Assembly (NCBI RefSeq): GCF_009497775.1
Contig: NZ_CP031012.1
Span: 186,001-250,000 of the forward strand
Length of the DNA: 64,000 bases
Source: Alcaligenes faecalis
GTDB taxonomy: Bacteria > Pseudomonadota > Gammaproteobacteria > Burkholderiales > Burkholderiaceae_B
Reading direction: 5' to 3'
A model generated the notes under the pieces. That model searched no databases, was not told where the DNA came from, and saw only the letters and a list, made by a program, of their open reading frames with translations. Shown here in pieces: positions 1 through 64,000 of the stretch. Position numbers and translations under genes: made by a program. How positions within the stretch are numbered: the first letter of the stretch is position 1; each line of letters opens with the position of its first letter.

Positions 1-24
1 ACTGCCAGGGCGGGAGGCAGGTAA

Positions 25-54
25 GCAGCGGCGGAACTCCCCTTCCGCGACTGC
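25..54 (-). terminator. Possible hairpin after the LeuD-like gene
   Basis: Two 12-nt arms (25-36 and 43-54) pair with two mismatches around a 6-nt loop, just downstream of the LeuD-like stop codon in the direction of transcription. No clear U-tract follows, so this may be a weak terminator or only an RNA hairpin. Nothing else can be called in bases 1-72. Confidence 0.25.
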
Positions 55-72
55 CCCCTTTATCTATCGTCT

Positions 73-711
73 TTAGCTAAATAACCAGGGTTCCTGTTTC
101 CTGCGGTGTTGCTCGTATGCCTGGATCTGATCCATTTTCTGCTCTGTCACGCTGATGTCGTCCAGCGCCAGCAGCAGGCGGTGGCGACGTTCAGGCTCCA
201 CCTGGAAACGGATGTGTTGATCGGGACCGATCAACATGCAGGCTTCCAGATCTACCGTCCATTCATCCCACGGATTTTGCGCGGCAGTGGTGAATAAGCC
301 ATCAATCTGCTCCGCAGCCAGCTGTATCGGCAACATGCCGTTTTTAAAGCAGTTATTGCGGAAGATGTCAGCAAATGAAGGGGCGATAAGTACCGCAATG
401 CCTAAATCCTTCAACGCCCAGACCGCGTGTTCGCGACTGGACCCGCAGCCAAAGTTTTCGCGTCCCAGCAGAATGCGGGCGCCTTGCGCATGCGGCTGAT
501 GCAGGCAAAAACTGTGGATCGGCTCACGCTCGGCCAGCGGTTTGCCGGGGTAGCCAATATCCGCGTACCGCCAGTTGTCGAAGGCATATTGCCCAAAGCC
601 GGTGCGCGACAAGGAAGTCATGTACTGCTTGGGCAAGATCGCGTCGGTGTCCACATTGGCGCGGTCCAGCGCAATCAGGCGCGAGCGCACGGAAGTAAAG
701 GGTGTGTTCAT
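73..711 (-). CDS. leuD: LeuD-like small subunit of an aconitase-family hydro-lyase
   Basis: This 212-residue protein has the length and motifs of 3-isopropylmalate dehydratase small subunits: [10 protein letters not shown] near residues 21-30 and the swivel-domain loop [11 protein letters not shown] at 87-97. With the LeuC-like product it would form a 4Fe-4S hydro-lyase in the cytoplasm. Its ATG overlaps the LeuC-like stop by 4 bp, so the two are translationally coupled. The context is a CoA transferase and an HMG-CoA-lyase-like gene rather than other leucine genes. The true substrate may therefore be citraconate, maleate or another small unsaturated diacid instead of isopropylmalate. The family is clear; the substrate is inference. 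Genes beyond position 1 could still restore a leucine context. Confidence 0.9.
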
Positions 712-2120
712 GCAGCGTCCCAGTGGCGGATATCGACAAGATGGCCTGCAATTGCGGCGGCAGCTGCCATGGCGGGGCTCATCAGGTGTGTGCGTCCCAA
801 GGCGCCCTGCCTGCCTTCAAAATTGCGGTTGGAGGTGGAGGCGCAGCGCTCGCCCGGATTCAGGCGGTCTTCGTTCATGCCCAGGCACATGGAGCAGCCC
901 GGCTCGCGCCATTCAAAACCGGCTTGCGTGAAAACCTGGTCCAAGCCTTCCTGCTCGGCCTGACGGCGTACCAATCCCGAGCCGGGTACGACCAAGGCTT
1001 GCAGCACCGTGCTGGCCACGCGTTTGCCTTTCACCATGGCCGCAGCGCTGCGCAAGTCTTCAATGCGGGCGTTGGTACAGGAACCAATAAACACCCGGTC
1101 TATGCTGATACCCGCCAGCGGCTGCCCGGCCTGCAAGGCCATATAGTTCAAGGCGCGTTGGGCGTCAGCCTGTTTGCCCGTGGTGGCCGCTAATGGATCA
1201 GGCACAAGCTGGTCGATAGCCGCCGCCATATCGGGGGAGGTTCCCCAGGTCACAGTAGGGGCGACCTGCGTGGCGTCGATTTGCAAGTGCTGATCGTATT
1301 GGCAGCCCTCATCGCTGATCAGCGTGCGCCAGTATTGTTCCGCCTTGTCCCAGGCCTCGCCTTTCGGTGCCAAGGGGCGACTGCGCACATAGTCCAGAGT
1401 CTTGTCGTCCACAGCGACCAGACCAATACGGGCACCCGCTTCGATCGCCATATTGCACAAGGTCATGCGCCCTTCCATGGACAAGGCGCGGATGGCGGGG
1501 CCGGTAAACTCGATGGCACAGTCCCGCCCGCCATCTGCACCCATGCGGGCAATGATGTGCAGGATCAGATCCTTGGCGGTGCTGGTAGCGGGCAGTTCGC
1601 CTTGCACATCCACTTGCAGGCTGCGCATGCGTTTTGCGGCCAGACATTGTGTGGCCAGAACATGCTCCACCTCGGAGGTGCCAATGCCAAAGGCCAAAGC
1701 CGCAAACGCACCATGCGTGCTGGTATGGGAATCTCCGGCCACGATGCTGGAGCCGGGCAAGGTCATGCCCTGTTCGGGTCCGATCACGTGAATGATGCCC
1801 TGGCGCTCGTCATCCAGCCCAAAATAGCGCAGGCCAAATTCCCGGCTATTGATCTCCATCTGGTCGATCTGCGCTTGGGCCAAAGGATCTTCCAGACGCT
1901 GATTGCGGCGACGAGTGGGCACGTTGTGGTCCACCGTGGTCAGTGCGGTTTCCGGGCGACGCACATGGCGTCCGGCCAGGCGCAAACTCTCGAAGGCTTG
2001 CGGACTGGTGACTTCGTACAACAACTGACGGTCTATGTAGATCAGATCATGCTCATCGTCTACTGCCGCGACGCGATGTGTATCCCAGAGCTTTTGAAAA
2101 AGGGTACGGGCCGTGCTCAT
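708..2120 (-). CDS. leuC: LeuC-like large subunit of an aconitase-family hydro-lyase
   Basis: The 470-residue product matches LeuC in length and carries the three cysteines expected to bind the 4Fe-4S cluster: one in GSCTNAR (about residue 348) and two in GCSMCLGMN (about 409 and 412). The substrate-loop motif [20 protein letters not shown] is also present. I chose the ATG at 2120 because it overlaps the lyase stop by 4 bp, as at the other junctions of this operon; an in-frame ATG at 2129 would add three residues. It works with the LeuD-like subunit. Placement after a CoA transferase and a lyase suggests a catabolic hydratase (citraconate/citramalate or maleate/malate type) over leucine biosynthesis, but sequence alone cannot separate these. 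Confidence 0.9.
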
Positions 2121-3022
2121 GGTTGGCATACCTTCAAGGCGTAGGCAGGCCCCGCTTTGTGCAGGCGACTTTGAATAGGCTCTTGCGTCAGGGCCGCGAT
2201 TTCTTCGGCCAAGGGCTGGAGCGCTTCCAGATTCAAACCTGTTTCCACACCGCTGATCTGGAACATATGCGCCAGATCTTCCAGGCTGGCATTGCCGCTG
2301 GCACCGGGGGCGTAGGGGCAGCCACCCAAACCGGCCAAAGCCGCATCGAAACGACGTCCGCCTTCACGATAGGCCGCCCAGGCATTGGCCAGCGCCAGCC
2401 CGCGGGTGTCATGGAAATGGCCGGTTACGCCCTGCTCGCCATACAAGCTCAAGGCGGCTTGGGTCAGGCGCTCTACATCCACGGGCGAACCCATGCCGGT
2501 GGTATCGCACAGGCTGATGGAGCTGGCTCCCATGCGCTGCACTTCCTGCATCAAGGCAATCACGTGTGCGGGGGCGACGGCGCCGGTAAAGGGGCAGCCG
2601 AAAGCGGTGGACAGGGACACGTTGACCGGCGTTTTTTCCGCCGCTTCCAGTACCTGTTCCAGCTGGGCCAGTGATTGCGCAATGTTCATGCGCAGATTGG
2701 CCTGGTTATGCGCTTCAGAGGCTGAAAACACAAAGTTCAGCTCGTTCATATTGGCTGCCAAAGCGCGCTGCGCACCGCGCAGATTGGGGACCAGTGCGGT
2801 GTAGCAGACTTGAGGGTCGCGTGTGGTCAGACTGGCCAGCTCGTCGGCATCCGCCAAGGAGGGGATGGCTTTGGGCGACGTAAAGGACGTCAGCTCAATC
2901 TTGCGCACGCCGCATTGAGGCAGTCCTTGCGCGATACGCAGTTTGTCCGGCGTAGGCACCCAGCGTGGCACGATTTGCAGGCCGTCACGCAAGGTGACGT
3001 CGGTGATCAATACGGTACTCAT
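2117..3022 (-). CDS. HMG-CoA lyase family protein (acyl-CoA retro-aldolase)
   Basis: The 301-residue protein is a TIM-barrel lyase of the DRE-TIM superfamily. It begins with VTLRDGLQ, which holds the catalytic Arg-Asp pair, has [12 protein letters not shown] for metal binding, and ends with the family signature [13 protein letters not shown] containing the flexible-loop cysteine. Such enzymes cleave hydroxymethylglutaryl-CoA or related 3-hydroxyacyl-CoAs to acetyl-CoA plus a keto acid. The start at 3022 overlaps the CoA transferase stop by 4 bp; an upstream in-frame extension to 3124 lies inside that gene and is not needed. Next to a CoA transferase and a LeuCD-type hydratase, a citramalyl-CoA or malyl-CoA-like substrate is plausible. 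Confidence 0.88.
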
Positions 3023-4230
3023 TCCACGATTCCTTGTTCGCGCAGGGCTTGGCGGCGCTCCGGGCTCATGCCCAGTTCTTGCAGGATGCTGTCTGTGTGC
3101 TCGCCCAACTCCGGCCCCAACCATTGAGTGGCGCCGGGGCTGCGGCTTAGCTTGGGCACGATGCCGGGTATGGTCAGCTCCTGGCCGTCTTCCAGTGTGT
3201 GTTTCTCCAGCATGCCGCGCGCCTGGTAGTGCGGGTCATCCAGAATGTCGGCGGCGGTGTAGATGCTGCCGCTGGGAACTTCGGCCTTGTCCAATGCTGT
3301 CAGCACATCTTCCAGGCTGCGCGCGCCGGTCCAGTCGCCAATGGTTTGGTCCAGCATGGCGCTGTGTTCCACGCGTCCGGCGTTGTCGGACAGGCGCGGA
3401 TCGTTGGCCAGATCGGGCCGGCTCATGGCCTGCATCAGACGAATGAAAATGGCATCGCTATTAGCCGCAATCACCACCCATTTGCCGTCGCCGGTGGGAT
3501 AGGTGTTGGACGGTGCGATACCGGGCAGGCTGGCTCCGGTGCGTTCGCGTTGATGACCATTCAGTTGATAGTCCGGAATCAGGCTTTCCATGATGGCAAA
3601 GACAGATTCGTACAAGGCCACATCAATCATTTGGCCCTGCCCGCCTTCCTGGCGCAGATGGTGCATGGCCAGCAGCGCGCCTATGGTGCCGTACAGCGAA
3701 GCCAGCGTATCGCCCAGGCTGACACCGGCTCGTACGGGGGGGCGATCCGGATAGCCTGTGCCATAACGCAGGCCACCCATACATTCCGCGATGGCGGCAA
3801 AGCCGGGGCGACGGTGATAGGGGCCATCCTGTCCATAGCCGGAGACGCGTACCATGATCAGGCGCGGGTTCAGTGCGTGCAGCGTTTCCCAGCCCAGGCC
3901 CCAGCGTTCCAGTACGCCAGGGCGGAAATTTTCAATGACGATATCGCTTTGCAGGGCCAGCTCACGGGCAATTTCCTGGCCCTCGGGCTGGCGCAGATCC
4001 AGCGCAATGGAGCGCTTGTTGCGGCTTTGCACGCGCCACCACAGGGAGGTGTCCTTGTGCAGCTGCCGCCAGCGGCGTAGCGGGTCGCCTTTGCCGGGCG
4101 GTTCGATCTTGATGACATCGGCCCCGAATTGGGCCAGCAGGCTACCGGCATAGGGGCCGGCAATCAATGAACCCAGCTCCAGGACTTTGATGCCTTTGAG
4201 CGGGGGTTCGGTAAAGCTGTTCTTATCCAT
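3019..4230 (-). CDS. CaiB/BaiF family III CoA transferase
   Basis: The 403-residue product shows family III features throughout: LELGSLIAGPYAG near the N-terminus, GADVIKIEPPGKGDPLR, NKRSIALDL, and the GVSLGDTLASLYG region whose Asp (about residue 174) fits the catalytic aspartate that carries the acyl-anhydride intermediate. These enzymes move CoA from a donor such as succinyl-CoA to a carboxylic acid. It is the first gene of a tightly overlapping four-gene operon and probably activates the acid that the downstream lyase cleaves. The substrate is not evident from sequence. A terminator (4332-4354) separates it from the upstream TRAP genes, so it likely has its own promoter within 4231-4331. 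Confidence 0.92.
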   Translation of the reverse strand: MDKNSFTEPPLKGIKVLELGSLIAGPYAGSLLAQFGADVIKIEPPGKGDPLRRWRQLHKDTSLWWRVQSRNKRSIALDLRQPEGQEIARELALQSDIVIENFRPGVLERWGLGWETLHALNPRLIMVRVSGYGQDGPYHRRPGFAAIAECMGGLRYGTGYPDRPPVRAGVSLGDTLASLYGTIGALLAMHHLRQEGGQGQMIDVALYESVFAIMESLIPDYQLNGHQRERTGASLPGIAPSNTYPTGDGKWVVIAANSDAIFIRLMQAMSRPDLANDPRLSDNAGRVEHSAMLDQTIGDWTGARSLEDVLTALDKAEVPSGSIYTAADILDDPHYQARGMLEKHTLEDGQELTIPGIVPKLSRSPGATQWLGPELGEHTDSILQELGMSPERRQALREQGIVE

Positions 4231-4331
4231 TTCTGTTTCCTCCAGCTATGGATTCTGGAATAGAAAAAGAAAGTGGAAAAGCAATCAAATATTATGCTGC
4301 CATCGTAAAAAACGTGGGTGGAAGATAAATA

Positions 4332-4354
4332 AAAACCCGCATTAAGCGGGTTTT
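4332..4354 (-). terminator. Rho-independent terminator after TRAP system 1
   Basis: A perfect 9-bp stem (4332-4340 with 4346-4354) closes a 5-nt ATTAA loop and has A/T runs on both sides. It lies immediately past the DctM stop codon. It should end the TRAP transcript before the CoA transferase operon. Confidence 0.8.
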
Positions 4355-4358
4355 ATTT

Positions 4359-5657
4359 TTAAAGCGTTCTAGGTAACCAAAGAATGATGTCGGGGAATAT
4401 CGTCAAAATGATAATCGCCAGAATTTCCAGGGCCACAAAGGGCAGCGCACCACGAGTAATCTGCTGTAGCGAGATCTGCGGGGCAATGCCTTTGATCACA
4501 TACAGATTCAATCCCACCGGCGGTGTAATTACGGCCATTTCGCAGGCAATAATCATCACAATGCCAAACCAGAGAGGATCGTAACCCAGGGCCACAATAA
4601 CCGGCAGTAAAACAGGCGTGGTGATCAGAATAAGCGAAACAATATCCAGGAACATGCCGATCAAAATAAGAAACAGCAGAACGAATATCAGAATGACCCA
4701 CGCCGGTTGAGACGAAGCCGTAATCAGCGTGACCAGCTTTTGCGGAATCATCAGACGCGTCATGATGTAGCCAAACAGCAGTGCGGCGGCCAGAATCAGC
4801 AAGATCATGCCGCTGGTGACGGCGGTGGAACGCAGGATTTGCAGCGCCGTGCGCCAGTTCATTTCGCCATAGGCAATGGCGATCAGGAACGCGCCGGAGG
4901 CACCGATACCGGCTGCTTCGGTGGGCGTGGCAATACCCAGATAGATAGTTCCGAGCACCAGCAGAATCAGCAGTGCGGCGGCCCAGATATCTTTCAAGGC
5001 ACCCAGCTTTTGCGCCCAGGTAACCGTTTCCGAATTACGAGGAGCGGCTTCAGGGCGGAAGATGGCAACCAGCGCGACATAGATCACCATCATGACGGTA
5101 ACCATCAGGGCGGGCAACAAGGCACCAATGAACAGCTTGCCGATGGACTGGTCCGCCATTTCGCCATACAGCACAAATCCGATGCTGGGAGGAATCAGCA
5201 AGGCCAGCGCACCGGCCGCGGCAATCGTCCCACCGGACAGGCTGGGCGAGTAACCGCGCTTGAGCATTTCAGGAATGGCAAAGCGGCCAATTGTGGCTGC
5301 GCCGGCCACACTGACACCGCTCATGGCACCGAACACAGCCGAGCTGCCCACACTGGCCACGGCCAAACCACCGGGCAAACGGTTCAACCACAGGTAAAAC
5401 AACTGATAGAGCTTGCCGCCGATACTGGTGCGCGCAATGACTTCGCCCATCAGGATGAACAGCGGAATGGCGATCAGGGAGTAGCTGGCCATGCCACGGT
5501 GCAAGGTGGCGGGGATCACGTCCAGACCGGCCAGGCCGGACTTCATCAAAATACCGGAAATACTGGCAACACCCAGCGCGGCGAAGATGGGGGTACCGAT
5601 AACCATCAGGATGGCAAAGCAAGCCATCATCAGGCTGAAAATGAGCATGGAATCCAT
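4359..5657 (-). CDS. TRAP transporter large permease, DctM type (system 1)
   Basis: The 432-residue, very hydrophobic protein has the DctM layout of about 12 membrane segments. It carries the DctM-typical stretches GAMSGVSVAGAATIGRFAIPEM, GGTIAAAGALALLIPPSIGF and the C-terminal AVITPPVGLNLYVIKGIA, each read here only as family landmarks. It is the Na+-coupled transport subunit of a tripartite periplasmic transporter. I chose the ATG at 5657, one base past the DctQ stop; an upstream in-frame start at 5693 would overlap DctQ. Its partners are the DctQ and DctP genes directly upstream. Confidence 0.93.
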   Translation of the reverse strand: MDSMLIFSLMMACFAILMVIGTPIFAALGVASISGILMKSGLAGLDVIPATLHRGMASYSLIAIPLFILMGEVIARTSIGGKLYQLFYLWLNRLPGGLAVASVGSSAVFGAMSGVSVAGAATIGRFAIPEMLKRGYSPSLSGGTIAAAGALALLIPPSIGFVLYGEMADQSIGKLFIGALLPALMVTVMMVIYVALVAIFRPEAAPRNSETVTWAQKLGALKDIWAAALLILLVLGTIYLGIATPTEAAGIGASGAFLIAIAYGEMNWRTALQILRSTAVTSGMILLILAAALLFGYIMTRLMIPQKLVTLITASSQPAWVILIFVLLFLILIGMFLDIVSLILITTPVLLPVIVALGYDPLWFGIVMIIACEMAVITPPVGLNLYVIKGIAPQISLQQITRGALPFVALEILAIIILTIFPDIILWLPRTL

Positions 5658-5658
5658 G

Positions 5659-6177
5659 TCAGAACTCCTTGATGCTGTCGTTGGATTCCACACTGTTCGG
5701 AATGAACAGTTGGCGCAGGGTCGCCAGACCCAGCAAGGTGCCGCCCAGCGGGATCATGCCGTAAGCCATCCACAGGGGGAAACGCAGCATGGAAGCCGAG
5801 CGATAGTTACGGGCAATGGCGGTTTCCACCACCGAAATACCGGCCCACAAGAGCACCAGGCAGAAAAACAGAATGCACAGCTGCGACACGCAGCTTGCCA
5901 GGCGCTGGCCGCGTGGGGAAAACTTCTGGTGGAAAGCCTCGACGCTGACGTGGCGGTTTTCCAGGTGGACCCAGCCTATGGAAAGCCAGGAGCACACCAG
6001 CAGCAAGTACACACACACTTCAGTGATGTAAATGCTGGGGCTGTTAAAGACATAGCGCGCAATGACGCCATAGGTGCAGGCAAGCATCAGGGCGGTCAAA
6101 GCGACTTCAGCCACCAGGATGGCGACTCGGTTGCTGCCGCGCGCAAATGCGCCCAGGAAGTGAATAAGTGGATTCAT
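5659..6177 (-). CDS. TRAP transporter small permease, DctQ type (system 1)
   Basis: This 172-residue protein has four predicted membrane helices and the DctQ-typical sequence ISIGWVHLENRHVSVEAF in the middle, matching the conserved histidine-rich loop of the family. It bridges the binding protein and DctM. It sits one base upstream of DctM and is separated from DctP by a 59-bp gap holding a stable hairpin at 6199-6223. Confidence 0.9.
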   Translation of the reverse strand: MNPLIHFLGAFARGSNRVAILVAEVALTALMLACTYGVIARYVFNSPSIYITEVCVYLLLVCSWLSIGWVHLENRHVSVEAFHQKFSPRGQRLASCVSQLCILFFCLVLLWAGISVVETAIARNYRSASMLRFPLWMAYGMIPLGGTLLGLATLRQLFIPNSVESNDSIKEF

Positions 6178-6198
6178 GGTGTCTCCACACGAGAGCAG

Positions 6199-6223
6199 CG
6201 CGCCAGTGGTTCACACTGGCGCG
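6199..6223 (-). promoter_or_regulatory. Intercistronic hairpin between dctP and dctQ (system 1)
   Basis: A perfect 10-bp inverted repeat (CGCGCCAGTG at 6199-6208 and its complement at 6214-6223) with a 5-nt loop lies between the receptor stop and the permease start. There is no U-tract, so it is more likely an mRNA-stabilising or partial-termination element that favours receptor over permease expression. Confidence 0.6.
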
Positions 6224-6236
6224 TCTTCACGCGTGA

Positions 6237-7238
6237 TCAGGGCTGGCGGGTTTTCTCGATCAGGTCCAGGTAGGCGGGACCGTTATCGACCTGCTTGCTC
6301 CACTCATCAATGGCAGGGCGGGTCAGCTTGCGCATCTCTTCCAACTGGGCGGGTTCAACGCGGTTGATCGCCACACCGGCTTGTTCGTAGCGTTTCAGCG
6401 CCTGGTCTACAAAGGCGTTCACACGATCAAACTGTTCTTGGTCGCGCTGGTGGGCGGCCTTGCTGATGATCTCTTGTAGATCAGGTGGCAGGGATTCCCA
6501 CTTCTTGCGGTTGATGGTCAGCACGGACACGTCGATACCGAAGTTGGCGATGGACAGGTACTTGGCCACTTCGTACAGATTGCGGCCAATGCCGGTCAGC
6601 AATGGACGGGGGGTGGCGTCGATCACACCACGGTCAAAGGCCAGGTACAGTTCGGACGAGGGCATGCCGGTGGGCGAGCCGCCCAGCAGTTGCAGTGCGC
6701 GTGCGTCCATGGAGCTGGTCGAGGCCCAGACTTTGCCTTTGACATCCGCTGCCGAGTTGATCGGAGCCTTGCGGCTGTAGAACTCGTAGGGGTCCCACGG
6801 AGCCAGGCCCAGGACCACGGCGTCGTGTGTGTCGCGCAGCTCCTGTTCGGCACCCAGCTTGAACAGGCCCTGGTCCAGAGCACGTTTTAGGTGAGCCGTG
6901 CTGTCAAACAGGAATGGCAGGGTAAAGATGTTCAGCGCAGGCACGGTACCGCTGGGGTAGGTGCTGGTCATGTTGACGATGTCCACGTCACCACGCGACA
7001 GGGCGGGCAGTTCCTCGTAGCCGTCAAACAACTGGCCGGAGTGGAACACATTGATCTTGATCCGGCCCTGGCTTTCTTTTTCCACGGTCTGGACGAAGTT
7101 CTCGATTGGCTTCCAGGCGTATTCGTAGGAAGGGGGCAAGTAGGTCGAGAAAGTCAGCTCAACTTCTTGGGCGTGGGCGGGCGAAATGCCTAGCGCCAGG
7201 GTGCAGGCGGTCAGCGCCGCTGTCAGGGCTTTTTTCAT
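6237..7238 (-). CDS. TRAP transporter solute receptor, DctP type (system 1)
   Basis: The 333-residue protein starts with a Sec signal peptide (MKKALTAALTACTLALG, cleavage near AHAQ) and follows the DctP fold: LTFSTYLPPSYEYAW, GRIKINVFHSGQLF, then FDRGVIDATPRPL. It would capture the substrate in the periplasm for DctQM. The segment that usually contains the carboxylate-binding arginine (G-x-K-I-R-V in most DctP proteins) reads GKVWAST here, with Trp at about residue 171. This suggests a ligand bound in an unusual way or without the typical carboxylate. Its operon partner upstream is an amidohydrolase-like gene, which fits an amide or otherwise non-classical ligand. Confidence 0.92.
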   Translation of the reverse strand: MKKALTAALTACTLALGISPAHAQEVELTFSTYLPPSYEYAWKPIENFVQTVEKESQGRIKINVFHSGQLFDGYEELPALSRGDVDIVNMTSTYPSGTVPALNIFTLPFLFDSTAHLKRALDQGLFKLGAEQELRDTHDAVVLGLAPWDPYEFYSRKAPINSAADVKGKVWASTSSMDARALQLLGGSPTGMPSSELYLAFDRGVIDATPRPLLTGIGRNLYEVAKYLSIANFGIDVSVLTINRKKWESLPPDLQEIISKAAHQRDQEQFDRVNAFVDQALKRYEQAGVAINRVEPAQLEEMRKLTRPAIDEWSKQVDNGPAYLDLIEKTRQP

Positions 7239-7272
7239 GAAGGTCTCCTGTGGTTTCTTTTTTTGTGTAGCG

Positions 7273-7893
7273 TTAAAGCGTGTGTAGATGGGTGATCAAG
7301 TCCGCCGAGGGCAGGACTTCGGCGTATTTACTGGCCATATCGACCAGGTTGCTGCGGTGTTGGGCTGCCGAGCGGTCAGCCACCGCATCTTCAGCCACGA
7401 ATGGGGCAAATCCCGACTGCAGGCTGTCCACCACGCTGGCACGGACGCAACCGCTGGTGGTGGCACCGGCCACAATCAGCATGTCGCAGCCCTGATGGGC
7501 CAGCAAGGCAGGCAGCGGCGTGCCGTAAAAGGCGGAAGCCTGGGTCTTGTACAGGATGATGTCTTGTTCGGGGTCGTAGTCCAGCCGTGGGTCCAGCTCA
7601 CAGGCAGACGAACCGCGCAGCAGGCAGCGCAAGGACGAGGCCTTGGTCAGCCACAGATTGGCATCGGCCAGATGAGCCTCGTAGCCGATGATGGTGAAAA
7701 TAACGCGACCCTTGCCACGCATGGCGCGGATCAAGGCATTGGTTTGCTCGATCTGGCTGTCGCAGTTCGAGGCCAGGGGCGTCAGGCCCGGTTCGGTAAA
7801 ACCACGTTGAAAGTCGATAACGACCAAAGCCGGCTGTTGCCCCATGGGCAGGGTGCCGTCAAACCCCCCTTTCAGATTATCGCTATCGCGCAT
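7273..7893 (-). CDS. Isochorismatase-family cysteine hydrolase (amidohydrolase)
   Basis: The 206-residue protein has the triad of the isochorismatase/N-carbamoylsarcosine amidase family: Asp in ALVVIDFQRGF (residue 27), Lys in LYKTQASAFYG (116) and the nucleophilic Cys in ATTSGCVRASV (149). The long TTSGCVRASVVDSLQSGF stretch is characteristic of the branch that includes N-carbamoylsarcosine amidases and maleamate amidohydrolases. It is the first gene of the TRAP operon, 34 bp before DctP, and divergent from a LysR gene. It probably hydrolyses an amide after uptake. The precise amide is unknown. Confidence 0.88.
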   Translation of the reverse strand: MRDSDNLKGGFDGTLPMGQQPALVVIDFQRGFTEPGLTPLASNCDSQIEQTNALIRAMRGKGRVIFTIIGYEAHLADANLWLTKASSLRCLLRGSSACELDPRLDYDPEQDIILYKTQASAFYGTPLPALLAHQGCDMLIVAGATTSGCVRASVVDSLQSGFAPFVAEDAVADRSAAQHRSNLVDMASKYAEVLPSADLITHLHTL

Positions 7894-8062
7894 CTGTTCT
7901 CCCCTTATATTTTTCCTGACTTAAATAATCAGGTTCCGTATTATTTGCGTAGTCTGTCATCGCTAATGACGTGAGTACAGCGTCAAATTGCGATGGTGCT
8001 ATCGCAATTGATGATGGCAGAGCGCTTGTCGCGATGGCCTTCATAGGATGGAATACTGGCTT

Positions 8063-8947
8063 ATGAACATCGATCCCAAATCTTTGCGGCTGTTTTTGTT
8101 GGTGCTGGAGCGCGGCACCATCTCGGGGGCAGCCGAGCAGTTTCACATTGCCCCAGCGGCAGTCAGCAAGCGCCTTAGCGATCTGGAGCAGCAGCTAGGT
8201 GCAGCCTTGATCGAGCGCAGCAATAAGGGTGTGTATCCAACGGCAGCGGGTAAATCGCTGGCTGCCATGTCGCAACGTCTGCTGGATGATATGGATGCCA
8301 TGGGCGCACTGATGCGGGACTTCGCGGGTGGAGCAACCGGGCATGTACGGATTGCTGCGAACCTGTCGTCCATCACGCAGTTTTTGCCGCAGGCTTTGAG
8401 CTCCTTTATGGCACGTCATCCCAAAGTGCGGGTGTCGCTGGAGGAACGTATCAGTGCCGGAGTCGCCCAGGCGGTGGCCGACAACAATGCCGATCTGGGC
8501 GTGCTGATTCGAGGCGTAGGCAGTGCCGAGGTGGAGTACTACGACTATCGCCAGGACGAGCTGGTTCTGCTGGTGCCCGCCACACATCCTTTGGCAGGTC
8601 AGGGAGAACTGGCCTTTGCCGATACGCTGGATTTTGACTATGTGGGCATGCATACCGGCAGCCATCCCAACCTTTTGCTGATACGTGCCGCCAGTGAACT
8701 GGAGCGCCCGTGGCGTTGCCGTGTGCAAGTCACCAGCTACGATGCGCAGTGCCGCATGATCGAGGCGGGTTTGGGGATTGGCGTGCTGCCCCGCTCCGTG
8801 GCCGAGTCCTATGTGCAGAGCCTGGGGCTGGTTTTATGTGTGATCAAGGAGCCCTGGACCTCCCGCCGCGTGGCCTTGTGTGTGCGTAGTCGCTATAGCT
8901 TGTCGCCCGCCGCGCGTCTGCTGATGGACCATCTGTTGCAGAATTGA
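8063..8947 (+). CDS. LysR-family transcriptional regulator
   Basis: This 294-residue regulator has a LysR N-terminal winged helix (LRLFLLVLERGTISGAAEQF, then APAAVSKRLSDLEQQLGAAL) and a C-terminal periplasmic-binding-like effector domain. It is divergently transcribed from the isochorismatase-TRAP operon across 169 bp, the usual arrangement for a LysR protein that controls its neighbour. I prefer the ATG at 8063; another ATG at 8048 adds five residues. The effector is presumably the TRAP substrate or a breakdown product. Confidence 0.9.
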   Translation: MNIDPKSLRLFLLVLERGTISGAAEQFHIAPAAVSKRLSDLEQQLGAALIERSNKGVYPTAAGKSLAAMSQRLLDDMDAMGALMRDFAGGATGHVRIAANLSSITQFLPQALSSFMARHPKVRVSLEERISAGVAQAVADNNADLGVLIRGVGSAEVEYYDYRQDELVLLVPATHPLAGQGELAFADTLDFDYVGMHTGSHPNLLLIRAASELERPWRCRVQVTSYDAQCRMIEAGLGIGVLPRSVAESYVQSLGLVLCVIKEPWTSRRVALCVRSRYSLSPAARLLMDHLLQN

Positions 8948-9027
8948 CGCGTCTGCCAGCACTAGCCAAAATCCCTGAAGGCAGGCTACAAGCCCTTTCC
9001 AGTGATTTTTCGGCACGCCAGATTTCT

Positions 9028-9080
9028 TAATGAGAATGACTCTTGATATTTTTAGAATTCTTGATAATAATAGTTCTCAT
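9028..9080 (+). promoter_or_regulatory. Candidate Fur box region upstream of and overlapping the bfd start
   Basis: Two A/T-rich stretches resemble the Fur consensus GATAATGATAATCATTATC: TAATGAGAATGACTCTTGAT at 9028-9047 and GATAATAATAGTTCTCAT at 9063-9080. The second runs into the bfd ATG at 9079, so Fur binding there could block both transcription and initiation. No good Shine-Dalgarno sequence precedes this start. Iron repression of bfd is known in other bacteria; the site here is inferred by eye. Confidence 0.55.
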
Positions 9081-9348
9081 GTTTATCTGCATATGTAACG
9101 CGATCACCGAGCGTCAAGTACAAGAAGCAGTACGTGGCGGCGCTTCCAGCCTGGCAGACCTGCAAGGTCAGCTTGGCGTGGCGTCTTGCTGTGGCTGCTG
9201 CGCGGAGACGGCTCAGGACTATTTGCCCGGCGGACGCTATGCCAATCAAACCATGATTGCTAGCCTTGAAACCGCCCGGGTGGATTACGCTGCCAACGAC
9301 AGCCTGATCCCTGACCCTGAGTTTGGCCGTCTTGTTTGCCGCGCCTAA
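9079..9348 (+). CDS. bfd: Bacterioferritin-associated ferredoxin
   Basis: An 89-residue BFD-like 2Fe-2S protein. The four cluster ligands match the family spacing: Cys4 and Cys6 in MFICICNAITE, then Cys38 and Cys41 in ASCCGCCAETA. Bfd reduces the bacterioferritin core to release iron, and the bacterioferritin gene lies 270 bp downstream. The ATG at 9079 gives the canonical N-terminus; a longer frame from 9043 adds an implausible hydrophobic leader that runs through the Fur-like sequence. Confidence 0.92.
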   Translation: MFICICNAITERQVQEAVRGGASSLADLQGQLGVASCCGCCAETAQDYLPGGRYANQTMIASLETARVDYAANDSLIPDPEFGRLVCRA

Positions 9349-9384
9349 GCGCATGTTTTTGATCAGGATTTCCCATTCCCACTA

Positions 9385-9410
9385 TTGCTAGTGGGAATGA
9401 TTGTTATTGG
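9385..9410 (+). terminator. Inverted repeat after bfd
   Basis: A perfect 9-bp inverted repeat, CATTCCCAC and GTGGGAATG around TATTGCTA, lies about 36 bp past the bfd stop codon. It has only a mixed T-rich tail. It could be a weak terminator or a protein-binding palindrome. Confidence 0.4.
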
Positions 9411-9421
9411 TCCTGTTACTA

Positions 9422-9461
9422 ACCCAAAAGCGCAACGCTTTCTGGGTGCTTTTTCGTTTTT
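9422..9461 (+). terminator. Terminator between bfd and bfr
   Basis: ACCCAAAAGCG at 9422-9432 pairs with CGCTTTCTGGGT at 9436-9447 with one bulge, and is followed by a T-rich run (GCTTTTTCGTTTTTT). This fits Rho-independent termination of the bfd transcript, so bfr (9619) probably has its own promoter within 9462-9600. Confidence 0.6.
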
Positions 9462-9618
9462 TAAGCCATTGCCCATGCGTGCATGGTAGCCTGTCACATT
9501 CATCCCCCACTGTGTTTTTGCCTGCATCGCGCCTGTGTGCGATCTCTGGCGTGAGCAGCGTTTGTGGGGGCTCGGCGGCTCCTTGGGGGGAGCGCCGTCA
9601 GATTTACAGGAGAACAGC

Positions 9619-10098
9619 ATGTTTGGCGATAAAGTGGTAATTCAGCATCTGAACAAGCAGCTAAAGAACGAACTAACAGCAATCAATCAATACTTCTTGC
9701 ACGCTCGCATGTTGAACCATTGGGGCTTTAACAAGCTGGGCAAACACGAGTATGACGAGTCCATCGGTGAGATGAAGCACGCCGATATGCTGATTGAACG
9801 TATCTTCATGCTGGACGGCCTGCCTAACCTGCAGGACATGCACAAGATCATGATCGGTGAGAACGTGCCTGAATTGCTGGGCTGTGATCTGAAGCTGGAA
9901 CAGGCTGCCCGTCAGACCGTGGTAGAGGCCATCGAATACTGTGAGTCCACTCGTGACTACGTGTCGCGCGATTTGTTCCTGAAGATTCTGGACGACACCG
10001 AAGAGCACATCGATTGGCTGGGCACTCAGCTGGAACTGATCGAAAAAGTGGGTCTGCAAAACTACCTGCAATCGCAGATGGGCGACCACGACGAGTAA
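9619..10098 (+). CDS. bfr: Bacterioferritin
   Basis: The 159-residue protein aligns without gaps to E. coli Bfr as I recall it. Ferroxidase ligands Glu18, Glu51, His54, Glu94 and His130 are in place, as is the haem ligand Met52 ([11 protein letters not shown]). Position 127, normally the remaining bridging or terminal glutamate, is Thr ([10 protein letters not shown]), with glutamates at 128 and 129. The protein should assemble into a 24-subunit cage storing iron. The start at 9619 follows AGGAGAACAGC; the longer frame from 9535 is non-coding. Whether Thr127 lowers ferroxidase activity or a neighbouring glutamate substitutes is open. Confidence 0.95.
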
Positions 10099-10124
10099 GC
10101 ATCCGCTGCTCAGGCTACAAAAAA

Positions 10125-10151
10125 AGCACCCGCTAAAACGGGTGCTTTTTT
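10125..10151 (+). terminator. Rho-independent terminator of bfr
   Basis: An 8-bp GC-rich stem (AGCACCCG at 10125-10132 with CGGGTGCT at 10139-10146) with a CTAAAA loop is flanked by A-runs and T-runs, 26 bp past the bfr stop. Confidence 0.9.
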
Positions 10152-10212
10152 ATTGGGCTACACAGACCGGGTAGCAGGCCAGACAAACTGGCTGTGGATA
10201 CGCCCTGCAGCC

Positions 10213-10836
10213 TTAGAAGGACTTGCTAGGACAGCCTGCAACCTTGCCCCACGCATTATTGGGACCACAGTATTTGTTGCGTGCTTCCCAGGAACAGCTG
10301 GGACGGTCGAAAAAGCCTTTATTGCTGCAGGCATTGAGCTCCTGCTGCAATTGAGCTTGCCAGGCGCCATTGTTGGAGCCTGCGATTTGAATATCTTGAG
10401 GAGGTGGTGGAGGGGGCGTACCAACGTCGACAGGCTGGATAGGCTCGGAGCCTCCCAGATTGACGCGGGCAATTCCTTGCAATTCCCGGTTCTGCTCGGT
10501 CATGGCAATTTGAATAGCCTGCTCCAGCGAAATGGACGTGGTAGCCAGGGCAATGGGCGGCTTTTCTTCCGTTAGCGTAGAAGTGTCGATTTCCCAGGCG
10601 ATCGGTGTGGGTGCTTGTGGCACTCCCAGTCGACCATTGGGCAAAGGCTGCGGCGGTTGCGCGGTAAAGGGTTTGCCATCGGCATCAAGCGTAGGCAAGT
10701 CTGACGGGTCGGGGGTGCTGACCGCCATGGACTTTTCAGGGCCGTGCGCGATAAGCCAGTTCCCCAGTTCCAGGCCGCCCCACACTGAAGCACCTGCTAC
10801 CAGCAGCAAGACAGCAATGATAAAACGCCAGGGCAT
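10213..10836 (-). CDS. Hypothetical membrane-anchored protein with Cys-rich C-terminus
   Basis: A 207-residue protein that I do not recognise. It opens with one hydrophobic segment (about residues 4-28) acting as a signal anchor. A long Pro-rich, low-complexity middle includes a Pro repeat around residue 145. It ends in a compact domain with four cysteines (ACSNKGFFDRPSC, KYCGPNNAWGKVAGC) that probably form disulfides outside the cytoplasm. The layout suggests an inner-membrane protein with a periplasmic domain on a flexible linker. It stands alone between bfr (convergent) and prfC (same strand). Confidence 0.75.
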   Translation of the reverse strand: MPWRFIIAVLLLVAGASVWGGLELGNWLIAHGPEKSMAVSTPDPSDLPTLDADGKPFTAQPPQPLPNGRLGVPQAPTPIAWEIDTSTLTEEKPPIALATTSISLEQAIQIAMTEQNRELQGIARVNLGGSEPIQPVDVGTPPPPPPQDIQIAGSNNGAWQAQLQQELNACSNKGFFDRPSCSWEARNKYCGPNNAWGKVAGCPSKSF

Positions 10837-10944
10837 AAGCGATGTCTCGGTTGAATCAGGGGCAATCCGGTGGGCCGGATGCGCGTTATTAAAAGAAAAG
10901 AGCCGTCATTGTAGCGAAATGTCGGCCCTGCTCTTGTGACAGAA

Positions 10945-12558
10945 TTAGACGGCATCCCCGAAAACGTGTCCACCATGTTCACGTAATGCGTGGAATTCAA
11001 TGCCCGGATTCAGCTCCTGCGCCACGCGCAGCTGCGCAGGCGATGTTGCTAAAAAGGCAATGGCTTCGACCACGTCATAGGCGATATTGCCCGCGTTGGT
11101 CTCGATGAACTTCTTCATGTCCTTGGGGTCTTTGGCCGTTACCCAGCGAGCCATATTGAAGCGGCTGGACGACAGGCGTGCTTCCACACCGTACTCCGTT
11201 TTCAGGCGATGGGCCACCACTTCAAACTGCAGTTGGCCAACCGCGCCCAGCAGCATCATGCCGCCTGCCATATGGGGACGGAACACCTGAATGGCGCCCT
11301 CTTCACCCAGCTGGGTCAGGCCGGTACGCAATTGCTTGGTGCGCAGCGGATCTTTGACTTCAATGGACTGGAACAGTTCGGGAGCGAAGAAAGGCAGGCC
11401 GGTAAATTGCAGGTTTTCGCCTTCGGTCAGCACGTCGCCCAGTTGCAAAATGCCGTGGTTGGGCACACCGATAATGTCGCCTGCAAACGCATCGTCCAGC
11501 AGTTCACGGCGTTGCGACAGGAAGGACACCACGTTATTGGGGCGAATTTCCTTGCCGGTACGAGACACTTTCAGTTTCATCCCGCGCTTGAAATGGCCGG
11601 AGCTGACGCGCACAAAGGCCACACGGTCGCGGTGGGCTGGGTCCATATTGGCTTGCACCTTGAACACTACACCACTGAACTTGGGCTCGTCAGGCTGCAC
11701 TTCGCGCTGCAGGGCGGCGCGTGGGCCAGGAGAAGGAGCCAGGTCAACCAGCGCGTCCAGCACTTCCTGCACACCAAAGTTATTGATGGCCGAGCCAAAG
11801 AACACGGGGGTTTGCTTGCCTTGCAGGAACAGGTCCAGGTCGAACTCGGGCGCTGCGGCGTTCAGCAGTTCGATTTCTTCCTGCGCCTTTTCAAAGGGCT
11901 CGCCAAAGCGTGCGGCAATCGCCGGGTTGTCCAGGCCGGGGATGATTTCATCCTCGCCATGACGTTCCTGACCGGGCTTGAACACACGCATATGGTTGGC
12001 GCGCAGATTGAACACACCGCCAAAGCGACGTGCCATCCCGATAGGCCAGGAAAACGGCACCACTTCCATGCCCAGGTGCGACTCAATTTCCGACAGCACA
12101 TCCAGCGGCTCTTGAACTTCGCGGTCCAGCTTGTTTACGAAAGTGATGATGGGCGTATTGCGGGCCCGGCACACTTGCAAGAGGCGAATGGTTTGCGGTT
12201 CCACACCGTTGGCCGCGTCAATCACCATCAGGGCGGCGTCCACGGCGGTCAGCACACGGTAGGTATCTTCCGAGAAGTCCTGGTGGCCGGGGGTGTCCAG
12301 CAGGTTGATGACGCAATCGCGGTATTCCATCTGCATGACCGAGGAGGCCACCGAAATACCACGTTGCTTTTCAATTTCCATCCAGTCCGAGGAGGCATGG
12401 CGGCTGGCTTTACGGGCCTTGACGCTACCTGCAATCTGAATCGCACCCGCGAACAGCAGCAGTTTTTCAGTCAGTGTGGTCTTACCCGCGTCAGGGTGAG
12501 AAATAATGGCAAAGGTGCGGCGTTTCTTGACTTCAGAGCGTATGTCACCGGACGACAT
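10945..12558 (-). CDS. prfC: Peptide chain release factor 3
   Basis: The 537-residue GTPase has the P-loop SHPDAGKTTL near residue 20, the G2/G3 region with DTPGHQDFSEDTYR, the G4 motif NKLDRE, and RF3-typical GMARRFGGVFNLRANHMRVF. RF3 removes RF1 or RF2 from the ribosome after peptide release. Length and start are typical of the family. It is probably transcribed alone or read through from the LysE-type gene 97 bp upstream. Confidence 0.97.
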   Translation of the reverse strand: MSSGDIRSEVKKRRTFAIISHPDAGKTTLTEKLLLFAGAIQIAGSVKARKASRHASSDWMEIEKQRGISVASSVMQMEYRDCVINLLDTPGHQDFSEDTYRVLTAVDAALMVIDAANGVEPQTIRLLQVCRARNTPIITFVNKLDREVQEPLDVLSEIESHLGMEVVPFSWPIGMARRFGGVFNLRANHMRVFKPGQERHGEDEIIPGLDNPAIAARFGEPFEKAQEEIELLNAAAPEFDLDLFLQGKQTPVFFGSAINNFGVQEVLDALVDLAPSPGPRAALQREVQPDEPKFSGVVFKVQANMDPAHRDRVAFVRVSSGHFKRGMKLKVSRTGKEIRPNNVVSFLSQRRELLDDAFAGDIIGVPNHGILQLGDVLTEGENLQFTGLPFFAPELFQSIEVKDPLRTKQLRTGLTQLGEEGAIQVFRPHMAGGMMLLGAVGQLQFEVVAHRLKTEYGVEARLSSSRFNMARWVTAKDPKDMKKFIETNAGNIAYDVVEAIAFLATSPAQLRVAQELNPGIEFHALREHGGHVFGDAV

Positions 12559-12655
12559 TGAAAATCCTTGTGGCAGCGCCAGTCTGGCGCGTGGAAAACA
12601 GTGAGCGAATTATCCGTAAAGCAGGGCTTGGGGGCAAGCGCAGGCGCGCACAAGG

Positions 12656-13279
12656 CTAACGCGACACGCTGGCCAATACCGTACCTGCCAGAATAAATAG
12701 CGAACCGAACACGCGGTTCAGCAGCCGCACATGGCTGGCCTGACGGAGCAAATGCAACATGCGGGCCGCCAGCGACGTGTAGCAACCCATGGCCACCAGA
12801 TCCGTAAAGCACAGGGTCATGGCGATCAACAGGTATTGCAGCGGCATGGGCCGATTCAAGTCCAGAAACTGGGGCATGATGGCCAGCAGAAATACCAGAC
12901 CCTTGGGGTTGGTGATGTTGATCAGGCAACCACGCAGCAACAGATCACGAATGCGAAAGTCGCTGGGTTCCTGGCCTGTAACCTGCACCGGCATGGCGTC
13001 GGTGCGCAATTGCTTCCAGCCCAGATAAATCAGGTAGGCCGCACCCAGCCATTTAAGCGTGGTGAAAGCCAGTTCCGAGCGCGCCAGGACTTGTCCCAGC
13101 CCCAGGCTGATGATGAATATCTGAATCATGATTCCGATATTCAGGCCAATCGCCATCCAGTAGCCACGCTTGAAGCCGTATTTCAGGCCGGAGGACATGG
13201 AGGAGATTGCACCTGGGCCAGGTGAAAACGAAATGACCCAGGAAGCCGCGAAAAAAGCGAGCCAGGTGCTCAGTGCCAT
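12656..13279 (-). CDS. LysE/RhtB-family amino acid exporter
   Basis: The 207-residue hydrophobic protein has about six membrane helices and family landmarks near the N-terminus (FSPGPGAISSMSSGLKYGFKRG) and later INITNPKGLVFLLAIMPQFL. LysE/RhtB proteins export amino acids or their analogues through the inner membrane. No substrate can be assigned. It lies between rhlE and prfC on the same strand, with a hairpin (13293-13319) upstream separating it from rhlE. Confidence 0.9.
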   Translation of the reverse strand: MALSTWLAFFAASWVISFSPGPGAISSMSSGLKYGFKRGYWMAIGLNIGIMIQIFIISLGLGQVLARSELAFTTLKWLGAAYLIYLGWKQLRTDAMPVQVTGQEPSDFRIRDLLLRGCLINITNPKGLVFLLAIMPQFLDLNRPMPLQYLLIAMTLCFTDLVAMGCYTSLAARMLHLLRQASHVRLLNRVFGSLFILAGTVLASVSR

Positions 13280-13292
13280 GGTGTGCTCGGTT

Positions 13293-13319
13293 CAAAGGCG
13301 GGCGCTGTGCCCGCCTTTG
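13293..13319 (-). terminator. Terminator-like hairpin after rhlE
   Basis: A perfect 10-bp stem (CAAAGGCGGG at 13293-13302 with CCCGCCTTTG at 13310-13319) with a 7-nt loop lies 24 bp past the rhlE stop codon. The trailing T-run is short, so efficiency is uncertain. Confidence 0.6.
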
Positions 13320-13342
13320 GCAGGCACAGTCCCTGGCCGGAT

Positions 13343-14806
13343 TTAGGCTTTGGCTTGGGCGGGGCTACGGTTGCTGCGGTTCGGGCCGCGGCTGTCCTGA
13401 CGGCCACCGGGGCGACCTTGGCCAGCACGGGCTGCGCCACCGCCAGCACCGCCAGGAGCAGCACTGCGACGTGGGCGGTTGTCGTTGCCAGGACGGCGTG
13501 GACGGCTTTCGCCATTACCACCACGGCCTTCAGCGGAGCGACCTTGACCACCACCGTTGGGGCGACGGGCACCAGGAGCACGAGCGCCAGGAGCGCTGTT
13601 GAAGCGACGCTCTGCGTAGGTGTCTTCCTTGGCTTCTTCAGCCAGGGCAGCTCGCGAAGGAGGCGTCCAGCCTTCCACCACGATGCGCTCGATAGGATTG
13701 CGGGTCATGCGCTCGATCTGCTTGAGCAAACGCATTTCGCTGCGATCCACCAGCGACAGGGCCACGCCTTCGCTACCAGCACGGCCAGTACGGCCAATGC
13801 GGTGTACGTAGTCTTCAGGAACGTTAGGCAGTTCGAAGTTGACCACGTAAGGCAGTTGATCAATGTCCAGACCACGAGCGGCGATGTCAGTAGCAACCAG
13901 CACCACAACCTTGCCGTTCTTGAAGCCTGCCAGCGCACGGGTACGAGCCGCCTGGCTCTTGTTACCGTGCAGGGCTTCAGCGGCCATACCGTCCTTGGAC
14001 AGTTTTTCGGCCAGACGGTTGGCGCCGTGCTTGGTGCGGCAGAACACCAGAACCTGGTTCCAGCCGCTTTCGCGGATGATGTGGCTCAGCAGGTCACGTT
14101 TGTGAGCCTGGTCAGCCAGAATCACTTGCTGGGTAATCAGTTCGTTGGTGGTGTTGCGGGCAGCAACGGCCACTTCGTCAGGGTTGTTCAGCGAACCACG
14201 GGCCAGTTCACGGATTTCGTCCGAGAAAGTTGCCGAGAACAGCAGAGTCTGACGATCAACCGGCATCAGGCTGATGATCTTGCGAATGTCGCGGATAAAG
14301 CCCATGTCCAGCATGCGGTCGGCTTCGTCCAGGACCAGGATTTCCACGCCGGTCAGGTCCACCGTGCGTTGACGCACGTGGTCCAGCAAACGACCAGGAG
14401 TGGCCACCAGAATGTCCAGGGGCTTACGCAGCGCATGGAACTGGGGGTTGATGTTCACGCCACCAAACATGACCATCGAGCGCAGACGGGTGTGCTGGCT
14501 GTACAAACGTACCGATTCTTCAACCTGGGCGGCCAGTTCACGGGTAGGAGCCAGGATCAGCGCACGTGGGCGGCCTGGTTTGCGGTTTTGCTGAGGGTTG
14601 TTCAGCAGACGGTGCAAGATAGGCAGGGTAAAGCCTGCGGTCTTGCCGGTGCCGGTTTGAGCGGCAGCCAACAGGTCACCACCTTCAATGACCTTGGGGA
14701 TGGCCTGGGCTTGAATAGGGGTGGGGTGGGTATAGCCTGCGTCGGTTACAGCACGCAACAGAGGTTCTGCCAGCTCAAGAGAGGCAAAAGTGATTTGAGA
14801 GTCCAA
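13343..14806 (-). CDS. rhlE: DEAD-box ATP-dependent RNA helicase, RhlE type
   Basis: The 487-residue helicase shows the ordered motifs Q (TPIQAQAIP), I (AQTGTGKT), Ia (PTRELAAQ), II ([10 protein letters not shown]), III (SATFS) and VI ([10 protein letters not shown]). A roughly 100-residue Arg/Gly/Pro/Asn-rich tail typical of RhlE follows. It remodels RNA during ribosome assembly or mRNA decay. The start codon is TTG (14804-14806): the frame has no ATG or GTG that gives the conserved N-terminus [21 protein letters not shown]-like -10 sits about 150 bp upstream, giving a long 5' leader. Confidence 0.95.
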
Positions 14807-15232
14807 GAATTTTCCAGTGACTAGCCCAAAAGCCCTCTTTGGGGCCCTACCAATCCAGGCTAAGGTGTTTTGTTATGGCGACAATGCCACGGCAGGGGCA
14901 AGAACGCCGCCTGCTGCAAGAGGCGCAGTGATTGGTGCGCTGCGCAATCCGCCATTATAGCGTGAAATTAGTAAAAATCCTCATTGACCATCTTGTATCA
15001 TTTTGACCGGTAGCGTTAAAACAACCTGCTTCAAACGTAAACGGTCAGGCAGATTGTTCCGCCGGATTTGACAGAAATTGTTAAGCGCCGCCATAGACGG
15101 ACTTGTTATGCTGCGGTACGCGGTTTACGCTTGGCGTGCACGCACCGCCGGGCTCTGTTTGGCACGTGCCCGAGCACAGGGGTCGCAACCCGTTTTTGTT
15201 GTTTATCTGCTTATTTTTGCAGGAAAAAAATC
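14807..15232. other. 426-bp divergent intergenic region between rhlE and lemA
   Basis: No gene is seen here. On the minus strand the sequence TATAAT (plus coordinates 14954-14959) is a good -10 for rhlE, although its -35 is weak; this would leave a leader of about 140 nt. On the plus side a TTGACA occurs at 15068-15073 without a convincing -10 at the right distance. A longer in-frame extension of lemA from 15068 has no coding character, and the lipoprotein signal starts at 15233. Confidence 0.5.
14954..14959 (-). promoter_or_regulatory. Candidate -10 box for rhlE
   Basis: A perfect TATAAT hexamer on the minus strand, about 150 bp upstream of the TTG start of rhlE. The sequence 16-18 bp upstream is not close to TTGACA, so this rests on the -10 alone. 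Confidence 0.4.
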
Positions 15233-15853
15233 ATGACATCATGGATACGATGGGTCTTTATCAGCAGCGTGGCGGTCTTGCTGTCTGGTTGTGGGTATAA
15301 CGAGATCCAGCGCCTGGACGAGCAGGTCAAGGCCGCTTGGTCGCAAACTCTGAATCAATACGAGCGTCGCGCCGAACTGGTGCCCAAGCTGGTCAGCTCG
15401 GTCAATGCCTATATGGTGAATGAGCGCACAGTGCTGACTCAGGTTACCGAAGCCCGTGCCAAGGTTGGCACCATTCAGATGAAAGTGGACGATCTGGATA
15501 ACCCCGAAGTGATGGCGCGCTTCCAGGAAGCCCAGAACCAGTTGTCCTCGGCGCTGTCGCGTCTGATCGCCGTGTCGGAAAACTACCCGCAACTGAAAAG
15601 CGATGGCCTGTTCCGCGACCTGATGACGCAGCTGGAAGGCACGGAAAACCGTATTGCCACCGAACGCGGCCGTTATGTACAGACCGTGCAGGAATACAAC
15701 CTGTTCATCCGTCAGTTCCCTACCCTGATTACCGCCAAGCTGTTTGGCTACAAGGTCAAGGAAAACTACGGCGTGGATCGTCAAAGCGAAATCACGCGTG
15801 ACCCCGAGGTCAAGTTTGATATCCCTGCGACCCCCGCTCCTGCTGGGTATTGA
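15233..15853 (+). CDS. LemA-family lipoprotein
   Basis: The 206-residue protein has a lipoprotein signal ending in LLSGC, then the LemA core (GYNEIQRLDEQVKAAWSQTLNQYERRAELVPKLV, given only as a landmark) made of long helices, and ends with IPATPAP. LemA proteins are envelope helical bundles of unclear function, usually next to TPM-domain genes as here. The ATG at 15233 is preceded by AGGAAAAAA. It is the first gene of a five-gene operon reaching to 20215. Confidence 0.9.
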   Translation: MTSWIRWVFISSVAVLLSGCGYNEIQRLDEQVKAAWSQTLNQYERRAELVPKLVSSVNAYMVNERTVLTQVTEARAKVGTIQMKVDDLDNPEVMARFQEAQNQLSSALSRLIAVSENYPQLKSDGLFRDLMTQLEGTENRIATERGRYVQTVQEYNLFIRQFPTLITAKLFGYKVKENYGVDRQSEITRDPEVKFDIPATPAPAGY

Positions 15854-15873
15854 TTAATTCTGGAGGTGGAGTC

Positions 15874-16833
15874 ATGAACGTGCACGATCTTGCACTGACT
15901 GCTGGGCCTGGGTCTGCACGTTCTGGCAGGCTGGCGAGGGCCTGTGGCTTGTTGATGGCATTGCTGTTGCTGTGCTGGTCCTGGACACAGGCGCAGGCCA
16001 AGCCTGAGCCCATTCCCGCCATTGCGGGGTGGGTGACGGACACCACGGGCACTCTCAGCCCGGATCAAAAAGATGCCCTGAACCAGCAGCTCAAAGCGGT
16101 GGAGCAGGAAAAGGGCGCGCAGGTCGTGATCCTGATGGTGCCCACCACGGGTGAAGAAACCATCGAACAATATGCTTTGCGTGTCTTTGATCAATGGGAA
16201 ATTGGCCGCAAGAAAGTGGACGATGGCATCTTGCTGCTGGTGGCCAAGGATGATCGCCGCATGCGTATCCAGACCGGTTATGGCCTGGAAGGCGCGGTGA
16301 CGGACTTGCAGGCGGGCCGCATCATCCGCGAACAGATGACACCTCGTTTTATCGAAGGCAATTTCTACGCCGGTATCCAGGCCGCAGCCGATAGTCTGGT
16401 TGGTCTGGTCAACGGCGAAGAGCTTCCCCCTCCTCCTAAAAATGCACCTGTCACGTCTTCGGGTGAAGAAGGCGTGTTCTGGGAGCCTTTGCTGGCCGTA
16501 GGTGCGATTGTTTTTTTTGCCTCGCCCGTGTTTGCCGCGCTGGCAGCAGGCGTGTTCACCCTGGTGGTCTCAGGCAGCATCGGGCTGGCCTTGCTGGCCG
16601 CCGTGGTAGGCGCTGGTTTGAGCATGATTGGCCGACTCTTTGGCGCAGGCGGTAAATCCAGCTCCGGGCGCGCCTCGCGCCGTGGTGGCGTCGTTGGTGG
16701 CCTGGGTGGTTATTCCTCCGGTGGTTTTGGTGGGAATGGCGGCAGCAGCGGTGGTGGCTTCGGCGGTTTTGGCGGAGGCAGCGGCGGTGGTGGTGGCGGT
16801 AGCGGAGGCGGTGGCGCTTCCGGTAGTTGGTAA
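15874..16833 (+). CDS. TPM-domain protein, YgcG type, Gly/Ser-rich C-terminus
   Basis: The 319-residue protein has a signal peptide, a TPM domain (VTDTTGTLSPDQKDAL, ILMVPTTGEETIEQYALRVFDQWEIGRKKVDDGILLLVAKDDRRMRI in pieces, GYGLEGAVTD), two hydrophobic segments near residues 205-250, and a C-terminal tail of about 50 residues almost wholly Gly and Ser ending in Trp. TPM domains occur in YgcG-type envelope proteins and plant photosystem repair factors. I chose ATG 15874, placed after GGAGGTGGAG; the frame extends to 15850 but overlaps lemA. Its role with LemA is unknown. Confidence 0.88.
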   Translation: MNVHDLALTAGPGSARSGRLARACGLLMALLLLCWSWTQAQAKPEPIPAIAGWVTDTTGTLSPDQKDALNQQLKAVEQEKGAQVVILMVPTTGEETIEQYALRVFDQWEIGRKKVDDGILLLVAKDDRRMRIQTGYGLEGAVTDLQAGRIIREQMTPRFIEGNFYAGIQAAADSLVGLVNGEELPPPPKNAPVTSSGEEGVFWEPLLAVGAIVFFASPVFAALAAGVFTLVVSGSIGLALLAAVVGAGLSMIGRLFGAGGKSSSGRASRRGGVVGGLGGYSSGGFGGNGGSSGGGFGGFGGGSGGGGGGSGGGGASGSW

Positions 16834-16850
16834 GGCCACAGGGGAGCGAC

Positions 16851-17348
16851 ATGAGTATGAATTGGAAAGAACTGTCGGGCTGGGCATCGGTGCAAGGCCA
16901 ATGGCTGCGTCGTCGTCATTTCAACGCTGAAATGCTGGGCCATCTGGCTGAACAGATCCGCAAGAGTGAAGAAAACCATAGTGGCGAGTTGGTGGTCGCG
17001 ATCGAGGCCGTCTTGCCCGCCCACGAAGCCGACAGCGCCCACCGTGCTCTGGAAGTCTTTGGCCGTTTGCGTGTCTGGGACACGCCCTTGAACTCCGGCG
17101 TCTTGCTGTATCTGGCTCTGGGTCAGCGCCGTATCCATATCATTGCGGACCGGGGCATCAAGGCTGATCCGGCTCAGTGGGCACAGATCTGTCAGAAACT
17201 GGAAAAAGATCTGGCCTCGCGTGAGTATTTGTCGGGTTTGCTGGCTGCGGTCAGCGCCATTGAAACTATCTTGCAGCAAGGCGCTCCGGCGCAGACTTCG
17301 GGCGTGGCGGCAGTCAATGCCTTGCCTGACGAACCTGTACTTCTTTAA
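16851..17348 (+). CDS. Short TPM-domain protein
   Basis: The 165-residue protein has no obvious signal peptide. It carries a second TPM-like domain: SGELVVAIEAVLPAHEAD, then VWDTPLNSGVLLYLALGQRRIHIIADRGIKA and a helical end. It is the common third member of LemA/TPM loci. ATG 16851 follows GGGGAGCGAC. It probably works with the larger TPM protein whose gene ends 17 bp upstream. Confidence 0.85.
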   Translation: MSMNWKELSGWASVQGQWLRRRHFNAEMLGHLAEQIRKSEENHSGELVVAIEAVLPAHEADSAHRALEVFGRLRVWDTPLNSGVLLYLALGQRRIHIIADRGIKADPAQWAQICQKLEKDLASREYLSGLLAAVSAIETILQQGAPAQTSGVAAVNALPDEPVLL

Positions 17349-17351
17349 GTG

Positions 17352-18770
17352 ATGGCCAGTGCCATGAAACCGTCTGAATCCGTCGGCTCCTGGCAGCAGC
17401 AAACTCTGGTTGAAGCCATACGTTTGCGCGAGACCCTGTGGGGGCCTATTGAAGACCTGTCTGAGTCGCGCCGTGCGCGGGCCGCAGGGGGGTCCTTTGC
17501 CCAACGTGTCTCGGCTCGGGCCTTGGCGCTGGCTCGACGCGATGGGCTGGAGCAAGCCTGGACGCGCTGGTGGCGTGTTGCCCGCCTTTTGCTGATTGCC
17601 ATGGCAGTGCTGGCTTTGCTGGCCGGGGCTGGAACAGCGGCGGGTGCATTGGGCGATGGCAGTCGAGCCGTGAATGTACTGACGGCCTTGGGCGCTTTGC
17701 TGGGTCTGCATGTACTGACTTTTATCTTCTGGCTGTTCAGCCTGGCCTGGTCGGGCAAAAGTAGCGGTACGGGCAGTTGGGCCGGTGATGCCTGGTGGTG
17801 GCTAAGTCGCCGCTTTGTCAAAGGCGATGCCAGTCTGGTTCCTCAGGCTTTTGCCGCCGTGCTGGCGCGCCGGGGCAGCCAATCCTGGCTGGCGGGCCTG
17901 ATCAGCCACAGCTTGTGGGTGCTGGCCTTTTTGTCGGCTCTGAGCACCCTGCTGTTACTGCTGGCCTCGCGCCGCTACCACTTCAATTGGGAAACCACGC
18001 TTTTGACACCAGATACCTTTGTCTGGCTGGTTGAAGGTCTGGGTGCCCTGCCGTCCTTATTGGGCTTTGCCCTGCCCGATACCCTCACCATCCGTAGCAG
18101 CGATGGCCTGCAAATGCTGGATGCCCAGGCTCAGGCCTTGTGGTCCAGCTGGCTGTTGGGCGCAGTGGTGACCTACGGTTTGTTGCCTCGCGTGCTGGCT
18201 TTGGCCTGGAGCCTGTGGCAATGGCGTAAACACACGGCTCGCTTGAGTCTGGATGACAGCTTGCCGGGCTTGGCAGAGCTGCGCCCTCGTTTGATGCCCG
18301 TTAGCGAACCGACGGGTGTGGATGAGTTGGCGTCCCCGGACAGAGTGGCTCGCATTCAAAGTCAGCCCAGCACCCCTTTGGCTGCCAATGCGCTGTGTGT
18401 GGTGGGGCTGGAGTTGCCGCCAGAACATAGCTGGCCCCCTGCTTTCATGCAGGCGCAGATGCAGGATTTGGGCCGGGTGGATTCGCGGGCCGAGCGGCTG
18501 GATATTCTGGGGCGCTTGCAGTCCGCCAGTCCTCGTCATTTGCTGATGGTCTGTGATGCCGCCCAGACGCCGGATCGCGGTGTGGTGGCGACGCTGGTTG
18601 AATGGGCGCAATTGGCCCAGCAGTCCGATGTAGTGTTGCTGGACGAAGCCTTGGCCGACCCGGACCAGACGCGCCGTCGCAGTTGGCATGAGCGTTTGGT
18701 GGCGGCAGGCTTTGCGCCTGGGCAGATTCACGATCAATGGCCTGACTTGTCTTTGAAGGAGCCATCATGA
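17352..18770 (+). CDS. DUF2868-family membrane protein
   Basis: The 472-residue protein has an amphipathic N-terminus, four or five hydrophobic segments (about residues 75-100, 110-130, 170-205, 265-290) and a soluble C-terminal half. It matches DUF2868 proteins, which are found directly before DUF3482 GTPases in beta- and gammaproteobacteria; no biochemical function is known to me. The start is uncertain among GTG 17349, ATG 17352 and ATG 17364. Its stop overlaps the GTPase ATG by 4 bp, so the two products are likely made together and interact. Confidence 0.8.
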   Translation: MASAMKPSESVGSWQQQTLVEAIRLRETLWGPIEDLSESRRARAAGGSFAQRVSARALALARRDGLEQAWTRWWRVARLLLIAMAVLALLAGAGTAAGALGDGSRAVNVLTALGALLGLHVLTFIFWLFSLAWSGKSSGTGSWAGDAWWWLSRRFVKGDASLVPQAFAAVLARRGSQSWLAGLISHSLWVLAFLSALSTLLLLLASRRYHFNWETTLLTPDTFVWLVEGLGALPSLLGFALPDTLTIRSSDGLQMLDAQAQALWSSWLLGAVVTYGLLPRVLALAWSLWQWRKHTARLSLDDSLPGLAELRPRLMPVSEPTGVDELASPDRVARIQSQPSTPLAANALCVVGLELPPEHSWPPAFMQAQMQDLGRVDSRAERLDILGRLQSASPRHLLMVCDAAQTPDRGVVATLVEWAQLAQQSDVVLLDEALADPDQTRRRSWHERLVAAGFAPGQIHDQWPDLSLKEPS

Positions 18771-20215
18771 GTGCTGCGGCCTTGACGCTGGCGGTGGTGG
18801 GTCACACCAATACGGGCAAGACCTCTTTGCTGCGTACCCTGACGCGGGATACGGAGTTTGGGCAGGTCAGCAATAGTCCAGGCACCACACGGCATGTGGA
18901 AGGCGCCAGGCTGACGGTGGACGGCGAGGCTTTGGTGGAGCTGTTCGACACCCCTGGTCTGGAAGACAGCATGGCCTTGCTGGACTTCATGGATCAGCTA
19001 AGCCAGCCCGGCGAACGTATTGATGGCCCAGAGCGGATACGCCGTTTTCTGGAGTCCCCGGCGGCACAAGGCCGTTTCGAGCAGGAAGCCCGTGTGCTGC
19101 GCAAGCTGCAATCCTGCGATGCGGGCCTGTATGTGGTGGATGCGCGCGATCCTGTCCTGAGCAAGCATAAGGACGAGTTGACCTTGCTGGCCTATAGCGG
19201 GCGGCCTTTGCTGCCTGTGCTCAATTTCGTGCGTAGCCCGCAGGCGCGGGTGCAGGAATGGCGTAGTGCCTTGGCACGTCTGGGACTGCATGCCTTGGCA
19301 GAGTTCGATACGGTGGCACCGGCTTTGGATGGCGAGGCTTTGCTGTACGACAAGCTGGCCGTGCTGCTGGAGACGCAAGCCGGGGTGCTGCAGCAGCTGA
19401 AGGTGGATTTGGCGCAGCAGGCTGTATTGCGGCGTCGGGATGCCTTGCGTTTGCTGGCAGAGCTGTTGATTGATGTGGCGGCCTGGCGCGTCAGTACCCC
19501 CTCGGACAAGGAGTCCATGGAGCTGGCCGCGCAGCAGTTACGCGAGCCAGTGTTGGCGCGCGAGGCCAAGAGTGTGCAGGCTTTGCTCAAGCGCTACAGC
19601 TTCGGTCGTCAGGATGTGGTGGCGGACTTGCTGCATTTTGAAGGTGGCCGTTGGGGCATGGATTTGTTTGACCCCCAGGCCTTGAAGGAATTTGGCGTGC
19701 AGCTGGGTAAAGGCGTGGCGGCGGGTGCCATGGCCGGGGCCACGCTGGATGTGATGACGGGTGGTCTCAGCTTGGGAACCGGGACGGTTCTGGGCGCCTT
19801 GGCCGGTGGTTTGTGGCAAGGCGCGGACAAGTGGGGCCAGCGTTTGATGGGCAAGCTGCGGGGCGAGACAGAACTGAGCGTGGATGATGCCGTGCTGCGT
19901 TTGCTGGCCGTGCGGCAGCTCAGTTTGATTGCGGCTTTGGAGCGGCGCGGTCATGCCGCACAGACCCCGATTCGCCTGGGCGAGATTGATGCCGAGAATT
20001 TTGATCAGGCTTTGCAGCGGGAATTGAATGTCTGGCGGGCGCAAGGCCTGCCGGAGGAGCTGGCACAGGCACGGATTCATCCGACTTGGTCTACCTTGCG
20101 CTCGGACTATGCGCCGGATTCGCGGCGGGAGACTTGTGTGCAGAGCCTGGTGCAGCGTTTGCTGGGGGCGCGCAATGCGCCGAATGCCAACTCTGTCGGG
20201 CAGCCACAGGGCTAG
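18767..20215 (+). CDS. DUF3482-family GTPase
   Basis: The 482-residue protein begins with an Era/TrmE-like G domain: P-loop GHTNTGKTSLL (about residues 12-22), switch I PGTTRHVEG and G3 DTPGLED. After it come helical parts and, near residues 310-345, a Gly/Ala-rich hydrophobic stretch (GVAAGAMAGATLDVMTGG) resembling a glycine zipper that could insert in membrane. It overlaps the DUF2868 gene. A membrane-associated GTPase acting with DUF2868 is inferred; its substrate process is unknown. Confidence 0.85.
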   Translation: MSAAALTLAVVGHTNTGKTSLLRTLTRDTEFGQVSNSPGTTRHVEGARLTVDGEALVELFDTPGLEDSMALLDFMDQLSQPGERIDGPERIRRFLESPAAQGRFEQEARVLRKLQSCDAGLYVVDARDPVLSKHKDELTLLAYSGRPLLPVLNFVRSPQARVQEWRSALARLGLHALAEFDTVAPALDGEALLYDKLAVLLETQAGVLQQLKVDLAQQAVLRRRDALRLLAELLIDVAAWRVSTPSDKESMELAAQQLREPVLAREAKSVQALLKRYSFGRQDVVADLLHFEGGRWGMDLFDPQALKEFGVQLGKGVAAGAMAGATLDVMTGGLSLGTGTVLGALAGGLWQGADKWGQRLMGKLRGETELSVDDAVLRLLAVRQLSLIAALERRGHAAQTPIRLGEIDAENFDQALQRELNVWRAQGLPEELAQARIHPTWSTLRSDYAPDSRRETCVQSLVQRLLGARNAPNANSVGQPQG

Positions 20216-20226
20216 CAAACCCCGGC

Positions 20227-20670
20227 TTATTTCTTTTTATCTTTCATTAAGTGCGCGTAGCAGACCGGCGAGCTGGGTTCATTGCCGTCGTGTAGGCGGT
20301 CCTCTTCGACCAAAGCCTGGATCACAGCCTGTTTGAGCACCGTCAGGTACGAGGCTTGCGGGTCGTGGGTGGCGGTCAGCAATTGCAGTTCGCCTTTACG
20401 GGCCAGCTTCATCAAGGAGAGCAGGGAATCAGGGTCGTGCGCTAGCTGTTCTTGATAGCGACGCTGGAACTGCTCGGGCGAGATATCGCCACTATGAAAG
20501 CTTTTGCGCAGCTCGGTTGCAGGGCTGGCCTCGTGCAGCCACTGGACATCGCCCAGCTCGTCTTTGCTCAGGCCGCGTGGCCAGAGACGATCGGTGAGTA
20601 CACGGGCCGCTTTGCCGGCAGGCTCATGGACGGCGTCGTAAATGCGATTCAAGGTGATGGTGTAGGGCAT
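20227..20670 (-). CDS. DUF488-family protein (YeaO type)
   Basis: The 147-residue protein carries the DUF488 pattern: RIYDAVHEP, RVLTDRLWPRGLSKDE, WLHEASPATELRKSF, and a central ELQLLTATHDP. YeaO-like proteins are small, soluble and of unknown function. It is convergent with the DUF3482 GTPase, with 11 bp between stop codons. Confidence 0.85.
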   Translation of the reverse strand: MPYTITLNRIYDAVHEPAGKAARVLTDRLWPRGLSKDELGDVQWLHEASPATELRKSFHSGDISPEQFQRRYQEQLAHDPDSLLSLMKLARKGELQLLTATHDPQASYLTVLKQAVIQALVEEDRLHDGNEPSSPVCYAHLMKDKKK

Positions 20671-20813
20671 GACTGGCTCCGGGAGCGTCAGGCTTTCAGT
20701 GTTCAGGCGCTTGGCCTTAATTATCCATCTATCTGTTTTTTCTGTGAATCAGGGCCGCGATAGCGACAGGTATCGGTGGCAGGCGTCTTATGCCAAATAG
20801 CAAACTGCGGTGT

Positions 20814-20877
20814 AGCAGCCTTGCCGCCGTGTGTGGCGATGTTTTGGATCGCCCATCACACAGGCTGCAAGGCTGCT
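20814..20877. repeat. Long composite hairpin downstream of the GlsB-type gene
   Basis: Perfect 11-bp arms AGCAGCCTTGC (20814-20824) and GCAAGGCTGCT (20867-20877) enclose a second, imperfect pairing of GTGTGTGGCGAT with ATCGCCCATCACAC. The whole forms an extended stem of about 64 nt. It lies just after the stop of the minus-strand GlsB gene but has no U-tract on that strand. It may be a 3' end stabiliser, a repeat element or a small RNA part. Confidence 0.5.
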
Positions 20878-20899
20878 GTTTTGCGTTTGATGCAGCGTT

Positions 20900-21148
20900 T
20901 TACGCTTTCTTGCTGATCAGTCCGTAAACGAACAGAACGATGATGGCGCCCACGATGGAGCCGATCCAGCCTGCACCTTCACCCGGCACGTACCAGCCCA
21001 TGGATTGGCCCAGGTAGCCTGCCACAAAGGAGCCGACGATACCCAGGATGGTGGTCATTATCCATCCCATTTTTTGCTCGCCGGGCATGATGGCTCGTGC
21101 CAGCAAACCTACGATAAAGCCGACAATGATCATGGAGATAATACTCAT
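20900..21148 (-). CDS. GlsB/YeaQ/YmgE-family membrane protein
   Basis: The 82-residue protein has three hydrophobic helices and the family signature of small Gly-rich membrane proteins: GFIVGLLARAIMPG, GWIMTTILGIVGSFVAGYLG, WIGSIVGAIIVLFVYG. Members are stress-associated inner-membrane proteins of unknown mechanism (formerly labelled transglycosylase-associated). It appears monocistronic. Confidence 0.92.
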   Translation of the reverse strand: MSIISMIIVGFIVGLLARAIMPGEQKMGWIMTTILGIVGSFVAGYLGQSMGWYVPGEGAGWIGSIVGAIIVLFVYGLISKKA

Positions 21149-21299
21149 GGCGCTGCTCCTGTTGCTTTGTATGTCGGTCAGGGGGTCGGACCGCTGCTTT
21201 TATCTTAGGTATGGAGTTTTTAGGCGTCTATCTTTTTGCGTTTTTGAAACAGTTAAAAACGTCAGGTTTTGTAAACGGATGGCGTCTAATCAGCTTTGC

Positions 21300-22868
21300 T
21301 TAGGCCAGCAAGGTCGGTTTACGCTTTTGCACCCACTGCGTGGCCTGTTCATACGCGTAGGACAGTTGCAGCACGGCCATATCGGCCTGGGCAGGGCCCA
21401 TGATCTGCAAGCCCATGGGCAATCCGGCTTCGTTAAAGCCCGCAGGCACGTTCATGACGGGCAGCCCTGCCAGAGAGCCGCCAATGACGATTTCCATCCA
21501 GCGGTGGTAGGTGTCCATCTTGCGCCCGGCGATTTCGGTGGGCCAGTGGGTCGTGCCTGCAAAGGGGAAGACCTGGGCGGTGGGCAGGACCAGATAGTCG
21601 TAGGTCTGGAACAGCTTGCGCAGGCTTTCGTACCATTTGCTGCGGTTGATGGAGGCTTGGTAGACCTGCGCGCCGCTCAGGTTCAGGCCCCCTTCTACTT
21701 CCCAGATGGCTTCGGGCTTCATTTGGGCGCGCAGCTCGGGTTTGGCGTACAGGCCCTGGGCGGTACCGGCGACGGTGAAGTGACGCAGTGTCAGCCAGGT
21801 TTGCCACAGCTGTTCCATGGAGTAGTCGGGTTGCGCCGCTTCGACGGTGCAGCCTATGGCTTCAAAGCTCTTCAATGCGCTCTGGCACAGATCCATGACA
21901 CCGGCTTGCATGGGCAGGTAGCCGTTGTAATCGCCCAGCCAGCCGATGCGGGTGCCCTTGAAGTCGCGTTGCAGTTTGCCAGCGAATTGTTGCGGGTCCT
22001 GGTTGATGCTGAGCGGGCTGCGGGCATCGAAACCGGCCTGGGTGGACAGCAGCATGGCCAGGTCGGCCACGGTACGACCCATGGGGCCTTCGTAGCCCAT
22101 TTGCTGGAAGAACACTTCGGAGGTCGGGCCATAGGGCACACGGCCTTGTGATGGCCGAAAACCGTAGACGTTGTTGAAGGCACCGGGGTTGCGCAGGGAA
22201 CCCATCATGTCGCTGCCATCAGCGACGGGCAACATGCGGGTGGCCAGGGCCACGGCGGCCCCGCCGCTGCTGCCACCGGCACACAGGTCGGGCTGGTAGG
22301 CATTGCCGGTGGTGCCAAACACGGAGTTGTAGGTATGCGATCCCAGACCAAATTCCGGGGTATTGGTTTTACCGATCAGAATGGCACCGGATTGCCGTAC
22401 CCGCTCCACCACGATGGCGTCCTGTTTGGGCAGATAGTCCTTGAAAATCGGTGAGCCATTGGTGGTGACGATATCGACTGTTGCCGCCAGATCTTTGGGT
22501 GCCTGGGGCATACCGTGCATCCAGCCCAGGTACTGGCCTGCTTTCAGTTGCTGATCGCGCTTGTCAGCCTGGGCCAGCAAGCCGCTGCGCTCTTGCAGGG
22601 ACACGATGGCGTTGACCTTGGGGTTTACACGGTCGATATGGTCCAGATACGCCACCATCACTTCGCGGCAGGAGACCTGGCGTTGTGCAATCCAGCCCGA
22701 CAGAGTCAGCGCATCGGCCATGATGATATCTTGAGCCGTGCCCGGACCGGGGGCGGTTTTTGCGAAAGCCTGGCGTCCCAGTGAAGGGGCCATACCCGCC
22801 AGCGACAGCAGTCCGGTGGTTTTCAAAAAGCGGCGGCGCGCGTCCAGGGGTGTCGAGGTATCTGTCAT
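21300..22868 (-). CDS. Amidase signature family enzyme with Tat-like signal
   Basis: The 522-residue enzyme has the amidase core: Lys in PQAPKDLA, the Gly/Ser loop AGGSSGGAAVALA with the cis-Ser/Ser nucleophile pair, and ILIGKTNTPEFGLG. The N-terminus holds ARRRFLKTTG followed by a hydrophobic stretch and AFA, a twin-arginine export signal, so the enzyme probably works in the periplasm on amides. I chose ATG 22868, as the upstream frame to 22901 adds only a charged leader. A LysR gene is divergent next door but is frameshifted. Confidence 0.9.
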   Translation of the reverse strand: MTDTSTPLDARRRFLKTTGLLSLAGMAPSLGRQAFAKTAPGPGTAQDIIMADALTLSGWIAQRQVSCREVMVAYLDHIDRVNPKVNAIVSLQERSGLLAQADKRDQQLKAGQYLGWMHGMPQAPKDLAATVDIVTTNGSPIFKDYLPKQDAIVVERVRQSGAILIGKTNTPEFGLGSHTYNSVFGTTGNAYQPDLCAGGSSGGAAVALATRMLPVADGSDMMGSLRNPGAFNNVYGFRPSQGRVPYGPTSEVFFQQMGYEGPMGRTVADLAMLLSTQAGFDARSPLSINQDPQQFAGKLQRDFKGTRIGWLGDYNGYLPMQAGVMDLCQSALKSFEAIGCTVEAAQPDYSMEQLWQTWLTLRHFTVAGTAQGLYAKPELRAQMKPEAIWEVEGGLNLSGAQVYQASINRSKWYESLRKLFQTYDYLVLPTAQVFPFAGTTHWPTEIAGRKMDTYHRWMEIVIGGSLAGLPVMNVPAGFNEAGLPMGLQIMGPAQADMAVLQLSYAYEQATQWVQKRKPTLLA

Positions 22869-23010
22869 GTTTGTCTCCCGTTTTTTTGTAAGGCCATCCA
22901 AGTGGCTAGGCCATTCTATGCAGGTACAATGCGCGGCTCAAACGCCAAAAAATCATCAAGTTGATGCGGTCTGTGCATAAGCCGGTTCAAGCGTCAGCAA
23001 GGGGACAAGC

Positions 23011-23906
23011 ATGGACTTTCGCAAGCTGCGGCACTTTGTGGCCGTTTGCGAACACGGTACCTTTCATCGGGCCGCGCAAGCCGTCCATTTAAGCCAGTCG
23101 GCCTTGAGCCGTAGCATCCAGGCTCTGGAGCAGGAACTGGGCGTGCCGCTGTTTGATCGCAGCAGTCAGCGTATTTTTTTGACGCCTTATGGCCGTGTAC
23201 TTCTGGAGCGGGCGCACCGGGTGTTGCAGGAAGGCCGGGCCTTGCAGCGCGAGCTGGCCTTGCTTCAGGGCGAGGACGCAGGCAGCCTGCGCTTGGGGTT
23301 AAGCTCTACCCCCGCTGCGGTTTTGCTGCATCCGTGCATGGTGGCGCTGCTGGACGAATATCCGCGTTTGCGCGTGGATGCTGTGATTGGCCGCACGCTG
23401 GAACTGATCGAGGGCCTGCGCCGTGAACGTTACGATATGGTGGTGCTGGACGTCAGCGCGGTGACCGATGTGCGTGGTCTGGATATTGAGTATCTGCCCG
23501 CCATGCAAGGCGATATGCTGGTCCGCCAGGGCCACCCGCTTTTGCAGCTGGAGTCGCTGGATTTTGCGGCGATCAGCCAGTATCCCGTGGCCTGCTCTGT
23601 GATCAGCGATGATTTGACTGACCGCCTGATTGCCGAGTTTGGTGCCCAAGGTCATCCGGCAGCTTTGTACGCTTTTGTTGTGATAGCTTCAGCATTCAGC
23701 GCGATGTTGTGCTGGACAGCGATATGGTCTTGATGAGTGTGCTGGCGGCGGTACGGCGCGATATTGATGCCGGTGATCTGGTGCCGCTGGGCCTGTTTTC
23801 TTCTTCCTTGTCCGGGCACTATGCCCTGGTGCGTTTGTCGGGCCGCACGCAATTGCCGGCTCTGGATATTGTTTACGATCTGGCGCGTCGCCTGTGCAGG
23901 GCCTAG
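23011..23906 (+). pseudogene. LysR-family regulator broken by a frameshift
   Basis: The first frame (23011-23733) encodes a normal LysR helix-turn-helix (FRKLRHFVAVCEHGTFHRAA, SALSRSIQALEQELGVPLF) and most of the effector domain. From about residue 222 it degenerates into VVIASAFSAMLCWTAIWS and stops early. The expected C-terminus continues in another frame: DSFSIQRDVVLDSDMVLMS, ending in LARRLCRA at 23906. The switch falls within about 23660-23685 and is explained by one missing base. It is either a true inactivation or a sequencing error. The gene is divergent from the amidase it may have controlled. Confidence 0.85.
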
Positions 23907-23951
23907 GCCAAACGCCCCGCTTTCTGATCTACCTTGTTTGAGGGTTTGCTG

Positions 23952-24551
23952 ATGACGATCCCCCTGCCCATTCTGGACCTGAAACAGTTAGGTGCAGAAC
24001 ACTCCTTTCGTGCTTTCATCGGCTGGTGGCCAGACGCACAAACCCGCGCCTGGCTGGCGGAGCAGGCGCTACAGGCCCATGCACTTTATGGCGGGCGGAT
24101 GATGCAGTCCGATCACTTTCACTTAACACTGGCGTTTCTGGATGGCAGCCGCGTGTCTGAGCTGCAGACCTTGGCGACACAGATGGCGGAATGGGCGGTG
24201 CCGGAGATCAAGCTGGACCTGACGATACGGGATGTATTCGAGAAACCGCAGGTGGTGTGGGCCGGGCCGGACGAGTCGCAAACCCAAGCACTGGCGGCCC
24301 TGCAGCAGTGGCATGACGAGCTTTGGGCCAGGCTGACTGCCTTGGGCTGGACGCAGCCGCCACGTCGTTTTCGCCCGCATGTGTCCTTGCTGCGCCATGT
24401 GCGGATTGCCGCTGATCAGCCCCATTGCCATGCTTTGCCTGCACAGGCGTTTGTGGGCGACGGTGCTGGCCTGATTGTGTCTGTCCCCAGTGAGCAGCGT
24501 AGCCAATATCATCTGGCCGCCATGATGAAGCCTGAAAGGACAGGTGCATGA
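23952..24551 (+). CDS. thpR: RNA 2',3'-cyclic phosphodiesterase (2'-5' RNA ligase family)
   Basis: The 199-residue protein has the two HxT/Sx motifs of the 2H phosphoesterase superfamily: HLTL in DHFHLTLAFL and HVSL in FRPHVSLLRHV. FRAFIGWWPDAQTR near the N-terminus matches ThpR. It opens or forms 2'-5' or cyclic phosphate links in RNA. ATG 23952 gives the usual N-terminus. Its stop overlaps the next gene, a LysR regulator, by 4 bp. Confidence 0.9.
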   Translation: MTIPLPILDLKQLGAEHSFRAFIGWWPDAQTRAWLAEQALQAHALYGGRMMQSDHFHLTLAFLDGSRVSELQTLATQMAEWAVPEIKLDLTIRDVFEKPQVVWAGPDESQTQALAALQQWHDELWARLTALGWTQPPRRFRPHVSLLRHVRIAADQPHCHALPAQAFVGDGAGLIVSVPSEQRSQYHLAAMMKPERTGA

Positions 24552-25486
24552 ATATCCGCTTTTTAGAAACCTTTATCTGGATTGCCCGTTTGGGCAGTTT
24601 CCGTGCGGCAGCGAACAAGCAGCATCTGACGCAGGCTGCCGTTTCAGGGCGGATTGCGGCTCTGGAAAGCGAGTTTCAGAAAACCTTGTTTGAGCGTGGC
24701 CACCGCGATCTGCGCCTGACTCCAGCAGGCCGCAAACTGATGCAGTATGCCGAGCAAATGCTGGGCATGGAACACGATTTGCGTGAAGCCCTGGCCGGCT
24801 CCAGTCGCTTGAGTGGCCGGGTGCGACTGGGCGTGGTCGAGTCCATTGTGCATACCTGGTTCAAGGATTTGATTCGTCAGCTGCATGCGCTCTACCCCGA
24901 GCTGGAAATTGAGCTGACCGCCGAGTCCACCTTGCGCCTGCACGACTTGCTCAAGCGCGGCACCATTGATGTGGCCTTGCAGACCGATCCCATCATGGGA
25001 GACGGCATACGCAACCTGCCGATGGGCTCCATGCGCATGGGCTGGGTGTGCATGGCCGATGAAACCATGCCGGTACGCAGCGGCTTGCAGGAGCTGGTGC
25101 AACGCTGGCCACTGGTGACGTTCCCTCGTGGTTCCCAGCCGCATCTGGCCTTGGTGCAGTTGCTTGAACCCTTGCCTGTCGATCAGGCTCGGATTCACTA
25201 CGTTTCTTCAATTGCCGCCAGCACGCAATTGATCGAAGCCCAGCCTTGCATTGCCACCTTGCCCCTGGCGGCAGTCAGCCGTCAGCTGGACAGTGGCCTG
25301 TATCAGGAAATTGTGTGTGAGCATGCTTTGCCCGACTTGCGCCTGGTCGCCAGTTGGCGGCCCGATCCTTTGACGCAGACCGCCCAGGCGGTGATTGGGG
25401 TGGCGCTGGAGCGTATGCACCATTTTGCGGCCGAGCATCCTGGGCTGGCTTTACCCCCGCCAGACACGCGTGTCTTCGCGATTTAG
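24548..25486 (+). CDS. LysR-family transcriptional regulator
   Basis: The 312-residue regulator has a LysR helix-turn-helix (RFLETFIWIARLGSFRAAAN, TQAAVSGRIAALESEFQKTL) and an effector domain. It is translationally coupled to thpR by a 4-bp overlap. It lies on the same strand upstream of TRAP system 2, which starts after a 196-bp gap, so it is a candidate regulator of that operon. The effector is unknown. Confidence 0.9.
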   Translation: MNIRFLETFIWIARLGSFRAAANKQHLTQAAVSGRIAALESEFQKTLFERGHRDLRLTPAGRKLMQYAEQMLGMEHDLREALAGSSRLSGRVRLGVVESIVHTWFKDLIRQLHALYPELEIELTAESTLRLHDLLKRGTIDVALQTDPIMGDGIRNLPMGSMRMGWVCMADETMPVRSGLQELVQRWPLVTFPRGSQPHLALVQLLEPLPVDQARIHYVSSIAASTQLIEAQPCIATLPLAAVSRQLDSGLYQEIVCEHALPDLRLVASWRPDPLTQTAQAVIGVALERMHHFAAEHPGLALPPPDTRVFAI

Positions 25487-25682
25487 CTGTTGAGGGTTTT
25501 CCCCTTGCCTGCGCATGTGTACTGAGCGTGGGCTTGCTTGATAATCTATATACCGCGCCACTCGCTTGAACTGATCGCTTTTTCCTATTGCCCCAGGCTG
25601 AAATAAACCGTTTGGAATCCGCCCAGAAGCCGTTGGACACTCCCATAAAGAGTGTGCAATGACTTTGATTCAGGAGGCTTTC

Positions 25683-26357
25683 GTGTCTGCTACTTTTCGT
25701 ACTGATCGTGATGCGCCGGGGGAACTGTTCATCTGGACGGATATCGCCCCTGAGCATGAGCAGGATTTCAATCAATGGTATGAGCGCGAGCATATGGCTG
25801 AACGTGCGGCCATACCCGGCTTTCAGTGGTCGCGCCGTTATGTGCGACAAGGCACCGGGCGCAAGTACCTGGCCTTGTACCGTACCGAGTCCCTGCGCGT
25901 CTTTGGCACCGCGGAATACAAAAAGGCTTTTGAGCAGCAAACGGACTGGTCCAATACCAATTTTGCCCGCATGAGCAATACCCAGCGCCGCGTGATGGCG
26001 GTGTCTTTGCTGGGTGGTGCTGGTACGGGTTCCGTGGTTTTGCTGGTGCGTCTGCCTGAGCTGGCCCAACGGGAAGCCCTGGCGCGTCAATGCGCCGCCT
26101 ACCTGGAACAGACCGATGGCCTGCTGGCCTTGCGCGTGCTGACGCCAGACCCTGAACTCTCTACCCCTTTGCCGTCCGAGGATACGCAGCAGCGTCGCCT
26201 GGACCCCTACCTGGTGGCTGATCTGACCACCCTGAATGCTGCTCGTACCCTGGCTGCCCGCTTGCAGCAGGATCTGGGAGTGGCGACCAACGATGTATCC
26301 GAGTTTTCTTTGCTGTGGGATCTGCAGTCACGGGATCTGAATGCGGGCCGCTCATAA
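25683..26357 (+). CDS. Dimeric alpha-beta barrel-like protein of unknown function
   Basis: The 224-residue protein has an N-terminal half typical of small ferredoxin-like barrel proteins found in catabolic operons: GELFIWTDIAPEHEQDF, then NQWYEREHMAERAAIPGF and YLALYRTES. The second half may be a degenerate repeat of the fold. I chose GTG 25683 because it follows CAGGAGG at the right distance; an ATG at 25659 has no such site. It is the first gene of the TRAP system 2 operon. I cannot assign a reaction. Confidence 0.75.
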   Translation: MSATFRTDRDAPGELFIWTDIAPEHEQDFNQWYEREHMAERAAIPGFQWSRRYVRQGTGRKYLALYRTESLRVFGTAEYKKAFEQQTDWSNTNFARMSNTQRRVMAVSLLGGAGTGSVVLLVRLPELAQREALARQCAAYLEQTDGLLALRVLTPDPELSTPLPSEDTQQRRLDPYLVADLTTLNAARTLAARLQQDLGVATNDVSEFSLLWDLQSRDLNAGRS

Positions 26358-26394
26358 GGCGGCCATCACCTCAATTCTTGGGAGAAGCAACATC

Positions 26395-27363
26395 ATGATC
26401 AAAAAACTACTTTCCATGGCTTGCGTTCTGGCTCTGGCTGGCACCGCGCAGGCGGCGACCAACTGGAACATGAGCACGGAGCAGCCTGATAACAACTTCC
26501 TGACGCAAAACGCGCGTGAGTTTGCGGCGGACATCAAGGCGGCCACCAACGGGGAACTGAATATCAACGTGCAATCGAACTCGGTGCTGCTCAAGCGCCC
26601 CGAGGTCAAGCGTGGTGTACAGCAAGGTGTGGTGCAGGCTGGTGAAATGCTGGTGGCGGCCATTGGCAACGAAGATCCTTTGTTCGAGGTCGATAGTGTG
26701 CCGTTCCTGGCTTCATCCTTCGATCAGTCGGAAAAACTCTGGAAAGCCACTCGCCCCTTCCTGGCCGAGCGTTTGGACAAGCAGGGTATTGTGCTGGTCT
26801 ATGGCTCGCCCTGGCCACCGCAAGGCATCTACACCAAAAAGCCGGTGGAACAGTTGTCTGATCTGGCCGGAGTCCGTTTCCGTGCCTACAGCCCAGCTAC
26901 CAGCCGTTTGGTGTCCTTGATGGGGGCCGTGCCGACTACCGTACAAACGCCCGAAGTACCCCAGGCATTTTCCACCGGCATTATTGATGCCATGCTGACC
27001 TCGCCCGCCACGGGTGTGGATTCGCAGGCCTGGGACTATGTGAAGTACTACTACGACGCCCAGGTGTTCATTCCACAAAGCTTTGTGATCATCAACAAGC
27101 GTGCCTTCCAGCGCCTGCCCGAGAACGTCCAGAAAGCGGTTCTGGAAGCCGGTGAACGTGCTGAACAACGTGGCTGGGCCATGTCGCGCGAGCAGACCTC
27201 CAAGCTGACCCAGACCATGGCCGACAAAGGCATGGTGGTGGGCCAGTTAAGCGAGAAACTGGCTGGCGAGCTGCATGCCATTGGCCAGACCATGACCGAA
27301 GAGTGGCTGAAAAAGGCGGGTGCCGACGGCCAGAAGTTGCTTGATACCTACCGTCAGCCCTAA
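26395..27363 (+). CDS. TRAP transporter solute receptor, DctP type (system 2)
   Basis: The 322-residue protein has a signal peptide ending at AQA, DctP-fold landmarks and the expected ligand arginine in LAGVRFRAYSPA (about residue 163), unlike the system 1 receptor. It should bind a carboxylate in the periplasm. ATG 26395 is preceded by GGGAGAAGC; the frame extends to 26341 inside the upstream gene. DctQ follows 16 bp later. Confidence 0.92.
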   Translation: MIKKLLSMACVLALAGTAQAATNWNMSTEQPDNNFLTQNAREFAADIKAATNGELNINVQSNSVLLKRPEVKRGVQQGVVQAGEMLVAAIGNEDPLFEVDSVPFLASSFDQSEKLWKATRPFLAERLDKQGIVLVYGSPWPPQGIYTKKPVEQLSDLAGVRFRAYSPATSRLVSLMGAVPTTVQTPEVPQAFSTGIIDAMLTSPATGVDSQAWDYVKYYYDAQVFIPQSFVIINKRAFQRLPENVQKAVLEAGERAEQRGWAMSREQTSKLTQTMADKGMVVGQLSEKLAGELHAIGQTMTEEWLKKAGADGQKLLDTYRQP

Positions 27364-27379
27364 ACCAAGGAGTGCGTCC

Positions 27380-27871
27380 ATGATTGTGCTGGAGCGTATG
27401 GCCAGAGTATGCGGCGCACTGGCCGCACTCTTTCTATGTTCGATTGGGGTGGTGGTGACAGCGCAGATTGTGGCACGCCTGTTTTCCATGCAAATCCCCG
27501 CTTCGGATGACTTTGCGGGCTGGTTTATGGCAGCGTCGATTTTTCTGGCGCTGCCCTACGCCATGCTGCATGGCGACCATATCCGGGTGTCCTTGTTGCT
27601 GCAGGTGATCCCGGATCGTTTGCGACGCCCATACGAGTTATTGGCGACGCTGATCGGGGTCGCGCTGGCAGCCTGGTGCACCTGGGAAACCGCCCATTTT
27701 GTGTATGAGTCCTTCATTTACAAGGAAGTAGCGCAGGGCATGGTGGCTGTACCGCTGTGGATTCCCCAACTGGGGATGCCCATTGGTTTGGGCTTGCTGA
27801 CCTTGATGTTGTTGCGGCGCTTGCTGCGTGTGGTTCAGGGTCAAGAACTGGAGGCGACTGAACATGGCTGA
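27380..27871 (+). CDS. TRAP transporter small permease, DctQ type (system 2)
   Basis: The 163-residue protein has four hydrophobic helices and the DctQ-typical LPYAMLHGDHIRVSLLLQ in the second loop. It links receptor and DctM. The start at 27380 follows AAGGAGTGCGTCC. Its stop overlaps the DctM start by 8 bp. Confidence 0.9.
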   Translation: MIVLERMARVCGALAALFLCSIGVVVTAQIVARLFSMQIPASDDFAGWFMAASIFLALPYAMLHGDHIRVSLLLQVIPDRLRRPYELLATLIGVALAAWCTWETAHFVYESFIYKEVAQGMVAVPLWIPQLGMPIGLGLLTLMLLRRLLRVVQGQELEATEHG

Positions 27872-29159
27872 TTTATCTCAGGCAATTGTGCTGTTTGTTG
27901 TTCTGCTTGCCTTGCTGGCCAGTGGCGTGTGGGTGGCGCTGGTTCTGATCGCTTGCGGTATTTTGTCTATTTTTCTGTATGCCGACGCGCCTGCGGGCAT
28001 TATTTTTGCCACCAAGGCCTGGGACTCCTCGGCCAGTTGGGCTTTGACAGCGTTACCCCTGTTTATCTGGATGGGGGAAATTCTGTATCGGACGCGACTG
28101 GCCGAAGACATGTTCAGTGGCCTGGGGCCGTGGGTACAGCGTTTGCCGGGCCGCCTGGTGCACGTCAATACTTTGGGCTGCGGCATTTTTGCTGCAGTCA
28201 GCGGCTCGTCGGCTGCCACGGCGGCAACGATTGGCCGTATCTCTCTGCCTGAACTGAAGTCACGCGGTTATGACGACAGCATCAGTATTGGTTCTTTGGC
28301 CGGTGCCGGTACCTTGGGCCTGCTGATTCCGCCTTCCATTGTGATGATTGTGTATGCCGTCGCTGCACAGGTTTCCATCATCCGCTTGTTTGTGGCGGGT
28401 GTGCTGCCAGGCATTTTGTTGATGTGTCTGTTCTCGGCCTATATCGCGATCTGGTCGATTCGCCATCCGGATCGTGTGCCGCCTGCGACCGAAGAGTTAA
28501 GCCTGGGCGAAAAGGTACGACGCCTGCGTCTGCTGTTGCCTGTGGTTCTGTTGATTGTGGCGGTGATCGGGTCGATTTACGGGGGTATTGCAACTGCCAC
28601 GGAAGCTGCCGTGCTGGGCGTAATCGGCTCTTTGGTCATTGCGGGTGTGGGGCGTTCCCTGAACTGGAAAACCTTTACCGCCAGTTTGTTGGGCGCAGCA
28701 CGTACCTCCTGCATGATCTCTTTCATTCTGATCGGTGCCGCTTACCTGACCAGTGCCATGAGCTTTACCGGCTTGCCCGCGAATCTGGCCGCCTGGATTG
28801 GCTCTTTGGGCTTGAGCCAGTACGCCTTGATTGCCGTGTTGACGGTGTTCTTTGTGATTCTGGGCGCGTTTCTGGATGGCATTTCTATTGTGGTGCTGAC
28901 CACGTCGGTCTTGTTGCCTGCCGTGATTGCCGCTGGAATTGATCCGATCTGGTTTGGTGTCTACCTGATCCTGACGGTGGAAATGGCCCAGATCACCCCG
29001 CCTATTGGTTTTAACTTGTTCGTGATTCAGGGCATTACCGGACGCAATCTGTTTGAACTGGTGCGCATGGCTTTCCCGTTTTTCCTGTTGCTGGTTCTGG
29101 CGACAGTCCTGGTGACGATATTCCCGCAAATCGTCATGGTCTTGCCTAACGCCATGTAA
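27864..29159 (+). CDS. TRAP transporter large permease, DctM type (system 2)
   Basis: The 431-residue polytopic protein has DctM landmarks: GCGIFAAVSGSSAATAATIG, GSLAGAGTLGLLIPPSIVM and EMAQITPPIGFNLFVIQGI. It is the transport subunit that works with the upstream DctP and DctQ. The ATG at 27864 lies inside the end of dctQ, which suggests coupled translation. Confidence 0.93.
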   Translation: MADLSQAIVLFVVLLALLASGVWVALVLIACGILSIFLYADAPAGIIFATKAWDSSASWALTALPLFIWMGEILYRTRLAEDMFSGLGPWVQRLPGRLVHVNTLGCGIFAAVSGSSAATAATIGRISLPELKSRGYDDSISIGSLAGAGTLGLLIPPSIVMIVYAVAAQVSIIRLFVAGVLPGILLMCLFSAYIAIWSIRHPDRVPPATEELSLGEKVRRLRLLLPVVLLIVAVIGSIYGGIATATEAAVLGVIGSLVIAGVGRSLNWKTFTASLLGAARTSCMISFILIGAAYLTSAMSFTGLPANLAAWIGSLGLSQYALIAVLTVFFVILGAFLDGISIVVLTTSVLLPAVIAAGIDPIWFGVYLILTVEMAQITPPIGFNLFVIQGITGRNLFELVRMAFPFFLLLVLATVLVTIFPQIVMVLPNAM

Positions 29160-29171
29160 GGGAGGCTGGAG

Positions 29172-29996
29172 ATGGCAGTTGCCTATGTAACTTTGGGCTC
29201 GCAGCGCTACAAGGTAGAGCGCGCCTGGACTCAGGCAGATATCAGCAGCATCACCAGTGTGGCGGTGCTGGCTGATGGGCGCATCGCCGCCTTGTTGCGT
29301 CGCCCGGCCTGCGTGCTGGTGCTGGCCCCGGATGGGCAGGTGTCAGCGCGCTGGTCCCTGGAGGACATCCTGTGCCCGCACCATATCAGTGCCCGTCCCC
29401 AAGGCGGGGTGCTGGTCACGGATCTGGACGGACATCAGGTTCTGGCGCTGGATGCCCAAGGTCATGAACAATGGCGTTTGGGCAAACCCGAGCAGCCACG
29501 CTGGCAAGAGCCATTCAACCACCCCACACATGCGGTCGAGTGCGCCGATGGTGGCTTGTGGGTCACTGATGGCTACGGCAATACTGTGGTCCATCGCTTT
29601 GATCCGCAACGCCAATGGCTGGCGGCATTGGGGGCGCCGGGCTCCGGTCCTTTGCAGTTCAGCACGCCCCATATGCTGGCTTGTGCCGCCGACGGCTCGG
29701 TCTGGGTAGCTGACCGGGAAAACAACCGTGTGCAGCATCTGGATGGGCAAGGCCGTTATCTGGGTGAACTGCGCCCCATGCACAAACCCATGGCAGTGGC
29801 CGTGCAAACAGACGGTTCGGTACTGGTTAGCGACCAAACGGCCAGTCTGTCCTTGTTCGACCCGGATTCGGGCACCCTGGTAGGACGTTGCCGGGTACAA
29901 GGCGTGTACGGACACGGCCTGTCCGCCGGTTTGGACGGGCGTATTTATATCGCGGAAATGTTGCCGGATTGTTTGACCTGCTTACAGCCTGCTTAA
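29172..29996 (+). CDS. NHL-repeat/SMP-30-like beta-propeller protein
   Basis: The 274-residue protein shows six repeating blades of the NHL/gluconolactonase type, such as GGVLVTDLDGHQVLALD, GGLWVTDGYGNTVVHRFD and GSVWVADRENNRVQHLDGQG. No signal peptide is seen, so it is probably cytoplasmic. It is the last gene of the TRAP system 2 operon, 12 bp after dctM. It may be a lactonase or hydrolase acting on the imported compound, but no catalytic residues can be named with confidence. Confidence 0.82.
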   Translation: MAVAYVTLGSQRYKVERAWTQADISSITSVAVLADGRIAALLRRPACVLVLAPDGQVSARWSLEDILCPHHISARPQGGVLVTDLDGHQVLALDAQGHEQWRLGKPEQPRWQEPFNHPTHAVECADGGLWVTDGYGNTVVHRFDPQRQWLAALGAPGSGPLQFSTPHMLACAADGSVWVADRENNRVQHLDGQGRYLGELRPMHKPMAVAVQTDGSVLVSDQTASLSLFDPDSGTLVGRCRVQGVYGHGLSAGLDGRIYIAEMLPDCLTCLQPA

Positions 29997-30060
29997 TTGT
30001 CCACAAAGCATGAAAAAGTAGTCGGCGCTATGGAAGCTCTCAAAGCAAATCCATTAGACT

Positions 30061-31197
30061 ATGCGCATGAATACGTCCGTGCCTCTGTATGTTCGTACAG
30101 ATTCCTCCGGCCAGCTGCAATTGCTAGGCGATTGGTCCTTGCGTCACTACGAAGCGCTGCAAAGCAGTTTGCGCTCGCTCAGTGACAAGCAGGGTCCTTG
30201 GTCTTTGGATTTCAGCGAACTGAAGTCCCTGGACACCACAGGTGCGCAAGTCCTGTGCGAATGGCTGGGTGCCGAGCGTGTGCAAGCGGCCTTGGACAGT
30301 GCTCAAGGCTTGTCCAAAGAGCGCCATCAATTATTGCAAACCGTTGCCAAGGCGATGAGCCGCATGGATCATGGGCAGTTGGTCCCGGCGCGCTGGGGCA
30401 TTACGGATTTGTTCGAGCGCGTGGGCCTGTCCATGGTCCACATCTCGCGCAATGTGCGTGAGCTGCTGGGCTTTATCGGCTTGACGCTGGAAACCCTGAT
30501 TCTGAATATGCTGCGGCCCAGCCAGTGGCGCGTCACCTCGATTGTGGCGCAGCTGGAAGAAACGGCCTTTAACGCCGTGCCTATCGTGGCCTTGCTGACT
30601 TTCCTGGTGGGCGCGGTGATCGCGTTTCTGGGGGCGACGGTGCTGGCGGACTTTGGTGCCACCATCTACACCGTGAACCTGGTCGGCTTTTCCTTTTTGC
30701 GTGAATTTGCGGTGCTCTTGACCGCCATCCTGATGGCAGGCCGCACCGCCAGTGCCTTTACCGCGCAGATCGGCTCCATGAAAGCGAACGAGGAAATCGA
30801 CGCTTTACGTGCCCAGGGCTTGAACCCCATGCTGATTCTGGTCATTCCACGCGTACTGGCCATGCTGCTGGCCATGCCTATTTTGACCTTTGTGGGCATG
30901 GTGGCCGGGATCTTCGGTGGCGGGCTGGTCTGCGCCCTGATTCTGGATATTTCACCCACCATGTTCATCAATATCTTCAATCAGGATATTGATTTGCGGC
31001 ACTTCGTGCTGGGCATGGCCAAGGCTCCGATCTTTGCCTTTTTGATTGCCGTGATTGGTTGCCAGGAAGGTTTTAAAGTCACCGGCAGCGCGCAGTCCGT
31101 GGGTGAACACACGACCTCGGCGGTGGTGCAGTCCATCTTTATCGTGATCCTGATTGATGCGCTGGCAGCGCTGTTCTTCATGGAGATGGGATGGTAG
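30061..31197 (+). CDS. MlaE-type ABC permease with fused STAS domain
   Basis: The 378-residue protein joins an N-terminal STAS/MlaB-like domain (about residues 1-100, with DFSELKSLDTTGAQVL) to an MlaE permease with five or so helices (about 125-375, landmarks AFNAVPIVALLTFLVGAVIA and GRTASAFTAQIGSMKANEEID). Such permeases move phospholipids or other lipids between envelope membranes. MlaB and MlaE are separate in the E. coli Mla system, so this is a fused arrangement. A second ATG at 30067 is also possible. The ATPase gene overlaps its end. Confidence 0.9.
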   Translation: MRMNTSVPLYVRTDSSGQLQLLGDWSLRHYEALQSSLRSLSDKQGPWSLDFSELKSLDTTGAQVLCEWLGAERVQAALDSAQGLSKERHQLLQTVAKAMSRMDHGQLVPARWGITDLFERVGLSMVHISRNVRELLGFIGLTLETLILNMLRPSQWRVTSIVAQLEETAFNAVPIVALLTFLVGAVIAFLGATVLADFGATIYTVNLVGFSFLREFAVLLTAILMAGRTASAFTAQIGSMKANEEIDALRAQGLNPMLILVIPRVLAMLLAMPILTFVGMVAGIFGGGLVCALILDISPTMFINIFNQDIDLRHFVLGMAKAPIFAFLIAVIGCQEGFKVTGSAQSVGEHTTSAVVQSIFIVILIDALAALFFMEMGW

Positions 31198-31988
31198 AGG
31201 CCACCGCTCGTCCCATTATTCAAGTACGTGACCTGGACAATCGCTTTGGCGATCACGTTGTGCACGAGCATCTGGATATGGATGTGTATCCCGGTGAAAT
31301 CGTGGGCGTAGTGGGTGGCTCCGGCACCGGCAAGTCCGTGCTGCTGCGCTCCATTCTGGGATTGCGCCCGCCTACTGGTGGCACTGTACGCATTTTTGAT
31401 CAGGAAATTGGCACGCTGTCGCCCGAAGCCCGTTCGCGGCTGGAGCGTCGTTTAGGTGTGCTATTCCAGCAAGGGGCCTTGTTCTCCTCGCTGACGGTGG
31501 TGGAAAACATTGCCATGCCTCTGATCGAACACATTGGCCTGTCCCGTTCCTCTGCAGAACATATCGCCGCCATGAAAATGTCTCTGGCGGGTTTGCCGGC
31601 CAATGCGGCCACCAAATATCCGGCCGAGCTGTCCGGTGGCATGATCAAGCGTGCCGCCTTGGCACGTGCTCTGGCGCTGGACCCGGAAATCCTGTTTCTG
31701 GACGAACCTACTGCCGGTCTGGACCCGGTGGGCGCGGGTGATTTCGACCAGCTTATTTTGACCTTGCGCGATGCGCTGGGATTGACCGTGTTTCTGGTTA
31801 CACACGATCTGGATACGCTCTACACCATTTGTGACCGAGTGGCCGTGCTGGCGGAAAAGCGCGTGCTGGTCAACGACACATTGGCGCGGGTAGAGCAAGT
31901 TGATAACGACTGGATCCGGGAGTACTTCCACGGTCCACGGGGACGGGCCGCCGAACAGGCCCAAAACCGTCGTCAGGAGCATAGTTAA
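31191..31988 (+). CDS. MlaF-type ABC transporter ATPase
   Basis: The 265-residue ATPase has Walker A GGSGTGKSVLL, signature LSGGMIKRAALARALA, Walker B ILFLDEPTAGLDP and the H-loop VTHDLDTL. The MIKR form of the signature and the GRAAEQAQ tail resemble MlaF. It overlaps the permease by 7 bp and shares one base with the MCE gene. It powers lipid transport at the inner membrane. Confidence 0.93.
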   Translation: MVEATARPIIQVRDLDNRFGDHVVHEHLDMDVYPGEIVGVVGGSGTGKSVLLRSILGLRPPTGGTVRIFDQEIGTLSPEARSRLERRLGVLFQQGALFSSLTVVENIAMPLIEHIGLSRSSAEHIAAMKMSLAGLPANAATKYPAELSGGMIKRAALARALALDPEILFLDEPTAGLDPVGAGDFDQLILTLRDALGLTVFLVTHDLDTLYTICDRVAVLAEKRVLVNDTLARVEQVDNDWIREYFHGPRGRAAEQAQNRRQEHS

Positions 31989-32905
31989 TGGAACCGCGTG
32001 CCCATCATGTATTGATCGGGGTCTTTACCTTGGTAGTGGCTGTGGCTGCTGTCCTGTTCTCGCTTTGGCTGGCCAAGGCCGGGCAAGATGCCGAGACCCG
32101 CGATTACGATATTGTCTTTCTGGAAGGTGTGCGTGGTCTGTCTCGTGGCAGCGCCGTGCAATACAACGGCTTGCGCGTCGGTGAAGTGCGCCAGCTGCGC
32201 CTGGATCCGAACGACTTGCAGCGTGTGCGCGCGCAAGTGTCGATTCAGGCTGCCATCCCTATTCACGAAGATACTCAGGCTCGCCTGGCATTGGCTGGCA
32301 TCACCGGTCAATCCGTAATCGAGCTGAGCGGTGGCACACCCAATAGCCCCTTGCTGGAAGCCACAGGCGATGGCCTGCCCACGATTGTGGCCTCGCCCTC
32401 TCCGCTGGCCCAATTGATGGCGGGGGGTGAAGAGCTGATGACGCAAATCTCCAAGCTGCTGGATAACGCCAATACCTTCTTGTCCTCCGAGAACTCCAAG
32501 TCCCTGTCGGCCAGTTTGCAAAAGCTGGAAGCCTTGATGGGCCAGCTCTCGACCGCCAGCGAAGGTGTACCGGCTTTGGTGAAAGAGCTGTCCCAGGCCA
32601 GCCAGCAAGCCACGACTCTGCTGTCTTCCACGCAGGGTCTGGTAGACCGCCAGGGTACGCAGGCCATGAATGCCATTCAGAAATCCATGGAGGATTTCAG
32701 CCGTGCGACACAAAGTCTGAACAAGCTGCTGGAGCAAAATTCGGCAGCCATTGGCCGCGGTGCTCAGGGTCTGACCGAGATCGAACCCGCCTTGCGTGAA
32801 TTGCGTCAGGTACTGGCCGGTTTCCGCGCCGTTACCTCCCGTCTGGAAGATAATCCAGCTGGCTACCTCTTGGGTCGCGACAAATTACAGGAGTTCACAC
32901 CATGA
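31988..32905 (+). CDS. MCE-domain (MlaD-like) lipid transport protein
   Basis: The 305-residue protein has one N-terminal membrane helix (about residues 8-28), then an MCE domain with GVRGLSRGSAVQYNGLRVGEV. A long helical, partly coiled-coil region follows. MCE proteins form hexameric rings that carry lipids across the periplasm. The extended helical C-terminus is longer than in E. coli MlaD, more like MCE proteins that bridge toward the outer membrane. Confidence 0.9.
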   Translation: MEPRAHHVLIGVFTLVVAVAAVLFSLWLAKAGQDAETRDYDIVFLEGVRGLSRGSAVQYNGLRVGEVRQLRLDPNDLQRVRAQVSIQAAIPIHEDTQARLALAGITGQSVIELSGGTPNSPLLEATGDGLPTIVASPSPLAQLMAGGEELMTQISKLLDNANTFLSSENSKSLSASLQKLEALMGQLSTASEGVPALVKELSQASQQATTLLSSTQGLVDRQGTQAMNAIQKSMEDFSRATQSLNKLLEQNSAAIGRGAQGLTEIEPALRELRQVLAGFRAVTSRLEDNPAGYLLGRDKLQEFTP

Positions 32906-33537
32906 TGCCCACTGTTGTGCGTCGTTTGTTGCAGGCATCGCTAGTCGGTCTGGCTGCCTTGTCCACTGCCTGCTCGGTTCTGCCGCAGGCTGAATCGCTG
33001 ACCTATTACCAGCTTCCCGCTGTGGCATTGACGGCCCAGCAAGCCCCGGCGGCACACAAGCAGCTGATTATTCAGGTGAACCGGCCCCATGCCGAGCGTC
33101 TGCTGGCCAGCTCGCGTATTACGGTTCTGCCGCAAGGCAATGAGCTAAGCGCGTATAAGGGCGTGCGTTGGGGTGACGATGTGCCCGCCTTGCTGCGCAA
33201 TCGTCTGGCCGATGCCTTGCGTGATGCCGCCCAATTCCGGGCGGTGGTGCTGGATAGCGAATCCGTGATTGCCGATCTGGAACTGGGCGGCACGCTGGGT
33301 GCCTTCCAGGTGGAGTACATTCAGGGCGCACCGCGTGTGCGCATCCAGTTTGATGCGCTGCTACGTAATCAGCGCTCCGGTGAATTGCTGCAAACCCGTC
33401 GTTTTGTTGTACAGCAGGATGTCGTGGGCACCGCCGTGCCACAGGTGGTTGAGGCATTTGGACAGGCAAGCGATGCCTTGTCCTTGCAAGTCAGCCAATG
33501 GTTAGCTTCATTAACTGTTCAGGCCAATACTCTTTAA
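32902..33537 (+). CDS. ABC-type transport auxiliary lipoprotein (PqiC/DUF330 family)
   Basis: The 211-residue protein has a lipoprotein signal with the lipobox STAC (about residue 20), then a DUF330-like domain: SLTYYQLPAV, INRPHAERLLASSRI-like strand, and GVRWGDDVPALLRNRLADAL. PqiC-type lipoproteins sit in the outer membrane and pair with MCE systems. It overlaps the MCE gene by 4 bp. It takes the place of the soluble carrier MlaC found in the E. coli operon. Confidence 0.88.
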   Translation: MMPTVVRRLLQASLVGLAALSTACSVLPQAESLTYYQLPAVALTAQQAPAAHKQLIIQVNRPHAERLLASSRITVLPQGNELSAYKGVRWGDDVPALLRNRLADALRDAAQFRAVVLDSESVIADLELGGTLGAFQVEYIQGAPRVRIQFDALLRNQRSGELLQTRRFVVQQDVVGTAVPQVVEAFGQASDALSLQVSQWLASLTVQANTL

Positions 33538-33541
33538 TGAC

Positions 33542-33883
33542 ATGTACGAGTCACGTGATGAGCCCCTGATTACGGGGTGGCAATTTGCCAAGCGCCTGTT
33601 GGCGCATGCCCTTATCGGTATTGTTTTCGTGGCCTTTTCACTGATGCTGGGTGCATTGGGCCATATGTGGTTTGAAGAGAACGTGCACTGGCACGATGCG
33701 GCTTTAAATGCCGCCATGATGGTAGGTGGGCTCGGTCCGATGACCTTGCCTGAAACATGGGCTGGCAAAGTGTTTTTTGCTATTTATGGTGCGTATATCA
33801 GTCTGGTATTGGCCGCGACCTTCGGGCTGATTATTGCTCCTGTGCTGCATCGGATTTTGCATACCTTCCATCTGGAAGACTAA
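33542..33883 (+). CDS. Small membrane protein of unknown function
   Basis: The 113-residue protein has three hydrophobic segments (about residues 20-45, 57-72 and 78-102) and charged ends. I do not recognise a characterised family. It lies 4 bp after the lipoprotein gene on the same strand, so it is probably part of the lipid transport transcript. No strong ribosome binding site is visible. Confidence 0.65.
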   Translation: MYESRDEPLITGWQFAKRLLAHALIGIVFVAFSLMLGALGHMWFEENVHWHDAALNAAMMVGGLGPMTLPETWAGKVFFAIYGAYISLVLAATFGLIIAPVLHRILHTFHLED

Positions 33884-33923
33884 GCAAAAGATAAAAAACC
33901 GCACGCTAAGCTTTTGGCTTGCT

Positions 33924-33939
33924 GCTCCCGAAGGGGAGC
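33924..33939 (+). terminator. Short hairpin after the Mla-like operon
   Basis: A 6-bp GCTCCC/GGGAGC stem with a GAAG tetraloop is followed by a short T-run, 40 bp past the last stop codon of the operon. It may act with the longer hairpin at 33980-34059. Confidence 0.4.
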
Positions 33940-33979
33940 TTTGTGCTGGGGGCTGAGCCTGGAGTCGGCCCGACGGCAA

Positions 33980-34059
33980 AAAAGGCGCTGTGTTTTGAGC
34001 AGTTCCAAAGGGTGGGATCTCCCTCTTTTGAAGAAACTGCCTAAAACACAGCGCCTTTT
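33980..34059. terminator. Bidirectional terminator with 17-bp perfect arms
   Basis: AAAAGGCGCTGTGTTTT (33980-33996) and its exact complement (34043-34059) enclose a 46-nt loop that itself has short paired segments (GCAGTT/AACTGC). T-runs or A-runs flank both ends. The element lies between convergent transcription units, the Mla-like operon and the HAD gene, so it can serve both strands. The loop is unusually large for a plain terminator. Confidence 0.65.
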
Positions 34060-34077
34060 CTATTGCCTGGCGATGAA

Positions 34078-34758
34078 TCAGCCTTGTACCCGTTCCTGCT
34101 CCAACTTGGCGATCAAGGCGGGTAGCTCGTCCATGCGGCGGAAGGTGTCACGCACGCCCAGGCTGCGCAATTCCTCTTCCTTGTCAGGAACCGGGCAGTA
34201 GCCCAGCACGGTTGCGCCTGCGGCCAGGCCTGCGCTTGCGCCAGTCACGCTGTCTTCCACGACCAGACACTGTGTGGGGTCAACGCCCAGACCGTGGGCA
34301 GCGGCCAGATAGACATCCGGGTAAGGCTTGTTGCGCGGCGTTTCAGCGCCGCTATAGATGTGGGTGCCGAAGTAATCCAGCAGGCCGGTCTGGCCCAATT
34401 GCAGCACCAGCTTGGCGCGGTCTGCGCCGGACGCGCAGGCAATCATGCCGGGCTTGTCACGCAAGATGGTATCGAGCGTGTCCTGAATACCGGGAATGGC
34501 CATGACTTCATTGGTCAGCGCATGGTTGCGGCGCATGCGAAAGGCCATCACCCATTCCATATCCAGATCTTTACCCGTCATCTTGCGCACGGTGGGCAGT
34601 TCGTCGGGCAGAGCCTTGCCAATGAACCAGTCATAGCACTGCTCGTACGTCATCACCCAGCCTTCCTCTTGCAACATATCCCGCAGTACACGAACCGTGA
34701 TTGGTTCGCTGTCTACCAGCACACCGTCACAATCAAACAGCACAGCGGAAAATGTCAT
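34078..34758 (-). CDS. HAD-superfamily phosphatase (beta-phosphoglucomutase-like)
   Basis: The 226-residue protein has HAD motif I FDCDGVLVDSE at the N-terminus, motif II ACASGADRAK, and the later Lys region PRNKPYPDVYLAA with the motif IV-type acidic pair VVEDSVTGASAGLAAG. These are small-molecule phosphatases or mutases of the phosphoglycolate phosphatase type. The gene is divergent from TRAP system 3 and its substrate is not evident. Confidence 0.88.
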   Translation of the reverse strand: MTFSAVLFDCDGVLVDSEPITVRVLRDMLQEEGWVMTYEQCYDWFIGKALPDELPTVRKMTGKDLDMEWVMAFRMRRNHALTNEVMAIPGIQDTLDTILRDKPGMIACASGADRAKLVLQLGQTGLLDYFGTHIYSGAETPRNKPYPDVYLAAAHGLGVDPTQCLVVEDSVTGASAGLAAGATVLGYCPVPDKEEELRSLGVRDTFRRMDELPALIAKLEQERVQG

Positions 34759-34893
34759 GGGTAATACCTTTTAAGCCAACAAAACTAGAAGTCTGTGATG
34801 ATACAGCAGGCGGTCCGCATACAGAATTCAGGTGCAATATCGGTGCCAGACCTTATGGGCCCGTAGCGCGCCTAGTGAAAACCCCGACTTATA

Positions 34894-34921
34894 AATAATT
34901 GATTATTGATATATTTATATC
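34894..34921 (+). promoter_or_regulatory. Tandem AT-rich inverted repeats upstream of TRAP system 3
   Basis: Two adjacent inverted repeats, AATAAT-TG-ATTATT (34894-34907) and GATATA-TT-TATATC (34908-34921), sit 44 to 71 bp before the receptor ATG in a very A/T-rich stretch. They overlap the likely promoter and may be operator or bending-protein sites. No regulator gene is adjacent. Confidence 0.4.
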
Positions 34922-34964
34922 TAAACTAAAATTTCATAACAAACCTTTCTGCGGAAGTTCCGTC

Positions 34965-35939
34965 ATGGTGCATAAAACAACTCGGGTGGTGGCAGCGGCC
35001 TTGCTGGCTTTGGGAATGGCTGGCGCGCAGGCAGCGGAAGTAACGCTGAAAGCGGTGTCTGTCTTTACGATGGACACCTTCTTTACCAAGCGCTTCAAAC
35101 AGTTCGTTGACAAGGTCAACACGGAAGGCAAGGGCCTGGTACAGATCAATGTGATTGGTGGTCCAGAGGCCATTCCTCCTTTCGAGGTCGGTAACGCACT
35201 GCGTTCCGGCGTGATTGATTTCGCCAATACCACTGCCGTGTTCCACGCCAATCTGGTGCCTGAAGCACTGGCTCTGACGTTGACCGAAAAACCCATGAGC
35301 GAGCTGCGTCAGAACGGCGGCTACGAACTGATGGACAAGATTCACCGCGAGAAAGCCAACATCACCTGGCTGGCCCGCACGACGGATGGTTTGCAATACC
35401 ACATCTACACCAACAAGCCTGTGACCTCGGCAGACCTGTCGGGCTTCAAGCTGCGCGGTGTGCCCGTGTACTTGTCCTTCTTCCGCGAAATTGGCGCAAC
35501 GCCGCTGCAGATTCCACCGGGCGAGGTCTACACCGCGCTGGAGCGTGGCGTAGTGGACGGCTATGGCTGGCCTTCCGTGGGCGTGATGGAAATGGGTTGG
35601 CATGAAAAGACCAAATACCGTGTGGAGCCAGGCTTCTACAACGTGGAAGTGGGCTTTTTCATGAACCAGAAGAGCTGGGAAAAACTGGACGAAGACCAGA
35701 AAGCCTTCATGCGCAAGCAGATCGAGTGGATGGAGTCGCAGAACGTGACTGAACACCAGATGGCAATTGATGAAAAAGCCGCCACCGAACAAGCCGGTGT
35801 GCAAGCTCTGGTTCTGGAACCTGAAGTGGCTCGTGCCTTGCGCACCAAAGCTTACGAAGCAGGCTGGGCCGGTATCGACAAATCCAGCCCCAAATACGCC
35901 GCGCAACTGCGTGAACTGTTTGGTGGTTATCACCCTTAA
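34965..35939 (+). CDS. TRAP transporter solute receptor, DctP type (system 3)
   Basis: The 324-residue protein has a signal peptide (cleavage near AQAAE) and DctP motifs, with the ligand arginine in LSGFKLRGVPVY (about residue 164) and ERGVVDGYGWP. It should bind a carboxylate. ATG 34965 gives a normal signal peptide; the frame continues back to 34899 through the A/T-rich promoter and is not coding there. A hairpin follows the gene. Confidence 0.92.
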   Translation: MVHKTTRVVAAALLALGMAGAQAAEVTLKAVSVFTMDTFFTKRFKQFVDKVNTEGKGLVQINVIGGPEAIPPFEVGNALRSGVIDFANTTAVFHANLVPEALALTLTEKPMSELRQNGGYELMDKIHREKANITWLARTTDGLQYHIYTNKPVTSADLSGFKLRGVPVYLSFFREIGATPLQIPPGEVYTALERGVVDGYGWPSVGVMEMGWHEKTKYRVEPGFYNVEVGFFMNQKSWEKLDEDQKAFMRKQIEWMESQNVTEHQMAIDEKAATEQAGVQALVLEPEVARALRTKAYEAGWAGIDKSSPKYAAQLRELFGGYHP

Positions 35940-35966
35940 ACAAGATTGCGGATTACGTAGTTTGAC

Positions 35967-36005
35967 AGTGGACATTGTGCCCTTGGGACAGTGTCCACTT
36001 TTTGA
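35967..36005 (+). promoter_or_regulatory. Hairpin with U-tract between dctP and dctQ (system 3)
   Basis: AGTGGACA (35967-35974) pairs with TGTCCACT (35992-35999), with further short pairing inside, and a TTTTT run follows. A second GC-rich imperfect hairpin lies at about 36014-36040. This looks like a partial terminator that lowers permease relative to receptor mRNA. Confidence 0.6.
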
Positions 36006-36068
36006 TGGTGCCATACGGGCGGCAAGATGCCCGCCCTTTCAGTGACCTTGATCTGCGGAGAAGACGCG

Positions 36069-36593
36069 ATGTCTGCTGCAACAGCCCCGGAAGGCTTGCC
36101 TTCCAACACGACCTGGGGGCGTCCTTACGCCCTGTTAATGAACGCTTGCGGAGCCGTCGCGGCCCTGACCTTCGGGCTGATGAGCCTGCTGGTTTGTGCC
36201 GACGTGGTGCTGCGCAACCTGGGTTACGACGCGCTGTCCACCAGCGTGGAAGTAACCGAATACATGCTGATCATTGCCACCTTCGTGGCAGCACCGTGGG
36301 TGCTGTACCTGGGCGGCCATATCCGTATCGACGTGCTGTTCAACAACCTTCCCCTACCCATGCAGCGCTTGCTGGACCTGATCTCCAACCTCTTGGGCTT
36401 GTTCGTCAGCGCTGTGCTGGCCTGGCAATGTGCCGTGGTTGCCCTGGATGCCCACGAACAAGGGGCCATGGTGTTCAAAGCCCTGGTGTTCCCGGAGTGG
36501 TGGCTGAATCTGCCTTTGCTGTTTGGTGCATCCATGTTGGCGCTGGAATTCCTGCGTCGCCTGATTTCCCGTCCTGTTGAGCAAGGAGTCTGA
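36069..36593 (+). CDS. TRAP transporter small permease, DctQ type (system 3)
   Basis: The 174-residue protein has four hydrophobic helices and the DctQ loop PWVLYLGGHIRIDVLFNNLP. ATG 36069 is preceded by GCGGAGAAG. DctM begins 2 bp after its stop. Confidence 0.9.
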   Translation: MSAATAPEGLPSNTTWGRPYALLMNACGAVAALTFGLMSLLVCADVVLRNLGYDALSTSVEVTEYMLIIATFVAAPWVLYLGGHIRIDVLFNNLPLPMQRLLDLISNLLGLFVSAVLAWQCAVVALDAHEQGAMVFKALVFPEWWLNLPLLFGASMLALEFLRRLISRPVEQGV

Positions 36594-36595
36594 GC

Positions 36596-37918
36596 ATGGA
36601 ATGGCACATGGCCTTGATCCTGCTGCTGGGATCACTTTTTCTCTTGATGGCCATCGGCACACCGGTGGTCTTTGCCTTCTTGTCCGTGAACTTGCTGGGT
36701 GCGTGGCTGTTTCTGGGTGAAGCGGCTGGTTTGGCCCAATGGGCGCGCAACACCACCGCCTCTATTGGCAGCTTTTCCTTAACTCCTATCCCCTTATTCG
36801 TACTGATGGGAGAGGTGCTTTTTCATACCGGATTGGCCTTCAAAGCCATCGACTCCATCGAACGCATGATCTCGCGCGTGCCGGGCAAACTGTCCATCGT
36901 CAGCATTCTGGGCGGTACGACCTTCGCTACCTTGTCGGGTTCGTCCATTGCCAACACGGCCATGATGGGCGGCGTGATGTTGCCAGAAATGCTGCGTCGC
37001 GGCTATCACCCCACCATGGCCATGGGACCCATCATGGCAGTAGGCGGTATCGCCATGCTGATCCCACCTTCGGCATTGGCTGTCATGCTGGGTAGCCTGG
37101 CTGGCATCTCCATCGAACGACTACTGATTGGCGGCATCCTGCCCGGCATGTTGATGGCAGCAGGCTTTCTGGCCTACGTGGTCGTGCGCAGCCGCCTGCG
37201 TCCGCAAGACGCACCCATGAGTGACGAAGATCCAGCCACTCGTCTGAAAGGCTGGGCCTTGTGGAAACCCTTCGTGTTTAACGTTGTGCCATTGCTGGGT
37301 ATTTTTATTGCGGTGGTTGGCTCGATGCTGGCCGGTTGGGCATCGCCCACCGAATCGGCCGCGATCGGCGTGGTGGCTTCTGTAATCGCTACCATCGCCT
37401 ACCGTGCCCTGACCTTGAAAGCCTTGTGGAAAAGCCTGATCGAAACCGCCAAAGTCTCGGTTGTGATCCTGTTCATCCTGGCCGCGTCCACCACCTTCGC
37501 ACAACTGCTCAGCTTCTCCGGCGCCAGCGCAGGCTTCCTGGGCATGATCAAAGACTACAACCTGTCGCCCTTCGTGCTGGTGATCTGCATGTTGCTGGTG
37601 CTGCTGGTCATGGGCATGGTGCTGGATCAAATCTCCATGATGATGATCGCCTTGCCCTTCTTCATGCCCCTGGCCCTGGCCGCAGGCGTGGACACCGTCT
37701 GGCTGGGCGTGATGATCCTGATCGCACTGGAAATTGGCCTGCTGACCCCACCCTTCGGCCTGCTGCTGATCGTGATGCAAAGCGTGGCACCGCCATCCAT
37801 CCGCTTGCCCCATATCTACAGCGCCGCCGTGCCCTTCCTAGCCATAGAAATAGCCGTACTGGCGCTGGTCCTGTTCATCCCCTGGATTGCCATAGGCCTG
37901 CCAGGACTGATCGGATAA
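36596..37918 (+). CDS. TRAP transporter large permease, DctM type (system 3)
   Basis: The 440-residue polytopic protein has DctM landmarks: GGTTFATLSGSSIANTAMMGG, GPIMAVGGIAMLIPPSALAV and EIGLLTPPFGLLLIVMQSV. It completes TRAP system 3. Two hairpins follow, the second being a strong terminator. Confidence 0.93.
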   Translation: MEWHMALILLLGSLFLLMAIGTPVVFAFLSVNLLGAWLFLGEAAGLAQWARNTTASIGSFSLTPIPLFVLMGEVLFHTGLAFKAIDSIERMISRVPGKLSIVSILGGTTFATLSGSSIANTAMMGGVMLPEMLRRGYHPTMAMGPIMAVGGIAMLIPPSALAVMLGSLAGISIERLLIGGILPGMLMAAGFLAYVVVRSRLRPQDAPMSDEDPATRLKGWALWKPFVFNVVPLLGIFIAVVGSMLAGWASPTESAAIGVVASVIATIAYRALTLKALWKSLIETAKVSVVILFILAASTTFAQLLSFSGASAGFLGMIKDYNLSPFVLVICMLLVLLVMGMVLDQISMMMIALPFFMPLALAAGVDTVWLGVMILIALEIGLLTPPFGLLLIVMQSVAPPSIRLPHIYSAAVPFLAIEIAVLALVLFIPWIAIGLPGLIG

Positions 37919-37939
37919 CACAGAGCAGGCAACTTGAAA

Positions 37940-37965
37940 GCGGGACAACAAGCATATTGTCCCGC
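37940..37965 (+). promoter_or_regulatory. Hairpin after dctM (system 3)
   Basis: A 9-bp perfect stem, GCGGGACAA (37940-37948) with TTGTCCCGC (37957-37965), has an 8-nt loop and no U-tract, 21 bp past the stop. It may protect the 3' end of the transcript ahead of the terminator. Confidence 0.4.
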
Positions 37966-38000
37966 GTAGAAAGCCAGAGTCTGGAAACGCTTTCAAAACA

Positions 38001-38040
38001 AAAAACCTCAGTTCGGCACATGCCAAACTGAGGTTTTTTA
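38001..38040 (+). terminator. Strong Rho-independent terminator of TRAP system 3
   Basis: AAAAACCTCAGTT (38001-38013) pairs with AACTGAGGTTTTT (38026-38038). Inside, GGCA pairs with TGCC after one mismatch. A T-run follows. Confidence 0.9.
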
Positions 38041-38437
38041 TACTCGATAGTGCTGATCGTTTTTGCCGCCTATTTATGTGTAGCAAAGTGATTGATGTGG
38101 AAGCGGTACATAAGAACTTTAACGATCTTGCTGTTCATCACCGAGGTCGATTTGAGAGACGAGCAGGCTGCAGACAGTGTTCGTACCGACAGCGTTCAAG
38201 TCAGCTTTTAAGGCTTAAGAGCATAAGCCCACGTCTTTAACTTGTGTGTAGTAAAGCGTACTTAGACATTGGCAAATACGGGCTTAGGACATTGATTGCC
38301 TACCCCATCTTTCCAAGCAACCTCATTGATCAAGCAGCTCTACGATCAACCATTTCTACGACCAACCCTCTCGTTAAGAACACGAAGTCGGAGCATTCAA
38401 ACCCCAATCAACAATCGTCCGATAAAAGATGCTGTGA

Positions 38438-38668
38438 GCTGATTGAGGGGCTGTCCCGGTGTTGGGGCGGATCAGGTGACTTGCCGCAGGCAGATAATTG
38501 CGCAGGGGTGCAAGCACCTTGCTGTTTGAGTCCGACGTTTGTGGTTTGTCCGGGGGACAAACCACCGGACGAGTTCAAGGTGCGCCCGTAGCGATTATCT
38601 GACCAGGGCACCGGCGCGCAGCGCCGGCAAGTTACCAGCCCCGACACCGGGACAGCCCCTTAATCAGC
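38438..38668 (+). repeat. 231-bp nested inverted-repeat element, possibly a structured RNA or MITE
   Basis: Outer arms of 30 nt (38438-38467 and 38639-38668) pair with only two mismatches. Inside, a 12-nt pair (38475-38486 with 38625-38636), an 11-nt pair (38491-38501 with 38591-38601), an 8-nt pair (38514-38521 with 38576-38583), a 5-nt pair (38530-38534 with 38566-38570) and an apical 11-bp perfect hairpin (38541-38551 with 38555-38565) stack in order. All four mismatches in the 12, 11 and 30-nt arms would be G-U pairs in plus-strand RNA and A-C on the other strand. A competing 7-bp hairpin (38611-38617 with 38621-38627) shares bases with the 12-nt pair. The ends read GGGGCTGTCCCGG, like insertion sequence termini. 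No reverse transcriptase or transposase is adjacent. Confidence 0.8.
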
Positions 38669-38807
38669 GTCTTCTAGTCACCTTCTTCATCGCGTCGAAC
38701 AGTTGCTGACTCCAAGCCTTGAGTCATCCCGATCTCTACACGCTGGGCATCTAAACCCAACCCCATCCAGTCAAGCCATTCCAAAGAAAGCTGTTGAGAA
38801 AGTGCCT

Positions 38808-39113
38808 TTACTTCCGCACAGGATCAGCATAGATCCCGCCATCCCGCAAAGCCAAAGCGACCTTATCTTCCCGCTGCACTGACTCATCCAGCACACGAGC
38901 AATCAACACCGGCCCTGCATCGCTGGCCACCGTTGCCAGCATATACACGCTCGGCTTCTCGCCAGAGGAGAGGGCACTACGCGTCAGTTCTGTGACCACA
39001 CCAGACGTACATGTCTGCGCCTCAAACTCATCCCCATGACACTTCGGACACAAGAACCGCGCCGGAAACACCCGATGATCACACTGCACACAACGAAAGA
39101 CAGAAGGACTCAT
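38808..39113 (-). CDS. DUF35 OB-fold zinc-ribbon protein
   Basis: The 101-residue protein has a rubredoxin-like zinc ribbon (Cys8, Cys11, Cys22, Cys25 in FRCVQC and LCPKC) followed by an OB-fold domain, the DUF35 architecture. DUF35 proteins pair with thiolase-fold enzymes, and in steroid side-chain degradation they form the active complex with aldolases such as Ltp2. Its ATG overlaps the thiolase-like stop by 4 bp. The longer frame to 39272 runs through that gene. Confidence 0.9.
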   Translation of the reverse strand: MSPSVFRCVQCDHRVFPARFLCPKCHGDEFEAQTCTSGVVTELTRSALSSGEKPSVYMLATVASDAGPVLIARVLDESVQREDKVALALRDGGIYADPVRK

Positions 39114-40273
39114 CACAAGGCCTCCAAAACAAGAGCCGTCGAACACATCCCATAGCGATACTCCACCATGCCATAGCCCGTGACCAAGCCATAACGGGCC
39201 TGGGCCACCTGACGCTCCCCGGCCTGAGCGCTTAACTGACGCATCACTTCCACCAAACCATGCAAGCTGCACGCCGCCCCGGCCTGCCCGGCCGACAACT
39301 GCCCGCCAGACGTATTCAAAGCCAGACGTCCTGACGCAATAGATTCATGGATAAATTGCTTCGCTCCATCCGCCTCAAAAAAGCCCAAATCCTGCAACTG
39401 CGCCAGCACCATGACCGGGTAATCGTCATAAATACTGACCACATCCATCTGCGCCGGACTCAAGCCCGAATCCGCCCACAAGCTTGGAGCCAAAGCCGCC
39501 AGACCCGTGCTCAAGCCGTCGCCTTGCTGATCATCAATATTATGAAAACTGCGTAAAGCCTTCACCGTAATTTCAGGCTGATTCTGCGCCGCCGGATGAT
39601 CCGCGCGCATCACAATCAAAGCATTGGCCCCATCCACCACCGGCACACAATCCAGCCGCGTCAAAGGGTCCGCCACTTCAGGCGCATTCAGATAATCATC
39701 CAGACTCATGGGACTGCGATACACCGCACCCGGATTCATGCCGGCCCACATGCGCTGGCGCATCACCAAGGCCGCATAATCCGCTCGCTCCAAACCCAGC
39801 TTGCGCATCTGATTCGCCGTCAGCATGGCAAAGCGATGATTCGGACTGCCAGCCCCCAAAGGCCGCAAATGATCGTAAGTCGTCTGGTTATAGTTCTCGA
39901 CCAGTTGCTGGAAATCCTTGGCTTGAAAATGATCCCCGGCCACGATCGCAATACAGCGTGCATCACCCGCCTGAACAGCACGAATAGCGTGCTGCAGAAT
40001 ATTCAGACCGCTGGCACCGCCATTGCTGTCATCCATAATCCAGCCCACCTTCAAGCCCAGCTTCCAGGCCAGATCAATAGCCCGATCCGGTGCATGGGTA
40101 AAGGAGGCTACCCCCAGACCATCAACATCGCTGGCCTTCAGGCCTGCTGCGGCAAGAGACTGCTTGAAAGCCTGGGCCAGCAGCTCGGACGTGCCAAGCT
40201 GACCACGCCGGGTGTAGGTGACCTCGGTTGCGCCCAGCAGGCGCACCGTGTCCAGATTGAAGTTAGGCGTCAT
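39113..40273 (-). CDS. Thiolase-like protein lacking the nucleophilic cysteine
   Basis: The 386-residue protein has the thiolase/SCP2 fold layout: an N-terminal half with VAGDHFQAKD, the C-terminal NTSGGQLSAGQAGAACSLHGL and a final GYGMVEYRYGMCSTALV. The loop that normally reads N-G-C-A-S-G is NGGASGL here (residues 84-90), so the catalytic Cys is Gly86. A true acetyltransfer thiolase reaction is therefore unlikely. Ltp2-like aldolases also lack this Cys and need a DUF35 partner, which is the next gene. It probably does a retro-aldol step on an acyl-CoA. The acyl-CoA ligase gene is 21 bp upstream. Confidence 0.9.
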   Translation of the reverse strand: MTPNFNLDTVRLLGATEVTYTRRGQLGTSELLAQAFKQSLAAAGLKASDVDGLGVASFTHAPDRAIDLAWKLGLKVGWIMDDSNGGASGLNILQHAIRAVQAGDARCIAIVAGDHFQAKDFQQLVENYNQTTYDHLRPLGAGSPNHRFAMLTANQMRKLGLERADYAALVMRQRMWAGMNPGAVYRSPMSLDDYLNAPEVADPLTRLDCVPVVDGANALIVMRADHPAAQNQPEITVKALRSFHNIDDQQGDGLSTGLAALAPSLWADSGLSPAQMDVVSIYDDYPVMVLAQLQDLGFFEADGAKQFIHESIASGRLALNTSGGQLSAGQAGAACSLHGLVEVMRQLSAQAGERQVAQARYGLVTGYGMVEYRYGMCSTALVLEAL

Positions 40274-40294
40274 ATCGAATTCCTGTGGCAGCGA

Positions 40295-41911
40295 TCAGCG
40301 GCGAACCTGATAGCCTGCTTTTTCTCTATCCCAGGTGTCGGGGCCAATGCCGCGATCACGCAGGGCAAACTTTTGAATCTTGCCATTTTCCGTGGTGGGC
40401 AAGACTTGGGCAAACTCAATAAAGCGCGGTACGGCAAAGTAAGGCAGACGGCGCTCACAATGCTGCAGCAGCTCCTCGCAGCTGACCGTGCAATCCGGGC
40501 GCAGCACAATCATGGCCATGACTTCATCCTCGGCCAGCTCGGACTTGGCGGCATAGACGGCAACCGTATGGACAGCAGGATGACTGGCCAAAGCCTGTTC
40601 GACTTCGTAGGAAGAAATGTTTTCACCACGACGGCGAATCATGTCTTTCAGACGGTCCACAAAGCGGTAGTAGCCATCGGCATCGCGCACGACGCGGTCA
40701 CCCGTGTGGAACCACAGGTTTTTCCAGGTCTCCACCGTCTTGTCAGGCTGACCGTAGTATCCCAGCGCGAAGGCATAGGGTTCATCAGCGCGCAGCAACA
40801 GCTCGCCCACTTCACCGTCTGGCAGCGGGTTGTCGTTTTCATCCACGACCAGCGCCTCAAAGCCTTCAGAGACGCGGCCCATATAGCCATTGCGCTGTTC
40901 CTGAATGCCACGGCCCATCACATAGTTGGTTTCGGTAGAGCCAAAGCCATCCAGCAGATGCATGTGGCAGCGCTCCAGAAACTGGCTATGAAACTGCTCG
41001 GGAACACCGGGGCCCAGGGCAATACGGGTCTTGTGCAGCTTCTCTGCCGCTGTTTCTGGCTTGGACAGCAAGATAGGCACCATGGCGCCCAACAGATAGG
41101 TAATCGTCGCGCCGGTTTCGTACAGATTGTCGAAGAAACGGCTGGCCGAGAAACGCTTGTCCACCACCATGCAGGCGTCGCTGACCAGGGCCTGGAAAAA
41201 CGTGTTCAAGGCATTGGTGTGGAACATGGGCAGGCAGGTGTACAGCACATCATCAGGCTTCATGCCCAGCTTGCTGGCGGTGTAAATACCCCACCAGTAG
41301 AACTGGGCGTGCGGGCACTGCACCCCTTTGGAAGGGCCCGAGGTGCCGGAGGTGTACAGAATGGCTAGCGTATCGCCGGGGCCTATATCAGCAGGCTCGC
41401 AGTAATCGCCCAAAGGAGGCAGATCGCAGGTGGCTACAGCCAGTGTTTGTGCGGCTTCCTGGCCCTGAATCAACCAGGCTTGCTGAACAGCAGTGGCACC
41501 AAGGTCCACATCTGCCAGCAGTGGTGTCAGATCCGTTTCCACCACCAGCAGACTGGCCTGGCTATTGCACAAGATGTGCTGCAACTGCGCCCCACGCGAA
41601 GCGGTATTGATAGGCACCACAATCGCGCCCAGCCAACCACAACCCAGAACCATATCCAGAAATTCGTGGCGGTTGGTACATAGCAGGGCAACACGGTCGC
41701 CTCGTTTGATACCGGCACGGCTCAGACGGCTGGCACTGGCGGCAGCTGCCTGCAGGGTTTGCTGGCCGGTGTAGTGGATGTTGCGGTCTGAAAACAGCGG
41801 AGCATCACCCATGCGCTCTGCGCGCAGGCGCAACAGGGCGGGCACCGTGCGCTGCGTGGCAGGTATTGAAAACAGCGGCAATTCAGAAGCTGGAATGGAA
41901 TGGGCGTGCAT
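40295..41911 (-). CDS. AMP-forming acyl-CoA synthetase
   Basis: The 538-residue protein belongs to the ANL superfamily. The P-loop is YTSGTSGPSKGV, the A5 motif GFGSTETNYV and the A7/A8 region DGYYRFVDRLKDMIRRRGENISS, with the C-terminal catalytic Lys in NGKIQKFALRD. It activates a carboxylic acid to its CoA ester, overall like crotonobetaine/carnitine or other CaiC-type ligases. I chose ATG 41911; the frame back to 41989 runs through the promoter. It is the first gene of the operon with the thiolase-like and DUF35 genes. Confidence 0.9.
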   Translation of the reverse strand: MHAHSIPASELPLFSIPATQRTVPALLRLRAERMGDAPLFSDRNIHYTGQQTLQAAAASASRLSRAGIKRGDRVALLCTNRHEFLDMVLGCGWLGAIVVPINTASRGAQLQHILCNSQASLLVVETDLTPLLADVDLGATAVQQAWLIQGQEAAQTLAVATCDLPPLGDYCEPADIGPGDTLAILYTSGTSGPSKGVQCPHAQFYWWGIYTASKLGMKPDDVLYTCLPMFHTNALNTFFQALVSDACMVVDKRFSASRFFDNLYETGATITYLLGAMVPILLSKPETAAEKLHKTRIALGPGVPEQFHSQFLERCHMHLLDGFGSTETNYVMGRGIQEQRNGYMGRVSEGFEALVVDENDNPLPDGEVGELLLRADEPYAFALGYYGQPDKTVETWKNLWFHTGDRVVRDADGYYRFVDRLKDMIRRRGENISSYEVEQALASHPAVHTVAVYAAKSELAEDEVMAMIVLRPDCTVSCEELLQHCERRLPYFAVPRFIEFAQVLPTTENGKIQKFALRDRGIGPDTWDREKAGYQVRR

Positions 41912-42267
41912 GATCAATCTGTCTCCCGGCCAACGCGCGATCAAGGCGGCAAGCCGATATGCATGGGTGAAATTACTAATATCCTGCAAACAGTATACTG
42001 CAATATATTATTTTGAAATTCCTGTCCTTCACCGGAAAAACCCGAAGTAGCAGAGCTCACCAGGCAGTGGTATTTCGCGTAAACCAGGGGCGGAGCAAGG
42101 ACAGAAAAGGAGGCGTTTTGCAGGCCAGGGCAGTACGGCCAGCAAGACGGTTGATCAGGTTTATGGACGACAGTCGATCAGCAAAAAGCAGGCCAGGCTC
42201 ACGTGTTTGAGCGAATGTGCTTCACAATGACTTTGAATAAGCCCACAGGGGCAACGGGGATAGAACA
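41912..42267. other. 356-bp divergent intergenic region
   Basis: It separates the acyl-CoA synthetase operon (minus) from the Bug receptor gene (plus). On the minus side it holds a plausible promoter with the palindrome CAGTATACTG (41991-42000). The rest up to 42245 shows no gene, and no clear plus-strand promoter can be named by eye. Confidence 0.5.
41976..42003 (-). promoter_or_regulatory. Candidate promoter and operator of the acyl-CoA synthetase operon
   Basis: On the minus strand TTGCAG (plus 41998-42003) and TATTAG (plus 41976-41981) are spaced by 16 bp. The perfect palindrome CAGTATACTG (41991-42000) falls across the -35 and spacer, where a repressor would block RNA polymerase. GTATAC cores are typical of GntR-family operators, and a GntR gene lies 1.5 kb away. 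Confidence 0.4.
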
Positions 42268-43224
42268 ATGAAGGTATGGCTTAAGTTGGCAACGTGTTGT
42301 GCGCTGATGTTGGGTGCACAGGCCCATGCTCAAAACAAGAATGTGACGCTGGTTGTGCCTTACCCTCCGGGCGGTGCGGCTGACCAGTTGGCGCGTGTGA
42401 TTTCCCAGGAAATGGGCACGCGCTTTGATCAGAAAGTCATCGTGGAAAACCGCCCTGGTGCGGGTGCCCAGGTTGCCATGAACGTGGTGAAAAACGCCAA
42501 CCCCAGCTCTTTGGGTACGGTGCTGTTCCTGGCCGATAGCGGTGCTTACTCCCTGAATCGCCACCTTTATCAGCGTCTGAATTACGATGTAGCTACCGAC
42601 CTGATCCCCATGACGCTGGCTGCCAAGGCTCCTGTGTTCCTGCTGGTCAATAAAGACAGCCCCTTCAAGACCGTTCAGGATCTGGTCGCTGCTGGCCAGA
42701 AGCAGGAACTGACCTACGGTTCGCCAGGTATGGGTACCGGCACTCACCTCCTGGGCGAGATGCTGCGTAAAGAAACCGGCGCTCGTTTGGTGCACGTGCC
42801 TTACAAGGGTGCAGGTCCCGCTTTGATTGATGCCGTCAGCGGCCAGATCGACTTTATTTTTGACGTGCTGACGGGCAGCCGTGGCTTCCTGGAAGATGGC
42901 CGCCTGCGCGCGATTGCCGCGGCGACAACTGAGCGCAGCCCTCTGCGTCCAGACGTGCCTACGATTGCCGAAGCCGGTATCCCCAATGTGGCATTCACCA
43001 TCTGGTGGGGTATTTCGGCCAAAGCCGGTACGCCTGACGAAGACGTAGCCCGCCTGACCGAGCAGCTGACAGCTGTCCTGAAAGAGGATGCAGTGGTCAA
43101 GAAATTCGTGGACTTCGGCATCCAGATCGAGCCTTCCACTCCCAAAGAGTTTGCTGATCTGATCGAGCACGATGCTCAAGCCATGGGACCAACCATCAAG
43201 GCCCTGGAAATCACGCTGGACTAA
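42268..43224 (+). CDS. Bug-family tripartite tricarboxylate transporter receptor
   Basis: The 318-residue protein has a signal peptide ending at AHAQ, followed by the Bug-fold landmarks LVVPYPPGGAADQLARV, VENRPGAGAQVAMNVV and HVPYKGAGPALIDAVSGQID. Bug proteins bind small carboxylates in the periplasm; the family is greatly expanded in Bordetella and relatives. No TctA or TctB permease gene is nearby, so it is an orphan receptor that may serve a distant permease. ATG 42268 follows GGGGATAGAAC. Confidence 0.93.
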   Translation: MKVWLKLATCCALMLGAQAHAQNKNVTLVVPYPPGGAADQLARVISQEMGTRFDQKVIVENRPGAGAQVAMNVVKNANPSSLGTVLFLADSGAYSLNRHLYQRLNYDVATDLIPMTLAAKAPVFLLVNKDSPFKTVQDLVAAGQKQELTYGSPGMGTGTHLLGEMLRKETGARLVHVPYKGAGPALIDAVSGQIDFIFDVLTGSRGFLEDGRLRAIAAATTERSPLRPDVPTIAEAGIPNVAFTIWWGISAKAGTPDEDVARLTEQLTAVLKEDAVVKKFVDFGIQIEPSTPKEFADLIEHDAQAMGPTIKALEITLD

Positions 43225-43241
43225 GCCGTGATGGCTTGAAG

Positions 43242-43268
43242 AAAAAAGGCGCTACGGCGCCTTTTTTT
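43242..43268 (+). terminator. Rho-independent terminator of the Bug gene
   Basis: An 11-bp stem (AAAAAAGGCGC at 43242-43252 with its complement at 43257-43267) is capped by a TACG tetraloop closed by C-G, a very stable loop type, and followed by T-runs, 17 bp after the stop. Confidence 0.9.
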
Positions 43269-43458
43269 GTCGTGTGTGGGCTGTCCCGGAACCATGAGGG
43301 GGCACTGTCTTCAGCACACAAGACAGTTGCTTGGGCTGAAGAGCCAAACTTGCATATGGTTTACAGCCGAGGCTTTATATTGCCGGTGCTTGAGCAGGAA
43401 GCATCGACGGCGGCAGCAATCACAGCCTGCTTCGCAGCTTCCTGTTTATGCCGAACTG

Positions 43459-44127
43459 TTAAGCCAGCAATTCCGCCTGTTTGAGGCAATACGCCGAGCA
43501 GCAAATGACCAGATTTTCCATAATCAGATGGGCCGCCTGCTCTTCCTGGCGCTCGCTGAAGGCCTGACAAATCGCCTTGGCTCGCTGCATGGTTTCCAGA
43601 CGGAATTGAGGGTCTTGCAAGCAGGCAATCCGGGCCTGATCGGCCTGATCATGCAGACGCGCCATCGTATCGACCAGCTGCTTGTTGGGCACCATGCTGA
43701 TCCAGGCGCTGCGGAATGCCCAGTTGGCCTGAATATTGTCGATAGGGTCGCCCTGCTGATGCGTGGCTTCAATGCGGCTCAAGGCCTGTTCCATGGCCAG
43801 CATGCCCACTCTGCTTTGATTCACGCAAGCCAGCTTGGCGGCCGGTGGTTCCAGTAGCAGGCGCACTGAGAAAATATCCTCAATATCCTGGGCGGTGTAG
43901 ACCCGCAGCACAAAGCCGCGCGACGTCCCTTCCAGTACCCCTTCGTTTTTCAGTTGCAGCAAGGCTTCACGCACCGGCATGCGCGAGACATTCAGGCTGG
44001 CGGCAATTTCGTTATCCACCAGCCGCACATCAAAGCCAATTTTGCCCAAGGCAATGTCCTGGCGCAGCATGCCGTAGACTTGTTCACGGATATTGGGTTC
44101 GCGTTTTTTATAAGGATTGGCAGCCAT
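43459..44127 (-). CDS. GntR-family regulator, FCD type
   Basis: The 222-residue regulator has a GntR winged helix (EPNIREQVYGMLRQDI, then NEIAASLNVSRMPVREALLQL) and an all-helical FCD effector domain with FSVRLLLEPPAAKLA and later His-containing helices. FCD regulators sense organic acids. The start is uncertain: ATG 44127 is used here, with a GTG at 44151 also possible. It lies between the convergent Bug gene and a divergent LysR gene, and may control the Bug or acyl-CoA synthetase genes. Confidence 0.88.
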   Translation of the reverse strand: MAANPYKKREPNIREQVYGMLRQDIALGKIGFDVRLVDNEIAASLNVSRMPVREALLQLKNEGVLEGTSRGFVLRVYTAQDIEDIFSVRLLLEPPAAKLACVNQSRVGMLAMEQALSRIEATHQQGDPIDNIQANWAFRSAWISMVPNKQLVDTMARLHDQADQARIACLQDPQFRLETMQRAKAICQAFSERQEEQAAHLIMENLVICCSAYCLKQAELLA

Positions 44128-44274
44128 AAGCTCGCCCGGCGCCTGGCGCACGGCAAAAGACTCAAAGGGCTATAGGATACCAAGTAAGCCATGGGGGCTG
44201 ACGCGTTTTATGTCAGGCCAAGTTGCAGGATAATAAGTTGTTTTCAGACCAGCACGCAGCAGGAGGGCCAGTCG

Positions 44275-45159
44275 ATGCGGTGGCGGCATGTAGAAATTTT
44301 TGATGCGATTTGCCGTGGCGGCTCTTTGACGCAGGCCGCGCAGTTGCTGCATATCTCTCAGCCTGCGGCCAGCAAAATGCTGGCGACGGCAGAAATGCAG
44401 CTGGGCTTTCGCTTGTTTGACCGTGTGCGTGGCCGCCTGATCCCCACGCGTGAGGCCAGCATTCTGGCCCCCTACGTTGCGCGTCTGCATCAGAACCTGG
44501 ATGACGTCAGCCGACTGGCGCGCAATCTGCGCTCTCACCATGAAGGTTTGTGGCGTATCGGCAGCAGTCCGGCTTTTGGTCTGGAGCTATTGCCAGTGGC
44601 ATTGAGCCGTTGTCGTCAGGCTCACCCGGCCATGAGCTTCGAGCTGCGTACCCATCACAGCGGTGAGCTATTGCAAGCTCTGGAAACGCGCGACCTGGAT
44701 ATGGTGATGAGCTTTGATCAGGGCGAATCTTCCGGCGTGCAACAGCAGGTGCTGGCCCATACCGAACTGGTGCACGTTACCGTGCCGGGCGTTGCGCCTT
44801 TGCGTCATTGGGAGGAGATGGCCGAGCGCGCTTTCATCGCTTTGGACGCTGACGATCCTGTCGGCGCGATGGTGGAAGACCTGCTGCAAAGCTATGTCCC
44901 CGATGTGGCTCCCTCTATGCGTGTACAGACCCATTACGTGGCTTGCGGCCTGGTTTTACAGCAGGTGGGTGAGGCCCTGGTGGATCTGGTCACGGCCCGA
45001 GCCATGCAAGGCCGAGGCCTTGCCATACACCGCTTGCCCGAGCCTTTGCCGATTCCGGTCAGCATTTTGACGGCCCATGATGATGCCGGTTCTGGCTCGC
45101 GTGAGCGTGTGCTGGATCACATCCGGCAGGCTCTGCTGGAGTGCCGTTTCCCGGACTGA
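44275..45159 (+). CDS. LysR-family transcriptional regulator
   Basis: The 294-residue regulator has MRWRHVEIFDAICRGGSLTQ and SQPAASKMLATAEMQLGFRLF as its helix-turn-helix and an effector domain after residue 90. The start follows GCAGGAGGG. It is 106 bp upstream of the D-amino-acid-dehydrogenase-like gene on the same strand and may regulate it. Confidence 0.9.
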   Translation: MRWRHVEIFDAICRGGSLTQAAQLLHISQPAASKMLATAEMQLGFRLFDRVRGRLIPTREASILAPYVARLHQNLDDVSRLARNLRSHHEGLWRIGSSPAFGLELLPVALSRCRQAHPAMSFELRTHHSGELLQALETRDLDMVMSFDQGESSGVQQQVLAHTELVHVTVPGVAPLRHWEEMAERAFIALDADDPVGAMVEDLLQSYVPDVAPSMRVQTHYVACGLVLQQVGEALVDLVTARAMQGRGLAIHRLPEPLPIPVSILTAHDDAGSGSRERVLDHIRQALLECRFPD

Positions 45160-45265
45160 GCAGAAAGCTGATTCTATAACCCTGGGTTATGGAATGCGCC
45201 AACTATTCATTGGCGCTCTAAGGCGGCCCCCAAGACAATAGAGGCCAGTTATTGGGGGTATTTCC

Positions 45266-46513
45266 ATGCATGTATGTATTATCGGCGCCGGTGTAATTGG
45301 CATGAGCACCGCGTTCATGTTGCGCCAGAAAGGGGTGAAGGTCACGGTACTGGAAGCCGGTTCACAAGTGGCCGGACAGACCAGCTTTGCCAATGGCGGA
45401 CAGCTGAGCTACAGCTATGTGGCCCCCCTGGCTGATCCCGGTGTGTTCAAGGATTTGCCACGCTGGTTATTGAATAAAGACTCGCCACTGCGCTTCAAAC
45501 CTGCGTTGAGCCCGCAGCAATGGCGCTGGTTGCTGCATTTTCTGAAAGCCTGCCGAGGCGATGTGGTGCGCCGTACCACCGCGCAGATGCTGACCCTGTC
45601 CTATCTGAGCCGCGACATTCTGCACGACTGGCAAGCGCGCTTCAATCTGGAATTTGCCCATCAAAACAATGGCAAGCTGATTGTGTTCCGCAGTCCCGGC
45701 CCATTCCAGCATGCGCGTGAACAGGCGCAATTGCAGGCGGATATGGGATCTTCGCAGCAAGTGCTGGAAGCGGCCCAAGTGCTGGAGCTGGAGCCTTCTT
45801 TGCAGGCGTTGGGCTCGCGCTTGCAGGGTGCGATTTATACACCTAGCGAAGAAGCGGGCGACGCTTATCTGTTTTCCGTGGCCTTGCATGAGCGCATGCA
45901 AAACGACAGCGACTATCAGCTGAAACTGAACACGCCGGTGCAGCGCTTTGTGATGGAAGGGCGTGATATTCGTGCCGTGCAAACCGCAGAAGGCGAGATA
46001 CAGGCGGATCAGTTTGTTGTTGCCAGCGGTATGGGTACGGTTCCTTTGCTGCGTCAGCTGGGTGGCCGTCCTCTGATCTACCCATTAAAGGGCTACAGCT
46101 TGAGTCTGCCACTGGAAGGCCTGAATCAAGCCGTGCCGGCTATCAGCGTGACCGACTACGAACAGCGCATTGTGTACGCCCGTTTGGGTGAAGTGCTGCG
46201 TATGGCCGCAATGGTGGATATCGGCTTTGATGGGCTGGATATTCCCGCTGCCCGTATGGCGACCTTGAAGCAGCAGGTAAAGGATCTGTTCCCTGGCCTG
46301 CCACTGGAAAAGGCCCCGACCTGGGCCGGTTTGCGCCCTGCTACGCCTTCGGGCAAGCCGGTCGTGGGGGCCAGCAAGCTGGCTGGTCGTTTGTGGGTGA
46401 ACGCAGGCCACGGAGCATTGGGCTTCACCCTGGCTTGCGGTAGCGCAGCGATTCTGGCGGCTCACCTGACGGGTGAGGCTTCGCCTATTGATGATGCGCC
46501 GTTTCGTCCTTAA
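45266..46513 (+). CDS. D-amino acid dehydrogenase-like FAD oxidoreductase
   Basis: The 415-residue protein is a DAO-superfamily flavoenzyme. It starts with the dinucleotide-binding motif CIIGAGVIGMSTAF, and has FANGGQLSYSY, typical of DadA, and the C-terminal FAD contact GLRPATPSGKPVVG plus NAGHGALGFTLA. DadA oxidises D-amino acids to 2-keto acids at the inner membrane face. No alanine racemase gene is adjacent, so the substrate may be D-alanine or another D-amino acid. Confidence 0.88.
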   Translation: MHVCIIGAGVIGMSTAFMLRQKGVKVTVLEAGSQVAGQTSFANGGQLSYSYVAPLADPGVFKDLPRWLLNKDSPLRFKPALSPQQWRWLLHFLKACRGDVVRRTTAQMLTLSYLSRDILHDWQARFNLEFAHQNNGKLIVFRSPGPFQHAREQAQLQADMGSSQQVLEAAQVLELEPSLQALGSRLQGAIYTPSEEAGDAYLFSVALHERMQNDSDYQLKLNTPVQRFVMEGRDIRAVQTAEGEIQADQFVVASGMGTVPLLRQLGGRPLIYPLKGYSLSLPLEGLNQAVPAISVTDYEQRIVYARLGEVLRMAAMVDIGFDGLDIPAARMATLKQQVKDLFPGLPLEKAPTWAGLRPATPSGKPVVGASKLAGRLWVNAGHGALGFTLACGSAAILAAHLTGEASPIDDAPFRP

Positions 46514-46655
46514 GCCTTGAAGCAGATGATCGAGGCTGGACGATCAATTGTCAGTGGCCGGTTATGGCTTACGGTTGTTGTATGTATTGAATGATAGGTG
46601 CCAGATAGTTTGCCGCTACTAATCAGTAGCGATGATTGCGCGCCAGTAGATGTAG

Positions 46656-46692
46656 ATGGGCAAGTTTCCCCTTGGGGGCTTGCCCATTTTTC
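46656..46692 (+). terminator. Terminator between dadA-like and acyltransferase genes
   Basis: ATGGGCAAG (46656-46664) pairs with CTTGCCCAT (46679-46687). The inner CCCC/GGGG pairs add to the stem. A TTTTT run follows on the plus strand. Confidence 0.7.
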
Positions 46693-46711
46693 ATGTCTTA
46701 CGTATTTGTTT

Positions 46712-47722
46712 TTAGACGGTCGCCCGCAGAACCGGCGTCGCTTTGAAGCCGGCCGTCAGCAACAGGGATAGACCATAAATTGCCACCGCCAGCACAGGAA
46801 TCGACCACAGCGCATTGAAATCCAGTGCCGTGAACAGGTAGCGGTACATCAGGTCGATCAGCCAGGGGTGGATCAAATACACTCCCAAGGTCAGCTCCGC
46901 CAGATGGGCACTGATACGCGAGTTGATCAAGGGCTGATCCCAGTCACGCAGCAGTAGAATCAGCGCGATGGACATGGGGATGACGGTGATGCTCAGGTAA
47001 TCATAAAAGTACGCACCCGTTTGCCTATCGTGCGTCATGGCCAGCGCATAAAAGCCCCATGCTGTTGCCGCGATACTGCTGAGCAGTACCGTGATAGTCA
47101 GCCAGCGAGGCACATTCACCGGCACTTTGCGCAGCAGATAACCGAGCAGAAAATAGGGCAGATAGGACAGGAACCAGGTAAAGAAAGGCGCAGAGTGGGT
47201 GTTCAGGTCCGGATTGCTGAGGGTGCTAAGGGCCGATAGCACAAAGGCTGCCCCGGTCAGCGCGGCCAGCTGCCTCAGGTTGGTGTTCTGGACCATCCGA
47301 CGCAAAAAGGGCGTGAACAGGTACAGGAACACAATCATGTACAGAAACCAGAGATGGAAATAAGGCCGACCCTGCAGCAGCCGCTCCAGATAGGGGTAGG
47401 GGTCTGCCTCCGGCGTCCACCAGTGCTGCTTGAAGGCCGTCCAGCCCAGGTAGAAAGCGGTCCAGAATAGCAGCGGCAGCAAAACCCGCGCTGCCCGCTT
47501 GCGATAGAACAGCTTCATGCCTTCCTGGGGGCGAGGCTCCAGCAAGAGTGCCCCGCTGACCATGACGAAGACCGGCACACACCAGCGGGTGGCGGCATCG
47601 TAAAGATTGCCACTCCACCAGTTGGCTGTGCCCAGCTCGGCATTCAGGACGGCGTAGGCGGCTATATGCAGGCAGACGACAGAGAAAATCGCCACGATCC
47701 GTGCATTGCTGATCCAGTTCAT
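46712..47722 (-). CDS. Acyltransferase 3 family membrane protein
   Basis: The 336-residue protein has about ten membrane helices and the acyltransferase-3 pattern: NARIVAIFSVVCLHIAAY with the conserved His, WCVPVFVMVSGALLL, YRKRAARVLLPLLFW, and HLWFLYMIVFLYLFTPFL. Such enzymes transfer acetyl or succinyl groups to surface sugars or other envelope molecules. It stands alone and no glycan genes are adjacent, so its acceptor is unknown. Confidence 0.9.
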   Translation of the reverse strand: MNWISNARIVAIFSVVCLHIAAYAVLNAELGTANWWSGNLYDAATRWCVPVFVMVSGALLLEPRPQEGMKLFYRKRAARVLLPLLFWTAFYLGWTAFKQHWWTPEADPYPYLERLLQGRPYFHLWFLYMIVFLYLFTPFLRRMVQNTNLRQLAALTGAAFVLSALSTLSNPDLNTHSAPFFTWFLSYLPYFLLGYLLRKVPVNVPRWLTITVLLSSIAATAWGFYALAMTHDRQTGAYFYDYLSITVIPMSIALILLLRDWDQPLINSRISAHLAELTLGVYLIHPWLIDLMYRYLFTALDFNALWSIPVLAVAIYGLSLLLTAGFKATPVLRATV

Positions 47723-48000
47723 GACAAGACATAAAAATCAGAGACCTCCCCATCCTAACGAGCAGACGTTTCTGATTTGTCCCCCAAATACGGGATTTAG
47801 CGTCCAGTTTTATCTGGATGTGACTGCTTGGCCGGAGGTTTTCTGCGGATGCAGGCTGGATGAAAGCATCCCGCTCTCTGTCGAGGAAGACTGAAAAAGG
47901 GTGTATAAATTACCAGCGTTATACGGTTAAATAGCAGGCTTAGCCAGACAGACCAGCCAGGGCATTCCTGAGCGGGCGGTGCTGGGCAGGAGTACGGTGG

Positions 48001-49368
48001 ATGGAGCTGGATTTGCGGGGCTTGGATATGCTGATTGCCTTGGTCGCCTTGGCGCTGGGTTTGCTGATCGGGCTGTGGCTGCGGGCGCGCATGAGTGCGC
48101 CTATCGAGCAGGCATTGGAGGATCGCTGCGCACGTCTGGAACAAGATCTGGCCCAGGCTCAGGAGCAGACTCAGGATGCGCAGGACAGGGCCGTGGAATT
48201 GGACAAAGAACTGATACGCCGCGATGCCCAGCTACAGGCTCAGGAAATGCGTAATCAGGCCATACAAGAGGACCTGGAGCATAGCCGCGAGCAGATGCGC
48301 TTGCAGTTCGAGTCCCTGGCCCAGCAGATTCTGGAGGCTAAAGGACAGACCCTGCGTCAGGATAGCCAACGTACTTTGGATGAAATGCTGCGACCGTTTC
48401 GGGAGCAATTGGCGGGTTTCCAATTGCGTGTGAATCAAGTGCACGATGAAGCCGTCAAAGGTCAGACCGCCTTGAGTCTGGAGCTGCAACGCATGCAGGA
48501 AATGGGTCTGCGCATGAGTGCCGAGGCTCACTCCCTGGCGGTGGCACTGAAGGGCGATAAAAAGACCACTGGCAACTGGGGTGAAACCCAGCTGGAAAAA
48601 ACGCTGGAAGTGGCCGGTTTGGTGCGAGGCGTCCACTTCGACACACAATGGCAGGCCCGTGACGAGCAAGGCCGCCTGCGATACCCCGACTTTGTCGTGC
48701 ACCTGCCGCAAGACAAGCATCTGGTGCTCGATTGCAAAGTGTCCCTGGTGGACTACGACCGCGCCATCCGCGCCCAGACGGATGAAGAGCGTCAGCAAAG
48801 CCTGCAAGCTCATGTGCAGGCGCTACGCAATCATATTGATGATCTGGCTTCCAAGGATTACAGCGCCTTGCCCGGCTTGAGCAGCCCCGGCTTCGTGTTC
48901 ATGTACGTGCCCATCGAAGCGGCCTATATGCAGGCTTTGCAGCATCATCATGGCCTGTTTGATTACGGCCTGGGCAAGAATGTTCTGATGGTTTCGCACA
49001 CAACCTTGCTGCCTATTTTGCGCACCGTAGCCAATATCTGGATGATGGTGCGCAGCAACGAGCAAGCCCATGAATTAAGCCAGCGTGCGGGTGATATCTA
49101 TAACCAGGTATCCATTCTGGCGGAACGTCTGAAAAAGCTGGGTGAAACCTTGGGGCAGGCAGGCAAGCACTACAACAGCACAGTGACAGCACTGGCAGGT
49201 CAGCAGGGGCTGTATGGTAAGGTCAGCCGCTTTGCCGAGCTATCGGCCAGGGCTAAACGTACCCAGCCCGGCATTGAGCCTTTGCATACGGATATAGAAC
49301 ACGAACGGCTGGATTGGGTATTGCTGGAAGATGAGGTGCCTGGCCAAAACAAGGACGTTGATGCCTGA
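48001..49368 (+). CDS. rmuC: RmuC-family protein
   Basis: The 455-residue protein has an N-terminal membrane helix (about residues 9-26), a long coiled coil to about residue 120, then the RmuC domain with GNWGETQLEKTLEVAGL, HFDTQW, DFVVHLPQDKHLVLDCKVSL and FVFMYVPIEAAYMQAL, a restriction-endonuclease-like fold. RmuC limits rearrangements at inverted repeats and has a predicted nuclease site. The start follows GCAGGAGTACGGTGG. Confidence 0.93.
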   Translation: MELDLRGLDMLIALVALALGLLIGLWLRARMSAPIEQALEDRCARLEQDLAQAQEQTQDAQDRAVELDKELIRRDAQLQAQEMRNQAIQEDLEHSREQMRLQFESLAQQILEAKGQTLRQDSQRTLDEMLRPFREQLAGFQLRVNQVHDEAVKGQTALSLELQRMQEMGLRMSAEAHSLAVALKGDKKTTGNWGETQLEKTLEVAGLVRGVHFDTQWQARDEQGRLRYPDFVVHLPQDKHLVLDCKVSLVDYDRAIRAQTDEERQQSLQAHVQALRNHIDDLASKDYSALPGLSSPGFVFMYVPIEAAYMQALQHHHGLFDYGLGKNVLMVSHTTLLPILRTVANIWMMVRSNEQAHELSQRAGDIYNQVSILAERLKKLGETLGQAGKHYNSTVTALAGQQGLYGKVSRFAELSARAKRTQPGIEPLHTDIEHERLDWVLLEDEVPGQNKDVDA

Positions 49369-49374
49369 TGGTGT

Positions 49375-49746
49375 TTAGACCAGTGTTTGGGGCCGAATCA
49401 AGCTTTCGGCTGGGATACCAAGGGCGGTGTGCAAGCGCCAGATCATTGGCAGTGTCAGGCCGCGTTTGCGATTCAGGACCTCGTAGACGCGATTGCGCTT
49501 ACCGATCATTGGCTCCAAGTCTTTGGCCGTCAAACCACCTTGTTCCATACGGAACTTGATGGCCTCTACAGGGTCTGGCAAATCAATCGGATAGTGTTTG
49601 GCTTCATAGGCCAATACCAGTGTGGTTAGCACATCCAGACGATCGCCATCAGGCGTGCCCAGATCTGGGTCAGACTCCATAAGCCGAGAGATTTCTTTCA
49701 GAGCCGACTTGTAATCGGCCTCGGTGTGTACGGGGCGGATTTCCAT
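49375..49746 (-). CDS. higA: HigA-type antitoxin
   Basis: The 123-residue protein has an N-terminal toxin-binding part (SALKEISRLMESDPDLGTPDG) and a C-terminal helix-turn-helix (LEPMIGKRNRVYEVLNRKRGLTL, shown as a landmark) typical of HigA proteins encoded after HigB. It would neutralise the HigB product and repress the pair. The gene starts 2 bp after the toxin stop. Confidence 0.92.
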   Translation of the reverse strand: MEIRPVHTEADYKSALKEISRLMESDPDLGTPDGDRLDVLTTLVLAYEAKHYPIDLPDPVEAIKFRMEQGGLTAKDLEPMIGKRNRVYEVLNRKRGLTLPMIWRLHTALGIPAESLIRPQTLV

Positions 49747-49748
49747 GT

Positions 49749-50051
49749 TTACTCCATTTCAATAGTTTCGGCGTCGACCTTGTCGTACTCCTCGTGAGTG
49801 CCGACAAATTTTACGTAGACGATGCCTAGTTTGAATGCCACTGCAACAATCAGGCGGTAGTTGTTGCCTTTGATGTTGAAGACGACACGCCGATTCTTCA
49901 AGATACTGGCACTACGATAGTGAGCCTTGATATCGGTGGGTTGAGTCCATTGCGCCTTAGTCGCTTCGTCGACCCATGCTTTGATGGGCTGCTCTGCGTC
50001 GGGGTGTTTCTCCCAGAATTGGCGAAGGGTGCTGACGGCTATGACTCGCAT
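49749..50051 (-). CDS. higB: HigB-type toxin (mRNA interferase)
   Basis: The 100-residue protein matches HigB of the RelE superfamily: FWEKHPDAEQPIKAWVDEA, then KNRRVVFNIKGNNYRLIVAV and VYVKFVGTHEEYDKVDA. The KNRRVVFNI-NNYRL core and FVGTHEEYD end are typical. HigB cleaves mRNA on the ribosome. The toxin gene comes first, as usual for hig loci. A perfect operator palindrome sits just upstream. Confidence 0.93.
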   Translation of the reverse strand: MRVIAVSTLRQFWEKHPDAEQPIKAWVDEATKAQWTQPTDIKAHYRSASILKNRRVVFNIKGNNYRLIVAVAFKLGIVYVKFVGTHEEYDKVDAETIEME

Positions 50052-50059
50052 GATCTGAT

Positions 50060-50082
50060 ATTAGTCCCATTTTGGGACTAAT
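50060..50082 (-). promoter_or_regulatory. Operator palindrome of higBA
   Basis: ATTAGTCCCA (50060-50069) and TGGGACTAAT (50073-50082) form a perfect 10-bp inverted repeat with a 3-bp centre, ending 9 bp before the higB ATG. This is the expected HigA binding site. Confidence 0.8.
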
Positions 50083-50112
50083 GCAAGATTGTTGGAAGGG
50101 TGATGCAGGAGC

Positions 50113-52725
50113 TTACTGTGGCTCCACCGGTCCGCAGTCTTGCTGAATCACTTCCAGCCACTGCTCCACCAACTGCGGTGCGCAGAACAGGTAGCCTTGC
50201 AGTGCATGGCAGCCTCGGCGCAGCAGAAACTCTTTTTGCTGCTCGTTTTCCACACCCTCGGCCACGACATGCAGGCCTAGCTGTCTTGCCATCGCCAGCA
50301 CGGTGCGCACAATGGCGTTGGCTTCCTGTTCCATGGGTACACCCAGGATCAGGCTGCGGTCCATTTTCAGTTCGTACAGCGGCAGGCGGCGGATGGCGGC
50401 CAGGTTGGAGTAGCCCGTGCCAAAGTCGTCCATGGAAAAGCGGATGCCCAGGTCTTTCAGCTCTCGCATCATGCTGTTGGCGGAGGCAAAGTCCTCCATC
50501 AGCACGCCTTCGGTAATTTCAAAGATCAGTCGGTGGGCGGGAGCGCCACTGGTTTCCAGAATCTGGCGGGTGCGGCGGGCAAAGTCAGGTCGGCGGAATT
50601 GAATCGGGCTGACGTTGATGGATATCGGGAACTGGCATTGCTGGGTTTGCAGCAGTAAATCACATACCGAGGCCATGATCCAGTCGCCCAATGGAGTGAT
50701 CAAGTCTGTGCTTTCCGCCAGCGGGATGAACAGATTCGGTGTCAGCATGCCGCGGCTAGGGTGCAGCCAGCGCAGCAGCACTTCAGCGCCGCAAATGCGG
50801 TTTTGCTTGTCGTATTGAGACTGTACGAACAGGCGCAATTGATCGGAGCCGATGGCAAAACGCAGATCGTGCTGCAGGTTCAAATGCTCCTCGACGGCCT
50901 CTTGCATGCCGGGTTCGTACAAGGTGATCTGGTTGCGGCCATTTTCCTTGGAGCGATACATGGCCGTGTCGGCCTGTCGCATCAGGTCTTCCGAGGTCAG
51001 GGTGCTGTCGGTAATCAGGGCCAGGCCAATACTGCTGCTACTCAGGTAGGAGTGGCCTTCGATGCTGTAAGGCTCTTCCAGGCGCGTGCGCACCAGCTCG
51101 GCAAATTCCAGCGCTTCTTTGTAGCAGTCGCGCACGGTGCCGGGATGCAGGATTTTCAGGATGACAAATTCGTCCCCGCCCAGGCGGGCCACGATGTCCT
51201 GCGGATCAATAATCAGGGACAGGCGGCGTGCGACTTTGCGCAGCAGGGCATCACCAATGGCGTGCCCGCGAGCATCGTTAATGTGCTTGAAACGGTCCAG
51301 ATCCAGGAAGTACAGCGCACCGGGCCGCTTGTACGGCTCTATGGTCTGCAGGTGACGTTCCAGACGTTGCAGCAGCAGGCGACGGTTGGGCAGCTCGGTG
51401 AGTGGGTCGTAGAAAGCCAGCCGGTAGTTCTCTGACTGCGTGGCTTTCAGGGCCGAGATATTGGTGGAGATGCAGTACAGACTGGTCTGCCGGGTCTCGG
51501 GGTCCTTGACCGGCATTTTGATGGAGAAGAACGTGGCGCGGATATCGCCTTTTCGGTCGCGTACCACTTCTTCGACGGCCAGGCGCTCGCCGCTGTACAG
51601 CACCTGTTCGTCGTTATGACGGAACTCGTTAATAGTCTGCTTGTTGGCGTACAAATCCTGGTCGGTTTTGCCCACAATGCTGACGGTGGTGTAGTTCAGG
51701 TCTTCACACAGTTTGCGGTTGGCGTACTGATAACGAAACTTGTCGTCCTTGATATAGACGTAAGCATCAATCGCATCCAGCACGGTATGCAGATGGTGCT
51801 CGGTACGGACCAGCTTCTTGCGCTGACGACGCAGACCAATACGCATCAGGGTGACGGTCAGCAGGGCAATGGTCAGCAAGACACCCAGCGTCAGCAAGGC
51901 GGGGATAATCCAGGGCTTGGTCGGTTTCTCGATCAGGCGCAGGCCCCACTGGTTCAGCGTTTCTGTGTAAAACGGGTCGTTATTGTCTTGCCACTGCTTG
52001 ATATGGGTATCAATGGCCGCCAGCAGGTCCAGGTGGCGGTCCTTGGCAGTCACAAAGTAGGTATTGGTCGGCTCCAGCCGGATGGGGGCGGTTTTCAGGC
52101 CATGCTCGCCCGCATGGCGTACCCCAAATAAATGGCCGACTACTGCGGCGTCGGCCTGTTTGGTTTGGACCAGTTTCAGTGCGTTGTATTGGGAATCGGT
52201 GATGACCAGCTTGGAACCCAGCTCCAGTTTCTGCAAAATATTGTAGAGCTGGGTTAATTGCAGGGTTCCGCTCATGACGGCAATGCGTTTGCCATTCAAG
52301 TCGTTCAGCGCACCGATATGAGTGGTTTTGCCGGTGAAGATCTGAGACCAGTCCTCCAGCACGGCGCGACTGTGAAAGCTGTACAGGGCGGCGCGTTCAG
52401 GTGAATAAGCCAGGCCGGGCACAATATCCAGCAAGTCATTTTGCAGGGCATTCAGGCATTGCTGCCAGTCGCATTGCACGGCTTCCAGGGTCCAGCCTTC
52501 ACGCTTGGCAATTTCCAGCAGCAGCTCGCCCATGATGCCGCCAGGCCGGGCCTGGCTGTCCAGCAGCAGTTTGGGTGGGTTTTCGTAAATACCCACGCGC
52601 ACAATATGCTGTTGGGAATGCGGTGCAGCATGGGCGGCGGGGGATACCCACCCCAGAGCGGCCAGCATGCCTAGCACGTACATTGCCCTGCGCAGCGATA
52701 GAGTAAAAAGGCGGGGCAAGTTCAT
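50113..52725 (-). CDS. SBP_bac_3-PAS-GGDEF-EAL signalling protein
   Basis: The 870-residue protein has a signal sequence, a periplasmic solute-binding type 3 sensor (about 40-255), one membrane helix (about 272-296), a PAS domain (about 311-421), a GGDEF domain with an intact GGDEF motif (516-520) and a C-terminal EAL-type domain whose signature is EVL (648-650), with DDFGTGYSNL and VAEGVENEQ preserved. It may both make and break cyclic di-GMP in response to an extracellular ligand such as an amino acid. I chose ATG 52725; the longer frame overlaps the acylphosphatase region. Only the frame start is uncertain. Confidence 0.93.
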   Translation of the reverse strand: MNLPRLFTLSLRRAMYVLGMLAALGWVSPAAHAAPHSQQHIVRVGIYENPPKLLLDSQARPGGIMGELLLEIAKREGWTLEAVQCDWQQCLNALQNDLLDIVPGLAYSPERAALYSFHSRAVLEDWSQIFTGKTTHIGALNDLNGKRIAVMSGTLQLTQLYNILQKLELGSKLVITDSQYNALKLVQTKQADAAVVGHLFGVRHAGEHGLKTAPIRLEPTNTYFVTAKDRHLDLLAAIDTHIKQWQDNNDPFYTETLNQWGLRLIEKPTKPWIIPALLTLGVLLTIALLTVTLMRIGLRRQRKKLVRTEHHLHTVLDAIDAYVYIKDDKFRYQYANRKLCEDLNYTTVSIVGKTDQDLYANKQTINEFRHNDEQVLYSGERLAVEEVVRDRKGDIRATFFSIKMPVKDPETRQTSLYCISTNISALKATQSENYRLAFYDPLTELPNRRLLLQRLERHLQTIEPYKRPGALYFLDLDRFKHINDARGHAIGDALLRKVARRLSLIIDPQDIVARLGGDEFVILKILHPGTVRDCYKEALEFAELVRTRLEEPYSIEGHSYLSSSSIGLALITDSTLTSEDLMRQADTAMYRSKENGRNQITLYEPGMQEAVEEHLNLQHDLRFAIGSDQLRLFVQSQYDKQNRICGAEVLLRWLHPSRGMLTPNLFIPLAESTDLITPLGDWIMASVCDLLLQTQQCQFPISINVSPIQFRRPDFARRTRQILETSGAPAHRLIFEITEGVLMEDFASANSMMRELKDLGIRFSMDDFGTGYSNLAAIRRLPLYELKMDRSLILGVPMEQEANAIVRTVLAMARQLGLHVVAEGVENEQQKEFLLRRGCHALQGYLFCAPQLVEQWLEVIQQDCGPVEPQ

Positions 52726-52860
52726 AGGGTAGAGGCTGCACAAAGCAGGTAATCGGGAGCGGGTGCGGTCATGCAACAATGATGCGACTAATTTAACTGA
52801 ATATTGAGATGCGGGGCGGATGCTGCCACATTTCGGGCACAAATAGCAGGGAGCAGGCTA

Positions 52861-53139
52861 ATGGCGGATTGTGAAACGGTAGAAGTGTGTGTTAAAGGGC
52901 GGGTGCAGGGGGTGGGTTTTCGCGCCAGCGCCTTGCGCCATGCTCATTTGTACGGCGTCAAAGGGTGGGTCAGCAATGCCGGGGATGGCTCGGTAGAGCT
53001 GCTGTTGCAGGGCAGCGCGGATGCCATAGACAGTATGGTGAGCTGGTTGTATATCGGCCCCGAGCAGGCGGTGGTTGAGCACGTGGATATACAGCGCTCT
53101 TATACCGACAAGCGGTATGATTTTTTTGAGATTCGCTAG
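52861..53139 (+). CDS. Acylphosphatase
   Basis: The 92-residue protein has the acylphosphatase core VKGRVQGVGFRASA with its phosphate-binding loop and Arg, then VKGWVSNAGDGSVELLLQG with the catalytic Asn. It hydrolyses acyl phosphates. It is divergent from the GGDEF/EAL gene. ATG 52861 is the first codon giving the normal N-terminus. Confidence 0.93.
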   Translation: MADCETVEVCVKGRVQGVGFRASALRHAHLYGVKGWVSNAGDGSVELLLQGSADAIDSMVSWLYIGPEQAVVEHVDIQRSYTDKRYDFFEIR

Positions 53140-53294
53140 CAAGCGAGAGCGGTGATCTCAGCGTTGATTGGGCCCGCCCCGAAAAGAAATAATTATAGTT
53201 ATTAGCGGGCAAACCCTAGGAAAACATTTGTTTTTTTTGACGCTCTCCAGATTAACATGCGTTTTATTGTGTTGATGTGTGAGTAGGACGACAA

Positions 53295-54191
53295 ATGGAG
53301 CCCTTGTTGCGTTTGCAGCGTATCTTGCCTGGCCTGACGCCCGAGTTGCGTCGTGCTGCTCAATGGGTGGAGCGCCACCCGGTTGAAGTCAGCCTGTGGT
53401 CCATGCGCAAACAGGCGCAGGAGTTGTCCATTGCTCCGGCCACGATGCTTCGTCTGGCCAAAGCGGCGGGCTACGAAAGCTATGACTGCTTTCGTGAGCC
53501 GTTTCAGCAGGCATTGCATCGCAATGGCGGCACGATGGCAGCGCGGGCCCAGAATTTGCAAGGCAACCGGGCTTCAGAGCAACAAATACGGGACCTGGGG
53601 GAGCAACAGGAGATGGCCCTGGAGTCTGTCTTGAGGCTTAATCCCGTCAGATCGCTAGACGCCTGTGCCCAGGCGATTCTGGGTGCTTCCAAAGTGGGTT
53701 TCATGGGTTTGGGAGTGAGCTTTGCCTGTGCGTTCCAGATGCATTATGCGTATCAATTGATACGCGGTAACGGCGTTCTGCTGAACCGGGCTGTGGACTT
53801 GTTTCTGGAGCTGGAGGCTGGCCTGGACAGCGGGGGTGTGCTGATTGTGATCAGCCAGGCTCCGTATGTGAAAACAGTGGTCAATAGTGTGCAGCAGGCG
53901 GTGCAGCGTGGCATTACCGTGGTCGCCATAACGGACAGTGTGCTGTCTCCGGTGGCGCAGGGCGCCGAGCATGTCTTGTTGTTTGATGCGCAGACCAGCG
54001 AGCAGCCAGCGGCCAGTTTTTTTCATTCTCTAGTGGGCACCGTCACGGTTGCCGAGCATTTATTGGCACGAATTGCCACCCTGGGCGGCAAGACAGTGGT
54101 GCAGCGCCTGGCGCAACTGGAGTCCTCATTTCGAAGTCAGGGAGTTTATTGGCAACAGGACGAGGCGGTTGGCTCCGCTCCGTCTACGTAA
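53295..54191 (+). CDS. RpiR-family transcriptional regulator (HTH plus SIS domain)
   Basis: The 298-residue regulator has an RpiR-type N-terminal helix-turn-helix ([38 protein letters not shown] in pieces) and a C-terminal SIS sugar-isomerase-like domain ([37 protein letters not shown]). It lies 40 bp upstream of the TAXI TRAP receptor on the same strand, so it may control uptake and be co-transcribed with it. Confidence 0.9.
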
Positions 54192-54231
54192 AGAAACCGG
54201 TCGTACCGGCTATACAAACAGGGGAGACCCC

Positions 54232-55245
54232 ATGGGAGACACAAAGATGGAACACATTAGCAAAAAAACAGGCAGGAAAACGGTGTGGGCGCTTAGTGCA
54301 ACAGCGGCTATGTGCGCCATGTTGCTCAGCCCCTTGCCTGCCAGCGCCCAGCAGAAGTTTGTCAGTATCGGGACGGGTGGTGTAACCGGGGTGTATTACG
54401 CGGCGGGTGGCGCCATTTGCCGTCTGGTGAATAAAGATCGTGGTACTGACGGTGTGCGTTGCTCGGTGGAATCCACGGGCGGTTCGGTCTTTAACGTCAA
54501 TACCATCAAAGCGGGCGAGCTGGACCTGGGCGTGGTGCAGTCTGATGTGGGCTACAACGCGTATAACGGTGAAGGCCAGTTCAAGGATGGCGGGGCTTAC
54601 AAGAAGCTGCGCTCGGTATTCTCCATTCACCCGGAGCCCTTTACTGTGCTGTCTCGCAAAGAGGCCAATGTCAGCAAGTTTGACGACTTCAAGGGCAAGC
54701 GTTTTAACGTAGGCAATCCGGGTTCGGGCACGCGAGCTTCCATGGATCAGTTGCTGCAGGCCATGGGACTGGATGCCAGCTTTTTCTCGCTGGCCTCGGA
54801 GCTGCGCCCGGATGAGCACGGCCCGGCATTGTGTGATGGAAAGATTGACGGCTTTATTTATGGCGTAGGCCATCCTTCGGCCAACATCCAGGATCCCACC
54901 ACCTCTTGCGGCGCCAAGCTGGTGCCTCTGACCGGTCCTGCGGTGGACAAGCTGGTCGAGACTTATCCCTACTATGCCAAGGTCGCGATTCCTGGCGGCC
55001 TATACCCCAACAATCCTGACGACGTCCAGACCTATGGTGTTCTGGCGACCTTTGTGACATCCGAGGATGTGCCCGAAGAGTCCGTCTACAACGTCGTCAA
55101 GGCGGTGTTCGACAACTTTGATGACTTCAAACGTCTGCATCCTGCACTGGCGAATCTGAAGAAAGAGGACATGGTCAAAAATGGCCTGTCTGCTCCTTTG
55201 CACAAAGGGGCTGAAAAGTACTTCAAGGAAAAAGGACTGCTGTAA
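54232..55245 (+). CDS. TAXI-family TRAP transporter solute receptor
   Basis: The 337-residue protein has a signal peptide ending at ASAQQ and TAXI features: [56 protein letters not shown], and a Thr/Ser-rich ligand area. It binds small molecules such as dicarboxylates or amino acids in the periplasm. ATG 54232 follows GGGGAG; the frame back to 54049 crosses the regulator gene. It is followed by a hairpin and the fused permease gene. Confidence 0.92.
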
Positions 55246-55256
55246 GACAGTCTGAT

Positions 55257-55296
55257 TGACACCAGGCTGGCTGTGCCAGCCTGGCCGCAAGTGTCA
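55257..55296 (+). promoter_or_regulatory. Intercistronic hairpin between TAXI receptor and permease
   Basis: A perfect 10-bp stem (CCAGGCTGGC at 55262-55271 with GCCAGCCTGG at 55275-55284) with a 3-nt loop is extended by TGACAC/GTGTCA outside. It has no U-tract, so a processing or stability role is likely. Confidence 0.6.
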
Positions 55297-55425
55297 TGGC
55301 CATAGCTGTGGCCTTGCCTCTGGTCTGGAGGTCCTGGGCTGCCCGGCTCAGGTAGATCGGGTGCTTTGCTGACGGTGTCGGCGGTGCCGGTGCTCCACGC
55401 CAGGTTTTCCTGGAGACAAATGTAA

Positions 55426-58080
55426 ATGACACAACAAGAACATAAAAAAACGGGGCCGGACATCGCCCTGACACAGGATGAGACGGCAGAACTGGAAAAA
55501 CTGGTTGCCGATGTCGATCGTGGTGGCCGTTCTGTGGCGGGTGCCGCAGGCATGGTTTTGTTTTTGGCTGCAATAGGCTGGTCCTTGTTTCAGCTTTGGT
55601 ATGCCTCTCCGCTGCCGTTTGCCCTGAATTTGGGCATTTTCAATGACACTGAAGCGCGTGCCCTGCATTTGGGCATCGCCATGTTTTTGGCTTATCTGGC
55701 TTTCCCTGCCCGCAAGCAGTCCGCGCGGGACAGAATTCCGATTCACGACTGGTTGTTGGCCCTGATCGCGGCCTTTTGCGGCTCGTACTTGTTCTTTTTC
55801 TATAAAGAACTGGCGACTCGCCCCGGTATCCCCACCACGATGGATGTGGTGGTGGCCAGTATGGGTCTGGTGTTGCTGCTGGAGGCGACGCGGCGCTCTT
55901 TGGGCGCGCCCATGGCGGTGCTGGCGATTGTTTTTATTGCTTATATTTTTCTGGGTCCCTGGCTGCCCGATGCCTTGTCTCACCGGGGTGCGTCCTTGCA
56001 GCGCCTGGTCTCGCATATGTGGCTGACCACGGAGGGCGTATACGGGGTTGCTCTGGGCGTGTCGGTCTCGTATATCTTTATTTTTGTACTGCTTGGTTCC
56101 TTGCTGGATCGCTGCGGGGCGGGCAATTACATGATGCAGGTTTCGTTTGCCTTGCTGGGGCATTTGCGGGGTGGGCCGGCCAAAGTTGCCGTGGTCTCCT
56201 CGGCCGTGAACGGGATTGTGTCGGCTTCTTCCGTCGCCAATGTGGTGACGGGCGGTATTTTTACTATTCCCTTGATGAAGAAAGCAGGCTACGGCGGTAT
56301 TCGGGCCGGGGCGATTGAAACAGCCTCGTCCGTCAATGGTCAGATCATGCCGCCCGTCATGGGGGCGGCTGCCTTTTTGATGATTGAATATGTAGGCATC
56401 CCATATACCGACATCATTCGGCATGCCTTGCTGCCTGCGGTCATTTCATACATCGCACTATTTTATATCGTGCATCTGGAAGCGCTGAAGTTGGGTATTC
56501 AGCCCATGATGGCGTCGGGCAAGCCCAAGACCTTTACCCAGAAACTGGCGGGCTGGGGCATGGGTACCGCCGGCACCTTGATTGTGATGGGCCTGGTTTA
56601 CTGGATAGGTGTTGGAGTTCAGGCAGTAGCGGGTGATGCGGCGATCTGGATTTTGCTGCTTTTGCTGCTGGTGCTGTATGTGTTCTTGCTGAAAGTGGCT
56701 GCAGATCACGAGGATCTGCCCACCGACATTAATGTGAAGACGCCGGTGCGCCCTGAGCCTTGGCCTACCGTACGTGCCGGTTTGTATTTCCTGATTCCGA
56801 TCGGTATTTTGGTGTGGTGTCTGACAGTAGAGGTGATGTCTGCTGGTCTGTCGGCTTTCTGGGCTGTAATGGCCATGTTGTTTCAGATGGCCACACAGCG
56901 TCCCATCATCGCCTGGTTCCGCAAGCAGGCAACGGCTCAACCGCTGCGCCAGGGTGTCAGTGAGGTCTGGACAGGACTGCAGGAAGGCGCCCGCAATATG
57001 GTGGGTATCGGGATTGCCTGCGGGACAGCAGGCTTGATTGTGGGAGCCATTACCCTGACAGGTCTGGGCCTGCGCATGACAGCTTTTGTGGAGCTGGTCT
57101 CCATGGGCAATGTGCTGGTGATGCTGTTCTTTACCGCCGCCGTGTGCCTGGTTTTGGGTTTGGGCATGCCCACCACCGCCAACTACATTCTGATGGCGAC
57201 ACTGATGGCACCCGTCGTGGTGGAGCTGGGGGCGCAAAGCGGAATGGTAATCCCGCTGATTGCAGTCCACATGTTCGTGTTCTATTACGGGATCATGGCG
57301 GATATTACGCCGCCTGTGGGGTTAGCTACCTTTGCAGCCGCTGCCATTTCAGGGGAGGACCCGATCAAGACCGGGGTGCAGGGCGTCACTTATGCCATGC
57401 GTACGGCGGTGCTGCCCTTCATGTTCATCTTCAACCCCATGCTCTTGTTGATCGGCATACACAGTGTCTGGGAGTTGGTCCTGGTCGTGGTGGGCGCAAC
57501 CGTGGCCTCTTTGGCATTTGCGGCGGCAACAATGGGCTGGTTGCGTATCAAAACCAGTTGGCTGGAGACGATCTTGCTGTTGCTGGTCACGTTCATGCTG
57601 TTCCGTCCGGACTGGTTCATGGACCATGTCAGCGAGAAGTATCAAAGCCGTCCCGCCTCCGAGTTGATGCAGGTGGTGCAGAACACGCCGGACGGGGGCA
57701 ATCTGGTGGTGCAACTGGCCGGGATGAACCTGGAAGGCAAGGATTTGCAGAAAACGGTTGCCGTTTCTCTGCCAGCCTTGCCGGAAGGAGATCAGGCGAC
57801 GGGACTGGCCGCGGCCAGCAAACGCCTTTCTTTGGCAGGTCTGACGGTCATGGCCTTTGGAGACACGGCTCAAGTGGCATCGGTTGCCTTTGGCAGTTCG
57901 GCACGCAGAGGGGGATGGGAGCAGGGTTGGGATATCCAGCAGGTTAAAGTGCCGCATCCCGATCGTCCATCCGAGTTCTGGGTGTTTCTTCCAGCATTCC
58001 TGATTCTGGTCTGGTTGTGGACAAGGCAGGGTGTGCGGATGCGGCGTGCTTTGCCTGCACACGGTGCTGCCCAAACCTGA
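55426..58080 (+). CDS. TAXI TRAP transporter fused permease (DctQM type)
   Basis: The 884-residue protein fuses a small-permease-like N-terminal part (about residues 1-200) to a DctM-like part (about 200-690) with landmarks VVSSAVNGIVSASSVANVVTGG, GGIRAGAIETASSVNGQIMP and YGIMADITPPVGLATFAAAA. A C-terminal soluble-plus-helix region of about 180 residues follows, resembling DUF3394 additions of this permease class. It completes the TAXI system with the receptor upstream. A strong hairpin terminator follows. Confidence 0.9.
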   Translation: MTQQEHKKTGPDIALTQDETAELEKLVADVDRGGRSVAGAAGMVLFLAAIGWSLFQLWYASPLPFALNLGIFNDTEARALHLGIAMFLAYLAFPARKQSARDRIPIHDWLLALIAAFCGSYLFFFYKELATRPGIPTTMDVVVASMGLVLLLEATRRSLGAPMAVLAIVFIAYIFLGPWLPDALSHRGASLQRLVSHMWLTTEGVYGVALGVSVSYIFIFVLLGSLLDRCGAGNYMMQVSFALLGHLRGGPAKVAVVSSAVNGIVSASSVANVVTGGIFTIPLMKKAGYGGIRAGAIETASSVNGQIMPPVMGAAAFLMIEYVGIPYTDIIRHALLPAVISYIALFYIVHLEALKLGIQPMMASGKPKTFTQKLAGWGMGTAGTLIVMGLVYWIGVGVQAVAGDAAIWILLLLLLVLYVFLLKVAADHEDLPTDINVKTPVRPEPWPTVRAGLYFLIPIGILVWCLTVEVMSAGLSAFWAVMAMLFQMATQRPIIAWFRKQATAQPLRQGVSEVWTGLQEGARNMVGIGIACGTAGLIVGAITLTGLGLRMTAFVELVSMGNVLVMLFFTAAVCLVLGLGMPTTANYILMATLMAPVVVELGAQSGMVIPLIAVHMFVFYYGIMADITPPVGLATFAAAAISGEDPIKTGVQGVTYAMRTAVLPFMFIFNPMLLLIGIHSVWELVLVVVGATVASLAFAAATMGWLRIKTSWLETILLLLVTFMLFRPDWFMDHVSEKYQSRPASELMQVVQNTPDGGNLVVQLAGMNLEGKDLQKTVAVSLPALPEGDQATGLAAASKRLSLAGLTVMAFGDTAQVASVAFGSSARRGGWEQGWDIQQVKVPHPDRPSEFWVFLPAFLILVWLWTRQGVRMRRALPAHGAAQT

Positions 58081-58138
58081 TCTCAAGCGCCAGCCGCCCC
58101 TGTGGCGGCTGGTAGTACACTGATGGCCCTGGATTTCA

Positions 58139-58170
58139 GGCCCGCTGCGCAAGCGGGCCGTTTTCTGTTT
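58139..58170 (+). terminator. Rho-independent terminator of the TAXI operon
   Basis: GGCCCGCT (58139-58146) pairs with AGCGGGCC (58152-58159) around a GCGCA loop and is followed by GTTTTCTGTTT, 58 bp past the permease stop. It lies close before the pseudouridine synthase start. Confidence 0.75.
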
Positions 58171-58180
58171 GGCTTTTGTG

Positions 58181-59107
58181 ATGACATCTATTCGTTCTCT
58201 CCCACCCCTGGCGTCTCGTGATGGGGTCAGCCCCAGCAAAGTATGGTGTCCGCGTGGTTCGTGGCGCCTGCTGGAAGAGTTCTTGCTGGAACGCTTCCCC
58301 CATGTCAGCCCCGAGGTTCTGCTGGAGAGACTGGCCCGTGGCGACATTCTGGACCAGGACGGAGTCCGCCAACAGCCCGGCTCGCCTTATCAGGCGGAGC
58401 GTTGGCTATGGTATTTCCGTATGGTGGAAAACGAAGCAGTGGTGCCGTTTGAGATGCCTGTTCTTTACAAGGATGAGCGTTTGATTGCGGTGGATAAACC
58501 GCATTTCCTGGCAACGACGCCGGGTGGTCGTTATTTGTCCGAAACCGCCTTGACTCGTTTGCGCCGTGATTTTGGAGAGGATGACATCAGTCCTATTCAC
58601 AGGCTGGACCGGGAAACAGCGGGAATCTTGCTGTTTTGCCGTGATCCTGCGTCTCGTGGTGCGTACCAGTCTCTGTTTCAGCAGGGCGAGATCGAGAAGG
58701 AATATGAAGCCGTCGCGCCGTTTCAAGAGAAACTGGCGAATGGACTACTGTACAGCAGTCGCATGAAAGAGGTGCCGGGGCGTTTTGTAATGGAAGAGGT
58801 GGCCGGAGAACCGAATAGCAGCACCGAGATCGTGTGCGAGCGCCAATGGCATACCGAGCAGGGACAGCATTTGGCGCTGTATCGCTTGCGTCCTCAAAGT
58901 GGTCGCAAACATCAATTGCGGGTGCATCTAAGCAGCCTGGGGGCGCCCATCGTCAATGATGTGTTCTATCCCGAGCTGTTGCCGGAGCGCGATGCGGATG
59001 ACTTTAGCCAACCGTTGCAGTTACTGGCCCGACATATTGCATTTGTAGACCCCGTAACGGGTCAGCCACGGCGTTTCAGCAGTCGGCGACAGTTGGAGTT
59101 GGCGTAG
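58181..59107 (+). CDS. RluA-family pseudouridine synthase
   Basis: The 308-residue enzyme has the RluA catalytic motif HRLDRETAGILLF with its Asp, a short N-terminal region (LLEEFLLERFPHVSPEVLLERLARGDILDQDG in pieces) and the KHQLRVH motif near residue 245. It converts uridines to pseudouridine in tRNA or rRNA. Family members of this type include tRNA pseudouridine-32/23S rRNA pseudouridine-746 synthases. ATG 58181 is preferred over TTG 58169. Confidence 0.88.
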   Translation: MTSIRSLPPLASRDGVSPSKVWCPRGSWRLLEEFLLERFPHVSPEVLLERLARGDILDQDGVRQQPGSPYQAERWLWYFRMVENEAVVPFEMPVLYKDERLIAVDKPHFLATTPGGRYLSETALTRLRRDFGEDDISPIHRLDRETAGILLFCRDPASRGAYQSLFQQGEIEKEYEAVAPFQEKLANGLLYSSRMKEVPGRFVMEEVAGEPNSSTEIVCERQWHTEQGQHLALYRLRPQSGRKHQLRVHLSSLGAPIVNDVFYPELLPERDADDFSQPLQLLARHIAFVDPVTGQPRRFSSRRQLELA

Positions 59108-59209
59108 TGGCGATAGGGTCTGTGCATAGTGGGCTGCCAATGACGAGTCGACAGCTCAAGCCCGGATCTTGATTCGGTCTGGCCGTTGAAGACTCATCAT
59201 GATCACGAC

Positions 59210-60199
59210 TTAGTAATCGCGAAAAATACCCTCAATCTCGTCGTGTTCCAGTTTGCTTGCCAGACACAGCATCAACAAGATCCGGGCTTTTTGTGCGGGC
59301 AGATAATGCGCAGCGATTGTGTGGTGATCTTCATCGTAGGCGCTGTCTGTCACAGGCCCTGCATGGATACGCGAAGCCCGAACACATACCACGCCCAGTC
59401 TGTGCGCCCGGCTGACGCCTTCTAGCGCACCGGGAGTCAGGCTGCCGTTCCCGGTTGCCGCCACCACAATGCCTTGCACACCACTTTGCGCGGCATGGCG
59501 GTAGAGCTCTGCCAAGGTGTCGGGATGATCGTAGAAGACCTGGACTTTAGGCAGACTGTGCAAGGAACGTACATCGAACAGACTGCTGTGCGTATGGGGC
59601 AGCAGAGTACGCATCATGAAGCGCGGCTGGCCGCCTGCAACCAGGCCCAAGGGGCCAGCATCGGGCGAGCCGAAGGCACTGGTTTGTGTCGTGTGTTGTT
59701 TGCTCAGGAAGCGCGCACTGTGGATTTGATCATTCAGCAAGACCAGTACGCCTTGATCCTGTGCCAGGGAAGAGCAGGCTACCTGGACGGCCTGATACAG
59801 GTTCAGTGGTCCGTCCGCACTCAGGGCCGAGGCGGGGCGCATGGCAGCCACCATCACCACGGGCTTGTCGGTTTTCAGGGTCAGGTGCAGGAAAAAAGCG
59901 CTTTCTTCCAGCGTGTCGGTGCCGTGAGTGATCACGGCTCCATTGATATCCGGCCTGGCCAACAGCTCATTGAGCTTGTGCGACAGCTCCAGCAGCATCA
60001 GCGAGCCCATCGCCCGGCTGTCCACATTGAAAACCTGATGACATTCCAGATCAGCCAGCTCGGTAATGCCGGGTACGGCCTGCAACAGCGTTTGCACGCC
60101 CTGGGTGATGTCGTAATCAGTCAGGCCAGTATTGGACTGAGTAGTGGCGGCGATGGTGCCGCCTGTGCCCACCAGGGCCAGTTTGGGGCGTGTCGGCAT
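59210..60199 (-). CDS. Type I/II L-asparaginase-like amidohydrolase
   Basis: The 329-residue protein has the two catalytic Thr motifs of asparaginases, GTGGTIAATTQS near residue 12 and ITHGTDTLEESAF near 90, plus MRPASALSADGPLNL. No signal peptide is seen, so it is cytoplasmic. It would convert asparagine (and perhaps glutamine) to aspartate. It is the last gene of an amino acid ABC transporter operon, 66 bp after the permease, which suggests it processes the imported amino acid. Confidence 0.92.
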   Translation of the reverse strand: MPTRPKLALVGTGGTIAATTQSNTGLTDYDITQGVQTLLQAVPGITELADLECHQVFNVDSRAMGSLMLLELSHKLNELLARPDINGAVITHGTDTLEESAFFLHLTLKTDKPVVMVAAMRPASALSADGPLNLYQAVQVACSSLAQDQGVLVLLNDQIHSARFLSKQHTTQTSAFGSPDAGPLGLVAGGQPRFMMRTLLPHTHSSLFDVRSLHSLPKVQVFYDHPDTLAELYRHAAQSGVQGIVVAATGNGSLTPGALEGVSRAHRLGVVCVRASRIHAGPVTDSAYDEDHHTIAAHYLPAQKARILLMLCLASKLEHDEIEGIFRDY

Positions 60200-60265
60200 G
60201 AGAGTGTTCCGCGTCCAGTAGTAGCGCTATGGGGTGCGGAGAGACTGCTTCAGGATAACGCCGCG

Positions 60266-60949
60266 TTAACGGCGTACTTTCAGCCAGCGCTCGATCAGGT
60301 GCACCACCGACAGCAAAGTAAAGTTGATCAGCAGGTACAGCAAACCTGCAATAACAAAGGTCTCGATGATGGCGTAGTTCTGGTTCATCAAGCGCTTGGC
60401 ATGGCCGGTCAGGTCCATGACGGCAATGGTCGAAGCCAGACTGGTGCCTTTAATCGCCAGCACAATTTCATTGCTATAGGCGGGCAGGGCCTGGCGGATT
60501 GCCAAGGGGAAGGCCACGCGGTGAAACCGTGTCCAGGCGGACATGCCTATGGATTTGGCCGCTTCAATCTGGCCCACTGGCACTGCCTGGAAACCGCCAC
60601 GGAATACTTCGCTGACGTAGGCGCCACTGTTCAGGCCAATGGCCAGAATCGCGCAGCGCATGCCGTCGCTGAACAGCCACCACAGAGTGGGTGATTCCTT
60701 TACAAAACTCAGAGTGCCCACGCCGTAGTACAGCAGGAACAGTTGCACCAGCAGGGGGGTGCCGCGAAACAGGGTGCTGTAGCTAAAGGCAAAGCTGCGC
60801 AGGGCGCGGCTATTGGACTGGCGCATCAAGGCAAGCGACAGGCCAATGAATAGCGAGAGCACAATGCCCCACAGACCGATATACACACTCAAGCCAAACC
60901 CTTTGAACAGGGTTTCGACAGTGGTCTTGAATAATTCCAGATCAATCAT
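60266..60949 (-). CDS. Polar amino acid ABC transporter permease (HisM-like)
   Basis: The 227-residue permease has five hydrophobic segments and the EAA-type loop AKSIGMSAWTRFHRVAFPLAIRQALPAY. TLFRGTPLLVQLFLLYYG is a family landmark. It is the second permease of the pair, with a 4-bp overlap with the first. It imports polar or basic amino acids with the ATPase and receptor. Confidence 0.93.
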   Translation of the reverse strand: MIDLELFKTTVETLFKGFGLSVYIGLWGIVLSLFIGLSLALMRQSNSRALRSFAFSYSTLFRGTPLLVQLFLLYYGVGTLSFVKESPTLWWLFSDGMRCAILAIGLNSGAYVSEVFRGGFQAVPVGQIEAAKSIGMSAWTRFHRVAFPLAIRQALPAYSNEIVLAIKGTSLASTIAVMDLTGHAKRLMNQNYAIIETFVIAGLLYLLINFTLLSVVHLIERWLKVRR

Positions 60950-61659
60950 GCCCGGGCTCTCATGCCTTTGCCGGTGTAACGTTCGGCCAGCAAAAACAGG
61001 GCCTGACTACAGGCGCCAATCAGAAAATAAAGCACGCCTGCAATCAGATACATGGCCATGGGTTCGCGCGTGTTGGCGGCACCCAGGGTCGCGGCACGCA
61101 TGATCTCGACCAGACCCACCAGGGAGATCAGAGCCGTGTCTTTCAGTGCGGTTTGCCAGACGTTATTGGCACCCGGCAGGGCGTACCAGAACATTTGCGG
61201 CAGGATAATGCGGCGCAGGCGCTGCCAGGGGGACATGCCAATGGCTTTGGCGGCCTCGATCTGGCCTTCGGGAATGGCTTGCAAGGCACCGCGAAACACT
61301 TCCACGCTGTAAGAGCCTGCAATCAGGCCAATGGCCAGAATGCCGACCAGCGCGGGGAACCAGCGCGTCATCACATCTTCCATGCGCATGAAATCGGCCA
61401 GGTCGGAGACGACTTGGACCGAGCCAAAGAACAGCAGGTAGATGATGAGCAGCTCGGGGATACTGCGAACAACCGTGGTGTACAGGCTAACGGGGCCACG
61501 CAGCCAGCGTGGCCCGTTGGTCTTGATGCTGGCTCCTGTAATCCCAATGACTACGCCAAGGGCCATGCCCAAAACGGAGATCAGCAAGGTCATTGCTGCT
61601 CCGCGAAGGAACATCCAGCCCCAGCCTTCGCGCAGCACATTAAAAATGGTCTCTAGCAT
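60946..61659 (-). CDS. Polar amino acid ABC transporter permease (HisQ-like)
   Basis: The 237-residue permease has an EAA-type loop EAAKAIGMSPWQRLRRIILPQMFWYALPG and VRSIPELLIIYLLFFG. I chose ATG 61659; the frame's first codon at 61662 is TTG. It lies 18 bp after the receptor gene and overlaps the other permease by 4 bp. Confidence 0.93.
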   Translation of the reverse strand: MLETIFNVLREGWGWMFLRGAAMTLLISVLGMALGVVIGITGASIKTNGPRWLRGPVSLYTTVVRSIPELLIIYLLFFGSVQVVSDLADFMRMEDVMTRWFPALVGILAIGLIAGSYSVEVFRGALQAIPEGQIEAAKAIGMSPWQRLRRIILPQMFWYALPGANNVWQTALKDTALISLVGLVEIMRAATLGAANTREPMAMYLIAGVLYFLIGACSQALFLLAERYTGKGMRARA

Positions 61660-61677
61660 CAAGTGGTACTTCTCGAC

Positions 61678-62487
61678 TTATTTCTTGCAGATCTCGTAGT
61701 TGGCGATGTCGATGTCAAACCACTTTTCGCTGGCGGTCTTGACGGTGCCATCGTCGATCAGCTTGCACAGGGCAGCGTCAACCTTGGCTTTCAGCTCTGC
61801 ATTGTCTTTGTGAATACCGACGGCAATGCCATAACCCAGGGTTTCAGGGTCGGAAGAGCCCTTGATGACCAGCTTGGACAGGGCAAAGTTCTGCTCGCCA
61901 ACCTTGTGCAGGAACTTGGACTGGGAAGTCAGGTCGGCAAAGGTGCCGTTCAGACGACCGGCGTCCAGATCGATTTGCATCTGGTCCAGAGTCTCGTAGT
62001 TCTTGACGGTGGTCTTGGGGGCTTTCTTGGACAGGAAAGCGCCGTGAGTGGTGCCACCTTGAACGCCAATGGTTTTGCCAGCCAGGCCATCAAAAATAGC
62101 TTGTTCGTTGTCCGCGCCAACCAGATCGCTGTTCTTGGGCAGAACGAAAATGGCGTCTTCAACAGCGTAAGGAATACTGAAGTTTACGCGCTTGGCACGC
62201 TCGGGGGTGTAGGACATGCCCGAGATGATCAGGTCAAAGCGCTTGGCATCCAGCGAAGGGATCAGGCTGTCAAAGGCTTGCACGATGAATTTGCAGTCGC
62301 TGTTCAGCTCCTTGCACAGGGCAGCGCCCACGTCGGCGTCAAAGCCGGTGACCTTACCGGCTGCGTCCACCATGCTCCATGGTGGGTAACCGCCTTCGGT
62401 ACCGATTTTCAGGGTGTCTGCCATTGCAGCCTGGGAGCCCAACAGGGCCAGGCTGGCACAGATCAGGGTCTTGCTGAGGAAACTCAT
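61678..62487 (-). CDS. Polar amino acid ABC transporter solute receptor
   Basis: The 269-residue protein has a signal peptide (MSFLSKTLICASLALLG, cleavage near AMA) and the HisJ/ArgT-type fold: LKIGTEGGYPPWSMVDAAGK, FDADVGAALCKELN, SLDAKRFDLIISGMSYTPER. Two Cys (about residues 66 and 73) may form a disulfide. It binds an amino acid of the Lys/Arg/His or related class. It lies 90 bp after the ATPase gene. Confidence 0.93.
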   Translation of the reverse strand: MSFLSKTLICASLALLGSQAAMADTLKIGTEGGYPPWSMVDAAGKVTGFDADVGAALCKELNSDCKFIVQAFDSLIPSLDAKRFDLIISGMSYTPERAKRVNFSIPYAVEDAIFVLPKNSDLVGADNEQAIFDGLAGKTIGVQGGTTHGAFLSKKAPKTTVKNYETLDQMQIDLDAGRLNGTFADLTSQSKFLHKVGEQNFALSKLVIKGSSDPETLGYGIAVGIHKDNAELKAKVDAALCKLIDDGTVKTASEKWFDIDIANYEICKK

Positions 62488-62576
62488 GGTCTGGCTCTCC
62501 TTTGTGGATAGGCTGGTGAGGGCCGTATTAGCCCTGCTGGTTTTCCAGCCTGTGTCGTATTCACGAAGCGATGATC

Positions 62577-63356
62577 TTACTGCATTGGTTGTAGAAACTG
62601 CTGTAGACGCTCGGATTGTGGCCTATCGAACAGGTCTTTGGGGTGGCCACGTTCTTCAATCAGGCCGTTGTGCATGAAAATGGTCTCGGAAGACACGTCA
62701 CGCGCAAAATTCATTTCGTGGGTGACCAGGATCATGGTGCGGCCTTCCTGGGCCAGCTGGCGAATCACGCGCAGCACTTCGCCCACCATTTCCGGGTCCA
62801 GCGCCGAGGTCGGCTCGTCAAACAACAGGACATCCGGGTCCATGGCCAGTGCACGGGCAATAGCCACGCGTTGCTGCTGGCCGCCGGACAGCTCGGCCGG
62901 GTAGGCATCGCACTTATTGCTCAGACCCACCTTGCCCAGCAGTTCGCGGGCGTACTCAGCCGCTTCACGGGCCGGGCGGCCTTTGACGTGGATGGGGCCT
63001 TCGGTGACGTTTTGCAGCACCGTGCGGTGCGACCACAGATTGAAGTTCTGAAACACCATCCCCAAGCGGGCGCGGACTTGTTCCAGCAGGCGCGGATTGT
63101 CCGTCTGGCAAATGCCCTTGCGATTGCGATGGCTGCGCAAAATGTCATTGCCGATCTGGATTTCGCCCTGATCGGGGACGACCAGGTGGTTAATACAGCG
63201 CAGCAGGGTACTTTTGCCCGAGCCGGAGGCTCCAATAATGGAGAGCACATCGCCCTTGTGAGCTTGCAGGGAAATGCCCTTGAGCACCTCGTTGGTGCCA
63301 AAGCGTTTGTGGATGTCGCGTACCTGGACCGCCGCGTTCAGGTCATTGTTATTCAC
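62577..63356 (-). CDS. Polar amino acid ABC transporter ATPase
   Basis: The 259-residue ATPase has Walker A GASGSGKSTLLRC, the insertion typical of HisP (RKGICQTDNPRLLEQVRARLGMVFQNFNLW in pieces), signature LSGGQQQRVAIARALA and Walker B DVLLFDEPTSALDPE. The start is GTG (63354-63356), preceded by AAGGACGTTGCT; no in-frame ATG gives a shorter sensible protein. It is the first gene of the transporter operon. Confidence 0.95.
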   Translation of the reverse strand: MNNNDLNAAVQVRDIHKRFGTNEVLKGISLQAHKGDVLSIIGASGSGKSTLLRCINHLVVPDQGEIQIGNDILRSHRNRKGICQTDNPRLLEQVRARLGMVFQNFNLWSHRTVLQNVTEGPIHVKGRPAREAAEYARELLGKVGLSNKCDAYPAELSGGQQQRVAIARALAMDPDVLLFDEPTSALDPEMVGEVLRVIRQLAQEGRTMILVTHEMNFARDVSSETIFMHNGLIEERGHPKDLFDRPQSERLQQFLQPMQ

Positions 63357-63514
63357 AGCAACGTCCTTGCGGTCAAAGAGAAAGGGGGTAAGGGTTTCAT
63401 ACGGGTGTCATATCCTGGATGCCCGATTCTACCGCTTTCCCCCTGTTTTTTTTGCACAAGCGCTGTATTTTGCTCATAAAAAGCGGCATAAACCGAGTAC
63501 GCCGCCTTACGAGC

Positions 63515-64000
63515 TTAAGGATACAGGCCGCGTACCTGACGAGATTCCAGAATGCGGGCGCAACCCACAATAAAGGCAGCCGTACGCAAGGTGACGTTGT
63601 GCTCTTTGGCAACCGCCGCCACCGTGGTGTAGGCCGAGCGCATCATCATTTCCAGACGGTTGTTGATCTCGTCCTCGGTCCAGAAGAAGCTGGAGAAGTC
63701 CTGGACCCACTCGAAGTAGGACACGGTCACGCCACCGGCGTTGGCCACTACGTCCGGAACAATGGTCACGCCCTTGTCGTTCAGGATGTCGTCGGCTTCA
63801 GGAGTGGTGGGGCCGTTGGCGCCTTCGATCACAATGCGGGCGCGGATGCGATCGGCATTGTTCTTGTTGATCTGGCCTTCCAGTGCGGCCGGGATCAGCA
63901 GATCGGTTTCGACATGCCAGAAGTCTTCGTTGGAAATGGCCTCGGCATTGGGTGCCCCGGCCAGACCTTTGTGCTGCTCCATGTGGTTCAGCAAGGCCAG
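63515..64000 (-). CDS. gdhA: Glutamate dehydrogenase, C-terminal part (cut by window end)
   Basis: The visible roughly 160-residue C-terminal part matches Glu/Leu/Phe/Val dehydrogenases: [54 protein letters not shown] and [17 protein letters not shown]. The frame is open to the window edge, so the start and catalytic N-terminal half lie beyond it. The enzyme interconverts glutamate and 2-oxoglutarate with ammonia. It is upstream of the amino acid ABC transporter on the same strand, 158 bp away, and fits a glutamate/aspartate metabolism cluster. Confidence 0.92.

What the first reader, a model, noticed from the sequence alone, without database searches (positions are those of the whole stretch)
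38438..38668. 231-bp nested inverted-repeat element with no adjacent protein gene
Five successive pairings plus a perfect 11-bp apical hairpin fold nearly the whole element into one branched rod. The 30-nt outer arms carry insertion-sequence-like ends (GGGGCTGTCCCGG). It sits in an 889-bp gene-free, A/T-richer stretch. This could be a MITE, a decayed transposon remnant, a non-coding RNA, or a substrate for an element encoded elsewhere. I cannot link it to a named family.
Basis: partly seen in the sequence, partly recalled or inferred. Interest (0 to 1): 0.8.

Follow-up and report, generated by a model that had tools for sequence, protein, structure and literature searches.

The report
Dispersed structured RNA from mobile element
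The odd folded stretch is one of about thirty scattered copies, in this Alcaligenes genome, of an RNA-like element whose pairing stems change sequence but stay paired, and in a related species it forms the ends of small mobile elements that sit beside gene terminators.

Summary
The hairpin is real and far beyond chance (fold z -13.6). It is no lone remnant: this Alcaligenes genome has 29 copies. They fold alike; the outer stem differs from copy to copy (arms 39% identical) yet stays paired, while internal loops are conserved. A covariance model finds relatives in 68 of 268 genomes and 23 of 43 genera of the family, where BLAST on a sample saw only Alcaligenes. Covariation is massive, and mismatches are mostly G-U, rarely A-C, on one strand, so that strand is selected, most simply as RNA. 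No Rfam family reaches its threshold in the sequences scanned. In one relative (81 copies) the element forms the ends of transposase-less units with terminal inverted repeats (GGTTCTTCG...), apparent 8-bp target duplications and insertion in A/T tracts, often beside terminators. In the window's genome such ends are undetectable, but most sites compared are shared with relatives and the outer stem is more conserved than its upstream flank. Best reading: a MITE-like family built around an undescribed structured RNA; here an old, immobile, still selected copy. Transcription, the mobilising enzyme and the RNA's task are not shown.

The parts
38438..38668 (+). the whole element; the plus strand is the sense strand of the structure
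   Evidence: strand by G-U against A-C counts; covariance model match 38463-38645, 209 bits
38438..38468 (+). P1, 5' arm of the sequence-variable outer stem
38638..38668 (+). P1, 3' arm
38475..38485 (+). P2, 5' side (pairs with 38628-38636 and 38607-38608)
   Evidence: columns 13-23 of alignment A2
38628..38636 (+). P2, 3' side
38491..38507 (+). P3, 5' side (38491-38501 and 38505-38507)
38585..38601 (+). P3, 3' side
38514..38521 (+). P4, 5' side
38576..38583 (+). P4, 3' side
38522..38529 (+). conserved internal loop CUGUUUGA, opposite GAGUU at 38571-38575
   Evidence: conserved columns of A2
38530..38570 (+). P6, apical stem (5 + 11 pairs) with GGG loop
38611..38627 (+). P5, hairpin at the three-way junction
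38421..38437 (+). upstream GATAAA and conserved TGTGA just before P1; possible -10 region, weak
   Evidence: weak A/T preference and TGTGA in own copies (27 of 28 rows used); no promoter-like site found
38669..38674 (+). start of the 3' tail (GTCTTC), shared with many own copies
   Evidence: the longer tail is not recognisable above shuffles
38004..38039 (.). terminator-like hairpin and T tract behind the upstream gene
   Evidence: read by eye; not listed by the scan

Best explanation
This is an old, fixed copy of a dispersed structured-RNA element. A conserved RNA core (P2, three-way junction with P5, P3, P4, a UGUUUGA/GAGUU internal loop, apical P6) is closed by a long outer stem P1 whose sequence is nearly free but whose pairing is kept. 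In at least one relative (G005, same genus) two such elements facing outward form the two ends of a small transposase-less transposon: terminal inverted repeats GGTTCTTCG..., apparent 8-bp target duplications, target an A/T tract that often belongs to a transcription terminator. SHOWN from sequence: the family, the fold, covariation, strand bias, the units with terminal repeats and the target tract, shared sites in this genus. INFERRED: the sense strand is transcribed outward, the conserved loops bind a protein of the mobiliser or the host, and in the window's lineage the RNA outlived its mobility and is kept for its structure. As concrete task I commit to a stable RNA barrier or end-protecting structure between mostly convergent transcripts, at about one in three.
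For: 29 copies in this genome; 98.9% of cells paired, 40 of 56 pairs changed on both sides, 604 such cells against 158 in shuffles, slid controls 34-43% paired; relatives in 68 of 268 family genomes with 52 of 56 pairs changed on both sides; P1 mismatches 20 G-U against 2 A-C in 27 own copies, inner helices 106 against 7; terminal repeat pattern 85 times in G005 against 3 for the reversed control; target duplications better matched than between units (0 of 20000 permutations; 5 of 17 exact) and 17 of 17 units in A/T runs; 15 convergent, 7 tandem, 0 divergent neighbour pairs of 22; P1 arms about 0.9 identical between species against 0.61-0.80 upstream of -50.
Against: No transcript data. No promoter-like site in the window stretch. 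No intact terminal repeats in this genome (6 matches against 7 for the control), and the window tail does not exceed its best shuffle. No mobilising enzyme found; ISL3 copies of the genus have other ends. Target duplications lie in low-complexity tracts: exact matches are also 7% between different units, and one of the 5 exact ones is all A. The downstream flank is also well conserved (0.73-0.98), so the contrast is with the upstream flank only. P1 in orthologues also shows 32 broken changes beside 59 double changes that pair. In tandem gene pairs the orientation does not fit a simple sense 3'-UTR role.
Confidence: 0.7

Rival explanations
1. DNA level only: the element folds as single-stranded or cruciform DNA (transposition end, recombination or replication site), and its arms stay matched because one arm is copied from the other by template switching. 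No RNA has a role.
For: It explains near-perfect arms with free sequence and the loss by deletion that left one arm at one site.
Against: A process symmetric between strands predicts equal G-T and A-C mismatches; observed 47 against 5 in P1 of 56 copies (related, so not independent) and 20 against 2 in this genome. Conserved internal loops and bulges are not explained.
Confidence: 0.15
2. Host-owned non-coding RNA genes, spread long ago by any means, now with a common task in trans (binding one regulator or ribonuclease); the mobile units of G005 are a side branch.
For: Most sites compared are shared between species (19 of 24 own loci among 20 fetched G008 loci), and the element is conserved.
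Against: Copy numbers vary from 0 to 81 within the genus; one G000 site is lost; terminal repeats and target tracts in G005.
Confidence: 0.2
3. 3'-end insulators: the structure stops read-through or protects 3' ends between convergent genes, whatever its origin.
For: Convergent excess (15 of 22, no divergent pair; background not measured) and G005 units behind terminators.
Against: Terminators already stand beside several copies (read by eye); in tandem pairs orientation is mixed.
Confidence: 0.25
4. One reading: a remnant of an ordinary insertion sequence whose ends are the 30-nt outer arms.
For: Inverted arms in a gene-free stretch.
Against: The arms are the least conserved part between copies (39% against 74%), and the unit ends in G005 lie outside P1.
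Confidence: 0.03

Closest known systems
Prokaryotic MITEs (PMC10969869 and PMC6382973, passages only)
   Same: No transposase, terminal inverted repeats, short target duplications, A/T-rich intergenic targets, transcripts that could fold.
   Different: A conserved multi-helix core with covarying stems, free outer-stem sequence, strand bias, two outward elements per unit, terminator tracts as target; no parent IS found.
REP / REPIN and GTAG- or CGTC-tagged palindromes (PMC3733652, passages)
   Same: Dispersed, extragenic, often in inverted dimers; many copies here have CGTC at the 3' foot of P1 (read by eye).
   Different: REPs are 20-40 bp; CGTC stems are 8-9 bp. Here about 230 nt with several helices, and units with 8-bp duplications in G005.
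ERIC / RU long intergenic palindromes (listing and passages)
   Same: Long intergenic palindromes, dispersed, able to fold as RNA.
   Different: ERIC is, by recall, one conserved sequence; here the outer stem is free and only loops and pairing are kept. Not tested by sequence.
Right-end RNAs of IS200/IS605-type elements (recall only)
   Same: A structured RNA reads outward at the end of a mobile unit, so that flanking DNA would follow it.
   Different: No nuclease gene seen in the units looked at; 8-bp duplications; RNA at both ends. Resemblance only, no membership claimed.

Membership tests
MITE (G005 units) | terminal inverted repeats | tested here: met
   85 matches in G005 against 3 for the reversed control
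MITE (G005 units) | target site duplication | tested here: met
   17 units: mean 6.8 of 8 against 6.0 between units, 0 of 20000 permutations, 5 exact; low-complexity tracts
MITE (G005 units) | mobilised by a resident IS with the same ends | tested here: inconclusive
   only ISL3 was tested; the right end of the G007 copies differs
MITE (window copy itself) | terminal repeats and duplication | tested here: not met
CGTC/GTAG REP | 20-40 bp unit with the short stem of the family | tested here: not met
   about 230 nt, P1 median 31.5 columns in 56 copies; criteria
Rfam families (release 15) | score at the gathering threshold | tested here: not met
   none in the window; E-value scans of L001, L036, L042 and L126, L117, L177, L227 gave sub-threshold hits only, best RT-15 at 23 of 82 bits on the opposite strand
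structured non-coding RNA | covariation beyond shuffled and slid controls | tested here: met
structured non-coding RNA | transcribed | not testable with these tools
   no RNA-seq available
integron attC site | integrase-recognised sites in direct orientation | not tested
   considered from general knowledge only

The most novel reading that the evidence does not exclude
A new class of transposon-end RNA: a terminator-targeting, transposase-less element encodes at both ends an outward-reading structured RNA that takes part in its own mobilisation (binding the trans-acting enzyme or steering it to terminator tracts), with a sequence-free but pairing-locked stem, and hosts later keep it as a fixed RNA.
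Probability: 0.17. Interest if true: 0.92.

Novelty: new variant of a known kind. Interest (0 to 1): 0.76.

Why it matters
A structured-RNA family with up to 81 copies per genome in more than 20 genera, below threshold for Rfam 15 where scanned and not found by BLAST outside one genus, would explain many long, gene-free intergenic stretches in this family of bacteria. It offers hundreds of natural compensatory variants of one fold, and ties mobile DNA, terminators and RNA structure together in a way that can be tested in ordinary laboratory strains.

Tried and rejected
Plasmid and phage collections: no DNA match for the window copy in either, none for L117 in plasmids or L126 in both. Rfam: only sub-threshold hits. 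CGTC-tagged REP: size and stem criteria fail. ISL3 as parent: the right end in G007 differs; other IS families were not tested. A second, decayed element beside the window copy: none found. A conserved peptide in the spacer of G005 units: long open frames run through the palindromes in several frames; the typed test peptide was never searched (one search failed). Contig ends near copies in G033 as a hint of a long transposon interior: ORFs there showed no transposase by eye, not tested with profiles. Integron attC: considered, not tested. Guide-like matches of the window's P1 elsewhere: none listed by the BLAST at E 0.001; short ones would be missed. Literature: listings of eight searches (only the first part of each list was shown for some) name no paper on this family; passages of six papers were seen, none read whole. 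PMC12306157 lists Alcaligenes faecalis in a table of its REP survey; whether those counts include pieces of this element I could not tell. Most subscription papers are not in that library.

Full report
THE OBSERVATION. The neighbours are a DctM-type transporter ORF ending at 37918 and, on the other strand, a small ORF with a zf-ChsH2 match ending at 38808, then a thiolase-like ORF. The gap is 889 bp.

A FAMILY, NOT A SINGLETON. A DNA search of the own genome (4.16 Mb, one contig) gave 31 rows, two of which are the query's own arms, so 29 places; the covariance model also gave 29. By BLAST 9 of 101 genomes matched, all of one genus. A motif scan of the GTDB collection returned 38 stretches, all titled Alcaligenes (the window's own record may be left out there).

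THE FOLD. The 29 copies of this genome were folded one by one and give one rod with the same order of loops. P1 differs from copy to copy: 22-nt left arms are 39% identical on average, the core 74% (27 copies). On 56 Alcaligenes cores 98.9% of cells pair, 40 of 56 pairs have changes on both sides, 604 such cells against 158 in shuffles, and slid controls give 34-43% paired. The rows are related, which inflates the shuffle contrast but not the slide contrast. One truncated copy was left out of the 57 aligned.

WIDER DISTRIBUTION. Model R1 matched 9 of 10 genus genomes: 14, 14, 25, 28, 29, 31, 33, 37 and 81 copies, none in G006 (at most 150 candidates were scored per genome). It matched 68 of 268 family genomes and 23 of 43 genera, with strict filters. 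Of 398 genomes drawn from the phylum 4 matched: the window's own and three of one genus of another family; that family gave 3 of 119. Those three are weak (E 4e-7 to 5e-5) and have only a very short apical stem; I treat them as probable relatives only. Among 45 loci scanned outside the genus, 52 matches, these and partial ones included, keep the fold: 52 of 56 pairs change on both sides and 96.0% of cells pair (that alignment is fitted to the model).

STRAND. With scoring that treats all mismatches alike, P1 holds 20 G-U and 2 A-C in 27 own copies, 47 and 5 in 56 copies, 31 and 4 in 31 copies of other genera. Inner helices hold 106 and 7, and 81 and 10. Processes symmetric between strands predict equality. 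Either the sense strand is selected as RNA, or it is transcribed and gathers C-to-T changes; both need one active strand. Selection on one strand as single-stranded DNA is not excluded.

SITES. Of 24 own loci, 19 had flank matches among 20 fetched G008 loci and 19 among 20 fetched G004 loci, some on one flank only (not every G008 and G004 copy was fetched). In 39 orthologous comparisons (two more dropped for upstream identity under 0.55; others without full flanks were skipped unseen) P1 arms are 0.86-0.97 identical, the upstream flank beyond 50 nt 0.61-0.80, the downstream flank 0.73-0.98. P1 there has 59 double changes that still pair, 28 single ones that pair, 31 single and 1 double that break; 17 G-U and 7 A-C (alignment errors included). 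At one site where relatives carry the element, the own genome has a deletion that left one arm, and G009 has a short form with P1, P2 and P5 only. Neighbours: 15 convergent, 7 tandem, 0 divergent of 22 loci with both neighbours called, of 24; the genome-wide background was not measured.

THE MOBILE UNIT. In G005, 23 divergent pairs, that is 46 of 81 copies, have their starts 332-371 nt apart (my count). Of eight pairs aligned, seven show GGTTCTTYG-like or CRAAGAACC-like ends on at least one side and one (L214) shows none. Tails fall into types X and Y and others; of ten dimers with both tails printed, five had one X and one Y. The end pattern occurs 85 times against 3 for the reversed control; paired by eye the ends give units from about 0.17 to 0.74 kb, the smallest perhaps without the RNA core. 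Of 24 such units 17 had both flanks at hand: 5 have exact 8-bp duplications (one all A), the mean is 6.8 of 8 against 6.0 between units of the same tract type, 0 of 20000 permutations as high, and 17 of 17 lie in A/T runs, often beside a hairpin seen by eye. In other genera the tail after P1 is often G(G/T)CTYAAGAAC (44 copies printed); duplications were not tested there.

CARGO. Between divergent elements I saw a ParE toxin with a PaaA2-type partner (L176), a DUF2971 protein (L250) and an ORF that I would call AbrB-like by eye (L177). These are three examples, not a census.

THE WINDOW COPY. It is one sense-strand element. No second one lies near it, terminal repeats are not recognisable, and a terminator-like hairpin stands about 400 nt upstream. 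So I read it as an immobile descendant whose RNA core is still selected. What selects it is unknown; no promoter-like site was found, and upstream of own copies there is only a weak A/T preference.

Noticed in passing
L176 1939-2451; L250 1053-1919; L177 1635-1877: Genes between divergent elements in other genera: ParE with PaaA2-type partner, a DUF2971 protein, and an AbrB-like ORF (the last by eye). Possible cargo.
   Followed up: partly
L055 830-1246: A PIN-domain (VapC-like) ORF stands before one copy of this genome.
   Followed up: partly
G003:C1 3023945, 3069195, 3114445: Three copies at exactly 45,250-bp steps, which looks like a tandem duplication or an assembly artefact.
   Followed up: no
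L036 2275-4001 and L055 1577-3300: Two identical copies about 55 kb apart share their downstream ORF, as in a segmental duplication.
   Followed up: no
L050, L053: Two copies lie in similar surroundings with an ORF that I take, by recall, for the antisense of 23S rRNA; perhaps beyond rRNA operons.
   Followed up: no
L182, L188, L193, L181, L176 downstream of P1: The 3' arm or tail is repeated in tandem behind several copies, as if 3' ends were duplicated.
   Followed up: no
G000 copies, alignment A2: P3 and P6 variants recur in different combinations among copies, as if inner parts were exchanged by gene conversion while P1 stays site-specific (seen by eye).
   Followed up: no
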